Shown here: one piece after another, positions 1 to 64,000 of the stretch
Layout: the number at the start of each line of letters is the position of its first letter
How positions within the stretch are numbered: the stretch's first letter is position 1
Assembly: GCF_013391105.1 (NCBI RefSeq)
Contig: NZ_CP058335.1
Coordinates: 372,001-436,000, forward strand
Reading direction: 5' to 3'
DNA length: 64,000 nt
Origin: Natronomonas salina
Lineage (GTDB): Archaea > Halobacteriota > Halobacteria > Halobacteriales > Haloarculaceae
Translations under genes and position numbers: made by a program
The notes under the pieces: generated by a model
The model's database searches: none
Seen by the model: the letters and a program-made list of their open reading frames with translations, nothing else
What the model was told of the DNA's origin: nothing

Positions 1-1501
1 CGCCGTCCTCGGTCGCCAGCGTCCCGAGGGCGTTCTGGAGTTCGAGGAACGCCGATTCGACCTCGTCCGCCAGGTCCTCCAGCAGCGGGTGCTCGACGCC
101 GTCGAGCTTCTCCTGGACGTAGGGGAGCAACGCCTCGTGGGCGTTCTCGCGATTCAGCGCCCGGAGGGTGTCGAGGGCGAGGATGTTCGAGGGGCCCTCC
201 CAGATGGGGAGGACCTGCGCGTCGCGGAGGAGGCGCTCGGTGGTGTGCTCGCGGACGTAGCCGTTGCCGCCGAGGACCTCCATCGCGTAGGAGGTCGTCT
301 CGACGGCCATGCGGGCGGTCTTGTACTTCGCGACCGGGACGAACAGCCGCATCAACTGGTAGGCGTCGTCGCCCGATTTTGCGTCTGTCCGTTCCCGTTC
401 GTCGAGCAACCGGGCGCCCTCGAAGGTGAAGACGCTCGCGGCCTCGTAGTCGACGGCCATGTCGACGAGGTCGCGGCGCATCAGCGGTTTCTCCTCGAGG
501 GCGCTCCCGAAGGCCTCGCGGTTGGCGGCGCGGACCTTCGCCTCCAGCAGCGCCCGGCCCATGATGCCGATGGCGCCGGTGGCGTTGGTCAGCCGCTCGA
601 AGTTCATCATCTCGGCCATATACTTGAAGCCCTCGCCCTCCTCGCCGACGAGGTACGCCTCGGCGCCCTGGAACTCGATCTCGCCGGTGGGGACCGAGAT
701 GGTGCCGAGCTTGTCCTTCAGACGGCGGAAGTGCGACTCGTTGACCTCCCCGTCGGGCTTCGTCCGCGGGACGAGGAACAGCGACAGGCCCTCGACGCCC
801 TCCGGGGCGTCGGGGGTGCGGGCGAGCGCAAGGGCTCCCTCCGCGTCGATGTTCGAGCAGAACCACTTCTCGCCGTAGAGCTCGTAGACGCCGTCTTCGC
901 CGGTCCGCTCGGCCCGGACCTCGTTGGCGCCGACGTCGGAGCCGCCCTGCTCCTCGGTCAGGAACATCGCGCCCTCGATGTGCTCCTCCAGGTCGCGTGA
1001 CGTCAGCCCCTCGAAGTACTCCGCTAGGTCGCCGTCGTCGAACTTCTCGAGGACGATGGCCGCACCGGTGGTCATCGAGACCGGACAGCAGAACCCGCCG
1101 TCGACGTAGGAGAGCAGCGTCTGCATCATCAGGACGTGGCTCAGCCCGACCGGTTCGTCGCGGCCCGGCGGCGCGTGGAAGGCGTCGTGAGTGATGCCGA
1201 ACTCCTCGTAGGCGATCCGCTCCTGCTCCTCGACGAACGGGTGGTACCGGACCCCGTTGAGCCGGTCGCCGTACTTGTCGAAGGACTTCAGTTCGTGGCC
1301 CTCCTCGTCGATCCGGTCGGCGGTGTCGGCCATCCGGTGGCCGAGGACTTCGCCGAACTCCGAGAGGACGTCCTCGGCCCACTCGTACTCGTCGTCCGGG
1401 TAGACGCGTCGGGCCTCGAACCGGAGGGTCGGGTCGAGTTCCCAGTAGTTGCAGTCCCGGCCCTCGTCCAGTTGCCCGTAGTCTATCGGGTCGGTCGACA
1501 T
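1..1501 (-). CDS. AidB-like acyl-CoA dehydrogenase (3' end outside window)
   Basis: FAD-dependent acyl-CoA dehydrogenase of the AidB/isovaleryl-type branch; 500 codons are visible and the C-terminus runs off the left edge. The start ATG at 1501 (MSTDPIDYGQ) lies about 30 bases after a TATA-like element (1528-1535, reverse strand), as expected for a leaderless message. Family marks seen: FLTEEQGGSDVGAN around residue 185, the GEKWFCSN loop, and PIWEGPSN near residue 435, whose Glu aligns with the catalytic base of the family. It is divergent from a crotonase and a BKACE gene, which suggests a role in acyl-CoA degradation. The substrate cannot be read from sequence. Confidence 0.9.
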   Translation of the reverse strand, partial: MSTDPIDYGQLDEGRDCNYWELDPTLRFEARRVYPDDEYEWAEDVLSEFGEVLGHRMADTADRIDEEGHELKSFDKYGDRLNGVRYHPFVEEQERIAYEEFGITHDAFHAPPGRDEPVGLSHVLMMQTLLSYVDGGFCCPVSMTTGAAIVLEKFDDGDLAEYFEGLTSRDLEEHIEGAMFLTEEQGGSDVGANEVRAERTGEDGVYELYGEKWFCSNIDAEGALALARTPDAPEGVEGLSLFLVPRTKPDGEVNESHFRRLKDKLGTISVPTGEIEFQGAEAYLVGEEGEGFKYMAEMMNFERLTNATGAIGIMGRALLEAKVRAANREAFGSALEEKPLMRRDLVDMAVDYEAASVFTFEGARLLDERERTDAKSGDDAYQLMRLFVPVAKYKTARMAVETTSYAMEVLGGNGYVREHTTERLLRDAQVLPIWEGPSNILALDTLRALNRENAHEALLPYVQEKLDGVEHPLLEDLADEVESAFLELQNALGTLATEDG

Positions 1502-1527
1502 GTCCTGGGGGTTTGGGATGCGGTAGC

Positions 1528-1608
1528 ATAAATCTCCGTCCGCCGGGATCGGTCGGTTGAACTCCGGTTCCCAATTTCACGGTTAAACTAATTGTTCGTT
1601 TCCGACCG
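1528..1608. promoter_or_regulatory. Divergent promoter region with interrupted dyad
   Basis: Between the acyl-CoA dehydrogenase and crotonase genes. Minus-strand TATA-like TTTATG lies at 1528-1535 and plus-strand GGTTAAACTAA at 1580-1590. An imperfect dyad (CGGTCGG..GAAC at 1550-1562, GTTC..CCGACCG at 1594-1608) brackets the plus-strand box, so one regulator could control both genes. Inference from sequence symmetry only. Confidence 0.45.
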
Positions 1609-1650
1609 TCCGAAATCATGATAGGAATGCCCCCACATGCCACAGGCAGG

Positions 1651-2472
1651 ATGGCTACGAGCGAGGAACTCTCCAACGAGGACCTGGACGTCGAGGTCGC
1701 CGCCGACGACCTCGTGGTCCGGGCGACGATCGACCGGGCCGAGGACCGCAACGCCCTGAACGAGAACGTCATCGAGGGGCTCCTCGGCGTCCTCGAGTAC
1801 GCCGACGACGGGCCGGCCCGGGTCGTCGTGATCCGGGGCGCCGAGGGCACCTTCTGCGCCGGCGGCGACATCAAGTCGATGGCCAGCGCAGTCGGCCAGG
1901 GCTCGCAGGCCTACCGCGAGGGCTTCGCCGGCATGAAGGACCTCATCGAGACCGCCGTCGACACCGCCGCCCTCACCGTCGCCGCCGTCGAGGGCTACTG
2001 CCTCGCCGGCGGGATGGGCCTCGCCGCGGCCTGCGACGTCATCGTCGCCAGCGAGGAGGCCACCTTCGGGACGCCGGAGGTCGACATCGGCATCTTCCCC
2101 GCGCAGGCGCTCGTCCCCATCATGCGGACGGTCAACGAGAAGCAGGCGCTGAAGTTGCTGTTCACCGGCGAGCACATCGACGCCCGGGAGGCCCACGACA
2201 TCGGCTTCACGACCGATCTCGTCCCGCCGGAGGAGTTCGACGCCGAACTGGACTCGCTGGTCGACGACCTCGCCGGCCCCTCGTCGTTCATGATCGAGAT
2301 CGGCAAGGAGTCCTTCTACAACCAGCGGGAGATGGGCTTCTCCGAGGCGCTCGACTACATGCGCGAGATGGTGACGATGCTCGCGATGAGCGACGACGCC
2401 GAGGAGGGGTTCAACTCCTTCCTCACCGACTCCGAACCCGACTGGAAGGGCCGACCCGACACCGACGACTGA
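1651..2472 (+). CDS. Enoyl-CoA hydratase/isomerase family protein (crotonase)
   Basis: Crotonase-fold acyl-CoA enzyme, 273 residues from the chosen ATG (MATSEELSNE). Oxyanion-hole segments GTFCAGGDIKSM and CLAGGMGLAAACD are present. The second catalytic Glu is kept (TPEVDIGIFP), but the first hydratase Glu is replaced by Gly in AGGMGLA, as in many isomerases, so hydration is not assured. An in-frame ATG at 1618 (MIGMPPHATG) is also possible because a TATA box ends at 1590; 1651 is preferred because the protein becomes typically acidic there. A BKACE gene follows 29 bases downstream, probably in the same operon. Confidence 0.85.
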   Translation: MATSEELSNEDLDVEVAADDLVVRATIDRAEDRNALNENVIEGLLGVLEYADDGPARVVVIRGAEGTFCAGGDIKSMASAVGQGSQAYREGFAGMKDLIETAVDTAALTVAAVEGYCLAGGMGLAAACDVIVASEEATFGTPEVDIGIFPAQALVPIMRTVNEKQALKLLFTGEHIDAREAHDIGFTTDLVPPEEFDAELDSLVDDLAGPSSFMIEIGKESFYNQREMGFSEALDYMREMVTMLAMSDDAEEGFNSFLTDSEPDWKGRPDTDD

Positions 2473-2501
2473 CCCGACGACTATCCCCACACCACCCACC
2501 G

Positions 2502-3392
2502 ATGACCATCGAACAAGAATCCGTCAAAGGCAACGACCCCGAGAAGGCGATCGTCAGCGCGGCGCTCACCGGCGCGCTCACCACCCGCGACCAGTGCGAG
2601 GCGATCCCGTACACCCCCGAGGAGATCGCCGAGGACGCCGCCGCGGCCCGCGAGAACGGCGCCGCGATCGCGCACATCCACGCCCGCACCGAGAACGGCT
2701 CGCCGACCTTCGACACCGAGATCTACCAGGAGATCTACGACGAAGTCCGCGAACGCACCGACATCCTGATCAACTTCTCGACGGGCGCGCTCCACGAACC
2801 CGTCGAGACGCGCGTCGAGTACGTCGAGGAGGTCCAGCCCGACATCGCCGCGCTGAACATGGGCTCGATGAACTACGCGAAGTACAGCGAGAGCCGCGAC
2901 GACTTCGTCTTCGACATGGTGTTCGACAACCCGTTCAACGAGATCCGCGAGTTCCTGACGGCGATGAACGGCTCGGGCGTCAAGCCCGAACTCGAGTGCT
3001 TCGACACCGGCCACATCGGGAACATCCGGCCGTTCGTCAAGTCCGGCGACCTCGAACACCCCATCAACTTCTCGCTGGTGATGGGCGTCCTCGGCGGCAT
3101 CCCGCCGACGATCGAGAACCTCGCCCACCAGGTCCGCCAGCTCCCCGACAGCGCCAACTGGCAGGTCATCGGTATCTCCCGCGAGCAGTGGCAGCTCGTT
3201 TCGGCCGCCCTCGCTATGGGCGGCAACGTCCGCGTCGGCCTGGAGGACAACTTCTACCTCCCGAACGGCGAGATGTCGACGAACCCCGAACTCGTCGCCA
3301 AGGCCGCCGAGATGACCCGCAACGTCGGCCGCGAGCCCGCCACGCCCGAGGAGGCCGCCGAGATCATGGAGATCGACGCGCCGCATCTCTAA
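2502..3392 (+). CDS. BKACE family enzyme (3-keto-5-aminohexanoate cleavage-like)
   Basis: Member of the beta-keto acid cleavage enzyme (BKACE, formerly DUF849) family, 296 residues. These metal-dependent TIM barrels condense a beta-keto acid with acetyl-CoA and release acetoacetate and a new CoA thioester. Seen: NGAAIAHIHAR near residue 50 with the metal-binding His-x-His, the conserved LTGALTT start of strand 1, and FDTGHIGNI in the middle. Family members act on substrates from lysine fermentation, carnitine and others; the neighbouring crotonase and acyl-CoA dehydrogenase fit catabolism of a branched or amino acid-derived chain. Substrate unknown. Confidence 0.85.
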   Translation: MTIEQESVKGNDPEKAIVSAALTGALTTRDQCEAIPYTPEEIAEDAAAARENGAAIAHIHARTENGSPTFDTEIYQEIYDEVRERTDILINFSTGALHEPVETRVEYVEEVQPDIAALNMGSMNYAKYSESRDDFVFDMVFDNPFNEIREFLTAMNGSGVKPELECFDTGHIGNIRPFVKSGDLEHPINFSLVMGVLGGIPPTIENLAHQVRQLPDSANWQVIGISREQWQLVSAALAMGGNVRVGLEDNFYLPNGEMSTNPELVAKAAEMTRNVGREPATPEEAAEIMEIDAPHL

Positions 3393-3393
3393 A

Positions 3394-3510
3394 CCCACTT
3401 TTTACTCCTCGGGTTCCGCGCCGGAGGTGCGGAACCGCTCTTCACAAAAACTTGGGGAAAACTCCCCGGCGGCTCCCGCTGTTCGCCGCCGTAGAACCGT
3501 GCTCCCTACG
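3394..3510. repeat. Dispersed two-hairpin intergenic element, copy A
   Basis: Starts a few bases after the BKACE stop codon and fills the gap to the convergent dna2-like gene. Order: CACTTTTTACTC, a GGTTCCGC/GCGGAACC hairpin, the core CAAAAACTTGGGGAAAA, then a CGGCGGC/GCCGCCG hairpin. The same order occurs at 22677-22785 (copy B), again directly after a plus-strand stop and facing a minus-strand gene. The T-runs on both strands suggest a bidirectional terminator. Confidence 0.7.
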
Positions 3511-3531
3511 GTCGCGCGGATGCTAATCCAG

Positions 3532-6195
3532 CTAGCTCCCGTCCGCCCACTCCAGCATCCGCTCGTAGAACGGCACGCTCCGGAGCGCCCCTTCGTCGCC
3601 CACCAGGACAAGCGCCTTCTTCGCGCGCGTAAGCGCGACGTTCACCCGCCGGTAGTCTTCGAAGATGGGACTCCCGAGGTCGTCGGTCGCCACGAACGAG
3701 ATGACGATCACCTCCTTCGAGGAGCCCTGGAACCGGTCGACGGTGTCGACGGTGACGTCGGGGAGCCGTCGCGAGATCTGGGCCACCTGGGCGCGGAACG
3801 GCGCGATGACGCCGATGTCCTCGCGGTCGACGCCCGCGTCGAGGAACGACTGGACTATCCCCGCGACCCGGTCGGCCTCGATCGGGTTGGTGTTCCCGTC
3901 GGCCGCGCCGCCGGGGTCGACGAAGGAGACTGGGTCCCGCAGTTCCGGCGGTAACGCGTCGGCGTTGACGCCCGGCAGGTCCGAGAGACGCTGGGCGGCC
4001 ACCTCTCCGGTCGCAGGGCGCAACTCGCCGCCGTAGAACTCCCGGCTGGAGAAGTACTGGACCCGCTGGCTCATGCGGTACTGGCGGTCGAGCATGACGC
4101 CAGCCTCGGGGTACGTCTCGATGAGGCGCTCGAACAGCGACTCCTTGAGGTCGTTCTCCGCGCGGACGACCGGCGGGAGCTGCTCGTGGTCGCCGACCAG
4201 GACGAACCGGTGGGCGAGGTTGGCGGCGAGGAAGGTCCCCGGCTCGGTCAGCTGGCCGGCCTCGTCGACGACCGCGACGTCGAACTGCTGCTGTTTCAGC
4301 GCGCGGGAGCCGCAGGCGGCCGTCGTGGCGGCGACGACCTGTGCGTCCTGCAGTTCGGCGGCGCGCTCCCGGGGGTCGCCGGAGCGCTGCATCCGGTACT
4401 GCTGCATGTCGTCGCGGACGCCGTTCTCCGACCCCCAGCGGACGACGTCGGTGAAGCCCTGCTCCTCGAGGGCCTCGACCGCGTTGTCGACCGCGCGGTT
4501 GGTGAACGCCGACAGCAGGACGCGCTCGCCGTCGTCGACCAGCGCGCGGACGGTCCGCGCGAGGGTGTAGGTCTTCCCGGTACCGGGCGGGCCGTGGACG
4601 AGCGCAAAGTCGTCGGCCCGGACGGCGGCGTTGACGGCCTCGTCCTGAGCGTCGTTGTTGTCGATGTAGGTCTCCCGGGGCCCGGAGAACTCGGGGTCGC
4701 GGCGGCCGAAGAGGACGTCCTTCCGGTCGGGGTCGCCGCGGAGGATGGCGTCGTGCAGACCGTTGAGCTGTCGGTCGACCCCGATCTCGGAGGGGTAGAC
4801 GTCGAGCCGCCGGAGGTCGAACGGCTCGTCGGCGGTGACGACAATCTCCTCGCCGAGTTCCTCGACGGTCGCGAGTTCGGCGGTGCCTCGGGTCGGGTGA
4901 CCGTCGCTGGCGAGGACCCGGTCGCCCTCTCGGATCTTCGAGACGGCCTCGGAGGTCCGGCGGGCGCGGAGCCGCCACCGACCGCCGGAGACCGGCTCGC
5001 GGTCGAGCGGTTCCAGGTCGAGCAGCGCGCGGTCGTCGTCGGCCCGCTCCTCGGCGGACTGCTCCCAGAGCTTCCGGTACTCGCGGTGGACCTCGCGGCG
5101 CTCCTCCTCGATGGCGCGGTAGAAGCGCTCGAAGTAGTCCCGCTCCGCTTTCGGGAGCGACTCGCCGATCTGGCCGGCCTTCGACTCCTGGTCGAGGCGA
5201 CCGGCGACCACCATGCAGGTGTCCTGTTCGAAGCAGTACTCGCACTTCGCGTCGGCCTCGTAGCCGGTCGGCACCGCCATATCGAACTCGGCGGCCGCGA
5301 TCTCGTTGCGCTGCCTGAGGACGAATTTCAGGAAGCCCCCGCCGATGGAGAACTCCTTCGCGGGCGAGAGGTCGCCGGAGGCCTCGCTGCGGTCCAGCGC
5401 GGTGTTCTTGGTGTAGAGGAGGGTGCCCGTGTCGGGCGCGTCGGCGACGCTGTCGGCCAGGAGGAGCGCGTAGCAGGCCGCCTGCACCTTGTCCTGGAAG
5501 CGGGGGTCGCGGGTGGTGTTCTTGCCGGTCTTGAGTTCGACCGGCATCCCGCGGCGGACGGCGTCGGCGCGGCCCTTGATGCCGAAGCGCTCGGAGATGA
5601 GCGTCTGCTCGGAGCGCCAGGAGTCGGCGTCGTCGTCGAGGATGCCCTGCTGGAGCCACCCCTCGATGGCGGCGGCGTTCTGCCGGACGTCGTCGGCCAC
5701 CGAGTCGGCGGTCTCCCCCAGGAGGCCGATGTCGAGGGCGGCTTCGGCGACGCGCTCCTCGATGCTGTCTTCGAGGTCGCGGCCCCGGAGCAGGTCGCCG
5801 AACACCTCGTGGACGACGGTCCCCTTGACGACCGGGTACTTCAGCGGGACGCCGGTGAGCTTGTTCAGGTAGTAGACGCGGGGGCACTGCACCCACCCCC
5901 GGATGTCGGTCACGTCGACGAGGAAGTCCGGTTCGACGACGACGGCGGAGTCGCCGGTCGTCGTGTACTGCGTCTCGCCGCGGAACTCCCGCTCCTCGAC
6001 GTCTGTCACGAGGAGGTCCATCTCCTCCTCCAGCAGGTCGGCGGTCCCGGTCCACTTCCCCCACAGCGTCACCTGGACCGGCTCCCTCGCGCCGCGCTCA
6101 GGGCGGAGCAGCACCTCGGCGAGTTCGGACGTCCCACGGCTCGTCTCGACGGTCCGGGGGTCGCGCGCTTCGACGACCGGGCCCCTCAGGTTCAC
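3532..6195 (-). CDS. dna2: Dna2-like nuclease-helicase (Cas4-type nuclease + SF1 helicase)
   Basis: Predicted DNA repair/replication enzyme of 887 residues. The N-terminal half carries a PD-(D/E)XK nuclease of Cas4/RecB type: H129, D211 (KGRAD), E220-x-K222 (VELKTGK). Cysteines C104 and C318/C321/C327 are placed like the Fe-S cluster ligands of Dna2. The C-terminal half is an SF1 helicase: Walker A GPPGTGKT at about 535, DEAGQL at about 644, and late motifs with QYRMS and the DTVDRFQGSSKEV segment. The order nuclease then helicase matches eukaryotic Dna2. It faces the BKACE gene across a repeat element. Function inferred from domain order. Confidence 0.85.
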   Translation of the reverse strand: MNLRGPVVEARDPRTVETSRGTSELAEVLLRPERGAREPVQVTLWGKWTGTADLLEEEMDLLVTDVEEREFRGETQYTTTGDSAVVVEPDFLVDVTDIRGWVQCPRVYYLNKLTGVPLKYPVVKGTVVHEVFGDLLRGRDLEDSIEERVAEAALDIGLLGETADSVADDVRQNAAAIEGWLQQGILDDDADSWRSEQTLISERFGIKGRADAVRRGMPVELKTGKNTTRDPRFQDKVQAACYALLLADSVADAPDTGTLLYTKNTALDRSEASGDLSPAKEFSIGGGFLKFVLRQRNEIAAAEFDMAVPTGYEADAKCEYCFEQDTCMVVAGRLDQESKAGQIGESLPKAERDYFERFYRAIEEERREVHREYRKLWEQSAEERADDDRALLDLEPLDREPVSGGRWRLRARRTSEAVSKIREGDRVLASDGHPTRGTAELATVEELGEEIVVTADEPFDLRRLDVYPSEIGVDRQLNGLHDAILRGDPDRKDVLFGRRDPEFSGPRETYIDNNDAQDEAVNAAVRADDFALVHGPPGTGKTYTLARTVRALVDDGERVLLSAFTNRAVDNAVEALEEQGFTDVVRWGSENGVRDDMQQYRMQRSGDPRERAAELQDAQVVAATTAACGSRALKQQQFDVAVVDEAGQLTEPGTFLAANLAHRFVLVGDHEQLPPVVRAENDLKESLFERLIETYPEAGVMLDRQYRMSQRVQYFSSREFYGGELRPATGEVAAQRLSDLPGVNADALPPELRDPVSFVDPGGAADGNTNPIEADRVAGIVQSFLDAGVDREDIGVIAPFRAQVAQISRRLPDVTVDTVDRFQGSSKEVIVISFVATDDLGSPIFEDYRRVNVALTRAKKALVLVGDEGALRSVPFYERMLEWADGS

Positions 6196-6284
6196 ATCTG
6201 CCAGTGCGCCCTCGACGGAAAAACGCTATCGGTCGTCGGAGGCCGACAGGTTCTTTCCCGTCCGCCGAAGAGAGCGGAGTAGCA

Positions 6285-6836
6285 ATGCGCGTACGCGACT
6301 GGCAGGACATCCTCGAGGACGTCGTCGAATCGGACGCCGACGCGGGCGGCTGGCGGGCCGTCGCGGGCGACCGCCGCGGCGGCGTGGGCGAGGACATGTT
6401 CCTGGGCCACCCCTCGGTCGGCGTCTACCAGCTGAAGACGTACGCGAAGAACCCCTTCGAAGTCCAGGGCGTCGGCGCCCGGGTCGCCCGGAAGATCGAC
6501 GACGAGCTGGACCCACTGTTCCCCGGCGAGGACAGCGGCGGCCGCTTCGGCGTCAACGACGGCTTCGAGGACGAGGACGAGGCGAAGGAGCGCGCCAAAC
6601 AGCTCGAGACCGTCATCGAGACGCACGCCGAGGCGCCGACAACGGGCGACGCGCTCTTCGAGGACGTGATGGACGCCCTCGACAGCCCGGCACACGGGCC
6701 GATGGAGTACGACATGTACGACCGGCCGGAGGGCCTCGAGAACCTCTCGGAGACCTTCGAGGAGGCCGAGGAGCTCCTGACGAAGGAACTCGACGACCTC
6801 GTCGAGGAGAGCGACGTCGACCGCGGGTTCCACTAG
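6285..6836 (+). CDS. Conserved acidic haloarchaeal protein of unknown function
   Basis: 183 residues from ATG 6285 (MRVRDWQDIL). No signal peptide, membrane segment or family motif that I recognise. The middle contains QLKTYAKNPFEVQGVGARVARKI-like text and the C-terminal part is acidic and helical. It is divergent from dna2 (89 bases between starts). Its TAG stop shares a CTAG with the stop of the convergent membrane protein gene. Codon use is that of the host. An earlier in-frame start at 6204 would add Arg-rich, non-acidic sequence and is rejected. Confidence 0.75.
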   Translation: MRVRDWQDILEDVVESDADAGGWRAVAGDRRGGVGEDMFLGHPSVGVYQLKTYAKNPFEVQGVGARVARKIDDELDPLFPGEDSGGRFGVNDGFEDEDEAKERAKQLETVIETHAEAPTTGDALFEDVMDALDSPAHGPMEYDMYDRPEGLENLSETFEEAEELLTKELDDLVEESDVDRGFH

Positions 6837-7375
6837 CCGAGGTACTGCTTCAGCACCGCGCCGAAGCCGGCGGCGCCGACGGCGAAGGAGACGAGGCCGC
6901 CGATGCCGGTCAGCGCGAGGGCGCCATTGATTGCCGCGCCGACGACGAGGGGCTTCAGCCACCCGTCGTCGTGGCCGACCAGTCGGTCGCCGATGGCGAG
7001 GAAGGCGATGGACGCGCCGATAACCAACACGAGGAACAAGACAAGCAGCAGCGGGATGGCCACGACGAGGCCGATACCGGTGAAGGCGAGGACGATGATC
7101 GCCAGGATCAGGAACACGAGACAGACCAGCCCGTAGAGGAACGATTCGACGGGATCTTCCAGGACATCGGCCATGCGAGCCTCGGTGTAGGATTCGGCGA
7201 CCGCGATCAGTATCGCGCCGACGACGAGCGTCGTCAGGAACGCGCTGACCGCGCTTCCGAGAACCTGGGTGACGGGGTTTTCGCCCGGTACGGGGCCTGG
7301 ACCCATCCCCCCGCCGGGATCGGGCGTCATCTGGAGGACGACAGCGGGGTCGACGGTGGTGAGTATCTCGATCAC
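6833..7375 (-). CDS. Small membrane protein, leaderless GTG start
   Basis: About 180 residues with a short N-terminal region, a Gly/Pro linker (DPGGGMGPGPVPGEN) and four predicted membrane segments, ending in a Gly-rich hydrophobic C-terminus (FGAVLKQYLG). The layout resembles haloarchaeal membrane domains of unknown function. Start: the reverse-strand TATA box GGTTATAC at 7400-7407 places transcription at about 7375, exactly a GTG (VIEILTTVDP), so a leaderless GTG start is favoured. An ATG at 7330 is the alternative. The long in-frame extension upstream is Arg-rich and not credible. Confidence 0.7.
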   Translation of the reverse strand: MIEILTTVDPAVVLQMTPDPGGGMGPGPVPGENPVTQVLGSAVSAFLTTLVVGAILIAVAESYTEARMADVLEDPVESFLYGLVCLVFLILAIIVLAFTGIGLVVAIPLLLVLFLVLVIGASIAFLAIGDRLVGHDDGWLKPLVVGAAINGALALTGIGGLVSFAVGAAGFGAVLKQYLG

Positions 7376-7399
7376 GGTGGCCGTTCTCCCGCGGCCGAC

Positions 7400-7407
7400 G
7401 TATAACC
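7400..7407 (-). promoter_or_regulatory. TATA box deciding a leaderless GTG start
   Basis: GGTTATAC on the minus strand, centred about 28 bases before the GTG at 7375. Confidence 0.6.
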
Positions 7408-7493
7408 AGGAGTCGCGGAGCGATCGGGGGCGGTGCGGCCTCACTGCTAGATCGACACGGCGACTTATACCCCTCCTGTTCGTACGCCAGACC

Positions 7494-8195
7494 ATGACCG
7501 TCGACGCCGTGCTGTTCGACCTCGACGACACGCTGTATCCCTACCCGCCCTGCCGCGAGGCGGGCAAACGCGGGGCCTTCGAGGAGGCCCGCGACCGGGG
7601 CTACGACCTCGACCGCGAGGCGTTCGAGTCCCTCTACCAGCGGGGCCGTCGCGAGACGAAGCGCGACACCGCAGAGACGGCGGCCTCTCACAGTCGAACG
7701 CTCTACTTCAAGCATGGCCTGCGAGACCACCTGGGACGGCCGGCCCCCGCGGACGCCCTGGCCTTGGGCGAAGCGTTCTGGGACGCCTACGTCGAGGCGA
7801 TGGAACCGTTCCAGGGCCTCCAGGAGACTCTGAAATCCCTCTCGGAGGCGGGCGTCTCAATCGGTATCGCGACCAACCTCACGACCAGTCTGCAGTTGCG
7901 GAAGCTCCGCGAGCTCGGAATCGACGACGCGGTCGACGCGATCGTCACCTCCGAGGAGGCCGGCCGCGAGAAACCCGGGTCGGTGATGTTCTCGCTGCCG
8001 CTCTCGCGGTTGGGGTGCCGACCCGCCGACGCGGTGATGGTCGGCGACAAGCCCGAGAGCGACGTCGCTGGCGCGAACGCGGTGGGACTGGAGACGGTCC
8101 TGTTCAACGGCTCGGTCGACGAGGAGGCGCCTCCGGAACACGTCCCGGACCACCAGGTCGACTCGCTGGCGGACGTCTTGGAGGTGGCGTTGTGA
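7494..8195 (+). CDS. HAD superfamily hydrolase
   Basis: 233-residue phosphatase of the haloacid dehalogenase superfamily. Motif I is DLDDTLYP at residues 9-16, motif [10 protein letters not shown], motif III Lys in REKPGSVMF, motif [16 protein letters not shown] 7494 follows a TTATAC box at 7465-7470 by about 27 bases (leaderless). The stop overlaps the GTG of the next gene by four bases (GTGA), so the phosphatase and the class II aldolase are translated together. This pairing recalls sugar-phosphate salvage routes in which a phosphatase and a FucA-like aldolase cooperate. Physiological substrate unknown. Confidence 0.85.
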
Positions 8196-8824
8196 GGCTC
8201 GCCGAGGAACGCCGGTCGGTGGTCGAGCACGCCCCGAGCCTCGCGTCGCTCACCCCGGGCCGGACCGGGAACCTGAGTCGGCGCTCGGGCGACGCCTTCG
8301 CGGTGACGCCGACCGGCGTCCCCTACGACGCCTTCGGCGCGGAGGACGTGCCCGTCGTCGGCGTCGACGGCGAGCGGCGCGGCGGCGGGATGGAGCCGAG
8401 CAGCGAGGTGCCGATGCACGCCGCCATCTACCGGCGGGCCGACGTCGGGGCCATCGTCCACACCCACTCGCCGTGGACGACGACGCTGGCGACCGCGGGC
8501 GAGGAGCTGCCGCCCATCCACTACATGATCGTCGCGGTCGGTCGACGGGTCCCCGTAGCGGGCTACGCGCCCTACGGGACCGACGAACTCGCGGCGAAGG
8601 TCGTCGCCGCGATGGACGAGGCCGACTCCGAGGCGGCCATCTTACAGAACCACGGGCTCGTGGTCACGGGCCCGGACCTGGAGACGGCCGTCGAGAACGC
8701 CGTCCACGTCGAGAGCCTCGCGCGGATGTACCTGAGCGCCCGCGCCGCCGGCTTCGAGCCCACGGAGCTCAGCGACGACCAGCTGGCGGCCGTCGAGGAG
8801 CAGTTCGAGAGCTACGGGCAGTGA
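8192..8824 (+). CDS. Class II aldolase/adducin family protein (FucA-like)
   Basis: 210 residues starting at GTG 8192, which overlaps the upstream stop. Zinc-site residues are visible in [10 protein letters not shown] (two His near residue 90), ILQNHGLVV and the later AVHVES. The GNLSRR near the N-terminus is the phosphate-binding turn. Family members cleave sugar 1-phosphates to dihydroxyacetone phosphate and an aldehyde, or act as dehydratases such as MtnB. Because it is coupled to a HAD phosphatase, a role in salvage of 5-deoxy- or methylthio-sugars is a reasonable guess, not shown here. Confidence 0.85.
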
Positions 8825-8932
8825 CGACGGACTCGTCGAGAAGGAGCCACACACCACCGTCGGTGCGACGTCGACCGGGACGGCCGTCGGCGGCGACCGT
8901 CCCGAGGGCCGGCGGCGGCCGGCCCGGCGCTG

Positions 8933-9088
8933 TCACTCCTCCTCGGCCCTCGTGTAGCTCCTGTAGCTCATCGCCGATCCGTCGACGATGACCGTGTCGA
9001 GGCCGTGCTGCTGTTCGTGTGGCGGGTCGTCGCCAAGCGCCTCAGTCTCCGCGTCTCCGTAGTCGTACGGTGTGTGGTCCGAAGGCAT
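8933..9088 (-). CDS. Small acidic protein, 51 residues
   Basis: A short reading frame from ATG 9088 (MPSDHTPYDYGDAET) to TGA at 8933, too short for most gene finders. It is rich in Asp, Glu and His and ends in RAEEE. A strong reverse-strand TATA box (ATTTTATATAG at 9110-9120) lies about 26 bases before the ATG, and a perfect palindrome sits just upstream of that box. Unknown function; called a gene because of the promoter spacing and the haloarchaeal composition. Confidence 0.6.
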   Translation of the reverse strand: MPSDHTPYDYGDAETEALGDDPPHEQQHGLDTVIVDGSAMSYRSYTRAEEE

Positions 9089-9109
9089 ACGTGATGATGG
9101 GGGATACTG

Positions 9110-9132
9110 CTATATAAAATCTTGTCAGACAA
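9110..9132 (-). promoter_or_regulatory. TATA box with adjoining palindrome
   Basis: Reverse-strand ATTTTATATAG (9110-9120) preceded by the perfect palindrome TTGTC-A-GACAA (9122-9132), located where a regulator could block BRE/TATA recognition of the 51-residue protein gene. Confidence 0.5.
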
Positions 9133-9257
9133 TAGCACGCAACTACATTTCTATTGGCATCTCCGGAGGCGGTACACGCTGTCACCGATTCCCCCGGTAT
9201 AAACTACCAACCATCGACGGCGAACGAACTAACCCGCGGGGAAGGGGTCCGTAGGGC

Positions 9258-12095
9258 ATGGATAGACGGAGCTTCATGGGCGCGACCGGGACCGTCGCCG
9301 CGGGACTGCTCGGCGGGGCGACCGCCACGACCGGCGCCCAGTCCGGCACCCTCGAGGAGATCGAGATCCTCACCGACGAGTACGGCGTCAGCCACGTCTA
9401 CGCCGACGACGTCTACTCGCTCAGCTACGGCAACGGGTACGTCCAGGCCCGCGACCGGCTGTTCCAGATGGACGCCCTCAGGCTGGTCGGCCGCGGCGAG
9501 AGCGCCCGGTGGCTCGGCCCCGCCCAGTTGCCGTCGGACATCGAGGTCCGGCGGGACCTCTACAGCCGCGAGGAGATCAACCGCCAGTGGGAGGACGCCA
9601 GCGAGACGACGAAGGAGGCCCTCCGCGGCTTCGCCGACGGCGTCAACCGTCGGATGGTCGAACTGGCGGCCCAGGGCGAACTCCCCGGCGAGTTCGCCGC
9701 GCTCGGCCGCGCGCCGGAGCCGTGGAAACCCGAGGACTCCATCGCCTTCATCAACTACGCCATCGGGTTCTTCGGCGTCAACGGCGGCTCCCACCTCTCG
9801 AGCGCCCGAACGCTCGCCGAGATGTTCGACAACTTCGACACCGAGGCTGAAGCCTGGGACGCCTACGGCGACCTGAACCGGGTCGTCGTCCCCGAGGACC
9901 ACTACGGCTCGGTCGGCGAGCACGAGGTCGACGGCACCGATGAGCGCGCGCTCGACTACGACGAGGTCTCCGACGGGCAACTGGCCGCCATCCGAGCAGC
10001 GAAGGACGCCGTCCCGTGGGGACTGGACGACCAGGACGTCACGGTCCCCGATGGCGTCACGGAGGGGCTCCGAGAGGCCCGCGGCATGCTCGAGGGCTTC
10101 CGGTTCGGCTCCAACGCCATCATCGTCGACGACGAGCACAGCGCCCACGACAAGCCGATCCTCGGCGCCGGGCCGCAGATGGGACTGTTCAAGCCACCCA
10201 TCCCCTACGAGATCGGTCTGCACGGCGCCGGGTTCGACGTCGTCGGGATGGGCGTCGTCGCGGCCCCGGCGCTCGTCATCGGGCGCACCCCCGAGATCGC
10301 CTGGACGGTCACCACCTCGGGCGACGAGATGATCGACACCATCGCCGTCGAACTCGACGAGGACGACCGCCACCGCTACAGGTGGGACGGCGAGTGGCAC
10401 GAGATGTCCACCGAGCAGGTGACCCACTACACGAGCCCCGTCGGCGGCGTCGCGCAGGGGGAGACCGACCCCGGGAGCTACGACGTCGTCCGCCAGGAGG
10501 TCGCCCGCGTCGAACAGGAGGGCACGTCGATGCCGGTCATCGCCTGGAATCCGGAGGAGAATATCGCCTACTGCCAGCGCCCCACCACCAGGATGGAGGA
10601 ACTCGAGGGCGCCTTCATGTGGGCCGAAGTGGGCCGCTCGAACAGCATCGACGAGTTCGAGTCGTACCTCTCGGAGTTCCCCTTCGGCTTCAACTTCCAC
10701 GTCGTCAGTGACGACGAGATCGCCTTCTTCCGCACGGGGAAGCTCCCCGAGCGCCGCGGCGACGCCGACCCCAGGCTACCGAAGCCCCCCGCCGAGCACG
10801 ACTGGGGCGGCTTCGACGTCGGCACGAACGTCGGCGCCTCGGTCCGGAACCCCGACCGCGGCTACGTCGTCAACTGGAACAACGCGCCAGCGGCAGGCTG
10901 GCGGGAGTCCAGCACGGAACAGCAGTGGGGGACCGTCCACCGCGTCGACGTGATGGCCCGTCTCGTCGAGGAGGCCCTCGACCGCACCGGCGGCGAACTC
11001 ACCCGACAGGACGTCGCGGACATCGTCGAGGACTGCGGCGTCGAGCACCCCTACGCGCCCCGGTCGGTGCCGGCGATGGTCGACGCGGTCCAGCCCGGCC
11101 ACGTCGACGGACAGCTGAAAGCCATGGGCGAGGAGCTCCAGAAGTGGGCCGACATCGATTACTCGTTCCGGCCGGGGTCCGACGGCACCTACGACAACGG
11201 CGGGATGGCCATCTGGGAGGAGACCCGCAAGGAGCTCCAGGAGCTGGTCTTCCGCGACGAACTCGGCGAACAGACGCCGACGCTCAACTACGACCCCACG
11301 GCCATCGACGGGCAGGGCGGCGGCGACCCCCACGCCGCCGACCACGGCGCGACGGTCAACGAGGACGTCACGCTCGTCGACGCCATCGACGACGACACCG
11401 AGCACGACTGGTTCGACGTCCTCGACGGGGACAATCGAGCCTCGCATAAGAAGCAGCGCGACGCCGTCATCCGGAAGGCGATGCAGCGCGCCGCGGCCAC
11501 GCTCGAGGAGCGCTACGACAGCGATGACCCGAGCGACTGGCTCCTCGAGAACCGTCAGATCGAGTTCAGCCCGCTCGGTGCGTCGAACCCCGACCGCCTC
11601 CCGATGTCGAACCGCTCCAGCTACCAGCAGTCCGTCGTGATCGGCGAGGGCCTCGAGCACTCCGGGTCGGTGCTGCCCCCGAGCAACTCCGGCCACCAGA
11701 ACGCCGCGGAGCTCGTCGCGACGCAGGCCGGCGAGGAGCCCGACCGGCTGACGGACCAGCTCGACGTCTACGCGAACTTCGACTACAAGCCGCACCCGGT
11801 CACCCGCGAGCAGGTCGAAGAGCGGGCCGTCGAGAGCGAGACCATCCGGGCGCAGGGTCACGAGGCCGCCGACACGGTCCGGCCCGCCAGCGACCTCGCG
11901 ATAAAGCTGCTCTCGGTGCCGGGCGGCGGGCTCCGGGCGGTCCGCGACGTGGCGACCCAGGCCGGCTGGAGCTTCGACGGCCTCCTGGACGACGTCGAAG
12001 AGGGGCCGTCGGGAGCAACTCTGGACGACCAGGCCTCGACGGCGGCGGACGGCGACGAAACCGAGTCGGACGCTTCATCGACCGATCTGCTCTGA
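9258..12095 (+). CDS. Penicillin acylase family protein, Tat-exported
   Basis: 945-residue Ntn-hydrolase of the penicillin G acylase family (S45), exported by the Tat route (MDRRSFMGATGTVAAGLLGG). The precursor layout is signal, alpha chain, spacer, beta chain. The beta chain would begin with the nucleophile Ser285 in FRFG-SNAIIV, the expected autoprocessing site. A GGTATAAAC box at 9196-9204 gives a leader of about 30 bases. Family substrates include beta-lactams, acyl-homoserine lactones and other N-acyl amides; none can be chosen here. The C-terminus is an acidic, Ser/Thr-rich tail without an anchor. Confidence 0.85.
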   Translation: MDRRSFMGATGTVAAGLLGGATATTGAQSGTLEEIEILTDEYGVSHVYADDVYSLSYGNGYVQARDRLFQMDALRLVGRGESARWLGPAQLPSDIEVRRDLYSREEINRQWEDASETTKEALRGFADGVNRRMVELAAQGELPGEFAALGRAPEPWKPEDSIAFINYAIGFFGVNGGSHLSSARTLAEMFDNFDTEAEAWDAYGDLNRVVVPEDHYGSVGEHEVDGTDERALDYDEVSDGQLAAIRAAKDAVPWGLDDQDVTVPDGVTEGLREARGMLEGFRFGSNAIIVDDEHSAHDKPILGAGPQMGLFKPPIPYEIGLHGAGFDVVGMGVVAAPALVIGRTPEIAWTVTTSGDEMIDTIAVELDEDDRHRYRWDGEWHEMSTEQVTHYTSPVGGVAQGETDPGSYDVVRQEVARVEQEGTSMPVIAWNPEENIAYCQRPTTRMEELEGAFMWAEVGRSNSIDEFESYLSEFPFGFNFHVVSDDEIAFFRTGKLPERRGDADPRLPKPPAEHDWGGFDVGTNVGASVRNPDRGYVVNWNNAPAAGWRESSTEQQWGTVHRVDVMARLVEEALDRTGGELTRQDVADIVEDCGVEHPYAPRSVPAMVDAVQPGHVDGQLKAMGEELQKWADIDYSFRPGSDGTYDNGGMAIWEETRKELQELVFRDELGEQTPTLNYDPTAIDGQGGGDPHAADHGATVNEDVTLVDAIDDDTEHDWFDVLDGDNRASHKKQRDAVIRKAMQRAAATLEERYDSDDPSDWLLENRQIEFSPLGASNPDRLPMSNRSSYQQSVVIGEGLEHSGSVLPPSNSGHQNAAELVATQAGEEPDRLTDQLDVYANFDYKPHPVTREQVEERAVESETIRAQGHEAADTVRPASDLAIKLLSVPGGGLRAVRDVATQAGWSFDGLLDDVEEGPSGATLDDQASTAADGDETESDASSTDLL

Positions 12096-12126
12096 ACCAC
12101 CGTGAGTGAACGGCTCCGGGCGGGAT

Positions 12127-12909
12127 TCAGAGGTCCAGGACAGGCCCGACGTCGGCCAGCGAGTCGATGACGTGGTCTGGCTGGACGGCGCTCTCCGCGA
12201 CGTCGGCGTCGGTCGCCACGCCGGTCCTGACCAGCACCGTCGTCATGCCCGCCCGTTCGCCGAGTTCGACGTCGGTGTTCAGTCGGTCCCCGACGACGAG
12301 GCAGCGCTCCGGCTGGACGCCGAGGGTCTCCAGAGCGGCGCGCTGGGCTTCCGCCGAGGGCTTCCCGAGGATCTTCCGCGGTTCCCGCTCGACGATCCCG
12401 CCGACGGCGTTGATGATCGACCCCGACCCCGGGACCATCCCCTCCGCGGCCGGGATGAGGAGGTCGGGGTCGGTCCCGTAGAACGTCGCGCCCGCTTCCA
12501 GCGCGCGGTAGCCCGCCAGCATGTCTCCGTAGTCGAACTCGCGGTCCCAGGAGGCGACGAGGACGTCGGCGGTCGTGGCGTCGGCGACGAGGTCGAGGCT
12601 CGCCGCCTCGAACTGGCGGCGGAGGCCGCCGGAACCGATCAGGAATATCGCGTCGTCGGCGTGCTCGTCGGCGAGGAACCGGGTGGTGACCGTCCCCGCC
12701 GACAGCACCTCGCGGGGCTCGACGTCGATGCCGAGGTCCGCCAGCCGCTCGGCGTACTCCTCGCGGGACTTCGTGGGGTTGTTCGAGAAGAACAGCGTCC
12801 GGAGGCCGGCCTCCCGGAGCCGCTCGACTGCGGCGGCCGCCCCGGGGAGCAACTCGTCGCCGCGGTAGACGGTCCCGTCGAGGTCCAGCACCGCGCCTTC
12901 GTACTGCAT
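12127..12909 (-). CDS. HAD-IIA family phosphatase (NagD-like)
   Basis: 260 residues. Motif I is LDLDGTVYRGDELLPG at the N-terminus, FFSNNPTKS is motif II, the cap region is type C2, then KPSAEAQRAAL and GDRLNTDVELGERAG complete the site. This is the NagD/4-nitrophenylphosphatase/phosphoglycolate phosphatase group. Likely cytoplasmic house-cleaning phosphatase; exact substrate unknown. Convergent with the penicillin-acylase gene (31 bases between stops) and downstream of the CDSGH-type Fe-S gene on the same strand. Confidence 0.85.
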   Translation of the reverse strand: MQYEGAVLDLDGTVYRGDELLPGAAAAVERLREAGLRTLFFSNNPTKSREEYAERLADLGIDVEPREVLSAGTVTTRFLADEHADDAIFLIGSGGLRRQFEAASLDLVADATTADVLVASWDREFDYGDMLAGYRALEAGATFYGTDPDLLIPAAEGMVPGSGSIINAVGGIVEREPRKILGKPSAEAQRAALETLGVQPERCLVVGDRLNTDVELGERAGMTTVLVRTGVATDADVAESAVQPDHVIDSLADVGPVLDL

Positions 12910-12939
12910 ACCCGGGGTAGCGCCGCCGGTCGTTTCAAA

Positions 12940-13176
12940 CTACTCGTCGGCGAACTCGAAGCCCTCGACGACGCGTCGCTCGCCGTCAGGGTCGTCGTCC
13001 TCGTACTTGTAGACGGTATCCTCCTCCTCGTCGGACGTCGCATTGTGCGAGCCGTCGCAGAGCGGCTGGTCCTCGGAGAGCCCGCAGCGACAGACGTAGA
13101 GCTTCCCGTCGTCGCCGAGGTCCTCCTCGTCCAGTATCTCCGGCTGTTGGGCGTCGTGACGGATCTCCCGTGCCAT
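12940..13176 (-). CDS. CDGSH iron-sulfur domain protein
   Basis: 78-residue protein with a single CDGSH motif: C-x-C, then ten residues later CDGSH (CRCGLSEDQPLCDGSH). These ligands (three Cys, one His) bind a [2Fe-2S] cluster. The rest is acidic (DEEEDTVYKYEDDDP). The ATG at 13176 begins MAREIRHDAQ; the frame is open far upstream only because of high G+C. Probably a cytoplasmic redox or Fe-S sensing protein. No operon partner is obvious. Confidence 0.85.
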   Translation of the reverse strand: MAREIRHDAQQPEILDEEDLGDDGKLYVCRCGLSEDQPLCDGSHNATSDEEEDTVYKYEDDDPDGERRVVEGFEFADE

Positions 13177-13247
13177 GGCTGTATCGACGGCCGGACGGCG
13201 GAAAAGCGTTCGGCGGTGAATCCACGAGTCGCCGACGGTCGGCCGTC

Positions 13248-14051
13248 TCAGGGGTCGTCGGCCTCGTCGAACCACTCGGGGCGCTCCGCGTCCGTCGAGT
13301 CGATCTCGCCGACGTCCATCGAGACGGTGATGGTCCGGTCGGCCTCGACGACGAAGTTCGCGTGCCGGACGACGCCGTCCTCGTCGACGACGAGGGCCAC
13401 GTCGAACCGGTCGATGCGCTCCTCGTCGACCTGGTTGCGGAGTATCCCCGACGGATCCGTCACTTCCTCGGCGACGTAGTGGTAGAAGGTCCCCTCGTCG
13501 GTCTCGACGACCTCGGCGTCGCGGTACTCGACGTGCGCGAGCAGCGGCGCGACGAACTGGTAGCCCGTAAAGCGGGACATATCGTACTCGTAGTCCGTGG
13601 CGTTGTATGTGACGTCGCCGCCTCGCTCGTGCCGCGTGTACGCGTGGTCGTCCTCGAAGTACGTCACCAGGGTCCGGTCGGGGCGGTTCTGCATCTCGTA
13701 GCCGACGCCGTCGGCGACGTCCGCCTGGTTGACGACGCCGATGCTGGTCTCGGAGTCGCCCTCGCGGATCAGCGCGTCGTAGGTGAAGACGAAGCCGTCC
13801 GAGTCGCCGAGCGCCGAGAGGTGCGCCGACATCGCCCCCTCGGGGTCGTCGATGCCGCCGGCGCCGTAGCCGTCGGGGTAGTCGGCCTCGGGACCGGCCC
13901 CGCCCTCGCCCCCGGGGTCGGGGGTCGGGACGCCGTCCGTTTCGGCACCGGGAACGGACGACCCGCCGTCGTCCCACATCGGGAGGGCGGAGCAACCGGC
14001 CAGGGACAGCGACAGGACGACGGCGACGGTCAGGAGCGTGGTACGTGTCAT
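13248..14051 (-). CDS. Lipoprotein, haloarchaeal family (DUF7537-like), paralog 1
   Basis: 267 residues with a Sec-type signal and lipobox LAGC (Cys19), then a Gly/Pro/Asp linker and a soluble domain. The domain begins YPDGYGAGGIDD, contains FTGYQFVAPLL in the middle and ends ERPEWFDEADDP. The same landmarks occur in the upstream neighbour, so the two are tandem paralogs. No TATA box is visible in the 39-base gap, so it is probably co-transcribed with paralog 2. The general shape recalls lipid or lipoprotein carriers of the LolA/LppX type, but that is a guess. Confidence 0.75.
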   Translation of the reverse strand: MTRTTLLTVAVVLSLSLAGCSALPMWDDGGSSVPGAETDGVPTPDPGGEGGAGPEADYPDGYGAGGIDDPEGAMSAHLSALGDSDGFVFTYDALIREGDSETSIGVVNQADVADGVGYEMQNRPDRTLVTYFEDDHAYTRHERGGDVTYNATDYEYDMSRFTGYQFVAPLLAHVEYRDAEVVETDEGTFYHYVAEEVTDPSGILRNQVDEERIDRFDVALVVDEDGVVRHANFVVEADRTITVSMDVGEIDSTDAERPEWFDEADDP

Positions 14052-14090
14052 GGATGCTAGAACGGAGAGGTCCGCAGTGCAGTCGACGGT

Positions 14091-14843
14091 CTATGCGTCC
14101 TGGGCCCAGTCGGGCCGCTCGACGGACGTGTCGTCGACGGCCGTCACCTCGAAGTTCAGCGTGATGGTCTGCTCCTGTCCGTTCGCGTTCAGGTAGGTCA
14201 GGTCGTAGCTGGCCGAGCGCACGATGCCCTCGGAGTCGACGGCGAGGCTCGCCGAGAACGACATCGGGGTCCGGTCGCCGAGGTCGAGGACGGTGCTGGC
14301 GCTCTCGTTGCCGCTCGTCTCGTAGACGACGACCGACGTGCCGTCGCGCTCCGCGACGCTCGTCTCGTAGTCGGCGTCCGCCGAGAGCAGCTGCGAGAAG
14401 AGGCCGACACCGGTCAGGTTGGCCAGATCGAAGCCGGTGTCCTCGGTGGCGATCTCCTCGTTGCCCCCGCTGGCCTCGCGGACGACCCGCTGGCCGCTCT
14501 CCTGGAAGGACTCGACCTCGTAGTCCTGGTCGGGCATCTCGACCCGCTGGTAGGCGCGTTCGTCGTCCACGTCGACGCGGTAGACGACGTCGTAGTTCCC
14601 GGTGGCGTCGGCGCCGGAGAGGTTCTGCTGGTAGTTGACCGTGTAGCTGCTCTTGTTCGAGAGCGCCTGGCGATACGTCTCCGCGGCTTGTTCGCCGTCG
14701 GTGATGCCGTCGGCGTCGTAGCCGTCCGCGTAGTCGAACTCGTCTGGGCTGCTCGCGCTGCCGTCGCCGAGGATCCCGGAGCAGCCTCCGAGCATCGTCA
14801 GGGCGACGACGAGTGCGACCGCGATAGTCGAACGAGATACCAT
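14091..14843 (-). CDS. Lipoprotein, haloarchaeal family (DUF7537-like), paralog 2
   Basis: 250 residues from ATG 14843 (MVSRSTIAVALVV), with lipobox LGGC. The box CTTATTG (reverse strand, 14865-14872) lies 26 bases before this ATG, which favours it over the ATG at 14855. Shared landmarks with paralog 1: YADGYDADGITD, LTGVGLFSQLL and C-terminal ERPDWAQDA. First gene of the two-gene operon. Anchored outside the membrane through the lipidated Cys; function unknown. Confidence 0.75.
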   Translation of the reverse strand: MVSRSTIAVALVVALTMLGGCSGILGDGSASSPDEFDYADGYDADGITDGEQAAETYRQALSNKSSYTVNYQQNLSGADATGNYDVVYRVDVDDERAYQRVEMPDQDYEVESFQESGQRVVREASGGNEEIATEDTGFDLANLTGVGLFSQLLSADADYETSVAERDGTSVVVYETSGNESASTVLDLGDRTPMSFSASLAVDSEGIVRSASYDLTYLNANGQEQTITLNFEVTAVDDTSVERPDWAQDA

Positions 14844-14915
14844 ACAGTTGGTCACAGCGACCGGACAATAAGCGTAGTGGCCCCTTCCGGCGCTGAACTC
14901 GCCCGGGGTCGCGGC

Positions 14916-16421
14916 TCAGACCTTCGATGTGAGGTCCTCTTCGGAGGCGTCGGCCGCCATCGACCGGAGGCGCTCGCGGCGCCGGTCCGCGCGGCGCTCG
15001 ACCAGGGCGGCCTGCAGCCGGTCGGCGACTGTCTCGCGGAGTTCCGCCGCTCGCTCCTCGTCGATGTCGAGGGCTCGCGGCTGCCGCCCGGTTAGCCCGC
15101 TGGAGCCGGCCGTGTCGACCACGAGGGTCGCGAGCCGGCGGCGGCGCTGGAAGACGGTCCGGGAGTCGACGACCGTCTGCACCCGATAGTACGGCACGAC
15201 GGTGATCGTCCGGGTCCAGAACCCCTCCCGGAGGACGACGTACTCCGGCTGGAGGTCGTACCCGAGGTTCAGCCACTTGAGGTGGGCGGCGACCGGCGCC
15301 AGCGCCAGCAGCGCGAGTGTGACGTACCACGCGAACGTCAGCCCGGTGAACCGGTCGACGGCGAAGGCGGCGCCGACCGCCACCAGGGCGACGATCCCGT
15401 ATCGGACGGCGTAGCGCTCGCGGGCCCGCTTCGGCGGGCGCTCGAAGGAGACGTCCTGGAACGCCTCGACCGACTGCGCGAGGGCGAACACCCGGTCGCG
15501 GTCGGCCAGCGGGACGGCGGACTGCGAGCCCGCGTCGCCCGGCGCGTAGCCCGCGGTCTCGACGGCCAGCGAGGCGTACCCCAGCCGCCGGGCGATGACG
15601 TTCTCGGAGACAGCCAGCGACTGGACCTTCCCCAGCGGGATGGTGCCGCTGAACCGCTGGAGGAGGCCCCGCTCGTAGTGGAGGTCGTCGCTCGACCGCG
15701 ACAGCCGGAAGCCGTAGTAGTTCGTCACTGCCAGCAGGCCGCTGACGACGGCCGTGACCGCGACGATGGCGACGGCGGCCAGCGGCGCGGTCACCGCGAG
15801 CCCGACCAGCGGGTCGGCGAACCGCTCCTGCAGCGACGGCGACACGACCGGCAGCAGCACCGTCACGAAGGAGAGCAGACGGAGGTCGATGCCGACGACG
15901 CCCAGGAGGACGAGTTCCTTCGGCGTGATGGCGAACAGCTCCTCGGTCGCGGGTTCGCCGGTCGGCTCGCCGGCCGCGTCGACGGCCTCGTCGCCGCGCT
16001 TCAGGCGCCCGATCTCCGACTGGAGGCGTTCGGCCTCCTCGACGCTGACGTACTTCAGCGAGGCCTCCGTCGAGGAGCCCCCCGCCGTCTCCAGATTGAT
16101 CTGGGCGATGCCGAGCACCCGCTGGACGACGTTCCGGCTGATGTCGACGTTCTGGACCCGGCGGATCGGAATCTCGCGGTTCCGGCGGGAGACGACGCCG
16201 GACTCGATGTCGAGGGTGTCGTCGGTGAGTTCGTAGTCGAACCGCTGGTAGTAGACCAGCTGGTAGCCCAGCATGACGACGAAGTAGGCGACGACGAGCG
16301 TGCCGGCGCCCGTCGTCCCGCCGACGCCGGTGGAGCCGATGGCGAGGAAGAAGGCGATCCACGCCAGCCTGACGACCGCCTCGCCGGCCCGGTAGGGGAT
16401 CGAGAGCGGGTCGAGCTTCAT
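14916..16421 (-). CDS. PH domain (bPH2)-containing membrane protein, YdbT-like
   Basis: 501 residues with several membrane helices and repeated bPH2 segments. Each has the pattern of a strand pair, RR-x-R/KVQ and LG-x-A-x-LxxETAG (for example RRVQNVDISRNVVQ at about 100, LGKVQSLAVSENV and YYRVQTVVDSRTV later). This is the architecture of bacterial YdbT, a membrane protein of unclear role. Its ATG overlaps the stop of the smaller PH gene by one base (TAATG), so the two are translationally coupled and probably act as a complex, as YdbS/YdbT pairs do. Ends in a charged tail. Confidence 0.8.
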   Translation of the reverse strand: MKLDPLSIPYRAGEAVVRLAWIAFFLAIGSTGVGGTTGAGTLVVAYFVVMLGYQLVYYQRFDYELTDDTLDIESGVVSRRNREIPIRRVQNVDISRNVVQRVLGIAQINLETAGGSSTEASLKYVSVEEAERLQSEIGRLKRGDEAVDAAGEPTGEPATEELFAITPKELVLLGVVGIDLRLLSFVTVLLPVVSPSLQERFADPLVGLAVTAPLAAVAIVAVTAVVSGLLAVTNYYGFRLSRSSDDLHYERGLLQRFSGTIPLGKVQSLAVSENVIARRLGYASLAVETAGYAPGDAGSQSAVPLADRDRVFALAQSVEAFQDVSFERPPKRARERYAVRYGIVALVAVGAAFAVDRFTGLTFAWYVTLALLALAPVAAHLKWLNLGYDLQPEYVVLREGFWTRTITVVPYYRVQTVVDSRTVFQRRRRLATLVVDTAGSSGLTGRQPRALDIDEERAAELRETVADRLQAALVERRADRRRERLRSMAADASEEDLTSKV

Positions 16422-17008
16422 TATACCGCGTCTTCGCCCTCCGAGGCGATGGCGAGTTGCTTCAGCCGGGTCTGCAGGTCGGTGGAGCGCTCCGGGGTCA
16501 GCCCGGGGATCGAGACGTCCGCACCGCGGGACCCGGCCGTGTAGACGACCGTCGTCGCCAGCCCGAACACCCGCTCTAGGGGGCCGCGGCTCGCGTCGAC
16601 GTGCTGGATGCGGACGTACGGGACGACGGTCCGCACGCGCGTCACGACGCCGCGTTCGAGGTACAGCGAGTCCTCGCGGACCTCGTAGGACCAGGTCCGG
16701 TAGCGGAGCACGGAGAAGACGATGCCCACGACGAACAGGACGGTGAAGACCGCGGCGCCGACCCACGCGCCGCCGACGGGGAGGAACGCGAACGCGATGC
16801 CGGCGATGATCCCGAGGACGGCGGCCGTGATCCCCGACTGCAGCGCCCAGACCGCCTGGACCTCCGGTTCGAGCGTCCGTCTGGGGCCGATCAGTTCCTC
16901 GACGTCGGGGACCTCCCGGTCCGGGCCGTCGTCGACCGGGCGCACCGCGGGCGTCAGCACCCGGTCGAACGGGCCCTCGCCGGCCCGGTCCGCGTCCGTA
17001 TCGTCCAT
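16421..17008 (-). CDS. PH domain-containing membrane protein, YdbS-like
   Basis: 195 residues: acidic N-terminus, two membrane helices, one bPH2 domain (VPYVRIQHVDASRG, FGLATTVVYTAGS). ATG 17008 (MDDTDADRAG) lies 26 bases after a reverse-strand TTTATAC box (17031-17037), hence leaderless. Coupled to the larger PH protein by a TAATG overlap. The pair matches the bacterial YdbS/YdbT arrangement. Confidence 0.8.
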   Translation of the reverse strand: MDDTDADRAGEGPFDRVLTPAVRPVDDGPDREVPDVEELIGPRRTLEPEVQAVWALQSGITAAVLGIIAGIAFAFLPVGGAWVGAAVFTVLFVVGIVFSVLRYRTWSYEVREDSLYLERGVVTRVRTVVPYVRIQHVDASRGPLERVFGLATTVVYTAGSRGADVSIPGLTPERSTDLQTRLKQLAIASEGEDAV

Positions 17009-17107
17009 CGAGTGGCGTTGCGAACGCTTCGTATAAAGAAACCCGTGTCTGCAGGGGGCTGGCGACCGGGCCGACCTTTTTTTCGCCGACCGGCCGTACG
17101 CCCCGAT

Positions 17108-17614
17108 ATGGAGTTCCGCGTCGTCCAGGGCGACATCGCGGCACAGTCGGCGGACGTACTCGTCAACGCCGCCGGGACCAGCCTGCAGATGGGGTCGGGT
17201 GTCGCCGGCGCGCTCAGACGGGGCGGCGGCGAGCAGCTCGACGAGGCGGCCGTCTCGAAGGGGCCGGTCGACCTCGGGGAGACGGCAGTCACCAACGCCT
17301 ACGACCTCGACGCCGAGTACGTGATCCACGCGGCGGCGATGCCTCACTACGGCGACGGCCAGGCGACCGCCGAGAGCATCCGGGAGGCGACCCACAACGC
17401 GCTCGCGGCCGCCGACGAACGCGGCTGCGAGTCGCTCGTCCTCCCGGCGCTCGGCTGCGGCGTCGCCGGGTTCGACCTCGAGGAGGGCGCCTGGATCATC
17501 GCCGAGACCGTCGCCGAGTACGAGCCGACGTCGCTCGAGGACGTGCGGTTCATCGCCTACAGCGACGAGGAGTACGAGACCGTCCGGCGCGTCGCCGAGT
17601 CGGTCATCAGGTAG
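17108..17614 (+). CDS. Macro domain protein (ADP-ribose binding)
   Basis: 168 residues, a single macro domain. The ADP-ribose pocket is visible: FRVVQGDIAAQSADVLVNAAG at the N-terminus, MGSGVAGALRRGGG, and LPALGCGVAGFDL near residue 120. Family members bind or hydrolyse ADP-ribose derivatives such as O-acetyl-ADP-ribose, ADP-ribose 1''-phosphate or protein-linked mono-ADP-ribose. ATG 17108 is preceded by a T-run at -27. Divergent from the PH-domain operon. Confidence 0.85.
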   Translation: MEFRVVQGDIAAQSADVLVNAAGTSLQMGSGVAGALRRGGGEQLDEAAVSKGPVDLGETAVTNAYDLDAEYVIHAAAMPHYGDGQATAESIREATHNALAAADERGCESLVLPALGCGVAGFDLEEGAWIIAETVAEYEPTSLEDVRFIAYSDEEYETVRRVAESVIR

Positions 17615-17747
17615 CGCGGTTCGGAGCGAGCGAGAACCGCGGAGGAGTGGGCGACGACGCCGTCGAGTGCCTCCGGCTCGTAATAATGGGCCGGCGTAGG
17701 GCGGCAGTATCGACAGATACGTGAAGACAGTTGGTAAACGTACGCCA

Positions 17748-18314
17748 ATGAGTCGACCAGCACACGTCTACGCGCTCGCGGTGGTCGGCGCCTTCGCCGC
17801 GCTCGGCGCCGGCGTCGGACTGGCCGCCAACTTCACGCTCGGATTCTTCATCGAACAGTTCGTCGACCCCGGCGACCCGCCCTTGGACTCCATCCAGGTC
17901 GGGATGATGTTCCTCGTGGCCATCTTCTTCACCTACGGCGTCGGACCGGTGGCCGCGGGCGTCGCCGGCATCGGCATCGGACAGGCGATGCCGGACCGGG
18001 AGCTGGCGGCGGGAATCGTCTCCGGCGCCGGCAGCTTCGTCGGCTTCTACCTCTACGTCGGCCTCGCGCTGTTCTTCACGTTCGCCGTCCTCTCCGAGTA
18101 CGGCACCGGACCGATGAGCGGGGGCGGCGGTGGCGGTGGGAGCCCGCTCGACCCCGCCGGACTGGTCACCCTCGTCGTCCAGGTGAGTCTGCCGGCCGGG
18201 CTGGTCGGGATGGCGACCGGCTACCTGACGAGTCGGGTCAGCGACGGCGGGGCCGACGAACCGAATACCGACGCCGCGGTCGAGGCGTCGGTGGAGCCGG
18301 CGACCGATCAGTGA
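17748..18314 (+). CDS. Hypothetical membrane protein with Gly-rich loop
   Basis: 188 residues from ATG 17748 (MSRPAHVYAL). About four to five hydrophobic segments; between the last two is a Gly run (MSGGGGGGGSPLD). The soluble C-terminus is acidic. I recognise no family. The stop overlaps the 3' end of the convergent HTH_10 gene by seven bases. Confidence 0.7.
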   Translation: MSRPAHVYALAVVGAFAALGAGVGLAANFTLGFFIEQFVDPGDPPLDSIQVGMMFLVAIFFTYGVGPVAAGVAGIGIGQAMPDRELAAGIVSGAGSFVGFYLYVGLALFFTFAVLSEYGTGPMSGGGGGGGSPLDPAGLVTLVVQVSLPAGLVGMATGYLTSRVSDGGADEPNTDAAVEASVEPATDQ

Positions 18315-18955
18315 GCGATCTCCGAGAGCATCCGCGCCTCGATCTTGCGGAGGTGCTCGCCGACGGTGGTCGTCGAGAGGTCGAGTTCGTCGGCGATGTC
18401 CTGGTGGGTCGCCCGCCGCGGGACCTCGTAGTAGCCGAGGTCGGCTGCCGTATCGAGGATCTCCCGCTGTCTGTCGGTGAGCATCGAGGATAGCTCCCGG
18501 AGCTCGGGGTCGTAGTCGGAGAGCTGCTCGAGTTCGACGCGAATCTCCTCCGGGACGTCCTCGATGGCCTGCCGGACCGTCTCCTCCTCCCCGATGACGG
18601 CCACACGGATGCCGTCGGGCCCGTACTCGATGGGGGTGTCGAGGACGAACTCGTGTTCCTGGGTGAGGTCGAGCAGCGCCGCGGCGGTCGGCGTGGGCTC
18701 GGCGTGGAGGTACGCCTGCATCCCGTCGCGGAGCGGCGAGACGTTGTAGGAGAGCACATCTTCCCGGCTGCCGAGGATCCCGTCGAGCGCGTCGGCGTCG
18801 CCCCGGAGCCGGGTCAGCAGGACGACGGTCCCGTCGTTGAGGCGGTTGATGTGGAGGATGGCCTCGCGCTGCAGGGACGGCTCCGCCGCGATCTCGTCGC
18901 CGACGGGGTCGACGTCGCCCTCCGTGGGGATGAGCGAGACCTTGACGTACCGCAT
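18308..18955 (-). CDS. HTH_10 (bacterio-opsin activator-like) transcription regulator
   Basis: 215 residues. The C-terminal HTH_10 domain is clear: LTDRQREILDTAADLGYYEVPR, then THQDIADELDLSTTTVGEHLRKIE. The N-terminal part is the sensor-like half typical of haloarchaeal Bat-family regulators, without a PAS or GAF motif I can name. A reverse-strand AATAG box at 18976-18984 lies about 26 bases before ATG 18955. Divergent from an exported protein gene, which may be a target. Confidence 0.85.
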   Translation of the reverse strand: MRYVKVSLIPTEGDVDPVGDEIAAEPSLQREAILHINRLNDGTVVLLTRLRGDADALDGILGSREDVLSYNVSPLRDGMQAYLHAEPTPTAAALLDLTQEHEFVLDTPIEYGPDGIRVAVIGEEETVRQAIEDVPEEIRVELEQLSDYDPELRELSSMLTDRQREILDTAADLGYYEVPRRATHQDIADELDLSTTTVGEHLRKIEARMLSEIAH

Positions 18956-19035
18956 TTGCCGGCGGTTGGTCGTCGGACTATTTACCTCCCCCGGTCGGGA
19001 CGCACGTCAAGGAACCGCCGATAGCAGGCGTTAAG

Positions 19036-19068
19036 GGTTACCGGCGGAGCACGTATATGCAGGTAACC
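19036..19068. promoter_or_regulatory. Inverted repeat GGTTACC-N19-GGTAACC before exported protein gene
   Basis: Perfect 7-bp arms at 19036-19042 and 19062-19068, lying just upstream of ATG 19071 and downstream of a TTAAGG box (19031-19036). Candidate operator in the intergenic region shared with the HTH_10 gene. Confidence 0.4.
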
Positions 19069-19070
19069 AG

Positions 19071-20102
19071 ATGACTGTTCGACGAGCCGTCCTCTTCGCC
19101 TCGCTCGCCGCGGCCGTGACGCTGTCGGGCGTCGCAGGCGCCGTCGCCCTCGGCACGGGTGTCGTCACCGCCGGTCACGGCGCACCGGACGCCGACTATA
19201 CCGTCGAACCGATGAGCGATCGGAGCCCCGGCGCCACGGACGTGAAGTACGGCCAGGTCGTCGTCGGGCAGGCCGGCGTCGACTACCGGACCCTCGAGTC
19301 CCTGAAGGCGGTCTACGAGGAGGGGAGCTGGGCGGGGTGCGGGCCCAGCCAGAGCGAGGTGTTCGGCATCGACCGCGGCAACACCCACGACGGCTACGAG
19401 ACCGACGAGGAACTGACGGACAACACCAAGACGTTCTCGGCCGGCGAGGACGTCTTCGAGGTCGAGTTCAACGGTGAGGACGACTTCGGCTCGACGGTCC
19501 ACCTGAACGACGGCGACGCGGTGGTCTCCGTCGCCTCCTGCATCGACAACCCGGACGAACCGGGCTGGTACCAGATCAGCGGGAGCACCACGGGCGTGAC
19601 CGAGAGCGGCGAGCGGAAGACGGTAAGCGGCGAGTCCCACTACTTCTGGATCTGCGACTGCGAGGACGAACAGGAGGCCCGCGAGGAACTCGGCCCGCCG
19701 CCGTCCGAGCCGGAGCCCACGGCGACCCCCGACGAGCCGACGACCGAGAGCGGCGACGGTTCCGACGGCGGGACCGACCAAACGCGGGACGGCAATCAGG
19801 AGAACGATTCGACCGACGAGGGATCGACCGAGGCGGGAACCGGTGACCGGACGGCCGACGGAGCGGCCTCGACCGCCGAGGCTGGCGCCGATACGGCGAC
19901 GCCCGCGGCGACCACGGCGTCGGGTTCGGGGAGCGACGGCGGGTCGAACGCCGGTTCACAGTCGGCCGCCACGGGCGAAGAGGCATCCTGGCAGGACCAC
20001 CGGGTCCAGACGCCGACCCCCGGCACCGGCGACGGCTTCGGCGGCCTCGTCGCGCTCGCGGCGTTCGCCGGCGTCGCGATGCTGTTCTACCGCCGGAAAT
20101 AG
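19071..20102 (+). CDS. Exported surface protein with PGF-CTERM-like C-terminus
   Basis: 343 residues: Sec-type signal (ASLAAAVTLSGVAGAVAL), a globular domain of about 190 residues with four Cys (WAGCGPS, ASCIDN, ICDC), and a long Thr/Ser/Asp/Gly linker likely to be glycosylated. The C-terminus is GDGFGGLVALAAFAGVAMLFYRRK-like: Gly-Phe motif, one hydrophobic helix, basic end. That tripartite tail resembles PGF-CTERM substrates of archaeosortase, although the exact PGF is GDGFGG here. Function of the globular domain unknown. Confidence 0.7.
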   Translation: MTVRRAVLFASLAAAVTLSGVAGAVALGTGVVTAGHGAPDADYTVEPMSDRSPGATDVKYGQVVVGQAGVDYRTLESLKAVYEEGSWAGCGPSQSEVFGIDRGNTHDGYETDEELTDNTKTFSAGEDVFEVEFNGEDDFGSTVHLNDGDAVVSVASCIDNPDEPGWYQISGSTTGVTESGERKTVSGESHYFWICDCEDEQEAREELGPPPSEPEPTATPDEPTTESGDGSDGGTDQTRDGNQENDSTDEGSTEAGTGDRTADGAASTAEAGADTATPAATTASGSGSDGGSNAGSQSAATGEEASWQDHRVQTPTPGTGDGFGGLVALAAFAGVAMLFYRRK

Positions 20103-20129
20103 GAGGCGTCCGAGAGGTTTCGAAGCCGC

Positions 20130-21104
20130 TTACTGGTGGCCGGAGACCGGCACCGGCTCGTAGGGCTCCTCGAGGTACTCCACGTCGCTGTCGGAGAGGT
20201 CGATCTCCAGGGCCTCGACGGCGTCTTCGAGGTGCTCGATCTTCGAGGCGCCGACGATGGGCGCGTCGACCCAGTCCTTGTGGAGCAACCACGAGAGTGC
20301 GATCTGGGCCATCTTCACGCCGCGGTCCTCGGCCAGTTCCTGGACGCGCTCGTTGATCTCCCGGCCCCCGTTGTCGGCGTAGGGATGCTCCTGGGCGTGG
20401 TCGTCGGTCTCCGCGCGCTTCGTCGACATGTACTCCTCGTGTGGCCGCGTGAGGTAGCCGCGGGCCATCGGGCTCCACGGGACGACGCCGAGGCCTTCCT
20501 TCTCGCAGAGCGGCAGCGTCTCGCGCTCCTCCTCCCGGTAGGCGAGGTTGTAGTGGTTCTGCATCGTCTCGAAGCGCTCCAGCCCCTCGCGCTCGCTGAC
20601 GCGTAGAGACTCCGCGAGCTGGTGGGCCCACATCGAGGAGGCGCCGAGGTGGCGGATCTTCCCCCGGTGGACGGCGTCGGTCATGGCCCGAAGCGTCTGC
20701 TCGATCGGCGTGTCGTAGTCCCAGCGGTGGATCTGGTAGAGGTCGACCGTATCCATGCCGAGGCGGTCGAGGGAGTCGTCGAGCTCCTGCTCGACGGTCT
20801 TCCGCGAGAGGCCGCCCGAGTTCGGGTCGTCCTCGCGCATCTGGAAGTAGACCTTCGTGGCGACGACGGACTCCTGGCGGCGGCCCTCCAGGGCGTCCCC
20901 GAGGATGCGCTCGCTCTCGCCGCGCGAGTACATGTTGGCGGTGTCGAAGAAGTTGATGCCGAGGTCGACCGCGCGCTCGACGAGTTCGTGGCCGAACTCC
21001 TCGCCGCGGACCCACTCGCGCCACTCCGAGTCGCCGAAGCTCATGCAGCCGAGGCAGAGCCGCGAGACCTCGATGCCGGTCGAACCGAGCGTGGTGTACT
21101 CCAT
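20130..21104 (-). CDS. Aldo/keto reductase
   Basis: 324-residue NAD(P)H-dependent reductase. The catalytic tetrad is seen as Asp and Tyr in FFDTANMYS, Lys in VVATKVYF and His in YQIHRWD. The NADP-binding C-terminal part has IVGASKIEHLEDAV. The N-terminus MEYTTLGSTGIEVS is canonical. A TTTTT-containing box at 21128-21135 lies about 27 bases upstream of the ATG. Substrate unknown; similar haloarchaeal proteins are annotated as general stress-type reductases. Confidence 0.88.
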   Translation of the reverse strand: MEYTTLGSTGIEVSRLCLGCMSFGDSEWREWVRGEEFGHELVERAVDLGINFFDTANMYSRGESERILGDALEGRRQESVVATKVYFQMREDDPNSGGLSRKTVEQELDDSLDRLGMDTVDLYQIHRWDYDTPIEQTLRAMTDAVHRGKIRHLGASSMWAHQLAESLRVSEREGLERFETMQNHYNLAYREEERETLPLCEKEGLGVVPWSPMARGYLTRPHEEYMSTKRAETDDHAQEHPYADNGGREINERVQELAEDRGVKMAQIALSWLLHKDWVDAPIVGASKIEHLEDAVEALEIDLSDSDVEYLEEPYEPVPVSGHQ

Positions 21105-21300
21105 GGCCGACCGTCGCCCGGCCCGGCCAAAAAGCTACCCGAGCGACGCGGCGTCGACGCCGCCGATTCAGTGGTTGAAGACTGCGGCGAACCCGACGGC
21201 GAGGACGGCGAGGCCGCCGAGATGCGAACCGAGAGCTATACGCCCGGCTGCGGGTGCGGTGCCGACCGAAAAACGAACGGGTATCGTCGAGCGAGCCGGG

Positions 21301-21543
21301 TTATCGTGTCTTCGTCGCGACGCGGAAGTCGCCGACGGAGTGGAGGTCCTCGCCGAGGCCCTCGCCGTCGCAGTCGTCGTTCGGGCAGGCGTAGTGCCAG
21401 CCGTCCTTCGTCGCGCGTCGTTCGGGGAACTGGTCGCCGCAGCTCCCGCAGATGAGGGCCTCCGAGGAGCAGGTGTCCCGGTGGAGTTCGTACTCGAGTT
21501 CGCTCGTGAACGTGCGTTTACAGTTGCGGCAGGTGTGGGTCAT
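21301..21543 (-). CDS. Small zinc-ribbon/C2H2-type protein
   Basis: 80 residues from ATG 21543 (MTHTCRNCKR). Three Cys pairs: CRNC with a following ELHRDTC, which together look like a C2H2-like finger, then CGSCG, then CPNDDC. A TATATT box (21566-21572, reverse strand) lies about 25 bases before the ATG, so the longer frame to 21567 is rejected. Likely a nucleic acid or protein binding zinc protein; no specific role known. Confidence 0.75.
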   Translation of the reverse strand: MTHTCRNCKRTFTSELEYELHRDTCSSEALICGSCGDQFPERRATKDGWHYACPNDDCDGEGLGEDLHSVGDFRVATKTR

Positions 21544-21690
21544 ATTCGGACCTCTACCGGCAACCAATATAGTAGTGCCCCTTCGTTCGTCAGGGATGCT
21601 ACTCGTTATAGAGGCCGTTTCGAGGTATTTCCGTCAGTAACTGCACGTTCGTCCACACCAAACGGATGGTCAGTTCAGCAACGGTCCCGG

Positions 21691-22104
21691 TTACAGTCCC
21701 AGGTTGACCGCGTACGGCCACGTCGCGCCCGCGAGCGCGAAGAACGCCAGAGCGCCGCCGGCCCCGAAGAGGTTCTTCAGGAACGCCGTCATCTCGTTCT
21801 GGGCGTCCTCGCCCTCGAGGTTCCAGAAGTCGTGCATCGTGACCGCCGACGCGAGGAGGAATACGGCCAGCGCGGCCGCGCCGACCGCCGGCAGGACCCC
21901 GGCGACGACGGAGAGTCCGCCGAAGGCGAGTAAGCCGCCGCTAAACAGGACCGACGCTCTCGGCGCCGGAAGCCCCTTGAATTCGGCGTAGCCGGTCATC
22001 TCGTCGACGTTGAGGAAGTGGTTGATCCCCATGAACGCCAGGACCCCCCCGAAGAGCACTCGAGCGAGGAGGAACGCCACGCCCGCGCCCGCGCTCTCGA
22101 ACAT
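21691..22104 (-). CDS. DoxX family membrane protein
   Basis: 137 residues with four membrane helices. DoxX marks: FMGINHFLNVDEMTGYAEFKGLP near the N-terminus and MHDFWNLEG before the last loops. The start at 22104 is chosen because a good Shine-Dalgarno (GGAGGGG) lies about six bases upstream, and the TATA box (TGATATAAC, about 22194-22203) implies a leader of roughly 68 bases, unusual among the leaderless genes here. Divergent from an HxlR regulator that probably controls it. DoxX proteins are linked to quinone or thiol redox chemistry. Confidence 0.85.
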   Translation of the reverse strand: MFESAGAGVAFLLARVLFGGVLAFMGINHFLNVDEMTGYAEFKGLPAPRASVLFSGGLLAFGGLSVVAGVLPAVGAAALAVFLLASAVTMHDFWNLEGEDAQNEMTAFLKNLFGAGGALAFFALAGATWPYAVNLGL

Positions 22105-22193
22105 CACCGCCCCTCCGTCGGCCGGGTCGTTCGAACGTCGATCGCGTCGGACCGAATTTCCAGTAACATCACACAATCAGGTACGGGATGGAA

Positions 22194-22327
22194 CTGTTAT
22201 ATCAGTTCGCGAACACTGGTGTCACCGGGTAACGCCGATGTTACGAGACGGTCACGCAACCTACTGGTTACCACGGTCGGTGCGACGTCGAATGGTCCGA
22301 CCCCCGAGCCACGTGATGGATATTTAT
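22194..22327. promoter_or_regulatory. Shared doxX/hxlR regulatory region
   Basis: Contains the doxX TATA box (reverse strand, 22194-22203), the perfect palindrome GTTCGCGAAC (22205-22214) beside it, the dyad GTAAC-GCCGAT-GTTAC (22229-22244), and the hxlR box ATATTTATCC (about 22318-22327), 28 bases before ATG 22351. Confidence 0.5.
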
Positions 22328-22350
22328 CCGATGCTGTGCAATGCGGGGGT

Positions 22351-22674
22351 ATGTCGAACGTCCCCCAGCAGGTCGAGTCGGTCTGTCCCGTCGTGGAGTC
22401 GATGGAGCAGATCGGCTCGAAGTGGCGGTTGCTCGTCCTGCACGACCTCCAGGACGGCGAGAAGCGGTTCAACGAGCTGAAGCGGTCGACGGACGCCAAC
22501 GCGAGGACCCTCTCCCGCGTCCTCGACGACCTCCAGGAGACCGGGTTCGTCGAGCGGCGCCTCGAGGAGGACGCCCCCGTCGCGACCTACTACTCGCTGA
22601 CCGACAAGGGTCGGTCGCTCTGTCCGGTCTTCGACGAGATCGAGGAGTGGGCCGACGAGTGGATCTGCGAGTAG
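22351..22674 (+). CDS. HxlR family winged-helix regulator
   Basis: 107 residues. HxlR hallmarks: Cys in VCPVVESMEQIGSKWRLLVL, the recognition helix around RFNELKRSTDANARTLSRVL, the wing ETGFVERRLEED and YSLTDKGRSL. Leaderless start with TATA at -28. Many HxlR proteins sense electrophiles or quinones through the N-terminal Cys; the divergent DoxX gene fits such a circuit. Cys near residue 12 is conserved here. Confidence 0.88.
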   Translation: MSNVPQQVESVCPVVESMEQIGSKWRLLVLHDLQDGEKRFNELKRSTDANARTLSRVLDDLQETGFVERRLEEDAPVATYYSLTDKGRSLCPVFDEIEEWADEWICE

Positions 22675-22676
22675 AC

Positions 22677-22800
22677 GCCCACTTTTTACTCTCTCGGGTT
22701 CCGCGCCGCAGGCACGGAACCACTCGGTCGCAAAAACTTGGGGAAAACCCTCTCCGGCGGCTCCCTTCGGTCGCCGCCGGTGAAACGCTCGGCGCGCTTC
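22677..22800. repeat. Dispersed two-hairpin intergenic element, copy B
   Basis: Second copy of the element at 3394-3510: CACTTTTTACTC, hairpin GGTTCCG/CGGAACC, core CAAAAACTTGGGGAAAA, hairpin CCGGCGGC/GCCGCCGG, then GGCGCGC-TTC-GCGCGCC. Arms are kept while loops differ between copies, which argues for a selected structure. It lies between the hxlR stop and the tyrS stop. Confidence 0.7.
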
Positions 22801-22823
22801 GCGCGCCTCGCGTATGCTCTCGA

Positions 22824-23861
22824 TCAGTCGTACTTCTCCGGGTACGCCTCCTCGAGCAGTTCCGGCTCGGCGAGCAGCCGCTCTCGGACGGGGTCGACCA
22901 CGTCCGAGATAGCTGCCGCCGCCGCCGGCTTGAGGTCCGCCGGGTGGAGTTCGCCGGAGACGAAGTCCTCCTCGAGCGTCTCGTAGTCGTCGTAGACGAG
23001 GTCGCCGCCGTACTCCTCGGGCCGTTCGACGACGAACTCCGCGCCGCGCTCCTCGAGGACCGGGAAGACGAGGAACCGGAGGTACTCGAGGACGCCGTTG
23101 TCCTCGACCTCGCCGGCGGGGCAGTAGGCCCCCTCGATTTTCTCCGCGATGGCGTCGTCGTCGTCAGCGAGGTTGACCTTCGAGGACTCCTCGGAGGCGG
23201 ACATCTTCCCGCCCGTCAGCCCGGATAACAGCGGCGCGAAGACGCAGACCGGCTTGTCGTAGCCGCGGTCCGGCAGCTGCTCGCGGGCGAGCATGTAGAT
23301 GCCGCGCTGGTCGATGCCGCCGTAGGCGACGTCGGCCTCGAGGGCGGCGACGTCGAGGGCCTGCATCAGCGTGTAGACGAGCCCGCCGAGCTTCGGGTTC
23401 TCGGACTGCCGGACGACCTCGCTGCCGGCGCGCTGGGCACGCGAGAGGGTCGTCTCGGCGAGCATGCGGTAGAGCTCCAGGGTGTAGGGCTCCTCCAGCT
23501 GGAACTCGGTCCCGCGGACGAAGGAGATCGCCTCGGGGTCGGCGCCCGCCGCCTCGATCATCCCGACGATGGCCGCCTCGTAGTACGCCGAGCGAGCCTC
23601 CAGCAGCTCGAAGGGGGACTTCGCGTCGTCGAGGTGGGCGTGGAGGTCCGCGACGAGGACCGTCACGTCGAGGCCGGCCTCGACGAAGTCCGCCAGCTTC
23701 CGCATCGTAGTGAAGTGGCCGATGTGCATCTCGCCGGTCGGCGCGTAGCCGATGTAGGCGGTCGGGGCGTCGCGTTCCTCGAACAGCGCCTCGACCTCGG
23801 CTTCCTCGACGACCTCCTCGGTGAATCGCGTGACGAGTTCGGTCCGCTCGGCCGTGTCCAT
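22824..23861 (-). CDS. tyrS: Tyrosyl-tRNA synthetase
   Basis: 345 residues, class I aminoacyl-tRNA synthetase of the archaeal type. HIGH motif at residues 46-49 (MHIGHF), KMSKS equivalent KMSAS near residue 224, and tyrosine pocket text such as YIGYAPTGE and QALDVAALEADVAYGG. Start ATG 23861 lies 26 bases after a reverse-strand TTTTAT box (23885-23891), giving a leaderless message; the longer frame upstream is spurious. Length normal for archaea. Confidence 0.95.
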   Translation of the reverse strand: MDTAERTELVTRFTEEVVEEAEVEALFEERDAPTAYIGYAPTGEMHIGHFTTMRKLADFVEAGLDVTVLVADLHAHLDDAKSPFELLEARSAYYEAAIVGMIEAAGADPEAISFVRGTEFQLEEPYTLELYRMLAETTLSRAQRAGSEVVRQSENPKLGGLVYTLMQALDVAALEADVAYGGIDQRGIYMLAREQLPDRGYDKPVCVFAPLLSGLTGGKMSASEESSKVNLADDDDAIAEKIEGAYCPAGEVEDNGVLEYLRFLVFPVLEERGAEFVVERPEEYGGDLVYDDYETLEEDFVSGELHPADLKPAAAAAISDVVDPVRERLLAEPELLEEAYPEKYD

Positions 23862-23956
23862 GGGCGTGCTACCGGGACGTCGCCGATAAAACGTTCGGGT
23901 GTCCCCCCGAGAGCTAACGGTTCGCACGCCACCAGCGCATCGAATAGCCCGGGCGC

Positions 23957-25264
23957 TCAGGGCCTGAACTCGAATCGCGCACCCTCTGCGCCGCTGTGGG
24001 TGACGTCCCAGCCGTGGCGGTCGGCGACCAGCGACACGAGCGCCAGTCCGATGCCGGTGCCGCCGTCGTCCGACCAGCCCCACTCGAAGAGTTGCTCGCC
24101 GATTCCGTCGGCGAAGCCGGAGCCGTCGTCCGCGACGTAGAAGCCGCCTCCGTCCAGCGGCCCGACCTGTACGGTGACCTCGTCGCCGCCGTGTTGGATC
24201 GCATTCCGGAACAGGTTCGAGAGCAACAGCCGCAGCAACCGGTCGTCGGCCTCGACCCTCGCGTCGGTGCCCTCGAGACTCGCGTCGGCCGTCGAGACGC
24301 CGCTCCAGACCTCGACCGATACGTCGCGTAGCGACACCTCGTCGACGGAGAGTTCCGGGGCCACGAGCGCGTTCACCTCGTCGATGACCGCGTCGATACG
24401 CTCCAGCGCCGCCTCGACGTGTCCGAGGTGGTCGTCCCCGTCCTCGGCGAGGTCAAGGTGGACCATCGCGACGTCGAGCTGGTTGTTCACCTCGTGAGCG
24501 ATGGCCTTCCCGAGGAGTGCGTACCGCGGTTGTAATGACCCACTCATGGCGGGCGTCGACCGGACGACGTGCTCGACGGCGCGCACCTCGGCCGCCCCGA
24601 CCGCGGAATCGGAGGTGCAGATCAGACAGCGGTCCTCGAAGGGTACGGCGACCGTGCTGAGGTTCCCGGATTCGACGACCGACTCCCCCGAACGGAGAGC
24701 ACGTGCCCAGGGGTCCTCCGCGTCGACCGGGACTGTCCCGAGTGCACCGAGCGGGATACCAGCCGCAGCGACAGGGACGATAGAGTCGTCCTCGCGACGG
24801 ACCAGCCAGGCCGTATCGTAGCCCACGCCGTCGGCCAGCCGTTCGCAGACGGATCCCTCGTCGTCGCTCTCGTCCAGGTCCGCCGCGAGCTGGACGACAC
24901 GCCCCACCCGCCGCCGGGTCCGTTCGATCCGTTCGTCGTCGAGTACCTGCCGGACCGTCCGACCGACCGCGTCGGCGTCCATCGGCACGACGGCGTCGGC
25001 CCTCGTGGCCGGTATCTCGTCGGTCGCGACCACGACCGGCGTCCGCCCGTGGACGCGACGGATCCGCTGGACTGCCGTCGAGGCAGCGACGTCGATGGCC
25101 GGCGCGACGACCACCACCGCATCCACGGTCGCCGGCGTCAGCGTCGCGACTGAGTCGACGGCCTCGACCTCCGCCGTCGTGATTCCCTCCACCACGGGTC
25201 GCGACGACGGCCCCGTCCCCACGACCCGTACCCGCCGAGAATCCGCGTGCTCGCTCTCCCCCAA
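23957..25264 (-). CDS. Soluble sensor histidine kinase
   Basis: 435 residues, no membrane segment. An N-terminal receiver-like alpha/beta region (to about 115) is followed by a GAF-like sensor region (about 120-240). The HisKA H-box is AIAHEVNNQ with His257, the N-box NLFRNAIQHG, the G1 box VADDGSGF and the G2 box GGTGIGLAL. No response regulator is adjacent. The N-terminal region lacks an obvious phospho-acceptor Asp triad, so it is probably a degenerate receiver. Signal unknown. Confidence 0.85.
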   Translation of the reverse strand: MGESEHADSRRVRVVGTGPSSRPVVEGITTAEVEAVDSVATLTPATVDAVVVVAPAIDVAASTAVQRIRRVHGRTPVVVATDEIPATRADAVVPMDADAVGRTVRQVLDDERIERTRRRVGRVVQLAADLDESDDEGSVCERLADGVGYDTAWLVRREDDSIVPVAAAGIPLGALGTVPVDAEDPWARALRSGESVVESGNLSTVAVPFEDRCLICTSDSAVGAAEVRAVEHVVRSTPAMSGSLQPRYALLGKAIAHEVNNQLDVAMVHLDLAEDGDDHLGHVEAALERIDAVIDEVNALVAPELSVDEVSLRDVSVEVWSGVSTADASLEGTDARVEADDRLLRLLLSNLFRNAIQHGGDEVTVQVGPLDGGGFYVADDGSGFADGIGEQLFEWGWSDDGGTGIGLALVSLVADRHGWDVTHSGAEGARFEFRP

Positions 25265-25345
25265 GATGTCCCGCTGTGAGCCCGCTACGTACTAAACACT
25301 GCGTCCAATATCGCTTGACGATAAGTAACTACAGTAATTACGCAA

Positions 25346-25366
25346 GTGAATAAATTTTATACCGAG
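25346..25366 (+). promoter_or_regulatory. TATA box of the surface-protein cassette
   Basis: A+T-rich stretch with ATTTTATACCG (about 25355-25365), 26 bases before a start site near 25386 and ATG 25393. It stands within an A+T-rich 100-base intergenic segment that also carries GTAACTACAGTAATTAC. Confidence 0.6.
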
Positions 25367-25392
25367 TAACGCGGTCAATACCGCACGAGCAG

Positions 25393-26916
25393 ATGTTTCG
25401 ACTCTCGATACTCGTCGCCTCTCTGACGCTGTTCGGCGCGTTCATCGGTGTCTCCTCCGCTGCGAGCGGTCCGATGGCCGACGCCGGACTCGACCAGTCG
25501 GTGACCGTCGATACCGTCGTCCACCTCGACGGAACCGGTTCGAACCACCCGGACGGGCCCCTCTCCGACTACGAGTGGCGAATCAGGACGCCCGACGGCA
25601 GGACGATTGAGCCCGACTGTCACGACTGTGAACGATCGCAGTTCACGCCTTCAACAGTCGGTCGGTACGAGGTGACGCTCACGGTCGCTGGACCCGACGG
25701 AACCCGAAGCACGGACAGTCTGTACGTCTACGTCGAGGATGCCGGGCCCGACGTGGCACTCTCTGGACAGCGCAACCCCGGCCCCGGCCAGCCGGTGACG
25801 TATACTGCCAGTGCCGAGAGCCCCGACGCTGAGCTCGAAGAGATCGCCTGGGCTGTCGAGGACGAGATCGTCGCCGTTCGGTCGCTGGACGGGTCGACCG
25901 ACCAGAGCGAACTCTCGCTGGCCTTCCAGGACGCGGAGACACACCGTGTCCAGGTCGTCGTTCGGGACACGAACGGGCGGACAGCGTACGACCAGTTGTA
26001 TGTCCAGCCACAATCGGAATCCGCGGGTGTACCGGATTCGCCACCTCAACCCGAGGATGAAGAGTGTGATTCCGTCATCTGTCTTGATATCGATTCACCG
26101 GAGACGCCGACCGGTACCGCGGACGAGGAGCCAAATCCAGCACCTTACGAAGTTCGCTACATGACTGAGGGCTACGAATCCCGGCAGTTTGCAGGGTTGA
26201 CTGATACTGGTTCTAGCTATATGGGTAGGACTGCAGAAGAATTTGGGTTAGACGATGGGCAGAACGCTCACTGGGAGCAGGGTATCTGGGAGAAATCAAT
26301 CGGTTCTGCTATTTCAAAGGGCTCAAGAATTCTTTTCGGTCAAGAGCAGAAGACCGTACGATGTGAGATTGATGGAAGTGATACTATACCTCGCGAATGT
26401 GGACAGAAGGTAGCTGAGCTAGAAAACAGTGGGAAGACATCGAACGTGTATTCACCAACTCGTAGTGGTGCATATTCGGAGTATGGGTTAACTGGTGGGG
26501 AGAGAGTTGTAGGGACGAACCCTACAGATCTTGAAGAAGGCGAAGTAGCGGAAGTGACGATTGTAATCCAGCAAGAAGAAGAAGGGATAGTAGACAGAAC
26601 CGTCGATAAGGCGGAATCGTCGGTGGAGAGTATTAATGATGCGGTTAGTGGGGTTTTGGATGAGACTGGTGATAATCAGGAGACTTCCAGCAGCAAATCT
26701 TCGAGTTCTTCTGACACTCGGAGTCAAGAAACCGAAGAAGGATCTATTTCTTCGAGAACTGATCTGCTGTCCGGCGGAATAGATCGGCTCAAATCCAGTG
26801 CCCAGAAAGGCACTGAGGGGATTTCTTTACCGGAATCCTCCACCAGTGATGCCAACGATAGGACAGATAATCAAGCGTATTCACCGAGTAGAAGTGGGGC
26901 GACATTCGCACGATGA
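25393..26916 (+). CDS. Exported PKD-type surface protein, mosaic composition
   Basis: 507 residues with a Sec signal (MFRLSILVASLTLFGAFIGVSSA). Two PKD/Ig-like beta domains follow: residues about 28-120, including VHLDGTGSNHPDGPLSDYEW, and about 123-210. The C-terminal half (about 225-507) has no family I recognise; it holds two YSP(T/S)RSGA motifs (about 354 and 493) and a Ser/Glu-rich low-complexity stretch. DNA up to about 26050 is host-like G+C rich; after that it is visibly A+T rich. Overlaps the next gene by four bases (ATGA). No C-terminal anchor is visible. Confidence 0.75.
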   Translation: MFRLSILVASLTLFGAFIGVSSAASGPMADAGLDQSVTVDTVVHLDGTGSNHPDGPLSDYEWRIRTPDGRTIEPDCHDCERSQFTPSTVGRYEVTLTVAGPDGTRSTDSLYVYVEDAGPDVALSGQRNPGPGQPVTYTASAESPDAELEEIAWAVEDEIVAVRSLDGSTDQSELSLAFQDAETHRVQVVVRDTNGRTAYDQLYVQPQSESAGVPDSPPQPEDEECDSVICLDIDSPETPTGTADEEPNPAPYEVRYMTEGYESRQFAGLTDTGSSYMGRTAEEFGLDDGQNAHWEQGIWEKSIGSAISKGSRILFGQEQKTVRCEIDGSDTIPRECGQKVAELENSGKTSNVYSPTRSGAYSEYGLTGGERVVGTNPTDLEEGEVAEVTIVIQQEEEGIVDRTVDKAESSVESINDAVSGVLDETGDNQETSSSKSSSSSDTRSQETEEGSISSRTDLLSGGIDRLKSSAQKGTEGISLPESSTSDANDRTDNQAYSPSRSGATFAR

Positions 26917-27950
26917 CGGATAGACCATCTGACACCCGTTCCAAACTCGATAGGCGGACTTTCCTAGCAGAAGCCTCGATTTTAGCAACGGCTACGATGT
27001 CCGGTTGTGGGACCAGTCAAAGTGGTGCGTCTGAGAAGGAACGGACCCCGATTAGTACGACATCAACTGTAACGAGTGAAGGTAGTGTCGAAGATGATAT
27101 CGTAGGAATCTTAGAAGACATCAGCGCACTCTACGAACGACTATCTGCCCTACCAATTGTCGAAGACAACGAGTTCGTATTTCGAGTAAAGGCTTTTGAG
27201 AACGATTTTGATCAGAAACAACTATTCACAGATGCAGATAGGATTCTGGAGGGACTGGAGAGCCGAAGTTCATCTGACAGAGATAGTCCCCGAATTGAGA
27301 CTCTCATTGATAGTACGGAATTAGCAAAACTGCTTGCTAGGCAGCGCGGAATAGTACATCAAGTCATTGCAGCCGGTCTCGTTTTTCATCGAAGAGTAAA
27401 CCAGGAGGACTACGACTGGGCAACAAATGCTATTCAGAATGCACAACAATTTGTCGTCGACCTTCGTAGGAACGTAGATCGAATCGGAGAGACAGTAGAA
27501 GCAACTGATCGGTCTCGACTATCTATAGACGAATTTGATCCAAATTCGATAAGGACGTCCCAAGCCCACCTCGTCGAAATCTGTCGTTGGACGAAGTTCG
27601 CCTATGAAGGTTTAAACAGGACTGTTCGAGGAATCCGGAGGTTCGATACTGGAAACACCGAATTAGAAAGAGAGGAGTATACTGGTGCTGCGACTGCCTA
27701 CGAAGAATCCTATGCGGATTTTGAGTCAGCCGTAGAGGCCTTCGATAAAGCACAACGCCGTGGAAAGCAGCTTCCACATCTAGTCCCGGTCGTAGACGGT
27801 ATGAGATGTCTGTTACCTGCCTATATGGAGAGTAGTAGGAACCTCAGCCAATCGATGGAGGAATTCCAAGCCGGCAACCAAGACCATGCGAGAACAATCG
27901 CACGAGAAGCGATCGTAACCGCCGATAAAAAGGCGTCGAGGTGTTTTTAG
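26913..27950 (+). CDS. Tat-exported lipoprotein of unknown function
   Basis: 345 residues. Twin-arginine signal DRRTFLAEASILATATMSGC with lipobox MSGC, so a Tat-secreted, lipid-anchored protein. The mature part is largely alpha-helical and unrelated to families I recognise; a long helical stretch near residues 140-300 (LLARQRGIVHQVIAAG, YEGLNRTVRGIRRF) hints at a helical bundle. The whole gene is A+T rich with AAA, AAT and ATA codons that are rare elsewhere in the window. Translationally coupled to the PKD gene. Confidence 0.7.
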   Translation: MTDRPSDTRSKLDRRTFLAEASILATATMSGCGTSQSGASEKERTPISTTSTVTSEGSVEDDIVGILEDISALYERLSALPIVEDNEFVFRVKAFENDFDQKQLFTDADRILEGLESRSSSDRDSPRIETLIDSTELAKLLARQRGIVHQVIAAGLVFHRRVNQEDYDWATNAIQNAQQFVVDLRRNVDRIGETVEATDRSRLSIDEFDPNSIRTSQAHLVEICRWTKFAYEGLNRTVRGIRRFDTGNTELEREEYTGAATAYEESYADFESAVEAFDKAQRRGKQLPHLVPVVDGMRCLLPAYMESSRNLSQSMEEFQAGNQDHARTIAREAIVTADKKASRCF

Positions 27951-27990
27951 ATTGTCTCCGGTTCCAATAGCGAAGGGGAGGGTTTGACTG

Positions 27991-28620
27991 ATGGCGAGAA
28001 CGGACAAACAGGTTAACTGGAGGAAAGGAGTGAGGTTTGCTATTTCAGCATGCATTCTGGTATCAGCTGTTGGCTTTCTCTTGATCACTTTCTCTGTCTC
28101 GTCCGGAATAATCGATCTCTCTAAAGATCCTGTTACGGACGCCGAACAGGATGCATCGGGAGTGCCAAATATCACCTCGTCAGAACGCTCATCGATAGAC
28201 GGTTATGCACTTGAGATGCGGATCTTCGAGAGAGTTAACGAGCTACGGAAGGCACATGGACGAGACCCATTCGTACACTCAGAACGTGTTCGTCTAATAT
28301 CGCGAATGCATAGCGCAGACATGGCGAAACGAGGATTCTTCGACCATACCAATCCTGATGGACTCTCGCCCCCCGGTAGACATGAGAAATACGAAGGGTG
28401 TGAAAATCCAAACGAAAATATCGTCGAGTGGGAATCATTCACAACGAACGATACTAATAAAATCGCTCGAGAGGTTGTGTCGAGCTGGTCGAATTCTACG
28501 CCCCATAATTCCACTCAATTAAGTGAATATTACCATGTTTCTGGCGTCGGTGTCTACGTTACCGAACAAAAGGAACTCTACGTCACCCAGAACTTCTGCC
28601 GCGAGCACCCGAACGCCTAG
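27991..28620 (+). CDS. CAP (SCP/PR-1) domain protein, membrane anchored
   Basis: 209 residues: an N-terminal membrane helix (about 14-36), a short linker, then a CAP domain with [44 protein letters not shown] and [19 protein letters not shown]. These are the CAP1-CAP4 landmarks. The conserved acidic/His cavity residues appear to be kept (His in DHTNPDG, His in TPHN). Low-GC like its neighbours, except the last 15 codons, which return to host G+C. Its stop shares CTAG with the moaA stop. Bacterial and archaeal CAP proteins are extracellular, of mostly unknown role. Confidence 0.85.
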
Positions 28621-29600
28621 GCGCCGATGTACTCCTCGTTGAAGACCCAGTCGCCGTCCCCATCCCGGACCAGGTACTCACCGTAGTACGGGACCCGCTC
28701 GGCGACGGTCTCCCGGAACGCTTCGCGAATCTGGGGCTTCGTCATCTCGCCCATGCTCTTGAGGTCGTCGTTGCGGTTCAGACAGCCCTTGAGGTACCCT
28801 TCGTGCGTGACGCGCACGCGATGGCAGTTCGCACAGAAGGTCGGGTTCTCGACGGGGTCGACGATCTCGACCATCCCAGTCTCCGTGGCTTCCGTGTCGT
28901 CCGGACTGACCCAGTACCGCTTGCGGTCGTGCATCTCGCGGTGCTCGACGCGGTCGGCCTGCTCTTCGAGCCAGCCGTGGACGCGGTCGATGTCGACGGC
29001 CCATTCCGGCCGGCCGGCGAGTTCGGGCATGTACTCGATCAGCTGGAGCTGGAGTCCCTCGTTCTCGGCGACGTGGTCGACCATCTCGGGGACGTAGCCC
29101 GCCGTCTGCTCGAAGACGACCATGTTGAGCTTGACGGGGGCGAGACCGGCGTCGAGTGCCGCGTCGATGCCGGCGAGGACGTCCTCGTAGGCGGTGCTCT
29201 TCGTGACCTCGCGGAACGCCTTCGGGGAGAGGGCGTCCTGGGAGACGTTGACCCGTTCGAGGCCGGCGTCGGCGAGCGCCTCGGCGCGGTCGGGGAGGAA
29301 GGTGCCGTTGGTGGTGAGGGAGGTCTCCATGGCGTCCGGCGTGCGGCGGACGATCTCCTCGAGGTCGTCGCGGAGCATCGGTTCGCCGCCGGTGAACTTC
29401 ACCGAGTCGACGTCGAACTCCGCGGCGACCTCCAGGAACCGGACGACGTCGTCGGTCGACATCTCGTCGTCGGCGGGTTCCATGGGGCCGCGGGTGTCGC
29501 CGAGGCCCTCGTTGTGGCAGTAGACGCAGTCGAAGTTACACCGGTCGGTGAGCGAGACGCGGACGCCGGTGACCTCCCTGCCGAACCCATCCTCGAGCAT
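28617..29600 (-). CDS. moaA: GTP 3',8-cyclase MoaA (molybdenum cofactor biosynthesis)
   Basis: 327-residue radical SAM enzyme that starts molybdopterin synthesis from GTP. The SAM cluster is C21-x3-C25-x2-C28 (RCNFDCVYC). The second, substrate-binding cluster uses FCANCHRVR and KGCLNR in the C-terminal region. GGEP (TGGEPMLR) is the SAM contact. Ends in a variable tail without the usual terminal GG, as in many haloarchaeal homologs. A reverse-strand TTTAAG box (about 29621-29630) lies 26 bases before ATG 29600: leaderless. No other moa gene is next to it. Confidence 0.92.
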
Positions 29601-29731
29601 GGGTGGACCTTCGGGTACAGTCGCTTAAATTCGACGACGCACCGGGCGGTCGCGTAACCGGACGTGGTTACGCCCCGGCGGCCCTCCGGGACAGCACAAC
29701 CCTTTTCGACGGCGGCCACTACCCCCCGAGC

Positions 29732-30775
29732 ATGGACGAAAACGAGATCCTCGATCGGCTCTCGGCGGTCGAGGACCCGGATCTGGGGGACGACATCGTC
29801 TCGCTGGGGCTGGTCAACGACGTGACCGTCGACGAGGACACCGTCTACGTGGACCTGGCGCTCGGCGCACCGTACTCGCCGACGGAGACGGCGATGGCCG
29901 GCGAGGTCCGCGAGGCGCTCGCCGACACGGGTCTGGATATCGAGCTGTCGGCCAGCGTCGACACGGGACTCGCGGCCGACGAGCAGGTCCTGCCCGACGT
30001 CGAGAACATCATCGCCGTCGCCTCTGGGAAGGGCGGCGTCGGCAAGTCGACCGTGGCGGTGAACCTCGCCGCCGGGCTCTCGCAGATGGGCGCCCGCGTC
30101 GGGCTGTTCGACGCCGACATCTACGGGCCGAACGTCCCGCGGATGGTGGAGGCCGACGAGCGCCCGAAGTCCACCCGCGAGGAGACCATCGTCCCGCCGG
30201 AGAAGTACGGCATGAAGCTGATGAGCATGGACTTCCTCGTCGGCGAGGACGACCCGGTCATCTGGCGCGGTCCGATGGTCCACAAGGTCCTCACCCAGCT
30301 GTGGGAGGACGTCGAGTGGGGCGCCCTCGACTACATGGTCGTCGACCTGCCACCGGGGACCGGCGACACGCAGCTGACCCTCCTCCAGTCGGTGCCGGTC
30401 TCGGGGGCGGTCATCGTCACGACGCCGCAGGAGGTCGCCATCGACGACGCCCGGAAGGGACTCCGGATGTTCGGCAAGCACGATACGCCAGTCCTCGGCA
30501 TCGTCGAGAACATGTCGGGGTTCATCTGCCCGGACTGCGGCAGCACCCACGACATCTTCGGCAGCGGCGGCGGGAAGGCGTTCGCCGACGAGGTGGAGAT
30601 GCCGTTCCTCGGCGAGATCCCGCTGGACCCGTCGGTCCGGGAAGGCGGCGACGCCGGCGCCCCGATCGTGCTGGACGAGGACGACGAGACCGGCGAGGCG
30701 TTCCGGAACTTCGCGAACGAGACAGCCAACATGCAGGGGATCGTCCGCCGACGGCAGATCAGCGGACGGCAGTGA
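29732..30775 (+). CDS. apbC: Mrp/NBP35-family Fe-S carrier ATPase
   Basis: 347 residues: N-terminal MIP18/DUF59 domain (about 1-85), then a deviant Walker ATPase with SGKGGVGKS near residue 97, switch region FDADIYGPNVPR, and CPDCG near 265, the CxxC that binds a bridging Fe-S cluster between monomers. Family members assemble and transfer [4Fe-4S] clusters. ATG 29732 is divergent from moaA. The next gene follows after three bases, so they form an operon. Confidence 0.92.
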   Translation: MDENEILDRLSAVEDPDLGDDIVSLGLVNDVTVDEDTVYVDLALGAPYSPTETAMAGEVREALADTGLDIELSASVDTGLAADEQVLPDVENIIAVASGKGGVGKSTVAVNLAAGLSQMGARVGLFDADIYGPNVPRMVEADERPKSTREETIVPPEKYGMKLMSMDFLVGEDDPVIWRGPMVHKVLTQLWEDVEWGALDYMVVDLPPGTGDTQLTLLQSVPVSGAVIVTTPQEVAIDDARKGLRMFGKHDTPVLGIVENMSGFICPDCGSTHDIFGSGGGKAFADEVEMPFLGEIPLDPSVREGGDAGAPIVLDEDDETGEAFRNFANETANMQGIVRRRQISGRQ

Positions 30776-30778
30776 GCC

Positions 30779-31033
30779 ATGGCCGATACGGGCGGCGAAG
30801 GCGACGAGGGCGAGGAGCGGATCGACGACGACCCCGAACGGGCGGCGCTGCTGCGCGACGTCGCGGCGGAGATCCGCGGGGAGTCCTCCCAGAGCGAACA
30901 GGTGGCCGCGATGGTCCACCGGGTCTCGGACCTCTACGACCCGGAGGAGGAGACGACGCCCGAGGACGTCTACCTGAACATGCGGAACATCCTCCGGGTG
31001 AAGGAGCGCGGCGGGATGCCGGAACGGGACTGA
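30779..31033 (+). CDS. Small conserved acidic protein downstream of Mrp
   Basis: 84 residues (MADTGGEGDEGEER). It is acidic and helical, with a patch EQVAAMVHRVSDLYDPEEE and ends ERGGMPERD. Starts three bases after the apbC stop, so it is translationally linked to the Fe-S carrier. I recognise no domain; a role with the carrier is only suggested by linkage. Confidence 0.75.
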   Translation: MADTGGEGDEGEERIDDDPERAALLRDVAAEIRGESSQSEQVAAMVHRVSDLYDPEEETTPEDVYLNMRNILRVKERGGMPERD

Positions 31034-31120
31034 AGCCCTCGTGAAATCGGGTCGTACCTCAGTCTGCCGGAAGCCGGCCAGAACGCCACCGACGCGGCGT
31101 CATACCCGCCATCCGGCATT

Positions 31121-31134
31121 CGTTTAGTTTAAGT
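31121..31134 (+). promoter_or_regulatory. Promoter candidate for tRNA-Ser/rps13 cluster
   Basis: TTTAGTTTAAGTAC, the strongest A+T box upstream of tRNA-Ser; transcription from here would leave a leader of about 65 bases before the tRNA. Confidence 0.4.
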
Positions 31135-31219
31135 ACGGGGATTGGGTAGGGGAGAACGCAATCGATGTAGGGGCACCGGCCCCGAGTCCGGGAGGGCGAA
31201 GATACACACCCGCACGCGA

Positions 31220-31304
31220 GTCGTGGTAGCCAAGCATGGCCCAAGGCGCAGGGTTGCTAACTCTGTGGCGTACAGCCTCCGGGGTTCAAATCCCCGCCAC
31301 GACG
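31220..31304 (+). tRNA. tRNA-Ser (anticodon GCT)
   Basis: 85 bases without intron or encoded CCA. Acceptor GTCGTGG pairs with CCACGAC. Anticodon stem CAGGG/CTCTG with loop TTGCTAA places GCT at 31256-31258 (reads AGC/AGT). A long variable arm (GGC..GCC) marks a class II tRNA, and the T-arm is CGGGG-TTCAAAT-CCCCG. Lies directly before rps13. Confidence 0.95.
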
Positions 31305-31320
31305 CTAATCCAATCCACAC

Positions 31321-31842
31321 ATGAGTGCAGAAGAACCCCAGGCGGACGAGGAAGACGAGGACATCCAGTACTTCGTCCGCATCGGACAGACCGACCTCGA
31401 CGGCACGAAGAGCGTCGAGCGGGCGCTGACCGACATGAACGGCATCGGTCGGCGCGTCGCTCGCATCATCTCGGAGAAAGCTGACGTCGACCGCCGGAGC
31501 GTACTCGGCAAGCTCGACCAGGACGACATCGACGAGATCATCGAACTCGTGGAGGGCTACGCCGACGAAGTCCCCGAGTGGCTCACGAACCACCAGCGGG
31601 ACTACTTCACCGGCGAGACCACCCACGAGGTCGGCAACGACCTCCAGATGTCCCGCCGACAGGACATCAACCGCATGAAGATGATCGACTCCTACCGCGG
31701 CGTCCGCCACAAGCGCGGCCAGAAGGTCCGCGGTCAGCGGACGAAGTCCACCGGCCGGACGGAGGGCACCATCGGTGTCAACGTCGAGGCCATCAAGGAG
31801 GACATGGCCGAGGAGGCCGAAGCGGAGGGTGACGACGAATAA
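31321..31842 (+). CDS. rps13: Ribosomal protein S13 (uS13)
   Basis: 173 residues. Body shows the archaeal S13 pattern ([26 protein letters not shown], and the C-terminal [19 protein letters not shown] that contacts the P-site region). Acidic N- and C-terminal extensions are typical of haloarchaea. First protein gene of the rps13-rps4-rps11-rpoD cluster; overlaps rps4 by one base (TAATG). Confidence 0.97.
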
Positions 31843-32366
31843 TGGCGCTCGGCAACAACACGAAGTTCTACGAGACGCCGAACCACCCCTTCCAGGGCGA
31901 GCGCATCTCCGAGGAGGCCGACCTGGTCTCCCGGTACGGGCTCGCGACGAAGGAAGAGCTCTGGCGCGCCCAGTCCGAACTGCGCGACTACCGCCGCGAG
32001 GCGCGTCGCCTGCTCGGCGAGGCCCAGGGTGACGCGGAGGTGGCCGGCGAGGCCGGCTCCGAGTTCCTCGCCCGGCTCCGACGCATCGGCGTCCTCGACG
32101 ACGCCGACCAGCTGTCGGACGTCCTGTCGCTGGACGTCACCGACATCCTCGAGCGCCGCCTCCAGACGGTCGCCTACCGGAAGGGCCTCGGCAACACGCC
32201 GAAGCAGGCCCGGCAGTTCATCGTCCACGGCCACGTCACCGTCCACGGCGCCCGCGTCGGGTCGCCCTCGTACAAGGTCGACGTGAGCGAGGAGGACGAC
32301 ATCGAGTTCGACGACACCAGCCCGCTGGCGGACGACCTTCACCCCGAACGAGCGGAGGGACAATAA
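31842..32366 (+). CDS. rps4: Ribosomal protein S4 (uS4)
   Basis: 174 residues. The S4 RNA-binding domain is clear ([28 protein letters not shown]). No Cys zinc site, as in other haloarchaea. Coupled to rps13 by a one-base overlap and adjoining rps11 without a gap. Confidence 0.97.
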
Positions 32367-32750
32367 ATGGCAGACGACGACACCTGGGGCATCGCCCACG
32401 TGCATGCCTCGTTCAACAACACGATCATCACCGTAACGGACCTGACCGGCGCCGAGACCATCACGAAGTCCTCCGGCGGCACGGTCGTGAAGCAGAACCG
32501 CGACGAGGCGTCGCCCTACGCGGCCATGCAGATGGCCGAGGTCGTCGCCGAGGAGGTCCAGGACGCCGGCATCGACGGCGTCCACGTCCGCGTCCGTGGC
32601 CCCGGCGGCAACCAGCAGAAGAACCCCGGGCCGGGCGCGCAGGCGACGATCCGTGCGCTGGCTCGCGCCGGCCTCGAGATCGGGCGCATCGAGGACGTGA
32701 CCCCCATCCCGCACGACGGCACTCGCGGGCCGAAGAACGCAGGGTTCTGA
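32367..32750 (+). CDS. rps11: Ribosomal protein S11 (uS11)
   Basis: 127 residues, full length. Landmarks: [19 protein letters not shown] at the N-terminus, the Gly-rich [12 protein letters not shown] loop and [14 protein letters not shown] at the end. Begins directly after the rps4 stop. Confidence 0.97.
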
Positions 32751-32752
32751 CC

Positions 32753-33496
32753 ATGAGCGAGGACTACGAGGTAGAGTTCATCGAACGCGACGAACGCGAG
32801 GCGAAGTTCCTCGTCCGCGGCGTCACGCCGGCGTTCGCCAACGGCGTCCGCCGGGCGATGCTGGCCGACGTCCCGACGCTCTCGATCGACACCGTCCGCG
32901 TCATCGAGAACTCGTCGGTGATGTTCGACGAGCAGATCGCGCTCCGCCTCGGGCTCATCCCGCTGACGACCCCGGACGACTACATGCCGGACGAGACGGT
33001 CACGCTGGCCATCGACGTCGAGGGCCCCGACACCGCCTACTCGGGGGACCTCGTCTCCAGCGACGACCAGGTCCAGCCGGCCGAGGAGAACGTCCCGATC
33101 ATCGACCTCAAGGAGGGTCAGCGCCTCGAGCTCGAGGCCGACGCCACGCTCGGTCGCGGCAAGGACCACGCCAAGCACCAGGGCGGCGTCGCCATCGGCT
33201 ACCGGCACCTCCAGCGCGTGGAGGTCGTCGGCGAGACGGGCGAGTTCGAGGACGACGAACCGGAGATCATCCGCGGCGTCATCGAGGACGACGGCGAGCT
33301 CGTCCCCGCCGAGGAGTTCGACAACGACCTCTCGAACCGCTACCCGGGCAAGGAGGTCGAGGTCGAGGAGGTCCCGAACGCGTTCGTCTTCAGCGTCGAG
33401 AGCGACGGTTCGATGCCCGTCGAGGAGCTGGTCCTCGCGGCCGTCGAGTCCATCGAGATGCGCGCCGACGAACTCGAAGAAGCGGTCCAGCTGTAG
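32753..33496 (+). CDS. rpoD: RNA polymerase subunit D
   Basis: 247 residues, counterpart of bacterial alpha and eukaryotic Rpb3. Dimerisation text [21 protein letters not shown] is seen near residue 25. The protein contains no Cys, so it cannot carry the Fe-S cluster found in RpoD of some other archaea. Fourth gene of the cluster, two bases after rps11. Confidence 0.97.
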
Positions 33497-33610
33497 ACAG
33501 ACACAGATGATTCCCCACACCCCATCCACGACGTTCACCCCTGCCGCGAGCGGCGGTGCGGCCGCGCGCTCGCCGGCTGGGACGGCCGACACCTGTCGGA
33601 CCGAAAGGGG

Positions 33611-33618
33611 CTTTAGTG
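33611..33618 (+). promoter_or_regulatory. tRNA-Leu promoter
   Basis: CTTTAGTG, centred 28-30 bases before the first base of tRNA-Leu; fits a promoter that gives an almost leader-free tRNA. Confidence 0.5.
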
Positions 33619-33642
33619 GGGACCAAGAACGCACCACTGCGA

Positions 33643-33727
33643 GCAGGGATAGCCAAGTCAGGCCAACGGCGCAGCGTTCAGGGCGCTGTCCTGTAGAGGT
33701 CCGCAGGTTCAAATCCTGCTCCCTGCA
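33643..33727 (+). tRNA. tRNA-Leu (anticodon CAG)
   Basis: 85 bases. Acceptor GCAGGGA pairs with TCCCTGC. Anticodon stem CAGCG/CGCTG with loop TTCAGGG puts CAG at 33679-33681 (reads CTG). Class II long variable arm; T-arm GCAGG-TTCAAAT-CCTGC. No intron, CCA not encoded. Lies between rpoD and rpl18e. Confidence 0.95.
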
Positions 33728-33751
33728 TCCACTTCTCAGGAGAGATAACCG

Positions 33752-34105
33752 ATGAGTAGCAAGACAAACCCGAGGCTCACCAGTCTCATCGCCGACCTGA
33801 AGTCGACCGCCCGCAACGGCGGTGGCGAGGTCTGGAGCGATGTCGCCGAGCGCCTCGAGAAGCCCCGGCGCACGCACGCGGAGGTCAACCTGGGCCGCAT
33901 CGAGCGGTACGCCCAGGAGGACGAGACCGTGATCGTGCCCGGCAAGGTTCTCGGGTCCGGCGCCCTCCGGAAGGAGGTCACCGTCGCGGCCGTCGACTTC
34001 TCGTCGACCGCCGAGACGAAGATCGACCAGGTAGGCGACGCGATAGAACTCGAACAGGCACTCGAAGACAACCCCGACGGCTCGAACGTACGGGTGATCC
34101 GATGA
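33752..34105 (+). CDS. rpl18e: Ribosomal protein L18e (eL18)
   Basis: 117 residues ([18 protein letters not shown]). L18e pattern: [34 protein letters not shown]-like body and VAAVDFSS. Overlaps rpl13 by four bases (ATGA), so translation is coupled. Confidence 0.95.
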
Positions 34106-34536
34106 GCTACGCAGAATTCGAAGCAGACGTCGTCGTCGACGCTCGCGACTGCATCATGGGGCGCGTCGCCTCGCAGGTCGCACAGCGCGCCCTCGACGGC
34201 GAGCGCGTCGCGGTGGTCAACGCCGAGCGCGCCGTCATCACGGGCAGCGAAGACGACATCATGGAGGTGTACCGCAAGCGCGCCGAGGTCGGCTCCGACA
34301 AGGGGCCCCGCTACCCCAAGCGTCCGGACCGCATCTTCAAGCGCGCCATCCGCGGGATGGTCCCCTACAAGGAGACCCGCGGTCGCGAGGCCTTCGAGAA
34401 CGTCCGCGTCTACGTGGGCAACCCCTACGACGACGCGGAGGTCCTCGACGACACCTCGCTGGATCGGCTGTCGAACATCAAGTTCCTCTCGCTGGGAGAC
34501 GTCAGCGAGGACCTGGGTGCTAACGTCACATGGTAA
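34102..34536 (+). CDS. rpl13: Ribosomal protein L13 (uL13)
   Basis: 144 residues. Landmarks: [17 protein letters not shown] at the N-terminus, [21 protein letters not shown] in the middle. Overlaps rps9 by seven bases. Confidence 0.96.
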
Positions 34537-34928
34537 CCAACACGTCCGGGAAGAAGAAGACGGCAGTCGCCCGCGCGACGGTCCGCGACGGCTCCGGTCG
34601 GGTCAGGATCGACTCCCAACCCGTCGAGCTGATCGAACCCGAGCAGGCGAAGCTGAAGATGCTCGAACCGTTCCGCATCGCGACCGACGACCTCCGCGAC
34701 GAGGTCGACGTGGACGTGACCGTCTCCGGCGGCGGCTTCGCCGGGCAGGCGGACGCCATCCGGACGGCCATCGCCCGCGGCCTCGTCGAGCACACCAACG
34801 ACGCGGAGCTCCGGGACGCCTACATGTCCTTCGACCGCTCGCTGCTGGTCAACGACGTCCGGCAGTCCGAACCCAAGAAGTGGGGCGGTCCCGGCGCTCG
34901 GGCCCGCTACCAGAAGTCCTACCGCTGA
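34530..34928 (+). CDS. rps9: Ribosomal protein S9 (uS9)
   Basis: 132 residues. [21 protein letters not shown] at the start, and the conserved basic C-terminus [14 protein letters not shown] that reaches the P-site tRNA. Confidence 0.97.
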
Positions 34929-34940
34929 GGTGATCAGGAT

Positions 34941-35135
34941 ATGATGGTACCGGTCCGGTGTTTCACGTGCGGTAACGTCGTCGGCGAGCACTGGGAGGAG
35001 TTCAAGGCTCGCGCCCGAGAGGGCGACGAGGACCCAGCGGAGGTCCTCGACGAGCTTGGCGTGGAGCGCGCCTGCTGCCGGCGGATGCTCGTCTCCCACA
35101 AGGACCTCGTCGACATCGTCTCCCCCTACCAATGA
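34941..35135 (+). CDS. rpoN: RNA polymerase subunit N
   Basis: 64 residues, homolog of Rpb10. Zinc ligands CFTCG near the N-terminus and the paired ACC in VERACCRRM. Start is ATG 34941 or 34944 (two Met codons in a row); a GAGGTGATC stretch lies upstream as a possible Shine-Dalgarno. Stop overlaps the rpoK start by four bases. Confidence 0.96.
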
Positions 35136-35305
35136 GAGGCTCCAATCGCTACGAGAAGGCGCGGATCCTCGGCGCGCGAGCGCTGCAGGTGTCCTACGGG
35201 GCGCCGGTGCTCATCGACACCGACCAGACGGAACCGATCCTGGTCGCCGCCGAGGAGTACGACGCCGACGTCCTCCCGTTCACGGTCCGTCGGGGTGACG
35301 ACTAG
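35132..35305 (+). CDS. rpoK: RNA polymerase subunit K
   Basis: 57 residues ([19 protein letters not shown]), homolog of Rpb6/omega. The segment [19 protein letters not shown] is diagnostic. ATGA overlap with rpoN; eno starts directly after the TAG stop. Confidence 0.95.
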
Positions 35306-36502
35306 ATGACGCTCATCACGGAGGTCCGGCTCCGCCGCATCCTCGACAGCCGGGGGAACCCGACCGTCGAGGCGGAGGTCCGGACGGAGGAGGGCGGCTT
35401 CGGTCGCGGCGCCGCGCCCTCCGGGGCGTCGACCGGCGAGTACGAGGCCATCGAGCTGCCCGCCGAGGAGGCCATCGCCAACGCCCGAGAGCTCGCCGTG
35501 CCGCGGCTCGAAGGGCAGGTGTACGCCGGCGACCAGCGCGGCGTCGACGGGGCGCTCCGCGGCGCCGACGGCACCGAGGACTTCTCGGAGATCGGCGCCA
35601 ACAGCGCCGTCGCCATCTCGATGGCCGCCGCGAAGGCCGCCGCCGACGTCCTGGGCGCGCCGCTGTACCAGCACCTCGGCGGCGCGTTCCGCGGCCGGAA
35701 CTTCCCGATCCCGCTGGGCAACGTCATCGGCGGCGGCGAGCACGCCGCGGACGCGACCCACATCCAGGAGTTCCTGGCGGCGCCGGTCGGCGCGCCGTCG
35801 GTGGCCGACGCGGTCTTCGCGAACGCGCAGATCCACGGCGAGGTCCACGACATCCTCGCCGAGCGCGACGTCCCCGCCGCCAAAGGCGACGAGGGCGCGT
35901 GGGCGCCGTCGATCGACGACCGCGAGGCCTTCGAGATCGTGGACGAGGCCGTCGAGACGGTCGCCGACGAGGTCGGCTTCGAGATCGGCTTCGGGCTCGA
36001 CGTCGCCGGCGCCGAACTGTACGAGGACGGCGCCTACCAGTACGGCGACGAGACCCGCTCGACCGACGAGCAGATCGACTACGTCGCCGAACTGGTCGAC
36101 GAGTACGACCTCGTCTACGTCGAGGACCCCCTCGACGAGAACGACTACGAGGCGTTCGCGGAGCTGACCGACCGGGTCGGCGACGAGACACTGATCTGCG
36201 GCGACGACCTGTTCGTCACCAACACCGAGCGGCTGGCCCGCGGCATCGGGGAGGGTGCGGCCAACAGCATCCTCGTCAAGCCCAACCAGATCGGGACGCT
36301 GACGGACGCCTTCGACGCCATCGAACTGGCCGTCGAGAACGGCTACGACCCCGTGGTCTCCCACCGCAGCGGCGAGACGGAGGACACGACCATCGCACAC
36401 CTCGCCGTCGCGACCGACGCTCCGTTCATCAAGACGGGCGCGGTCGGCGGCGAGCGCACCGCGAAGCTGAACGAACTCATCCGAATCGAGGCAAACGCAT
36501 GA
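35306..36502 (+). CDS. eno: Enolase (phosphopyruvate hydratase)
   Basis: 398 residues, glycolytic enzyme converting 2-phosphoglycerate to phosphoenolpyruvate. Seen: [33 protein letters not shown] loop, the metal ligands in [22 protein letters not shown] and GDDLFVTN, the base Lys in [13 protein letters not shown] and [17 protein letters not shown]. Length normal. Coupled to rpoK and rps2 (ATGA overlap with rps2). Confidence 0.97.
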
Positions 36503-37335
36503 GCAACGAAGAAGAGGGGTACGACGCCGCCGACGTCGACGAGGAACTCGAGGAGCTCGAAGACGAGCTCGACGAGGAACTCGAGACGGACGTCGATACC
36601 GAGGCCGACCCCACAGAAGACGACGAACAGCCCGCCGGGACGACGGCCGAGGACGCCGCCGCGCCGGCAGAGACGGACGAAGAGGCCGCCGAGGCCGACG
36701 CCGAGGAAGACGAGGACGAACCCGTCCTCGACGAGGACGTCATGCCCGACGACGAGGCGGACCTCCTCATCCCGGTCGAGGACTACCTCGCGGCCGGCGT
36801 CCACATCGGGACCCAGCAGAAGACGAAGTCCATGGAGCGGTTCATCCACCGCGTCCGGACGGACGGGCTCTACGTGCTGGACGTCTCCCAGACGGACGAC
36901 CGCATCCGCACCGCCGCGTCGTTCCTCTCGGACTACCAGCCCGAGCAGATCCTGGTGGCCTCGAGCCGCCAGTACGGCCGGTTCCCGGCCGAGAAGTTCG
37001 CCGACGCGGTGGGCGCCCGCGCCCGCACCGGCCGCTTCATCCCGGGGACGCTGACGAACCCCGACTACGACGGCTACATCGAGCCGGACGTCGTGGTCGT
37101 CACCGACCCGATCGGCGACAGTCAGGCCGTCAAGGAGGCCATCACGGTCGGCATCCCGGTCATCGCGATGTGCGACTCCAACAACACGACGTCGAACGTC
37201 GACCTCGTGGTCCCGACGAACAACAAGGGGCGGAAGGCCCTCTCGGTCATCTACTGGCTCCTGGCCAACGAGACCCTCGACCGCCGCGGCGCCGAGCCGA
37301 CCTACGCGCTCGAGGACTTCGAGACCGAGCTGTAG
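36499..37335 (+). CDS. rps2: Ribosomal protein S2 (uS2) with long acidic N-terminus
   Basis: 278 residues. Residues 1 to about 85 are an Asp/Glu-rich extension ([15 protein letters not shown] and similar); the S2 body begins [25 protein letters not shown]. Bodies of archaeal S2 are about 195-200 residues, so the tail is haloarchaeal. Overlaps eno by four bases. A CGTTTTAG after the stop may serve as terminator. Confidence 0.95.
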
Positions 37336-37355
37336 CTCGTTTTAGATTTCACGTT

Positions 37356-37982
37356 TCACGTTCGCGACCCGCCGAGCGACAGCTCCGCGAGTTCGTCGTA
37401 CAGGAGCTCCGCGGGCACCTCCTCGGCCCACCGGAGGTCCGCGACCCCGTCTCCCGGGCGCGCCTCGCCAGGCCGGCACCCGTTCCTGAGGCGCCCCTCG
37501 AAGGAGACGTAGGGGTTCGGAATCGGGTCGCGGTCGGTCCAGTCGTCCATGTACAGGAGGTGGACCTGCGCGAGGCCGTCGACGGTCGCCTCGATCCCGG
37601 TCGTCTCGCGGACCCCGCGTTCGGCGCACTCGCGGTAGGACTCGCCGGGCCGTCGGCCGTCGCCGGGGTCGACCCAGCCGTCGGCGCCGTCGTAGCGGAC
37701 GAGCAGGGTCCGCCCGGCGCCGTCGCGGACGCGGATGCCGGCGCCGCCGACGACGCCGAACGTCTCGAAGGCATCCAGCAGGGCGTCGCGGTCGTCGGGC
37801 CCGCAGTCGACCCGCCGGCCGACGAGGTCGACCGCGCCGTACTCGGCGGCGAAGTCGGAGACGAGCCCGTTGACGTGCCGGAGGAGTTCCGCGGACACAC
37901 CTCGACTCGGGGGGCCAGCCGTTTGTGCGTTTCTGCCCGGGCCGGGTTCACTGTAGTGGGAGTTCGCCGTCATGTTTTTCAC
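37356..37982 (-). CDS. Nudix-fold protein with degenerate Nudix box
   Basis: 208 residues from the upstream ATG (MKNMTANSHY); ATG 37973 or GTG 37898 are also possible. The Nudix box region PGDGRRPGESYRECAERG-VRETTGI aligns over its whole length with the canonical motif, but the REUxEE core reads R-G-V-R-E-T: two of the three metal-binding Glu are lost. It may bind rather than hydrolyse nucleotides, or use another mechanism. Convergent with rps2 and divergent from the HalOD1 gene. Confidence 0.8.
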   Translation of the reverse strand: MKNMTANSHYSEPGPGRNAQTAGPPSRGVSAELLRHVNGLVSDFAAEYGAVDLVGRRVDCGPDDRDALLDAFETFGVVGGAGIRVRDGAGRTLLVRYDGADGWVDPGDGRRPGESYRECAERGVRETTGIEATVDGLAQVHLLYMDDWTDRDPIPNPYVSFEGRLRNGCRPGEARPGDGVADLRWAEEVPAELLYDELAELSLGGSRT

Positions 37983-38005
37983 CTGTCAAAACCTCGTGTC
38001 GAAGT

Positions 38006-38296
38006 ATGCCGTCTCAGGTGAAGCCGGCCGAGTACGTACCCGCTGCGGACGAGGATCTGAGCTCCGCGATCGTGAACGCCCTCTCGGAGGTGAAGGGCCG
38101 GGACGTCAGCGAGGACCACTGCGTCCTGTACGACAGCATCGACCCGGACGCCCTGGACGTGCTGTTCAGCGAGGAGCGGGACGGCGACACCGTCAAGATC
38201 GAGTTCGCCACCCACGACGCCATCGTCGTCATCTGGGACAACGACGGCGTCGTCATCGAAGTCCAGGACCTGGAAGGCGACCCCAACCGCGCGTGA
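38006..38296 (+). CDS. HalOD1 output-domain protein
   Basis: 96 residues, a stand-alone HalOD1 domain (DHCVLYDSIDPDALDVLFSE, VKIEFATHDAIVVI). HalOD1 domains occur in haloarchaea as predicted output modules of signalling pathways; biochemical role unknown. Start ATG 38006, within the same intergenic region as the Nudix gene start (about 23 bases between). Confidence 0.85.
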   Translation: MPSQVKPAEYVPAADEDLSSAIVNALSEVKGRDVSEDHCVLYDSIDPDALDVLFSEERDGDTVKIEFATHDAIVVIWDNDGVVIEVQDLEGDPNRA

Positions 38297-38357
38297 CCCC
38301 GCCGGCGCGACCGGCGGGTTCGGATACCCTTTTTAGCGGCCGCTCCGAGACCCGGGT

Positions 38358-39347
38358 ATGACCACTTCGAGCGCTCCCGGGAAGGTGTACCTCTTCGGCG
38401 AGCACGCGGTCGTCTACGGCGAGCCGGCGGTCCCCTGCGCCATCGAGCGGCGCGCCCGGGTGACCGTGGAGGCCCGCGACGACGACCGCGTCAGCGTCCG
38501 CGCGGACGACCTGACGCTCGACGGTTTCACCGTCGCCTGGGGCGGCGAGGCCGACGACCGACCCGACGTCGACGTCCCGACGCCGCTGGTCGAGGCCGCG
38601 ATGGGCTACGTCGACGGGGCCATCGAGCGCGCACGCGAGGCCGCCGAGGCGCCGGCGGCGGGGTTCGACGTCACTATCGAGAGCGACATCCCCCTGGGGG
38701 CCGGGCTGGGCTCCTCGGCAGCGGTCGTCGTCGCGGGCATCGACGCCGCGACGCGGGAACTCGGCGTCGAGCTCGACCCCGCCGAGATCGCCGACCTCGC
38801 CTACCAGGTGGAGTACGAGGTACAGGAGGGTCAGGCCTCCCGCGCCGACACGTTCTGCTCGGCGATGGGCGGGGCGGTCCGGGTGCAGGGCGACGACTGC
38901 AGGCAGATCAGGGACGTCCCGAACCTCCCGTTCGTCGTCGGCTACGACGGGGGCAGCGGCGATACCGGACAGCTCGTCGCCGGCGTCCGGACGCTCAAGG
39001 AGGAGTACGGGTTCGCGGCGGACACCGTCGAAGCCATCGGCGACGTCGTCCGGAGCGGCGAGGCGGCCCTCGAGGACGGCGACGTCGAGGAGGTCGGCCG
39101 CCTCATGGACTTCAACCACGGGCTCCTGTCGGCGCTGGGCGTCTCCGCCCGCTCGCTGGACTCGATGGTGTGGGCCGCCAGGGAGGCCGACGCCCTCGGC
39201 GCGAAGCTCACCGGCGCCGGCGGCGGCGGCTGCGTGGTCGCGCTCGACCGGACCGAACAGACCCTCACCGCCCTGGAGTACACCCCCGGCTGCGAGGAGG
39301 CGTTCCGGGCCGAACTGGACACCGACGGCGTCCGCGTGGAAGCATGA
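38358..39347 (+). CDS. mvk: Mevalonate kinase
   Basis: 329 residues, GHMP kinase that phosphorylates mevalonate for isoprenoid (archaeal lipid) synthesis. N-terminus SAPGKVYLFGEHAVVYGEPA, phosphate loop PLGAGLGSSAAVVVAG near residue 115, C-terminal motif KLTGAGGGGCVVAL. ATGA overlap with ipk. TTTTTAG box about 25-30 bases upstream (38328-38336). Confidence 0.96.
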   Translation: MTTSSAPGKVYLFGEHAVVYGEPAVPCAIERRARVTVEARDDDRVSVRADDLTLDGFTVAWGGEADDRPDVDVPTPLVEAAMGYVDGAIERAREAAEAPAAGFDVTIESDIPLGAGLGSSAAVVVAGIDAATRELGVELDPAEIADLAYQVEYEVQEGQASRADTFCSAMGGAVRVQGDDCRQIRDVPNLPFVVGYDGGSGDTGQLVAGVRTLKEEYGFAADTVEAIGDVVRSGEAALEDGDVEEVGRLMDFNHGLLSALGVSARSLDSMVWAAREADALGAKLTGAGGGGCVVALDRTEQTLTALEYTPGCEEAFRAELDTDGVRVEA

Positions 39348-40075
39348 CGACGGTACTGAAACTCGGCGGCAGCGTCGTCACGAGGAAGGACGACCCCGAG
39401 ACCGTCGACGAGGGGAACCTGCGACGGGTGGCCGAAGCGGCCGCCGCGACGGACGACGACCTCGTGGTGGTCCACGGGGGCGGGAGCTTCGGCCACCACC
39501 ACGCGGCCGACCACGGCGTCTCGACGACCGACGGGACGGGGGATGCCGGCGCCGTCCGGGCCATCCACGGCGCGATGAAGCGACTGAACGCGGCGGTCGT
39601 CAACGCGCTGGCCGAGGCCGGGTCGCCTGCTGTCCCGGTCCACCCCTTCTCCGCGGCGGCCAGAGACCGCGACGGCGGCCTCGAACTCCCGACCCGCCAG
39701 GTGGCGACCATGCTCGCCGAGGGGTTCGTCCCGGTCCTCCACGGCGACGTCGTGGTCCACGAGGGCGCCGGCGCCACCATCCTCTCCGGCGACGAACTCG
39801 TCGTCGAACTCGCCGCCGAACTCGGCGCGGATCGGGTCGGGGTCTGTTCGGCCGTGCCGGGCGTCTACGACGCCGACGGGAACGTGCTCGACCACATCGG
39901 ATCGTTCGACGCAGTCGCCGACGCCCTCGGCGGTAGCGACGCGACGGACGTCACCGGCGGCATGGCCGCGAAGGTCCGCGAACTGCTCGCCCTCGATGCC
40001 CCCGCCTACGTCTTCGACGTCGACGGCCTCGACGACTTCGTCGCCGGCGGCGACCCGGGGACGAGGATCGACTGA
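39344..40075 (+). CDS. ipk: Isopentenyl phosphate kinase
   Basis: 243 residues, amino acid kinase fold. LKLGGSVVTRKDD at the N-terminus, HGGGSFGHHHA with the catalytic His region, and VTGGMAAKVRELLAL at the end. It makes isopentenyl diphosphate from isopentenyl phosphate in the archaeal modified mevalonate pathway. Translationally coupled to mvk; in related archaea the next genes would be rnj and idsA, here displaced by acyl-CoA genes. Confidence 0.94.
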   Translation: MTTVLKLGGSVVTRKDDPETVDEGNLRRVAEAAAATDDDLVVVHGGGSFGHHHAADHGVSTTDGTGDAGAVRAIHGAMKRLNAAVVNALAEAGSPAVPVHPFSAAARDRDGGLELPTRQVATMLAEGFVPVLHGDVVVHEGAGATILSGDELVVELAAELGADRVGVCSAVPGVYDADGNVLDHIGSFDAVADALGGSDATDVTGGMAAKVRELLALDAPAYVFDVDGLDDFVAGGDPGTRID

Positions 40076-40213
40076 AGGTTCATATACCAGGACGGGACCA
40101 GAGGGCCCGTGCTCCGGTGAGCCACCCCGGCGCGGAACGCGGGAGCGCGGTGCGACGCGCCGGGTGTCCCCGTCAAGCCTTCCCCGACGGTCTGGTCGCA
40201 CCGCCTGTTCGCC
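40076..40213. other. Intergenic gap with orphan TATA-like box and 10-bp inverted repeat
   Basis: TTCATATACC lies at 40079-40088, just after the ipk stop, and no gene starts to its right on the plus strand. GCGGTGCGAC (40147-40156) and GTCGCACCGC (40195-40204) form a perfect 10-bp inverted repeat. The repeat begins ten bases past the stop of the minus-strand synthetase, so it could be that gene's terminator; the TATA could instead drive a short RNA. Confidence 0.4.
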
Positions 40214-41713
40214 TTAGCCGAACCGCTCGACCAGCGCGGTCTTGTCGACCTTCTGGCTCCCCGTCCGGGGGAACGACTCCACGAAGTGGACGCGGCGGGG
40301 TTTCTCGTAGCCGGCCAGTCCACCGTGGTCGTCGCAGAACGCCTCGACGTCCTCGGCGGTCAGGGACTCGTCGCCGACGATCGCCGCCGTGACCGCCTCC
40401 CCGAGCCGGTCGTCCGGCGTCCCGAACACCGCCGCGGCCTCGACGCCGTCGAGTTCCGCGAGGACGCTCTCGACCCGGGAGGGGGCGACCTTCTCGCCGC
40501 CGGAGAGGACGATGTCGTCCAGCCGGTCGACGAAGTAGAAGACGCCGTCTTCCCGTCGGACGACGTCCCCGGAGCGGAACCAATCGCCGTCGAAGGCCCG
40601 TTCCGTCCGTTCGGGTGCCTCCCAGTAGCGCGGCATGACGCTGTCGCCGCGGAGCCACAGCTCTCCGTCCTCGCCGTCGGGTACGGGTTCGCCGGTCTCG
40701 GGGTCTACCACTCGCGCCTCCACGGTGGGGACCGGCCTCCCGAGGGCGCCCTCGGTCCGTGGGGTGTCGGGCGTCCCGGCGACGGTCAGACCGGCGGCCT
40801 CGGTCTGGCCGTAGTAGTTCAACAGCTCGTCGACGTCGAAGGCCGACCCGAATTCCTCGAGCGTGGACTCGGCGGCCGGACTCCCGCCGTAGAAGCACAT
40901 CCGCAGCGACGAGGTGTCGTACTCGCGGGCCTCCTCGTTCCCGAGTACGTCGACGATCATGGCGGGGACCAGCCCCGAGATCGTCGCGCCGGTCGCCTCG
41001 ACGAGCCGAGCCCACTCCGCGGCCCCCCACGCCGGGTGGATCACGACGGAGCCGCCGGTGAACAACCCCATCAGCGTCGCCCCGTGGAACCCGCCGACGT
41101 GGAACAGCGGCACCGAGACGACGGCGGTGTCCTCGGCGGTGACGTCGTACGTCGCGATGCCGGCGTCCACCTGCGAGCCGACGTTGCGGTGCGTCTGGAC
41201 GACGCCCTTCGGGTCGCCCGTCGTCCCCGAGGTGTGCATCACGACCGCCGGTTCGTCGTCGAGTCGTGTCACCGTCTCGGGCGCGTCGTCGGGGTCGCCG
41301 AAGGCGTCGTCGACGAACTCGCCGGCGTGGCCCTGGACCAGGGCATCCTCGAGCCCGGCCTGTTCGGCCGCGTCAGATGCCGTGCTGGCGAAGACCGCGT
41401 CGTGGACGACCACCCCGGGGTCCACGTCGTCGAGGACGTAGGCGACCTCGTCGGGGCCGAACCGGTAGTTGACCGGCGTGAACGCACAGCCGGCACGCCA
41501 GGCGCCGAGCGCCACGGCCACGACGGTCGGGTTGTCGAGCATGAAGGCCGCGACGCGATCGCCCGGTTCAGTCCGATCGTCCAGGAACGCGGCGACCGTG
41601 GCCGCACGTCGTTCCAGTTCGCCGTACGTGATGTCCTCGCCGTCGGGAACGAGGATGCCGGGTCGCTCCGGACGGTTCCGCGCCTGGCGAGCGAATCGCT
41701 CGTAGAGATTCAT
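40214..41713 (-). CDS. AMP-dependent acyl-CoA synthetase (class I adenylating), copy 1
   Basis: 499 residues, ANL superfamily ligase that adenylates a carboxylate and makes the CoA thioester. P-loop VMHTSGTTGDPKGVVQTHR near residue 160, YGQTEAAG near 300, domain-hinge GDWFRSGDVVRREDG and the C-terminal catalytic Lys in RTGSQKVDKTAL. Start ATG 41713 is 27 bases after a TTATGG box (41737-41742). Tail-to-tail with ipk, downstream of an acyl-CoA dehydrogenase on the same strand. Chain length preference unknown. Confidence 0.9.
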   Translation of the reverse strand: MNLYERFARQARNRPERPGILVPDGEDITYGELERRAATVAAFLDDRTEPGDRVAAFMLDNPTVVAVALGAWRAGCAFTPVNYRFGPDEVAYVLDDVDPGVVVHDAVFASTASDAAEQAGLEDALVQGHAGEFVDDAFGDPDDAPETVTRLDDEPAVVMHTSGTTGDPKGVVQTHRNVGSQVDAGIATYDVTAEDTAVVSVPLFHVGGFHGATLMGLFTGGSVVIHPAWGAAEWARLVEATGATISGLVPAMIVDVLGNEEAREYDTSSLRMCFYGGSPAAESTLEEFGSAFDVDELLNYYGQTEAAGLTVAGTPDTPRTEGALGRPVPTVEARVVDPETGEPVPDGEDGELWLRGDSVMPRYWEAPERTERAFDGDWFRSGDVVRREDGVFYFVDRLDDIVLSGGEKVAPSRVESVLAELDGVEAAAVFGTPDDRLGEAVTAAIVGDESLTAEDVEAFCDDHGGLAGYEKPRRVHFVESFPRTGSQKVDKTALVERFG

Positions 41714-41817
41714 GACCCTGAATATGCTCGTCACGCCATAAGCGTGTTCCCTGCTAAAACGGGACGGGTTAAGAACCGTCTCGCCGTCGAGAATCTGTCG
41801 GCGACAATCCGAGTCCG

Positions 41818-42954
41818 TTAGAGGTCCAGGACCTCTCCGGCGATGATGTTCCGCTGGATCTCGCTGGCGCCCTCGCCGATCTGGTAGATCTTCGTGTGTC
41901 GGTAGTGGCGTTCGACGGGGTAGTCGCGCGTGTAGCCGTTGCCGCCGTGGAGCTGGATGGCGTCGCTGGCGACCTCCTCGGCGATCTCGCTGGCGTAGAG
42001 CTTCGCCATCGACGCGAGCTTCGTCGGCTTCTCGTCGTCGTCGACGCGGGCGGCGGCGTCGTAGACGAGTCGTCGCGCGAGTTCGACCTTCATCGCCATG
42101 TCGGCGACCTTGTGCTGGACGGCCTGGAACTCCCGGAGTTCGCGGTCGAACTGCTCGCGCTGGGTGACGTAGTCGACGGTCTCCTCCAGACACCCCTGGG
42201 CGATGCCGAGCGCCTGGGCGGCGATGCCGACCCGCTCCTCCTCGAAGAACTCCATGAGCTGGTAGAAGCCGGCGTCCTCGTAGCCGACGAGGTTCTCCTC
42301 GGGGACGCGGACGTCGTCGTACCTGAGCTGGGCGGTCTCGCTGGCGTTCCAGCCGAGCTTGTGGATCTCCGACTCGACCTCGAAGCCGTCGCGGTCGGTC
42401 TCGACGATGAGTGCCGAGATGCCGCTGTGACCCTCGTCGCCGGTCCGGCACATCGTCAACACGTAGTCCGCGATGGTGCCGTGGGTGATGAACGTCTTCA
42501 CCCCGTTCACGACGTACTCGTCGCCATCTTTCTCGGCGGTGGTCTCGATGGAGGCCGCGTCGGAGCCGTGCTCGGGTTCGGTGTTGCCGAGCGCGCCGAT
42601 GAGTTCGCCCTCGGCGACCCCGCGGAGGATCCACTCCTTCTGGTCCTCGGTGCCGTACTCCCGGATCATCCGGGTGCCGAACTCGGTCCCGATGGCGGCC
42701 AGCATTCCGGCGTCGACGCGGCAGATCTCCTCCATGAACAGGCAGGTCTCGACCTGCGAGAGGCCGGCGCCGCCGTACTCCTCGGGGATGGTGCCGCCGA
42801 CGAGGCCGGCGTCGACCGCCTTCTCCCAGACTTCCTCCGGCCACTCGCCGGAGTCCTCGTGATGCCGTGCGACCGGCGCGATCTCCTCCTCCGCGAACTC
42901 CCGGGCGGTCTGACGGATCGCGCGCTCCTCCTGGCTGAAGGTGAAGTCCACCAT
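41818..42954 (-). CDS. Acyl-CoA dehydrogenase
   Basis: 378 residues, normal length. [20 protein letters not shown] at the start, [11 protein letters not shown] in the FAD/substrate loop, and C-terminal [34 protein letters not shown]. The usual catalytic Glu is in IGEGASEIQ. Electrons would go to the ETF encoded at 53 kb. ATG 42954 is 26 bases after a CATATGG box; a 36-bp dyad abuts that box. Likely operon with synthetase copy 1. Confidence 0.93.
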
Positions 42955-42975
42955 ACGCGTCCCTTGCCCCAGGGT

Positions 42976-43020
42976 ACCATATGTCTGCTGGAACGAAAAA
43001 CGAGTTTGTCGTTTCAGCAG
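42976..43020. promoter_or_regulatory. Near-perfect 36-bp operator-like dyad in divergent acyl-CoA promoter
   Basis: 42985-43020 reads nearly the same on both strands: CTGCTG-G-AACGA at the left edge, TCGTT-T-CAGCAG at the right edge, and AAAC..GTTT at the centre; 30 of 36 positions are symmetric. It adjoins the minus-strand TATA (CATATGG, 42976-42983). Strong candidate for a regulator binding site shared by the dehydrogenase and the plus-strand synthetase. Confidence 0.6.
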
Positions 43021-43085
43021 TCTCCGGCGGACGTGACAGCGGGAGCGGGAAAACACTGAATAGCATGGTATGTTATGGCGTGACC

Positions 43086-44636
43086 ATGAATTTCGCGACC
43101 TACGCGGACACGATGGCGCGGAACGACCCGGACCGACTCGCGATGACCGACCCGACCCGCGAGGTGACGTTCGCGGAACTGTCCGCCGAGACGAACGCCG
43201 TCGCGAACGCCCTCGAGGACCTCGGCGTCGACGCGGGCGACCGGGTCGCGCTGTACCTCCCGAACAGCGTCGCGTTCATGACGTCGTACTTGGGCGCGAT
43301 GAAGCGCGGCGCGATCCCGTTCCCGATCAACATGCGCTTCCAGGGCGAGGAGGTCCAGTACGTCCTCGAGGACTCGGAGGCCGTCGCCGCGGTCACGCAC
43401 GGCCGGTTCGAGGACGCCATCGCCGACCTCGACGTCCCCTCCCTGGAACACCTCATCGTCGCCGACGGCGACAGGGGGCACGGCTACCGCGAACTCGTCG
43501 GGGCGGCGTCGACGGAGTACGATCCCCATCCCCGGAAGGAGGACGAACTGGCGGAACTGGTGTACACCAGCGGGACGACGGGCAGACCGAAGGGCGTGCA
43601 ACACACCCACCGGAACCTCCAGACCAACGCCCGGGGGCTGGTCGAGGCGATGGGGTGGTCCCGGCACACCGTCTCGCTGACGGTCTGTCCGCTGTTCCAC
43701 GTCTCGGGGCTGAACGTCACGACGACTCCGATGCTGACGGTCGGCGCCGAGAACCACTTCCTGCCGGAGTGGGACCCCGAGACCGCCCTGGAGACGATGG
43801 CCGCCCGCGGCGTGACGTACGCCTTCTTCATCCCGACGATGGTCATCGACCTGCTGGAGCACGGCGTCGAGGGCCACGACCTCTCGGCGCTGGAGACCGT
43901 CGGCGTCGGCGGATCGCCGATGCCGAAGGAGCGCATCGAGACGGTCGAGGAGGTCTTCGACGTGACGCTGCTGGAGGGGTACGGGATGACCGAGACGACG
44001 CCGCTGGCGGCCATAAACCGCCCCGGCCAGGACGTCCGGAAGGCCGGCAGCATCGGCCCGCCGGCCTACGAGGTCGTCGACGTCCGGATCGAGCATCCCG
44101 AGACCGGCGAGCCGGTCGACCGCGGCGAGAAGGGCGAACTGCTTTGGCACGGCGACACGGTCACGCCGGGGTACTTCCGGATGCCCGAGAAGAACGAGAC
44201 GGCCTTCGTCCAGCGGGAGGGCAAGCGCTGGCTCCGCTCGGGCGACGTCGCGCGGATGGACGAGGACGGCCACCTCTTCGTCGAGGACCGCATCGACGAC
44301 ATGATCATCACCGGCGGGGAGAACGTCTACCCGCGGGAGATCGAGGACGTCGTCTACGAACTCGACGGGGTCGTCGAGGTGGCGGTCATCGGGACGCCGG
44401 ACGACCGCCTCGGCGAGACGGTCACCGCGATCGTCGTCACCGACGGGAACCTGACCGAAGAAGCGGTCGAGGCCCACTGCCGGGAGCGGCTGACCGACTA
44501 CAAGGTGCCGCGGCGCGTCGAGTTCCTCGACGAACTGCCGAAGACCGCCACACGGAAGATCGACAAGGTGTCGCTGCGCGACGAGTTCCGGGCCGGCGCC
44601 TCATCAACCGACCGGCAAGAGGAGGCGGGAGATTAA
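43086..44636 (+). CDS. AMP-dependent acyl-CoA synthetase, copy 2
   Basis: 516 residues. [20 protein letters not shown] near residue 160, [12 protein letters not shown] near 300, [17 protein letters not shown] hinge and C-terminal Lys in [12 protein letters not shown]. The start is ATG 43086 ([10 protein letters not shown]); two earlier in-frame Met codons are possible. Divergent from the acyl-CoA dehydrogenase across the 36-bp dyad. The DECR-like reductase follows after 27 bases, probably co-transcribed. Confidence 0.9.
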
Positions 44637-44663
44637 GGTGGGGGCCGGGAGAGACTCACTCGC

Positions 44664-45473
44664 ATGTCCGACGACTGGCCCGAGACGCCCGCGAGCACCG
44701 ACATCTTCGCCGACGACCTCATGGAGGGCGAGACCGCGCTCGTCACGGGGGGCGGGACCGGCATCGGCGAGGAGATGGCGCTGGCCTTCGCCGACCACGG
44801 CGCCGACGTCGCCGTCGCCTCCCGCGACATGGACCACCTCGAACCCGTCGCGGCGGCCATCGAGGAGAAGGGCCAGGCGGCCTGTGCGACCACCGTCGAC
44901 GTCAGGGACAAGGAGAAGGTCGACGAGATGCGCGACACCGTCCTCGACGAGCTCGGCGAGATAACCGTCCTCGTCAACAACGCCGGTGCGAACTTCCTCA
45001 CGCCGTTCGAGGACCTCTCGGCGAACGGCTGGCGGGCCGTCGTCGGGACCATCCTCGACGGCACCGCCTTCTGTACGATGAGCGTCGGCGAGCACATGAT
45101 CGAGAACGGCGGCGGCTCCATCATCGCGATGGGCGCGACGAACTCCATCCACGGCGCGCCGTACCACGGTCACTCCGGGGCGGGCAAGGCCGGCATCCAC
45201 AACCTCATGCAGACCGTCGCCAGCGAGTGGGCCAAACACGACGTCCGGGCGAACACGATCGCGCCAGGGATCATCGAGACCGAGGGCGTCACCGAGGCCG
45301 CCGGCGGGGCGCTGCCGGAGCAGATCCTCGACCACGTGCCGGCCGACCGGTTCGGCACGCCCGGCGACTGCGTCCCACTAGCGGTGTTCCTCGCCTCGAA
45401 GGCGTCGGCGTACGTGACCGGCAGCTACTACCCGGTCGACGGCGGCCACCTGCTGTTGCCCTCGCCGTACTGA
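44664..45473 (+). CDS. SDR oxidoreductase of the 2,4-dienoyl-CoA reductase type
   Basis: 269 residues. NADP-binding TGGGTGIGEE, NNAGANF-like loop, and C-terminal ASAYVTGSYYPVDGG. The usual Y-x3-K is replaced by Ser-x3-Lys (HSGAGKAGI), the arrangement of mitochondrial and peroxisomal 2,4-dienoyl-CoA reductases. Surrounding text (NGWRAVV..LDGTAF, EWAKHDVRANTIAPG) also follows the DECR pattern. It would reduce 2,4-dienoyl-CoA from unsaturated fatty acids, fitting the neighbouring synthetase and dehydrogenase. Whether it is the reductase or another CoA-linked SDR is not settled. Confidence 0.75.
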   Translation: MSDDWPETPASTDIFADDLMEGETALVTGGGTGIGEEMALAFADHGADVAVASRDMDHLEPVAAAIEEKGQAACATTVDVRDKEKVDEMRDTVLDELGEITVLVNNAGANFLTPFEDLSANGWRAVVGTILDGTAFCTMSVGEHMIENGGGSIIAMGATNSIHGAPYHGHSGAGKAGIHNLMQTVASEWAKHDVRANTIAPGIIETEGVTEAAGGALPEQILDHVPADRFGTPGDCVPLAVFLASKASAYVTGSYYPVDGGHLLLPSPY

Positions 45474-45581
45474 CGGTGGATTCTTGTCCCCGGTGACCCC
45501 ACACCGGGGTATGCCGCCCTCCACGTACGCCCCCGTGATCCGTCCTCCCAGTCGAGCGTCAGCCGATACGGGTGACCGCCC

Positions 45582-46370
45582 GTGAGCACCGTGGGCTCGC
45601 TCGCGGGCGTGTTCCTGCTTGGCGTCGGCATCGTCGCCGGGGCCTACGGCCTGCGTCGACGGCGGCAGCGTGACGCGATCGCGGGCGTCGAGACGACCGA
45701 CGTGCTGCGGCTGACCCCCGGACCGGCGGAGGTCTACGGCACGGCCGAACCGACCGAGGACGGCCCCTTGCCGACGCCCTTCTCGGACGACGACTGCCTC
45801 CTCGTGGAGTGGGAGATCGAGGAGTGGGAGGAGTCAGGGAAGCACTCGAGCTGGCGGACCGAGGGTGCCGGGACGATCACGGCCCCGTTCTACGTCGACG
45901 ACGGGACCGACCGCGTGCTCGTCCGCCCGGGCGAGGCGACCGTCGAGCTTTCCGGCCCCCGCGAGACGACCGAGGTGGGCGTCGACGAGCCGCTGCCCGG
46001 CCCCATCCAGCGGTTCGTCGACCTCGACTCCACGCCCGGCGAACCGCGGGGCGCCTTCCTCCAGGCGATCGACTGGGGGACGCGGGTCGGCGACCGGAAG
46101 TACCACCAGCGGGTCCTCCGGCCGGGCGACCAGGTGTACGTCCACGGGACGGCCACCCGCGTCGGGGCAGAGACGTTCGGCGCAAACGACTTCGAGATCG
46201 TCGCCCGCGCCGACGACGGCCACCCGGACGCGGAGCTGTTCCTCGTCGCCGACCGGCCCGAGTCGGAGCTCCTCGCCGACCGCGGCGACGCGGTGATCTA
46301 CCTCACGATCGCGGGGTTCTCCCTGCTCGCCGGCGCCGGGCTGCTCGTCGCGTCGCTCCTCGCGGGCTGA
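45582..46370 (+). CDS. GIDE-domain membrane protein
   Basis: 262 residues, GTG start. One helix at the N-terminus (LAGVFLLGVGIVAGAYGL), a soluble domain, and a last hydrophobic segment (VIYLTIAGFSLLAGAG). The middle has the GIDE pattern (DCLLVEWEIEEWEESGKHSSW, FYVDDGTDRVLVRP, LRPGDQVYVHGTATR) seen in MUL1-type proteins but without a RING finger. Role in haloarchaea unknown. No promoter is obvious at the ideal distance from the GTG. Confidence 0.7.
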   Translation: MSTVGSLAGVFLLGVGIVAGAYGLRRRRQRDAIAGVETTDVLRLTPGPAEVYGTAEPTEDGPLPTPFSDDDCLLVEWEIEEWEESGKHSSWRTEGAGTITAPFYVDDGTDRVLVRPGEATVELSGPRETTEVGVDEPLPGPIQRFVDLDSTPGEPRGAFLQAIDWGTRVGDRKYHQRVLRPGDQVYVHGTATRVGAETFGANDFEIVARADDGHPDAELFLVADRPESELLADRGDAVIYLTIAGFSLLAGAGLLVASLLAG

Positions 46371-46395
46371 TTCCGTCCTCTCGCAGAACCCGCTC

Positions 46396-46648
46396 CATTT
46401 TTAAACCAGGAGGGAGAAGCCCTCTGTAACCGAGTAACGGTCGCCCCGGGCTCGGGTGGGCGACCGGCAGTCGCCGGCGGGAGACGGCCGGCCGCGGCGA
46501 ACGCGCGACCCCGCAGGTCGCGCCCGCCCGGCCGCGTCCGACCGCCGGCCCACCGACCGCACGTCGGTGTGGCGTCCGTCGTAGACGGCCGTGTCACGGG
46601 CCGGTCGCCCACTCGCGAGTCCGCGGAGCGGTCTCTCGGACTCAAACC
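46396..46648 (+). ncRNA. Highly structured leader or small RNA before RNase J
   Basis: A CATTTTTAAACC promoter-like box at 46396-46407 is followed by about 220 G+C-rich bases with no good reading frame but several perfect stems: GGTCGCCC/GGGCGACC (46439-46465), GCGCGACC/GGTCGCGC (46503-46523), GAGTCCG/CGGACTC (46617-46643). The last ends six bases before the RNase J ATG. It does not show SRP RNA or RNase P signatures. Read as a long structured 5' leader or an independent small RNA. Confidence 0.45.
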
Positions 46649-47997
46649 ATGGAGATCGAAATCGCAACGATCGGCGGCTACGAGGAGGTCGGCCGGCAGA
46701 TGACTGCCGTCCGCGCCCGGCGACGACGTCGTCATCTTCGACATGGGGCTGAACCTGTCGAAGGTCCTCATCCACGACAACGTCGAGACCGAACGGATGC
46801 ACAGCCTGGACCTCATCGACATGGGGGCCATTCCGGACGACCGGGTCATGAGCGACATCGAGGGCGACGTGCAGGCGATCGTGCCGACGCACGGCCACCT
46901 CGACCACATCGGCGCCATCTCGAAGCTGGCCCACCGCTACGACGCCCCCATCGTCGCGACGCCCTTCACCATCGAACTCGTCAAGCAGCAGATCGAGGGC
47001 GAGGAGAAGTTCGGCGTCCAGAACGACCTCGTGAAGATGGAGGCCGGCGAGACGATGGGTATCGGCGAGAAGTGCGAACTGGAGTTCGTCAACGTCACTC
47101 ACTCGATCATCGACGCCATCAACCCCGTCCTCCACACCCCGGAGGGCGCCGTGGTGTACGGCCTCGACAAGCGGATGGATCACACGCCCGTCCTGGGCGA
47201 CCCCATCGACATGAAGCGGTTCCACGAGATCGGCCGCGAGGGCGAGGGCGTCCTCTGTTACATCGAGGACTGCACCAACGCCAACAAGAAGGGTCGGACC
47301 CCTTCGGAGTCGGTGGCACGTGCCCACCTCAAGGACGTGCTGTACTCCCTGGAGGACTACGACGGTGGCATCGTCGCCACCACCTTCTCCAGTCACATCG
47401 CTCGCGTCACGAGCCTCGTGGAGTTCGCGAAGGACATCGGCCGGCCAGCCGGTGCTTCTCGGTCGCTCGATGGAGAAGTACAGCGGGACGGCGGAACGGC
47501 TCGGCTTCGTCGACTTCCCGGACGACCTCGGGATGTACGGCCACCGGAAGTCTGTCGACCGGACGTTCCAGCGCATCATGGAGGAGGGCAAGGAGAACTA
47601 CCTCCCCGTCGTGACGGGCCACCAGGGCGAACCGCGCGCGATGCTCACGCGGATGGCCCGCGGCGAGACGCCGTACGAACTCGACAACGGCGACAAGGTC
47701 GTCTTCTCGGCGCGAGTGATCCCCGAGCCGACCAACGAGGGGCAGCGCTACCAGGCCGAGAAGCTGCTCGGCATGCAGGGCGCCCGCATCTACGACGACA
47801 TCCACGTCTCCGGCCATCTGAACCAGGAGGGCCACTACGAGATGCTCGACGCGTTGCAGCCGAAGCACATCGTCCCGGCCCACCAGGACCTCAGCGGGTT
47901 CTCCTCGTACGTGAACCTCTGTGAGAACGAGGGCTACGAGATGGGCCGAGACCTGCACGTCTCACGCAACGGCCAGACGATCCAGATCACCGAATGA
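46649..47997 (+). pseudogene. rnj: RNase J-type exo/endoribonuclease, two +1 frameshifts
   Basis: Metallo-beta-lactamase/beta-CASP ribonuclease, 448 residues if two extra C bases are removed. The first frame gives [21 protein letters not shown]. After the CCC at 46716-46718 a one-base shift is needed to continue [23 protein letters not shown] (catalytic HxHxDH). After CC at 47445-47446 a second shift is needed to continue [11 protein letters not shown] through [19 protein letters not shown]-like [11 protein letters not shown] and HIVPAH. Everything else is intact, and the stop overlaps the idsA start. Sequencing error, recent inactivation and recoding remain open. Confidence 0.85.
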
Positions 47998-49019
47998 CCA
48001 CCGAAGAGCGCGTCGAGGCGGCGATCGCGGACCGCCGCGAGATCGTCAACGACGCCATCGCCGAACAGCTCCCGGTCCAGAAGCCGGAGCGGCTCTACTC
48101 GGCGTCGCGGTACCTGCTGGACGCCGGCGGCAAGCGCCTCCGGCCGACCATCCTGCTGCTCACGGCGGAGGCCATCTCGGGGGAGGAACCGCTCGCGGCC
48201 GACTACCGCGAGTTCCCGTCCCTCGAGGGCAACGGCGTCGACGTCCTCTCGGCGGCGGTCAGTATCGAGGTCATCCAGTCGTTCACGCTCATCCACGACG
48301 ACATCATGGACGACGACGACCTCCGGCGGGGCGTCCCCGCCGTCCACCGGGAGTACGACCTCGAGACCGCCATCCTCGCCGGCGACACGCTCTACTCGAA
48401 GGCCTTCGAGTACATGCTCGATACGGGCGCACCGGCCGAGCGCAGCGTGCGCGCCCTCGACGAACTGGCGACCACCTGCACCGAGATCTGCGAGGGCCAG
48501 GCCCTCGACGTCGACTTCGAGGAGCGCGGCGACGTGACGACCGACGAGTACCTGGAGATGGTGGAGTTCAAGACGGCGGTCCTGTACGCGGCGGCCTCGG
48601 CGATTCCGGCCATCCTGCTGGGCTCCGACCAGGAGACCGTCGACGCGCTCCACGGCTACGGCCTCGACATCGGACGCGCCTTCCAGATCCAGGACGACCT
48701 GCTGGACCTCACCGTCCCCAGCGAGGAGCTCGGCAAGCAGCGCGGCTCCGACCTCGTTGAGGGCAAGCGGACGGTCATCACGCTGCACGCCCGCGACCAG
48801 GGCGTCGACGTCGATACCCTGGTCTCCGACGACCCCGGCGAGGCGGAGATCGAGGCGGCGGTCGCCCGCCTGGAGGAGGCCGGGAGCATCGATTTCGCCC
48901 GCGAGATGGCCCAGGACCTCGTCGACAGCGGGAAGCAGCAACTCGAGGTGCTCCCGGACGGGGAGTCCCGGAGCCTCCTCGAGGACATCGCGGACTTCCT
49001 CATCGAGCGCGGGTACTGA
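47994..49019 (+). CDS. idsA: Polyprenyl diphosphate synthase (geranylgeranyl/farnesyl type)
   Basis: 341 residues, trans-prenyltransferase for archaeal lipid chains. First Asp-rich motif DDIMD at 102-106, second QIQDDLLDL later, [10 protein letters not shown] between, and the GGKRLRP loop at about 45. Phe97 five residues before the first motif fits a C15-C20 product, but product length is not certain. ATGA overlap with the RNase J gene. Confidence 0.93.
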
Positions 49020-49106
49020 CGCCCGCGGTCGACGCGTTCTCCCGTCGGCCCCGCCCGGACGTGGGCAAAGGCTTTGACGCTCCTGGCAGATATTCACTGG
49101 CATGCC

Positions 49107-50708
49107 ATGAAGCGCGAGATGCTCACCACCGACTTCCTCGAGCGCGCGGTCGACCTCTACGACGACGTGACGGGGGTCGTCGCCCACGACGGCACCGAGT
49201 ACACGTACGCCGAGGTCGAGGATCGGGTCGACAGGCTCGCCCACGCCCTCGCCGACCTGGGCGTCGGGCGCGGCGACCGCGTCGCCCTGCTGGCACCGAA
49301 CACCCACTACTTCATCGAGACGCTCTACGCGACGAACCGGCTCGGCGCCGTCTTCGTCCCGATGAACTACCGGCTGACCCCCGACGAGCTCTCGTACATC
49401 GTCGACGACTGCGAGGCCGACGTGGTCGTCGCCGACTACGACTACGCCGGCAACGTCGAGCCCATCCGCGAGGAGGTCTCGGCCGAGCACTTCGTCGGCT
49501 ACGAGGCCGACCGGATCGACGGCGACTGGCAGGACTACGAGACGCTGCTCGACGAGCAGCCGTCGACGGAGCCCGACTACCCGGAGCTCTCTGAGGACGA
49601 AGACGCCAGCATCAACTACACCTCCGGGACGACCGGCGACCCGAAGGGCGTCGTCCGAACCCACCGGACGGAGCACTGGCACGCGCTGGTGTTGAACCAG
49701 CACATGGAGATCCGCGACGACGACAACTACCTGTGGACGCTGCCGATGTTCCACTGCAACGGCTGGGGGCACACCTACGCCATCACGGGGACCGGCGGCA
49801 CGCACGTCTGCCAGCGGACTTTCGACCCCGAAGGGACCCTCCGGCGCGTCCGCGAGCACGACGTCAGCTTCATGTGCGGGGCGCCGACCGTGCTGAACAA
49901 CCTCATCCAGTTCTACGAGGACGCCGACGGCGACGTCGGGATGACCGGGGACCGCGACGTCCGCATCGCGACCGCCGGGAGCGCGCCCGCGACGGCGACG
50001 ATCGAGACGATCGAGGACGAGTTCGACTGGCGCATCATCCACATCTACGGGCTCACGGAGACGGCGCCGATCATCACGACCAGCAACTCGCCGCGGCGGC
50101 TCGCCGAGCGCGGCCGCGAACTGAAGGTGACCCAGGGCTCGGAGGTGCTCTGCACCGACGTCCGCGTCGTCGACGAGGACGGCGAGGACGTCCCGCGGGA
50201 CGGCGGGACCATCGGCGAGATCGTCGTCCGGGGCAACCAGGTGATGGACCGGTACCTGGGGAAGCCGGAGGAGACCCGCCGGGCGTTCAACGACCGCATC
50301 GAGGGGTACTTCCACACCGGCGACCTCGCGACCGTCGACGAGGACGGCATGGTGGCCATCCAGGACCGCCGGAAGGACATCATCATCTCGGGCGGCGAGA
50401 ACATCTCCTCAATCGAGGTCGAGGACGCCCTCTACGACCACGAGGACGTCTCGAAGGCGGCGGTCATCCCCGTGCCGAGCGAGAAGTGGGGCGAGACGCC
50501 GAAGGCCGTCGTCGTCGAACGACCCGGCGCGAGCCTGACGGAAGACGAGGTCATCGACTTCGTGAAGGACCGCCTGGCCGGCTACAAGGCGCCGACGAGC
50601 GTCGACTTCGTCGATGACCTCCCGGAGACGGCGACCGGGAAGGTCCAGAAGTACGAACTCCGTGCGAAGTACTGGGAGGACGAGGAGCGGATGGTCGGCG
50701 AGGGGTAG
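49107..50708 (+). CDS. AMP-dependent acyl-CoA synthetase, copy 3 (medium/long chain type)
   Basis: 533 residues. SINYTSGTTGDPKGVVRTHR near residue 175, LPMFHCNGWG (the FHxNGW signature of the AlkK/medium-to-long-chain group), HIYGLTETAP, YFHTGDLATVDEDGMV hinge and Lys in ATGKVQKYEL. This signature separates it from copies 1 and 2. ATG 49107 chosen; the frame extends to 49074. It sits between idsA and gltX, which adjoin in the ancestral arrangement. Confidence 0.9.
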   Translation: MKREMLTTDFLERAVDLYDDVTGVVAHDGTEYTYAEVEDRVDRLAHALADLGVGRGDRVALLAPNTHYFIETLYATNRLGAVFVPMNYRLTPDELSYIVDDCEADVVVADYDYAGNVEPIREEVSAEHFVGYEADRIDGDWQDYETLLDEQPSTEPDYPELSEDEDASINYTSGTTGDPKGVVRTHRTEHWHALVLNQHMEIRDDDNYLWTLPMFHCNGWGHTYAITGTGGTHVCQRTFDPEGTLRRVREHDVSFMCGAPTVLNNLIQFYEDADGDVGMTGDRDVRIATAGSAPATATIETIEDEFDWRIIHIYGLTETAPIITTSNSPRRLAERGRELKVTQGSEVLCTDVRVVDEDGEDVPRDGGTIGEIVVRGNQVMDRYLGKPEETRRAFNDRIEGYFHTGDLATVDEDGMVAIQDRRKDIIISGGENISSIEVEDALYDHEDVSKAAVIPVPSEKWGETPKAVVVERPGASLTEDEVIDFVKDRLAGYKAPTSVDFVDDLPETATGKVQKYELRAKYWEDEERMVGEG

Positions 50709-50780
50709 CGTCGCCGGTCGGTCGGCGCCCGCGGGGGGAATCCCGGTAGGTTTTGACCCTCCCCGCGGTAGCTGTCGGTA

Positions 50781-52496
50781 ATGGACGAGGACCTCCGCGA
50801 GCGCGTCGAGCGCGAGGCCGAGACGGCCGCGCTGTTCAACGCGCTCAAGCACGACAGCGACGCACAGGTCGGCGCCATCATGGGCCCGATGATGGGCGAG
50901 AACCCCGAGTTCCGCGAGCACGGCGACGAGATCCCCGGCGTCATCTCGCCGGTCATCCAGCGGGTCAACGGCCTCTCGGCCGCCGAGAAGCGCGACCGCC
51001 TCGCGGAACTGGACCCCGAACTGGTCGAGGAACTCGAAGCCGAGGACGAGGAAGACGACCAGCCGCTGCCCGACCTCCCGAACGTCGAGGCCTACGACGA
51101 GGTGCGGATGCGGCTGGCGCCGAACCCCAACGGCCCCTGGCACCTCGGCAGCGCCCGGATGCCCGCCGTCATCGGGACGTACAAGGAGATGTACGACGGC
51201 TGGATGCTCTGCCGGTTCGACGACACCGACCCCGAGACGAAGCGGCCGGACCTCGACGCCTACGACGAGATCCTGGAGGCCATCGACTACCTCGGCTTCG
51301 AGCCCGACGAGGTCGTGAAGGCCTCCGACCGCGTCGAGACCTACTACGAGCACGCGCGGAACCTCATCGAGGCCGGCGGCGCCTACACCTGCTCCTGCGG
51401 CGGCGAGGAGTTCTCCGAGTTGAAGAACAGCGGCGAGCCCTGCCCGCACCGCGACAAGGACGTCGAGACCACCCTCGAGGAGTTCGAGGCGATGGTCGAC
51501 GGCGGGTACAGCTCCGGCGAGATCGTGCTCCGCGTCCGGACGGACATCGAGCACAAGAACCCGGCGCTGCGCGACTGGGTCGCCTTCCGGATGGTCGACA
51601 CCCCGCATCCGCGGGAGACGGCCGCCGAGTACCGCTGCTGGCCGATGCTGGACTTCCAGTCGGGCGTCGACGACCACCTCTTCGGCGTCACCCACATCAT
51701 CCGCGGCATCGACCTGCAGGACTCCGCGAAGCGCCAGCAGTTCGTCTACGACTACTTCGACTGGGAGTACCCGGAGGTGCTCCACTGGGGGCACGTCCAG
51801 ATCGACGCCTACGACGTGGCGATGTCGACCTCGACGATCAAGCAGAAGGTCGAGGCCGGCGAACTCGACGGCTGGGACGACCCGCGGGCGCCGACCGTCG
51901 CCAGCCTCCGCCGGCGCGGCATCCGCGGCGAGGCCATCGTCGACGCGATGACCGAACTCGGCACCTCCACCTCGAACGTCGACCTGGCGATGTCGTCCAT
52001 CTACGCGAACAACCGCGAACTCGTCGACGACGATGCCGACCGCCGGTTCCTCGTCCGCGACGGCGTCGAGAAGACCGTCGTCGGCGGACCGGACGGCGCC
52101 GAACCGCCGCTGCACCCCGACCACGAGGACCGCGGGACCCGCTCCATCCCCGTCGACGGCGCCGTGCTGGTCGAACCGGAGGACGTCCCGCCGAACGGCA
52201 AGCGCGTCTGGCTGAAGGGCTACGGGCCGGTGCGGCACACCCGCGACGCCTTCGAGTTCACCGGCGAGGACATCGACGTCGTCCGGGAGGGCGACGTGGA
52301 CGTGGTCCACTGGGTGCCCGCCGACGAGAACGTCCCGCTGCGGCTCCGGACGATGGACGGGGACGAGCGGGGGCACGCGGAACCCGGTATCTCGACGTAC
52401 ACACCCGACGACGTCGTCCAGTTCGAGCGCATCGGCTTCGCCAGGGTAGATAGACACGACGACGAGGAGACCGTCGCCTACTACAGCCACCCCTGA
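50781..52496 (+). CDS. gltX: Glutamyl-tRNA synthetase (archaeal, non-discriminating type)
   Basis: 571 residues. Class I signature PNGPWHLGSAR near residue 115 is the HIGH region; the KMSKS equivalent is VAMSTSTIKQK. A helical N-terminal domain and a C-terminal beta-barrel tRNA-binding region as in archaeal GluRS/GlnRS. Archaea use it to charge tRNA-Gln with Glu for later amidation. Standard last gene of the isoprenoid/translation string. Confidence 0.95.
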   Translation: MDEDLRERVEREAETAALFNALKHDSDAQVGAIMGPMMGENPEFREHGDEIPGVISPVIQRVNGLSAAEKRDRLAELDPELVEELEAEDEEDDQPLPDLPNVEAYDEVRMRLAPNPNGPWHLGSARMPAVIGTYKEMYDGWMLCRFDDTDPETKRPDLDAYDEILEAIDYLGFEPDEVVKASDRVETYYEHARNLIEAGGAYTCSCGGEEFSELKNSGEPCPHRDKDVETTLEEFEAMVDGGYSSGEIVLRVRTDIEHKNPALRDWVAFRMVDTPHPRETAAEYRCWPMLDFQSGVDDHLFGVTHIIRGIDLQDSAKRQQFVYDYFDWEYPEVLHWGHVQIDAYDVAMSTSTIKQKVEAGELDGWDDPRAPTVASLRRRGIRGEAIVDAMTELGTSTSNVDLAMSSIYANNRELVDDDADRRFLVRDGVEKTVVGGPDGAEPPLHPDHEDRGTRSIPVDGAVLVEPEDVPPNGKRVWLKGYGPVRHTRDAFEFTGEDIDVVREGDVDVVHWVPADENVPLRLRTMDGDERGHAEPGISTYTPDDVVQFERIGFARVDRHDDEETVAYYSHP

Positions 52497-52536
52497 CGGG
52501 CGCGAACGTTTAAGGTCCGTCCGGCACTGTTGATAG

Positions 52537-52872
<336 letters not shown>

Positions 52873-53019
52873 CCCGGGAGCCCGGACGGCGACCCGAACC
52901 GCCCTTCGATTCTCTCGTCCGCCCGCCGACCAGCGGTAGCTGGCGGTCCAGCGGCCCAGCCACCGTGCTAAAAACTATTAGGCCGTGGTGGGACAGAGTC
53001 TCTTAGGGTACGGTTATCA

Positions 53020-53874
53020 ATGAACACACTCGTGCTGACGAAAGGCGTCCCCGACTTCCGGGAGGGCCAGGTCTCCTTCGACGAGGACGGCCACCTGGAA
53101 CGCGGGAAGACGCCGACGGTGATGAACCCGAACGACAAGTTCGCGCTCCGGGCGGCCCTCCAGACGAAGGTCCGCCACGGGGGCAAGGTGTCGCTGATGA
53201 GCATGGGGCCGCCGGGGTACAAGGAGGTCCTCCAGGAGGGGATGCGGGACGTCTACGCCGACGACCTCTACCTGCTCTCCGACCGGGAGATGGGGGCCGC
53301 AGACACCTGGGCGACCGCGATGACGGTCGCCACCGGCATCGAGAAGCTCGAGGAGACGCCGGACCTCATCTTCGCGGGCTTCAAGACCGCCGACGGGGAG
53401 ACCGGCCACACCGGCCCGCAGACCAACTGGTGTCTGCAGTGGCCGCTGGTCACCCACGTCGTCGCGCTCGACATCGACGCCGACGAGGGGCGGCTCCGGG
53501 CGAAGCGGCTCGTGGAGGGCGACGTCGAGGAGATCGAGACCGTCGAGGCCGACCTCCCTGCCTTCGTCGTCGCCGACCCCGAGTTCGAGCCGACCTACCG
53601 GAAGGCCGCCCACCGGCTGAAGCACAAGGAGCTCCGCGAGGAGACCCGGGAGCGCGCCGAGGACTACGAGGACCTCGTGACGGTGTGGGACCACCAGGAC
53701 CTGAACCTCGACCCCGACTTCATCGGCCTGGACGGCTCCCCGACGATCGTCTCCGGCGTCGACCCCATCCCGAAGGCGCCGTCGGAGCGGGAAGCCCAGA
53801 CCGTCACCCCCGACGACGAGGAGGGGATGAGCGACGTCCTCGAGGAGATGGCGCCGTACGCGGCAGGTGACTGA
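53020..53874 (+). CDS. etfB: Electron transfer flavoprotein beta subunit
   Basis: 284 residues. LVLTKGVPDFREG start, MNPNDKFALRAAL, ADTWATAMTVATGIEK and DGETGHTGPQTNWCLQWPLVTHV in the nucleotide-binding part. Of the FixA/EtfB family. First gene of the ETF operon, two bases before etfA. TATA-like CTAAAAACTATTAGG (52967-52981) would give a leader of about 20 bases. Confidence 0.9.
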   Translation: MNTLVLTKGVPDFREGQVSFDEDGHLERGKTPTVMNPNDKFALRAALQTKVRHGGKVSLMSMGPPGYKEVLQEGMRDVYADDLYLLSDREMGAADTWATAMTVATGIEKLEETPDLIFAGFKTADGETGHTGPQTNWCLQWPLVTHVVALDIDADEGRLRAKRLVEGDVEEIETVEADLPAFVVADPEFEPTYRKAAHRLKHKELREETRERAEDYEDLVTVWDHQDLNLDPDFIGLDGSPTIVSGVDPIPKAPSEREAQTVTPDDEEGMSDVLEEMAPYAAGD

Positions 53875-53876
53875 CA

Positions 53877-55568
53877 ATGGTATCTCTAGACCCCACCGAA
53901 CACGAGATCGCGGAGCTGGGACCGAAGATCAAGGACGTCGACGACGTCGACGAACTGGAGGAGATGCTGGAACTCGAGGAGGAAGCCGAGGACCGCGACC
54001 CGGTGAAGACCCTCATCGAGGGCCGTATCGACACGCTCTCCGAGGACGACGAGGACGTCGACCCGGGCGAGGCCGACCTGACGGAGCTGACGGTCGCCGA
54101 CGTCGCGAACATGGTCCGCGACGTCGACGACGTCGACGTCCTCGAGGATATGCTCGAACGCGAGCGCGAGGGGAAGGAGCGGAAGTCCGCCATCTCCCAG
54201 ATCGAGAAGCGCATCGAGGACCTGACGCAGGACGACGACGGCGAGGCGGCCGAAGTCGAGTACGTCCCGCCGGAGGAGAAGTACCCCGATCTCGACCACC
54301 CGACATCGGAGAAGCGGTGGGTCGAGGGGACCGTCGACGGCGACTACCGCGACATGTGGGTGTACTGCGAGACCCAGCAGGGCGAACTCATCGACGTCTC
54401 GAAGGAGATGCTCGGGAAGGCCCGCGAGCTGATGGACGGGTACAACGAGGCCCCCGCGAGCGACGCGAGCGGGGGGTCGGAAGACGAGTCTTCCGGAAAG
54501 TACGGCGGCGACGAAGACGGCAACCCCGAGGACGTCGTCGCGGTCCTCATCGGCGACGGCGTCGCGGACCTCGCCGAGGAGGCCGTCGCCTACGGCGCCG
54601 ACCGGGTCGTCTACCACGAGGACGAGCGACTCGCGCGATTCCGTCACAAGCCGTACACGGAGATATTCTGTGCGATGTGTCGGGACGGCGACTTCGAGTG
54701 GCGCGACTACCACGAGCCGCGGTACAACGTCTTCCCGGCGACGAACAACGGGCGGGACCTCTCGGCGCTCGTCCAGGGCGAACTCGACTCGGGGCTGGCC
54801 TCGGACTGCTCGGACCTCTACATCGACTCCGCGACCATCTCGAACCCCGCGAAGACCGGGACGCCAGGCGACAACAAGGTGTTCGAGCGTATCCTGCACA
54901 TGCCCCGGCCGGACTTCTCCGGGTTCGAGTACTCGACGATCCTCTGCATCGACAAACCGCACCGGGACTTCCACCCGCAGGGCGCCAGCGTCATCCCGGG
55001 AACGTTCGACCTCCCGGAGCCGGACCCCGACCGCGAGGGCGAGATCGTCGAGCACGACCTCGACCTGCCCGACGACTGGTTCCAGGTCGAGGTGACCGAC
55101 TTCGACCGCCTCGAAGGCGGCGTCGACCTCACCGGCAACGAGGTCGTCGTCGCGCTCGGCCGCGGTATCGGCGACCGACCTACCGAGGGGATGGAACTCG
55201 GCCTCGAACTGGTCGACGCCTTCGAGGAGGCCGACCTCGGGCTCTCACGCGGCGTCATCACGGCCTCCTACGAGTTCGACAGCCACGTCGAGGACTACGT
55301 CGCCGAGGAGCGCCAGATCGGCGAGTCCGGCCAGGTCGTCGAGCCCGACCTCTACGTCGCCGCCGGCATCTCCGGGGCGGTCCAGCACAAGGTCGGGATG
55401 GACGAGTCCGACACCATCGTCTCCATCAACACCGACCCGGACGCCGACATCCGGGACTTCTCGGACTACTACATCGAGGGGGACCTCTTCGAGGTGTTGC
55501 CGCGGCTGACGGAGGCGCTGAAGGAAGGCGAGTTCTCCACCGCGGTCGCGGAGGTGAGCGATGACTGA
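53877..55568 (+). CDS. etfA: Electron transfer flavoprotein alpha subunit with N-terminal extension
   Basis: 563 residues, against about 320 in most EtfA. Residues 1 to about 150 are an acidic helical extension with a duplicated unit of about 37 residues (19-55 and 81-117: DVDDVDELEEML and DVDDVDVLEDML). The EtfA core begins MWVYCETQQGELIDVSKEMLG at about 160. FAD-binding text near the C-terminus: LYVAAGISGAVQHKVGM and INTDPDADI. Overlaps fixC by eight bases. Confidence 0.9.
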   Translation: MVSLDPTEHEIAELGPKIKDVDDVDELEEMLELEEEAEDRDPVKTLIEGRIDTLSEDDEDVDPGEADLTELTVADVANMVRDVDDVDVLEDMLEREREGKERKSAISQIEKRIEDLTQDDDGEAAEVEYVPPEEKYPDLDHPTSEKRWVEGTVDGDYRDMWVYCETQQGELIDVSKEMLGKARELMDGYNEAPASDASGGSEDESSGKYGGDEDGNPEDVVAVLIGDGVADLAEEAVAYGADRVVYHEDERLARFRHKPYTEIFCAMCRDGDFEWRDYHEPRYNVFPATNNGRDLSALVQGELDSGLASDCSDLYIDSATISNPAKTGTPGDNKVFERILHMPRPDFSGFEYSTILCIDKPHRDFHPQGASVIPGTFDLPEPDPDREGEIVEHDLDLPDDWFQVEVTDFDRLEGGVDLTGNEVVVALGRGIGDRPTEGMELGLELVDAFEEADLGLSRGVITASYEFDSHVEDYVAEERQIGESGQVVEPDLYVAAGISGAVQHKVGMDESDTIVSINTDPDADIRDFSDYYIEGDLFEVLPRLTEALKEGEFSTAVAEVSDD

Positions 55569-57222
55569 CGACTACGAGCACTTCGAGGCGGTCGTGGTCG
55601 GCGCCGGCCCCGGCGGGGCCGCTGCGGCGGCGACGCTTGCCGACCAGGGCGTCGAGACGCTCGTCCTCGAGCGGGGCGTCGACGCCGGCTCGAAGAACAT
55701 CTCCGGCGGGCTCATCTACGCCGAGGAGTCCGCCCCCTACACCATCGACTCGATGTTCGACGGCTTCCGCGAGGCGGCCGCCGAACGGCCGATCTCCGAG
55801 TACTACATCCACAACGTCGCCGGCGACAAGGTCCGGACCTACGACCTCGCCGACGTCCACCACGACGACACCGAGTGGTGCGACTCGGTGCTCCGCCGGA
55901 AGATGGACTCGTGGCTCGCCGAGCGCGTCCACGAGAAGTGCCGCGAAACCGGCGGCGGCCTGCTGACGGAGGTGCGGGTCAACGGCCTGCTGCGGGAGGA
56001 CGGCGAGATCGTTGGCGTCACCTGCGACGAGATCGACCCGATCAAGGCCGACGTGATCATCGCGGCCGACGGCGTCAACTCAGAGCTGGCCCGCGACGCC
56101 GGCCTGATGGACTGGGAGGAGCCCGACGAGTGGTTCCAGGGCGTGAAGGCCGTCGTCGACATGGACCCCGACGCCGTCAACGAGCGGTTCGACGTCGACC
56201 CCGACGACGGCGTCGCCCACCTGTTCTCGGGGGACCTCTTCCAGGGGGTCCGCGGCGGGGGGTTCCTCTACACGAACGAGGACTCGCTGTCCATCGGGAC
56301 GGTGTTCCACCTCGACTCGCTGGCGGAGGAGCGCGCCGAGCCCCATGAGTTGCTCGACGCCCTGCTCACCCACCCGCTGCTCGACCAGTGGCTGCAGGGC
56401 GACTACGAGGAGCGGGAGTACTCCGCGAAGCTCGTCCCCGACTCGAAGAAGGCGGCGAACCCGTCGCCACATCAGGGGCGACTGCTGGTCGTCGGCGACG
56501 CCGCCGGGCAGATGCAGGCGCAGGGCCCCATCATCAAGGGAATGAACCACGCGGTCACCGCCGGCGGCCTCGCCGCGGAGGCGTTCGCCGAGGCGAAGTC
56601 CCGCGGCTCCACAGACCGGGCGGGCGACCTCTACGAGAAGAAGCTCGTCGACGAGGGCGTGATGGCGAAGCTCCGACCGCGGCGCTACCGGATGACCCGG
56701 ACGCTCTCGGAGAGCGACCTCGTCACGAAGCTCGGCAGCGGGCTGATCGACTCGCCGGTCGGCCGCGCCGGCGTGAAGCTGCTCGACGGCGCCATCGAGC
56801 GGGCGTTCAACTCGCCGTTCGTCCTCGGGATGATCCCCGACACCCGGACGTCGTACGTGACGGTGCCGCGGGTCGTCGCGGAGGTGCTCGGCGAGCGCGT
56901 CGACGCCGAGAACACCGTCGAGCCGCCGGACCTGAACGACCGCATCGGCGATCTGACCTACGACGTCGGCGAGCCACACATCGACCTGCTCGACGAGAGC
57001 TACGAGGCCAGCGGGACGGCGGTGACGGCCTGCCCGGTCAGCGCGGAGGACTTCGGCGGCGGCTGCTACCGCAGCGAGACCGTCCAGCGGAACGGCCACG
57101 AGGAGAAGGTCGTCAGCCTCGACACCCAGCCCTGTGTCGAGTGCGGGACCTGCGCCATCGTCGCCGAGACGGACTGGGACCACCCCTCCGGGGGCAAGGG
57201 CGTCGAGTTCCGCGAGGGATGA
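55561..57222 (+). CDS. fixC: FixC-FixX fusion (ETF:quinone oxidoreductase type)
   Basis: 553 residues. N-terminal FAD site AVVVGAGPGGAAAAATLA, middle VVGDAAGQMQAQGPIIKGMNHA, and a C-terminal ferredoxin-like part with CPVSAED and CVECGTC (cluster ligands). The order is that of eukaryotic ETF-QO, while bacterial FixC and FixX are separate genes. It would pass electrons from ETF to the quinone pool. ATGA overlap with the next gene. Confidence 0.9.
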   Translation: MTDDYEHFEAVVVGAGPGGAAAAATLADQGVETLVLERGVDAGSKNISGGLIYAEESAPYTIDSMFDGFREAAAERPISEYYIHNVAGDKVRTYDLADVHHDDTEWCDSVLRRKMDSWLAERVHEKCRETGGGLLTEVRVNGLLREDGEIVGVTCDEIDPIKADVIIAADGVNSELARDAGLMDWEEPDEWFQGVKAVVDMDPDAVNERFDVDPDDGVAHLFSGDLFQGVRGGGFLYTNEDSLSIGTVFHLDSLAEERAEPHELLDALLTHPLLDQWLQGDYEEREYSAKLVPDSKKAANPSPHQGRLLVVGDAAGQMQAQGPIIKGMNHAVTAGGLAAEAFAEAKSRGSTDRAGDLYEKKLVDEGVMAKLRPRRYRMTRTLSESDLVTKLGSGLIDSPVGRAGVKLLDGAIERAFNSPFVLGMIPDTRTSYVTVPRVVAEVLGERVDAENTVEPPDLNDRIGDLTYDVGEPHIDLLDESYEASGTAVTACPVSAEDFGGGCYRSETVQRNGHEEKVVSLDTQPCVECGTCAIVAETDWDHPSGGKGVEFREG

Positions 57223-57608
57223 GCGACGTCTCCGAGCGCATCGCCGAACTGTCCGAGCGCGCGCGGCGGGACCGCGAGGCCTTCGAGCCCCCGTCGGACC
57301 CGCCGGACGAGGCGGCCGCCCTGGAGTACCTCACCGACGGGGCCGGGGCGGTGGTCGGCCTCTACGTGGACGCCCGGACGGGCGAGACGGTGCGCTTCGA
57401 CGAGGCCGAGTTCGCGCTGCTGGAGCGCGCGCTCAACGACTGGCTGGAGCTGTACGCGGCCTGCTACGGCGTCGACATCGACGCGTCCTTCACCGTCCGG
57501 GAGGCCGCCGAACTGCTCGTCGACACCCACAGTATCCGCGACACCGCGATGCTGCTGACGCAGGTCCCCGAGCGGGACACCGCCGAGGCGTGGTCCGGCG
57601 GGCGATAA
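57219..57608 (+). CDS. Uncharacterised 129-residue protein of the ETF operon
   Basis: Starts inside the fixC stop (ATGA) and so is translated together with the ETF genes. Mostly helical and acidic; text such as LTDGAGAVVGLYVDARTGETVRF could be a small beta-alpha unit. No family recognised, no Cys motif apart from one Cys. The coupling to fixC makes it a candidate ETF accessory protein. Confidence 0.7.
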   Translation: MSDVSERIAELSERARRDREAFEPPSDPPDEAAALEYLTDGAGAVVGLYVDARTGETVRFDEAEFALLERALNDWLELYAACYGVDIDASFTVREAAELLVDTHSIRDTAMLLTQVPERDTAEAWSGGR

Positions 57609-57674
57609 GTAACAGCACGCAATTGGTCCGTCCGCGCCAACACTTTTATATCCTGTATCGTGGTAACAGTGGAC

Positions 57675-58412
57675 ATGCAGTTCTCCGACGAACTCGAGTT
57701 CACCCACCGGGACCGCAAGGACATCTACGAGTACATCGAGCGCGAGGGCCGCGTCGACGCCGAGGACGCCCGCCGGGCGCTCAACATGAGTCCTGAAGCC
57801 TTCGGTCACCACGCCGCCGTCCTCAGACGCGACGGCATCGTCACACGGGACGACGACGACCGGCTCCGGGTGGCCTTCGACGACGAGAGCGAGGAGACGT
57901 TCGTCGACGAGGGCCTGGAGGTGACGATCCGGCAAGCCCGCGAGGACGACCTCACCGGCCTCGTGGGCGCGATCCGCGAGGCGCTGGCCAACAAGACGTA
58001 TATCGAGGGTGAGACCATCGCCGACGTCGTCGAGAGCGAGAACGTCCTGCTGCGGCACAACGAGCTCCAGAGCCGGATGTTCTTCGTCGCGACCGTCCAC
58101 GGCGACGTCGTCGGCTGGGTCCACCTCAACGCCCCCGAACTGGAGAAGCTCGCCCACACCGCCGAACTCACGGTCGGCGTCATCGACGAGTACCGCGGCC
58201 ACGGCATCGGGACGAAGCTGCTGGACCGCGGCGTCGACTGGGCGCTCGACAACGGCTACGAGAAGCTCTACAACAGCGTCCCCTCCTCCAACCAGGACGC
58301 CATCGACTTCCTCGAAAACCGCGGGTGGGACACCGAGGCCGTCCGCGAGGACCACTACAAGATCGACGACGAGTACGCAGACGAGGTGATGCTGGCGAAG
58401 GTGCTCGGCTAG
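57675..58412 (+). CDS. GNAT acetyltransferase with N-terminal winged helix
   Basis: 245 residues. N-terminal winged-helix-like region (DIYEYIEREGRVDAEDARRAL, EAFGHHAAVLRRDGIV), then a GNAT domain with the acetyl-CoA loop YRGHGIGTKLLDRG and YNSVPSSNQDAIDFLENRGW. TATA TTTTATATCC at 57643-57652, 28 bases before ATG 57675. Substrate unknown; the HTH could target DNA or substrate. Downstream of the ETF operon but with its own promoter. Confidence 0.85.
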   Translation: MQFSDELEFTHRDRKDIYEYIEREGRVDAEDARRALNMSPEAFGHHAAVLRRDGIVTRDDDDRLRVAFDDESEETFVDEGLEVTIRQAREDDLTGLVGAIREALANKTYIEGETIADVVESENVLLRHNELQSRMFFVATVHGDVVGWVHLNAPELEKLAHTAELTVGVIDEYRGHGIGTKLLDRGVDWALDNGYEKLYNSVPSSNQDAIDFLENRGWDTEAVREDHYKIDDEYADEVMLAKVLG

Positions 58413-58416
58413 ACCC

Positions 58417-58578
58417 CTAGGGCCACTCCGACTCGGCGCCCTCCAGCGGCTCCGCGACGACGCCGTCCTTCCGTGCGACGGGTCGCGCGTGGGCCGGACA
58501 GACCACGCGGTTCTCGTCCCACGGGACGTGGAGCCTGACGGCCGCCCGCTCCTCGCAGCCTGCTTCTTCGCACTCCAT
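58417..58578 (-). CDS. Small Cys/His-rich protein, 53 residues
   Basis: 53 residues from ATG 58578 (MECEEAGCEE). CEEAGCEE at the N-terminus and VVCPAHARPV later give three Cys and a His that could bind one zinc. The longer frame to 58752 is Arg-rich with no haloarchaeal composition and is rejected. No TATA at the expected distance, so the start is less certain. Confidence 0.55.
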   Translation of the reverse strand: MECEEAGCEERAAVRLHVPWDENRVVCPAHARPVARKDGVVAEPLEGAESEWP

Positions 58579-58697
58579 GCCCGCCAATCGTCGCTCGGAC
58601 ACCTCGGCACTTCCGGTTCGGGGGAGCGAATCTGACAGACAGAATACGTTTCCCGCGGTTCGAAATAAAAAATACCTTGTATGCCCGGACCCAGAGC

Positions 58698-58710
58698 ATA
58701 CTTTATGCCA
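58698..58710 (+). promoter_or_regulatory. Promoter of the DUF7344-like gene
   Basis: ATACTTTATG, predicting a start near 58730 and a leader of about 20 bases before ATG 58751. A second A+T-rich stretch (AAATAAAAAATACC, about 58664-58677) lies upstream. Confidence 0.5.
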
Positions 58711-58750
58711 AGTCCCTCCAGCAAGAAGCCTCGCCGTCCTGGGTGGTACC

Positions 58751-59071
58751 ATGGCTGACCTCGACGACTACTTCCGGTATCTCGCCGACCGGCAGCGTCG
58801 CCGCCTGCTGTACCACCTCGCCGACGAGGACGTGACGACGGTCGAGGAGCTCGCCGCGACGCTCGCCGAGTCGTCCACGGGAGCAACCGCCGGTCCGGCC
58901 GGCGACGTCGACGAGGTGGCACTGGCACTCCGGCACCACCACCTCCCCAAGCTCGACGACCTGTCCGTCGTCGAGTACGACCGACCGAACGGGGTGGTGG
59001 AGGTCGGCGATATTCCCGCGGAGCTCGAGACGCTGCTCCACTCGACGCGGGAACTCGAGTTGGCCGACTGA
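58751..59071 (+). CDS. DUF7344-like winged-helix protein
   Basis: 106 residues. DYFRYLADRQRRRLLYHLADEDVTTVEELA at the start and LRHHHLPKLDDLSVVEYDR in the middle are the ArsR-like winged-helix pattern of haloarchaeal DUF7344 proteins. Probably a regulator; no sensor residues visible. ATG 58751 chosen over the upstream frame because it starts where the family begins. Confidence 0.8.
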   Translation: MADLDDYFRYLADRQRRRLLYHLADEDVTTVEELAATLAESSTGATAGPAGDVDEVALALRHHHLPKLDDLSVVEYDRPNGVVEVGDIPAELETLLHSTRELELAD

Positions 59072-59080
59072 GACCGCCCG

Positions 59081-59557
59081 TCACCAGGTCGCCAGCAGGA
59101 ACCCGATCAGCACCGACACCGTCAGGAGCACCTGCATCACCGACGAGGCGAGCATCCCGACGGTCGTCACCGCGGCCGTCCGGAGCCCGCGTTCGACGTC
59201 GCCGTGGCGGTATAACTCGAGGGCGAAGACCGTCCCGGCGATGCCCAGCAGCGCGCCGAGCGGACCCAGGACGAACATCAGCGCCACCGCCGCGACCGCC
59301 GCGACGGCGGTCGTCTGCATCGACGCACCGCCGACGCGCGCCGAGATGGCGCCGCCGAGCCAGTCGAGCACGAGGGTGAACAGCCCGAGCGCCAGCAGCG
59401 CCGCGCCGGCGAACGTGCCGAGTTCGCCGGTCGCCTGCCAGTAGTAGGCGACGCCGATCAGCGAGAGGAGGCCTCCCGGGATCAGCGGGACGACGCTGGC
59501 GACGACGGCGGCGACGAGCAACACGAGGGCAACGACGAACGGGTCGACCGGGAGCAT
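59081..59557 (-). CDS. DUF456 family membrane protein
   Basis: 158 residues with several membrane helices: VPLIPGGLLSLIGVAYYW and LGPLGALLGIAGTVFALE are the DUF456 repeats. Role unknown. Follows tmcA by 31 bases on the same strand, likely in one operon. Confidence 0.85.
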   Translation of the reverse strand: MLPVDPFVVALVLLVAAVVASVVPLIPGGLLSLIGVAYYWQATGELGTFAGAALLALGLFTLVLDWLGGAISARVGGASMQTTAVAAVAAVALMFVLGPLGALLGIAGTVFALELYRHGDVERGLRTAAVTTVGMLASSVMQVLLTVSVLIGFLLATW

Positions 59558-59588
59558 ACGACGAGGTTCGCCCCGCTCGCCGTTAGGC

Positions 59589-61850
59589 CTACGGGTCGTA
59601 GCGGTCGGCTTCCGCGAGCGCGACGTCGCTCCCGTAGCGGTCGACGAGCGGGCGATAGGCGTCGCCGAGAGCGCGCATGCACTCCCGGCTCGAGACGTAC
59701 TCCAGGTCGTCGGCGACGGCGTCCCAGGGGCGGGCCTGCAGGACCTTCGCGACCAGCAGCCGCTCGGCGTCCGCGTCCGCCAGCGCCCCGTCGACGAGCG
59801 CCCGGAGCGCGAGGCGGCGGAACGGGTCGGGGGCGGCGTCGAAGAGCCCAGGTCCGTATGCGGCGCTGGCGACGACCCGCCACTCGAAGTCCGCCAGGTC
59901 GAGCGGGACCTGACCGTCGGCCGCCGCGAGCGCGGCCCGGACGACGTCCGGGTCCGCGTCGTCGAGCGCGTCGGCCAGCACCCCCGGTATCCGGCGCAGG
60001 AACCACTCGGCGTGGCGGTCGGCCAGCCGCTCGCCGGCCTCCGAGAGCGGCCGGAGCATGATGGCGGAGTACTCGCCGCTGGTGTCGTTGCGGGTCGTCG
60101 ACAGGTGGACGGTGTCGTAGCCGGCGTCGTCCCAGAAGGAGAGCAGTTCCGGCGTCGCGCCGTAGCCGACGCCCAGGTAGTCCATCGCTTCGAACCGACC
60201 ACTCACTTCGCGGTCGCTTTCGGGGTCGAACTCCCGCGCGATCTCGTCGAGGAGCCGGGAGCCGAAGCCCCGCGACCGGACCGCGTGGTGGGTCGCGATG
60301 CGCATCACGCGGAGGCCGACCGGGTCGCCGGCCTCCGGGTCGCGCAGCTGGCTGGTCAGCACGTCCGGGAGCATGTTCCCCCGGACGCGGGCACCTTCGT
60401 ACATCTCGCGGCGGAGCGCCTCGGGGAGCCCGCCCTCGCGGGCGAGCAGCGCCACGCCGACGACGTGGCCGCCGACGGTCAGCGCCCGGACGGCGACGTT
60501 CGGCGCGTCGAGCAGCCGCGCGAGGTCGTCCGGCTCCGTCCGGTAGTGGGCCTCGACGAGCAGCCCGAACGTCTCCCGGAGGAGGTTCTCGTCGTCGACG
60601 AGGTCCGCCGGGGCGAGTCGCTCGTAGACCGCGTCGTCAGGGTCGCGTTCCTCGACCAGCGGTTCGACCGCGGGACGAGCGTCGAGCAGCAGCGCGCGGA
60701 ACAGCCACACCTCGACGGGGTCGGCCGCGGCGTAGCGGATCGGCTCGGCGAGGGCGACCGTCGCGACGTCGCGAGCCCCGTCGAGGTGGTCCCGGAACCG
60801 GACGTCGAAGCCCCGGCCGGCGCCCTCATAGCCGTGGACCGTCGTGGCGAAGCAGGCGCCCGGCGCGACGCCGAGCAGCGACTCCAGCACGCGGACGGGG
60901 AACGCGGCCGCCTCGTCGACGATCAGGACGTCGGCCCGCTCGTCGACGGCGTCGGTGGGTCGTCGGAACGCGATCCGACCGCCCGACTCGGTCCGGAGCG
61001 CCGAGGGGAGGTCGGCGTCGCGGGTATCCGCTTCGAGCACCCCGAGGGACTCCAGAACCGCTGCGGCCCGCTCGAACGCCTCGGCGGCGTTCCGGTAGTT
61101 CGGCGCAGTGACGAGGACGTCGTCACCTTCGGCGGCCAGTCCGGCCGCGGCCAGCCCCGCCGCGCTGGACTTCCCGCGGCCGCGGTCGGCCTCGAGGACG
61201 ACCGCCGCGCCGTCCTCGCGCAGTCGCTCGCAGGCGCGGACCGCGTCGCGCTGGTCGTCGGTGAGGCAGGCGTCGTAGACCTCCCCGGGGAACTCGAACT
61301 CCGCCGGCCGCCCGAAGGGCTCCGGGGCGAACCTCGGGTCCGGATGGGTCAGGCCGTCGTCGACGACCGCCCCAGCGTCGACGTCGAGAACCGCGACGCC
61401 GCGGTGGGCCCGCAGCGTCGAGACGAGGCGGCGGCGGAACGTGCCGGCGACGTCCTCGAGGCCGAACGGCGGGACCGCGAGCGTCTCGTCGAAGCCGTCG
61501 CGGCGGTCGGGCCACTCGTCGAGCGGCGGCGTCACGAAGATCAGCAGACCCCCGCCGTCGACGGCGCCGGCGGCGCGGCCGAGCGCGTTCGGCCGCGTCT
61601 CGTCGTGGCAGTCGACGACGACGCAATCGTGGGTCGTCCCGAGCAGTTCCCCGGTGCGGCCGAGGGGAAGCCGCTCGCCGACCACGTCCCGTTCCGAGAG
61701 CGAGACGGCATCGCAGTCCGTCGCTTCGCAGGCGACACGGGCGGCGTCGTAGCCGGCGTCCCGTTCGCCGGCGAGGACGAGCAGGCGGCGCTCGTTCGTC
61801 GCCCTCGCCTCCGCCCGGAGCTTCCGGGCCGTCTCGCGAACCGCGTTCAT
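59589..61850 (-). CDS. tmcA: tRNA(Met) cytidine acetyltransferase TmcA
   Basis: 753 residues, makes N4-acetylcytidine in tRNA and, in archaea, in other RNAs. N-terminal Rossmann-like domain, RecD-like ATPase with Walker A VLEADRGRGKSSAAG (about 218-232) and LIVDEAAAFPV, then a GNAT domain (RIATHHAVRSRGFGSRLLDEIA) and the tRNA-binding tail. Length near normal for the family. Start ATG 61850 (MNAVRETARK), 77 bases from the divergent oxidoreductase. Confidence 0.93.
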   Translation of the reverse strand: MNAVRETARKLRAEARATNERRLLVLAGERDAGYDAARVACEATDCDAVSLSERDVVGERLPLGRTGELLGTTHDCVVVDCHDETRPNALGRAAGAVDGGGLLIFVTPPLDEWPDRRDGFDETLAVPPFGLEDVAGTFRRRLVSTLRAHRGVAVLDVDAGAVVDDGLTHPDPRFAPEPFGRPAEFEFPGEVYDACLTDDQRDAVRACERLREDGAAVVLEADRGRGKSSAAGLAAAGLAAEGDDVLVTAPNYRNAAEAFERAAAVLESLGVLEADTRDADLPSALRTESGGRIAFRRPTDAVDERADVLIVDEAAAFPVRVLESLLGVAPGACFATTVHGYEGAGRGFDVRFRDHLDGARDVATVALAEPIRYAAADPVEVWLFRALLLDARPAVEPLVEERDPDDAVYERLAPADLVDDENLLRETFGLLVEAHYRTEPDDLARLLDAPNVAVRALTVGGHVVGVALLAREGGLPEALRREMYEGARVRGNMLPDVLTSQLRDPEAGDPVGLRVMRIATHHAVRSRGFGSRLLDEIAREFDPESDREVSGRFEAMDYLGVGYGATPELLSFWDDAGYDTVHLSTTRNDTSGEYSAIMLRPLSEAGERLADRHAEWFLRRIPGVLADALDDADPDVVRAALAAADGQVPLDLADFEWRVVASAAYGPGLFDAAPDPFRRLALRALVDGALADADAERLLVAKVLQARPWDAVADDLEYVSSRECMRALGDAYRPLVDRYGSDVALAEADRYDP

Positions 61851-61927
61851 GCCCGGCCCCTGGGACCGGTACCGGAAGGCTCCACCGGTTGCCCGTCCGC
61901 TTTGTCCCTCGGGGCGAACTACGTGGT

Positions 61928-62938
61928 ATGGCAACGAACCGTCAGTGGCTGCTCGACAGCCGCCCGACCGGCGAACCGTCGATGGAGAACTTCGAGCAGG
62001 TCGAGTCGGAGGTCCCGGAGCCCGGCCCCCACGAGGTGCTCGTCCGGACGCTGTACATGTCGGTCGACCCCTACATGCGCGGCCGGATGCGCGACGCCGA
62101 GTCGTACGCCGAGCCGTGGGACGTCGGCGACCCGATGAAGGCCGGCGTCGTCGGCGAGGTCGAGACGTCGAACCATCCCGACTTCGAGGCCGGCGACGTC
62201 GTCACCGGCCAACTCGAGTGGGCGGACTACGCCGTCGCCGAGGGACGGGACCTGCGGACGGTGAACCCCGAGCACGGCCCCGTCTCGACGGCGCTGGGCG
62301 TGCTGGGGATGCCGGGCGTCACCGCCTACTTCGGGACGACCGACGTCGCCGAGCCGAAGCCCGGCGACACGGTGGTCGTCAGCGCGGCCGCGGGCGCCGT
62401 CGGCAGCGTCGTCGGCCAGATCGCCGACCTCACCGGCTGCCGCGTCATCGGCATCGCCGGCGCCGACGAGAAGATCGAGTGGCTGGAGTCCGTCGGCTTC
62501 GACGAGGGGATCAACTACAAGGAGGAGGACGTGTCCTCGCGGCTCCGCGAGGCCTGCCCGGACGGCGTCGACGTCTACTTCGACAACGTCGGCGGCCCCG
62601 TCACCGACGCGGTCTGGCCGCTGCTGAACGTCCGGGCGCGCGTCGCCGTCTGCGGGCAGATATCGCTGTACAACGAGACGGAGGTCCCGACCGGACCGCG
62701 GAAGCTCGCCAAGCTCATCGAGAGCCGCGCCCGCGTCGAGGGGCTGCTCGTCCGGGACTACGAGGACCGGTGGGGCGAGGCCCTCCAGCGACTCTCGACG
62801 TGGGTCGCCTCCGGCGACGTCGAGTACCGCGAGAACGTCGTCGAGGGCCTCGAGAACGCCCCCGACGCCTTCCTCGGGCTGTTCGAGGGGACGAAGATCG
62901 GCAAGCAACTCGTGCAGGTCGGCGAGCGGTCGGACTGA
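61928..62938 (+). CDS. NADP-dependent medium-chain oxidoreductase (zinc-independent)
   Basis: 336 residues, MDR superfamily without the catalytic zinc cysteines. SVDPYMRGRMRDAESYAEPW, then the nucleotide loop SAAAGAVGSVVGQIAD and the region DGVDVYFDNVGGPVTD, as in prostaglandin-reductase/2-alkenal-reductase-like enzymes. Probably reduces alpha,beta-unsaturated carbonyls. Divergent from tmcA. Confidence 0.88.
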   Translation: MATNRQWLLDSRPTGEPSMENFEQVESEVPEPGPHEVLVRTLYMSVDPYMRGRMRDAESYAEPWDVGDPMKAGVVGEVETSNHPDFEAGDVVTGQLEWADYAVAEGRDLRTVNPEHGPVSTALGVLGMPGVTAYFGTTDVAEPKPGDTVVVSAAAGAVGSVVGQIADLTGCRVIGIAGADEKIEWLESVGFDEGINYKEEDVSSRLREACPDGVDVYFDNVGGPVTDAVWPLLNVRARVAVCGQISLYNETEVPTGPRKLAKLIESRARVEGLLVRDYEDRWGEALQRLSTWVASGDVEYRENVVEGLENAPDAFLGLFEGTKIGKQLVQVGERSD

Positions 62939-63022
62939 ACTGGCCCGCAGTTTCGCCGACGCCTCGCCGGCCGGCCGCCGCGCTTGACAAGCGTTAAATG
63001 GCGCGCCGACCGACCACGACGT

Positions 63023-63205
63023 ATGAGTAGCGAGAGTACCCGGCGGGACGTGCGGAAGTGCATCTCCTGCGGGATCAACATCTCCGGGACAAGCGCCGCC
63101 CGGTTCAAGTGCCCCGACTGCGGGCACCTGATCTTCCGGTGTTCGAAGTGTCGCAAGCAGAGCAACCTCTACGAGTGCCCCGACTGCGGGTTCACGGGTC
63201 CGTAA
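63023..63205 (+). CDS. HVO_2753-family zinc finger protein
   Basis: 60 residues with four CPxCG-like motifs (KCISCG, KCPDCG, RCSKCR, ECPDCG). The family is known from Haloferax volcanii as a small zinc protein; two zinc sites are expected. GCGTTAAATG box about 28 bases before ATG 63023 (leaderless). Two bases separate it from the aEF-1beta gene, an arrangement kept in haloarchaea. Confidence 0.92.
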
Positions 63206-63207
63206 CG

Positions 63208-63474
63208 ATGGGGAAGGTAGCTGCCAAGATGAAGGTCATGCCGCAGAGCCCCGAGGTCGACCTGGACGAGCTCCAGGAGCGCCTCGAGAACTCCCTGCCG
63301 GAGGGCGCGAAGATCAGCCGCGTCGACCGCGAGGACGTCGCCTTCGGTCTCATCGCGCTGTTCCCGACGGTCGTCATCCCGGACGAGGCCGGCGGGACGG
63401 ACGCCGTCGAGGACGCCTTCGGCGACGTCGAGGGCGTCGAGAGCGTCGGCGTCGACGAAGTCGGCCGCATCTGA
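63208..63474 (+). CDS. Translation elongation factor aEF-1beta
   Basis: 88 residues, archaeal nucleotide exchange factor for aEF-1alpha. [42 protein letters not shown] and the C-terminal [14 protein letters not shown] are the family pattern. Directly follows the zinc finger gene and is likely co-transcribed. Confidence 0.93.
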
Positions 63475-63670
63475 CCGACACCGACCGTCCAACTTCTCAC
63501 CGCTCCGCCGCACCCGACAGCGGCGGCGCCGTCGCGTCCGTCCGCGCTTCGGTGACGTTTGGGCGCTGAGCCGGTCGGTACCTTGATAGCCGAGAACCCG
63601 AATACCTCCGACGCGGTCGCTACGTCGCCCACCCGTCCGGGCGAAGGGGAAGGAGCGCGGCCGGAACGCA

Positions 63671-63678
63671 CCTTTTAT
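63671..63678 (+). promoter_or_regulatory. rpl21e promoter
   Basis: CTTTTATG, 26 bases before an inferred start at about 63701 and ATG 63708. The rest of the 233-base gap after aEF-1beta shows no other gene. Confidence 0.55.
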
Positions 63679-63707
63679 GTGTCGCACCTGATTAGGGCTC
63701 TTCAAGA

Positions 63708-64000
63708 ATGCCCAGTTCGAACGGTCCACGGAAGGCGACCCGGAACAAGCTGAAGAACAGCCCCCGCGAGCGGGGCACCTCCCCGCCGCAGCGCTCCGTC
63801 GAGGAGTACGAGAACGGCGAGAAGGTCCACCTCAAGATCGACCCCTCGGTGCCGGGCGGTCAGTTCCACCCGCGCTTCAACGGCCACACCGGCACCGTCG
63901 TCGGCGAGCAGGGCCGCGCGTACAAGGTCGAGATCACGGACGGCGGCAAGCAGAAGACCCTCATCGCCCGGCCCGCCCACCTCCGTCACCAGCAGGAATG
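63708..64000 (+). CDS. rpl21e: Ribosomal protein L21e (eL21)
   Basis: 97 residues visible ([17 protein letters not shown]); the window ends with TG, the first two bases of a likely [43 protein letters not shown] and the C-terminal [11 protein letters not shown] are diagnostic. In archaea rpoF often follows. Confidence 0.93.

Follow-up and report, generated by a model that had tools for sequence, protein, structure and literature searches.

The trpS-moaA interval of this genome is probably a fixed slot in haloarchaeal chromosomes that holds a variable module of exported surface proteins, and its present content appears to have been exchanged. The module would open with a secreted protein whose constant head holds two Ig-like PKD domains, and the tail of this protein would change as a block with the partner genes behind it, which in this genome encode a Tat lipoprotein and an anchored CAP protein. 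The block at 26008-28576 seems to differ in recent history from its edges and would have taken the place of a resident allele of broadly similar type. It probably entered by homologous recombination, in which the PKD head would have served as the left arm and the CAP end with moaA as the right arm. Taken as a whole (fixed slot, block exchange, replacement in this genome and a role in surface recognition or adhesion), we consider this explanation reasonably probable.

Organization of the locus

The window, that is, the whole 64-kb stretch analysed (G000:C1:372001-436000), comes from a haloarchaeal genome of 3.75 Mb on a single contig. The locus is bounded on the left by trpS (tryptophanyl-tRNA synthetase, 22824..23861, minus strand, start placed by eye at MDTAERTELV) and on the right by moaA (28617..29600, minus strand). 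Both anchors are open reading frames with congener homologs in the same place. Next to trpS is a histidine kinase gene (23957..25264, minus strand, Pfam HATPase_c), which is divergent from the PKD gene and separated from it by an AT-rich intergenic region (25265..25392) that presumably contains the promoter. A similar histidine kinase is at the equivalent position in a genome of another genus (G379, L232), and other genes replace it in G001, G010 and G016 (a HalX response regulator in the case of G010, L084).

Three co-directional genes on the plus strand follow, encoding the PKD protein (25393-26916), the lipoprotein LIP (26913..27950) and the CAP protein (27991-28620), the last with a stop codon that overlaps that of moaA. 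The only Pfam domains in this cassette are PKD (E 2e-12) and CAP (PF00188, E 3.8e-13, 50.7 bits against a cut-off of 21.1). The constant head of the PKD gene (25393..26007) encodes a signal peptide, recognized by eye, and two PKD domains. The variable tail, which we call type A (26008..26916), has no known domain and is found only in Natronomonas. LIP has an RR ... GC lipobox and the CAP protein an N-terminal hydrophobic anchor, both assigned by eye. The motif YSPxRSGA occurs twice in the PKD tail, internally and at the C-terminus (26448-26471 and 26877-26900; 79% DNA identity). Flanking repeats were sought around the cassette, and none was convincing.

Composition steps within the PKD and CAP genes

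The cassette is the sole part of the window in which 500-base windows fall below 0.53 G+C; overall G+C goes across it from about 0.65 to 0.45-0.51 and back to 0.65. A two-change-point fit to third-codon G+C places the left border at 26008 (2-lnL interval 25993-26026, best position at residue 206 of the PKD protein) and the right border at 28576 (28576-28582). Third-codon G+C is 0.79 to the left of these borders, 0.42 between them and 1.00 to the right, where 14 of 14 codons are counted. By permutation, p = 0.0005 for the right-hand step and 0.002 for the PKD step alone. The neighbouring genes have values of 0.86-0.94, and the PKD head, at 0.79, is itself slightly under the host level. Values within the interior are 0.42 for the tail, 0.41 for LIP and 0.44 for the AT-rich part of CAP (27991..28575); the last 14 CAP codons and the stop (28576..28620) form the right junction region. 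The left step coincides exactly with the point where the second PKD domain ends and matches a homology break between two other Natronomonas genomes, G011 and G014. The preliminary description had put the switches near 26050, inside the PKD gene, and near 28570, at the end of CAP. Both agree with the fitted positions to within about 50 bases, and both borders do lie within genes, on either side of a Tat lipoprotein that is A+T rich throughout, as described.

Such steps could also arise if the cassette were vertically inherited, with its AT-richness due to rapid evolution under weak constraint and to relaxed selection on codons, and with the borders marking changes in constraint. Faster-evolving segments do show lower third-codon G+C, and lower values in tails and partner genes are common at the locus even where there has been no recent exchange. 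Within segments, however, conserved and variable residues are alike: both give 0.78 in the PKD head, and in CAP residues 1-195 the values are 0.40 for residues identical in four relatives (n=52) and 0.47 for those shared with none (n=81). Yet the last 14 CAP codons, at the end of a protein whose last residues are conserved in all congeners, all have G or C in third position. The steps are thus positional, and residue conservation is excluded as their origin. We regard vertical inheritance of the cassette as unlikely, and return below to other observations that bear on it.

The same slot in other haloarchaea

Related loci were sought among 60 relatives, using gene calls from simple ORF scoring and homology; the genomes compared include incomplete ones (G014, G007, G011, G013 and G015). 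PKD-LIP-CAP is encoded immediately before moaA, in the same trpS-moaA slot, in four congeners: G001 (Natronomonas sp. CBA1123), G010, G016 (N. gomsonensis YCN60) and G018. Their homologs are full-length and the alignments run across both borders. This sharing of one set at one locus is compatible with vertical inheritance. It also bears on the simple insertion of a foreign gene island beside moaA, which would account for low G+C within a G+C-rich genome. We consider an island very improbable: the genes that contain the borders have full-length homologs in the same position in other species, and the genes of the locus include no visible integrase or transposase. Carriage by viruses or plasmids finds no support either, as no relative of the PKD protein was identified among viral contigs and no plasmid copy covers 80% of PKD or CAP. 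The interior is not an exotic insert, as the same set occupies the same locus in four congeners, and on this point the preliminary description needs correction.

Other arrangements are common. The gene order is PKD-CAP-LIP in G002 and histidine kinase-PKD-CAP-LIP-moaA in G379, the genome of another genus. In G027 the same three genes occur in a different order and a different place, and in G272 and G330 CAP-LIP is downstream of a giant protein. In six Natronomonas genomes (G011, G013, G014, G015, G017 and G007) the PKD head is joined to other tails and accompanied by another lipoprotein, LIP2, which was not found in any other species searched. One genome (G012) encodes a PKD protein of 1070 residues, and a PKD match is absent from the trpS-moaA place in G003, G004, G005, G008 and G019. 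PKD heads are located near trpS and/or moaA in further genera (G055, G031, G029, G034, G021 and G033). The partner combinations at the slot comprise LIP and CAP in two orders, LIP2 in one or two copies, and a membrane protein. Since PKD heads, tails and partner sets are spread over genera at or near this slot, we conclude that it is old and variable.

On the head tree, one branch separates the heads of type A (with LIP and CAP) from those of type B (with LIP2), and a single branch of the trpS+moaA tree also splits the species of the two types, as vertical inheritance would predict. Type A heads and tails travel together, and shuffling of heads and tails between the types was not seen, the two types being separated by a branch on both trees. 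The gene set of type A is old. A profile of tail A has matches at the main locus only, and in Natronomonas only (4 of 392 genomes sampled); thus, headless reserve copies of this tail were not identified among the 392 genomes.

Several relatives have additional features. The match to moaA in G001 (L077) is split over two frames (residues 1-155 and 155-327), reflecting a frameshift or a draft error. G002 has two CAP matches of equal score and identity about 41 kb apart (G002:C1:448539-449072 and 489743-490276), perhaps a recent duplication. LIP is one member of a family of all-helical Tat lipoproteins (310-350 residues) that is widespread in haloarchaea (L223-L231, L239 and L240). No PKD-head or CAP homolog was found within 4-5 kb on either side of these family loci, and the members tested have no matching Pfam model. 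A lone LIP homolog in G008 (L233) is near a large gene resembling a conjugation-type coupling ATPase, perhaps in an integrated plasmid, which is a possible route of spread. Lone LIP2 genes without PKD pieces occur in G017, G014, G007 and G015 (L269, L270, L271 and L272) and may be reserve partners or unrelated paralogs.

Block replacement in close relatives

Different alleles on the same flanks were identified at the trpS-moaA locus of two sister species, G011 and G014. DNA identity between G014 and the G011 copy beside trpS is 95.6% over trpS and 91% over the PKD head. Similarity then stops at residues 206-211 and does not resume until close to moaA, with 93.8% identity between G014 and the moaA copy of G011. 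At the protein level the tails are 21% identical and the LIP2 proteins 41%. G007, which is outside the G011/G014 pair on the tree, shares the tail (~73% DNA) and LIP2 (78-83%) of G011 and does not share those of G014. As the outside genome has the G011-like tail and LIP2, G014 is the recipient: it received a new tail and lipoprotein on old flanks. The G014 assembly is an incomplete metagenome genome (76%) in which the PKD gene lacks its 5' end.

In G014 the step in third-codon G+C lies on the homology border, at residue 207 (204-209), and in the genome studied here it is at residue 206 (201-212). Loci without that replacement (in G011, G007 and G017) have the step at residues 272-286, close to the position, at about residue 281, where the two G011 PKD copies diverge. 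Because steps coincide with homology breaks, we take composition steps in this gene family to mark exchange junctions, of which there appear to be two usual ones. The left step in this genome is as sharp and as placed as that of G014, where replacement is demonstrated, and this counts further against vertical inheritance of the cassette.

Composition steps carry no direction, and an exchange of the edges instead of the interior must therefore be weighed. In that case two stretches, moaA together with the CAP end and the upstream region together with the PKD head, would have been homogenized with other strains, while an old AT-rich interior stayed as it was. That moaA and the last CAP codons form a conserved stretch common to relatives is consistent with such a history; in G009 three or four positions differ within the final 47 bases of CAP. 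However, the interior is what changed in G014, the sole polarized case, and the PKD head here has not been homogenized, as its DNA identity to the nearest relatives is only ~67%. Exchange of the edges is accordingly rather improbable, less so than an island but more so than vertical inheritance. Our preference for an exchanged interior in this genome is argued by analogy with G014.

The PKD loci of these relatives are also rearranged. One locus in G011 reads trpS-PKD-LIP2-moaA remnant-permease and the other GTPase-like gene-PKD-LIP2-LIP2-moaA (L236 and L085 are G011 loci). G014 keeps a second copy in the arrangement GTPase-like gene-PKD-LIP2-moaA remnant-permease (L238). The last ~25 codons of moaA moved along with the PKD duplicate. 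Flanks appear to have been swapped between the two loci, as expected of a chromosomal rearrangement through PKD copies. In G013 (L087 and L237), PKD-LIP2 is found beside trpS and beside moaA, ~46 kb apart on one contig, with the LIP2 genes in reversed orientation and both PKD genes apparently damaged or partly deleted.

Origin of the interior in this genome

We compared segments by the ratio of the ML protein distance between this genome and the G001/G010/G016 clade to the distance within that clade. The ratios are 4.6 for trpS, 11 for moaA, 5.7 for the PKD head, 6.8 for the tail, 6.5 for LIP and 7.9 for CAP. Relative to the nearest clade, the AT-rich interior (6.5-7.9) thus has no excess divergence over the head (5.7), and the likeness of head, tail, LIP and CAP is also in keeping with vertical inheritance. 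A distant foreign donor is not supported by these ratios. Given the lack of excess divergence and the restriction of tail A to Natronomonas, any donor likely came from the same allele pool, rather than from a distant organism.

The flanks of the nearest relatives of this genome are at most about 84-88% identical to it in DNA. No relative in the collections has flanks near 95% identity, and no close relative shows an alternative allele, so we infer the replacement in this genome from its composition signature, on which basis it is the most likely history. The preliminary description had proposed replacement of the interior through shared PKD 5' and CAP 3' ends. Borders within genes, and the replacement in G011/G014 at the same junction with the same step, bear this out for the family. 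For this genome the event would be read from composition, and the CAP 3' end is a plausible recombination arm on the evidence of 14 codons.

Products and predicted function

Apart from its signal peptide, the PKD protein shows no evident membrane anchor. A twin-arginine lipobox and conserved C-terminal cysteines are present in LIP, the AlphaFold2 model of which is all helical (pLDDT 85) and has no trustworthy match in the PDB. Library searches gave no domain match for the PKD tail, the model of which has pLDDT below 50. Based on these sequence features, the PKD protein, LIP and CAP would all come together on the outer side of the membrane. That tail and LIP2 changed together in G014 suggests that tail and lipoprotein are matched partners. 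We predict that the tail and its lipid-anchored partners most likely form a cell-surface recognition or adhesion complex, in which variation would be selected by viruses, rivals or mating partners.

Polymorphic toxins with Rhs/CDI-type tip exchange have a constant head, an AT-richer variable C-terminal tip and a partner gene that changes with the tip. The locus described here is similar in having a constant head, an AT-richer variable tail and a co-changing partner gene. Unlike those systems, no toxin domain, immunity gene or contact-delivery domain was found, and none of the toxin, immunity and defence families searched for matched in the cassette. The partners are exported, and thus are not cytoplasmic immunity proteins. 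The tail itself may be a toxin of new fold. The third gene clearly encodes a protein of the CAP superfamily (PF00188; YkwD-like), although here it is part of a three-gene exported set.

Relation to known systems and significance

Variable Thermococcales Ig modules (VARTIG) have an exchanged C-terminus and variable downstream genes, and their authors report no counterpart outside Thermococcales, to which arCOG07710/arCOG14200 are confined (PMC8416519). As in VARTIG, the operon here begins with a secreted Ig-fold protein, the PKD protein, that has a constant N-terminal part and a C-terminal part varied by recombination (the G011/G014/G007 mosaic and the two G011 copies). It is followed by small membrane or exported proteins in varying sets, with exchange in situ at fixed loci. 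The differences are that the last Ig (CARDB-like) domain varies in VARTIG, whereas here the PKD pair is constant and the tail has no recognized Ig domain. The downstream genes are short tail copies there, and Tat lipoproteins and a CAP protein here; in library searches LIP and CAP share no domain with the PKD tail. Also lacking is the DNNxxxGG C-terminal motif (the PKD protein ends SGATFAR), and the hosts are haloarchaea rather than Thermococcales. Without short downstream tail copies and the DNNxxxGG ending, the locus is not classed as a VARTIG member. It is doubtful, and we suggest it tentatively, that the locus represents a haloarchaeal VARTIG counterpart: a pan-haloarchaeal self/non-self or virus-escape module with tail swapping in place at trpS-moaA and tails matched to co-exchanged lipoproteins.

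Surface-protein genes also vary in a fixed chromosomal region in the cell-wall genomic islands of Haloquadratum walsbyi, which are large islands, in contrast to one slot of 2-4 kb with an intragenic junction (PMC4535781; PMC3119063). No description of a haloarchaeal trpS-moaA locus was identified in open-licence papers. Surface variation by exchange of a tail and partner block is thus known from heat-loving archaea, and we did not find it described in haloarchaea.

VARTIG is the only archaeal module of this kind known. A step in third-codon G+C where the PKD head ends provides a simple signature for finding exchange events from sequence alone. Some haloarchaea can be grown and are genetically tractable, so that a module in these organisms would open surface recognition, virus escape and mating specificity to direct test.
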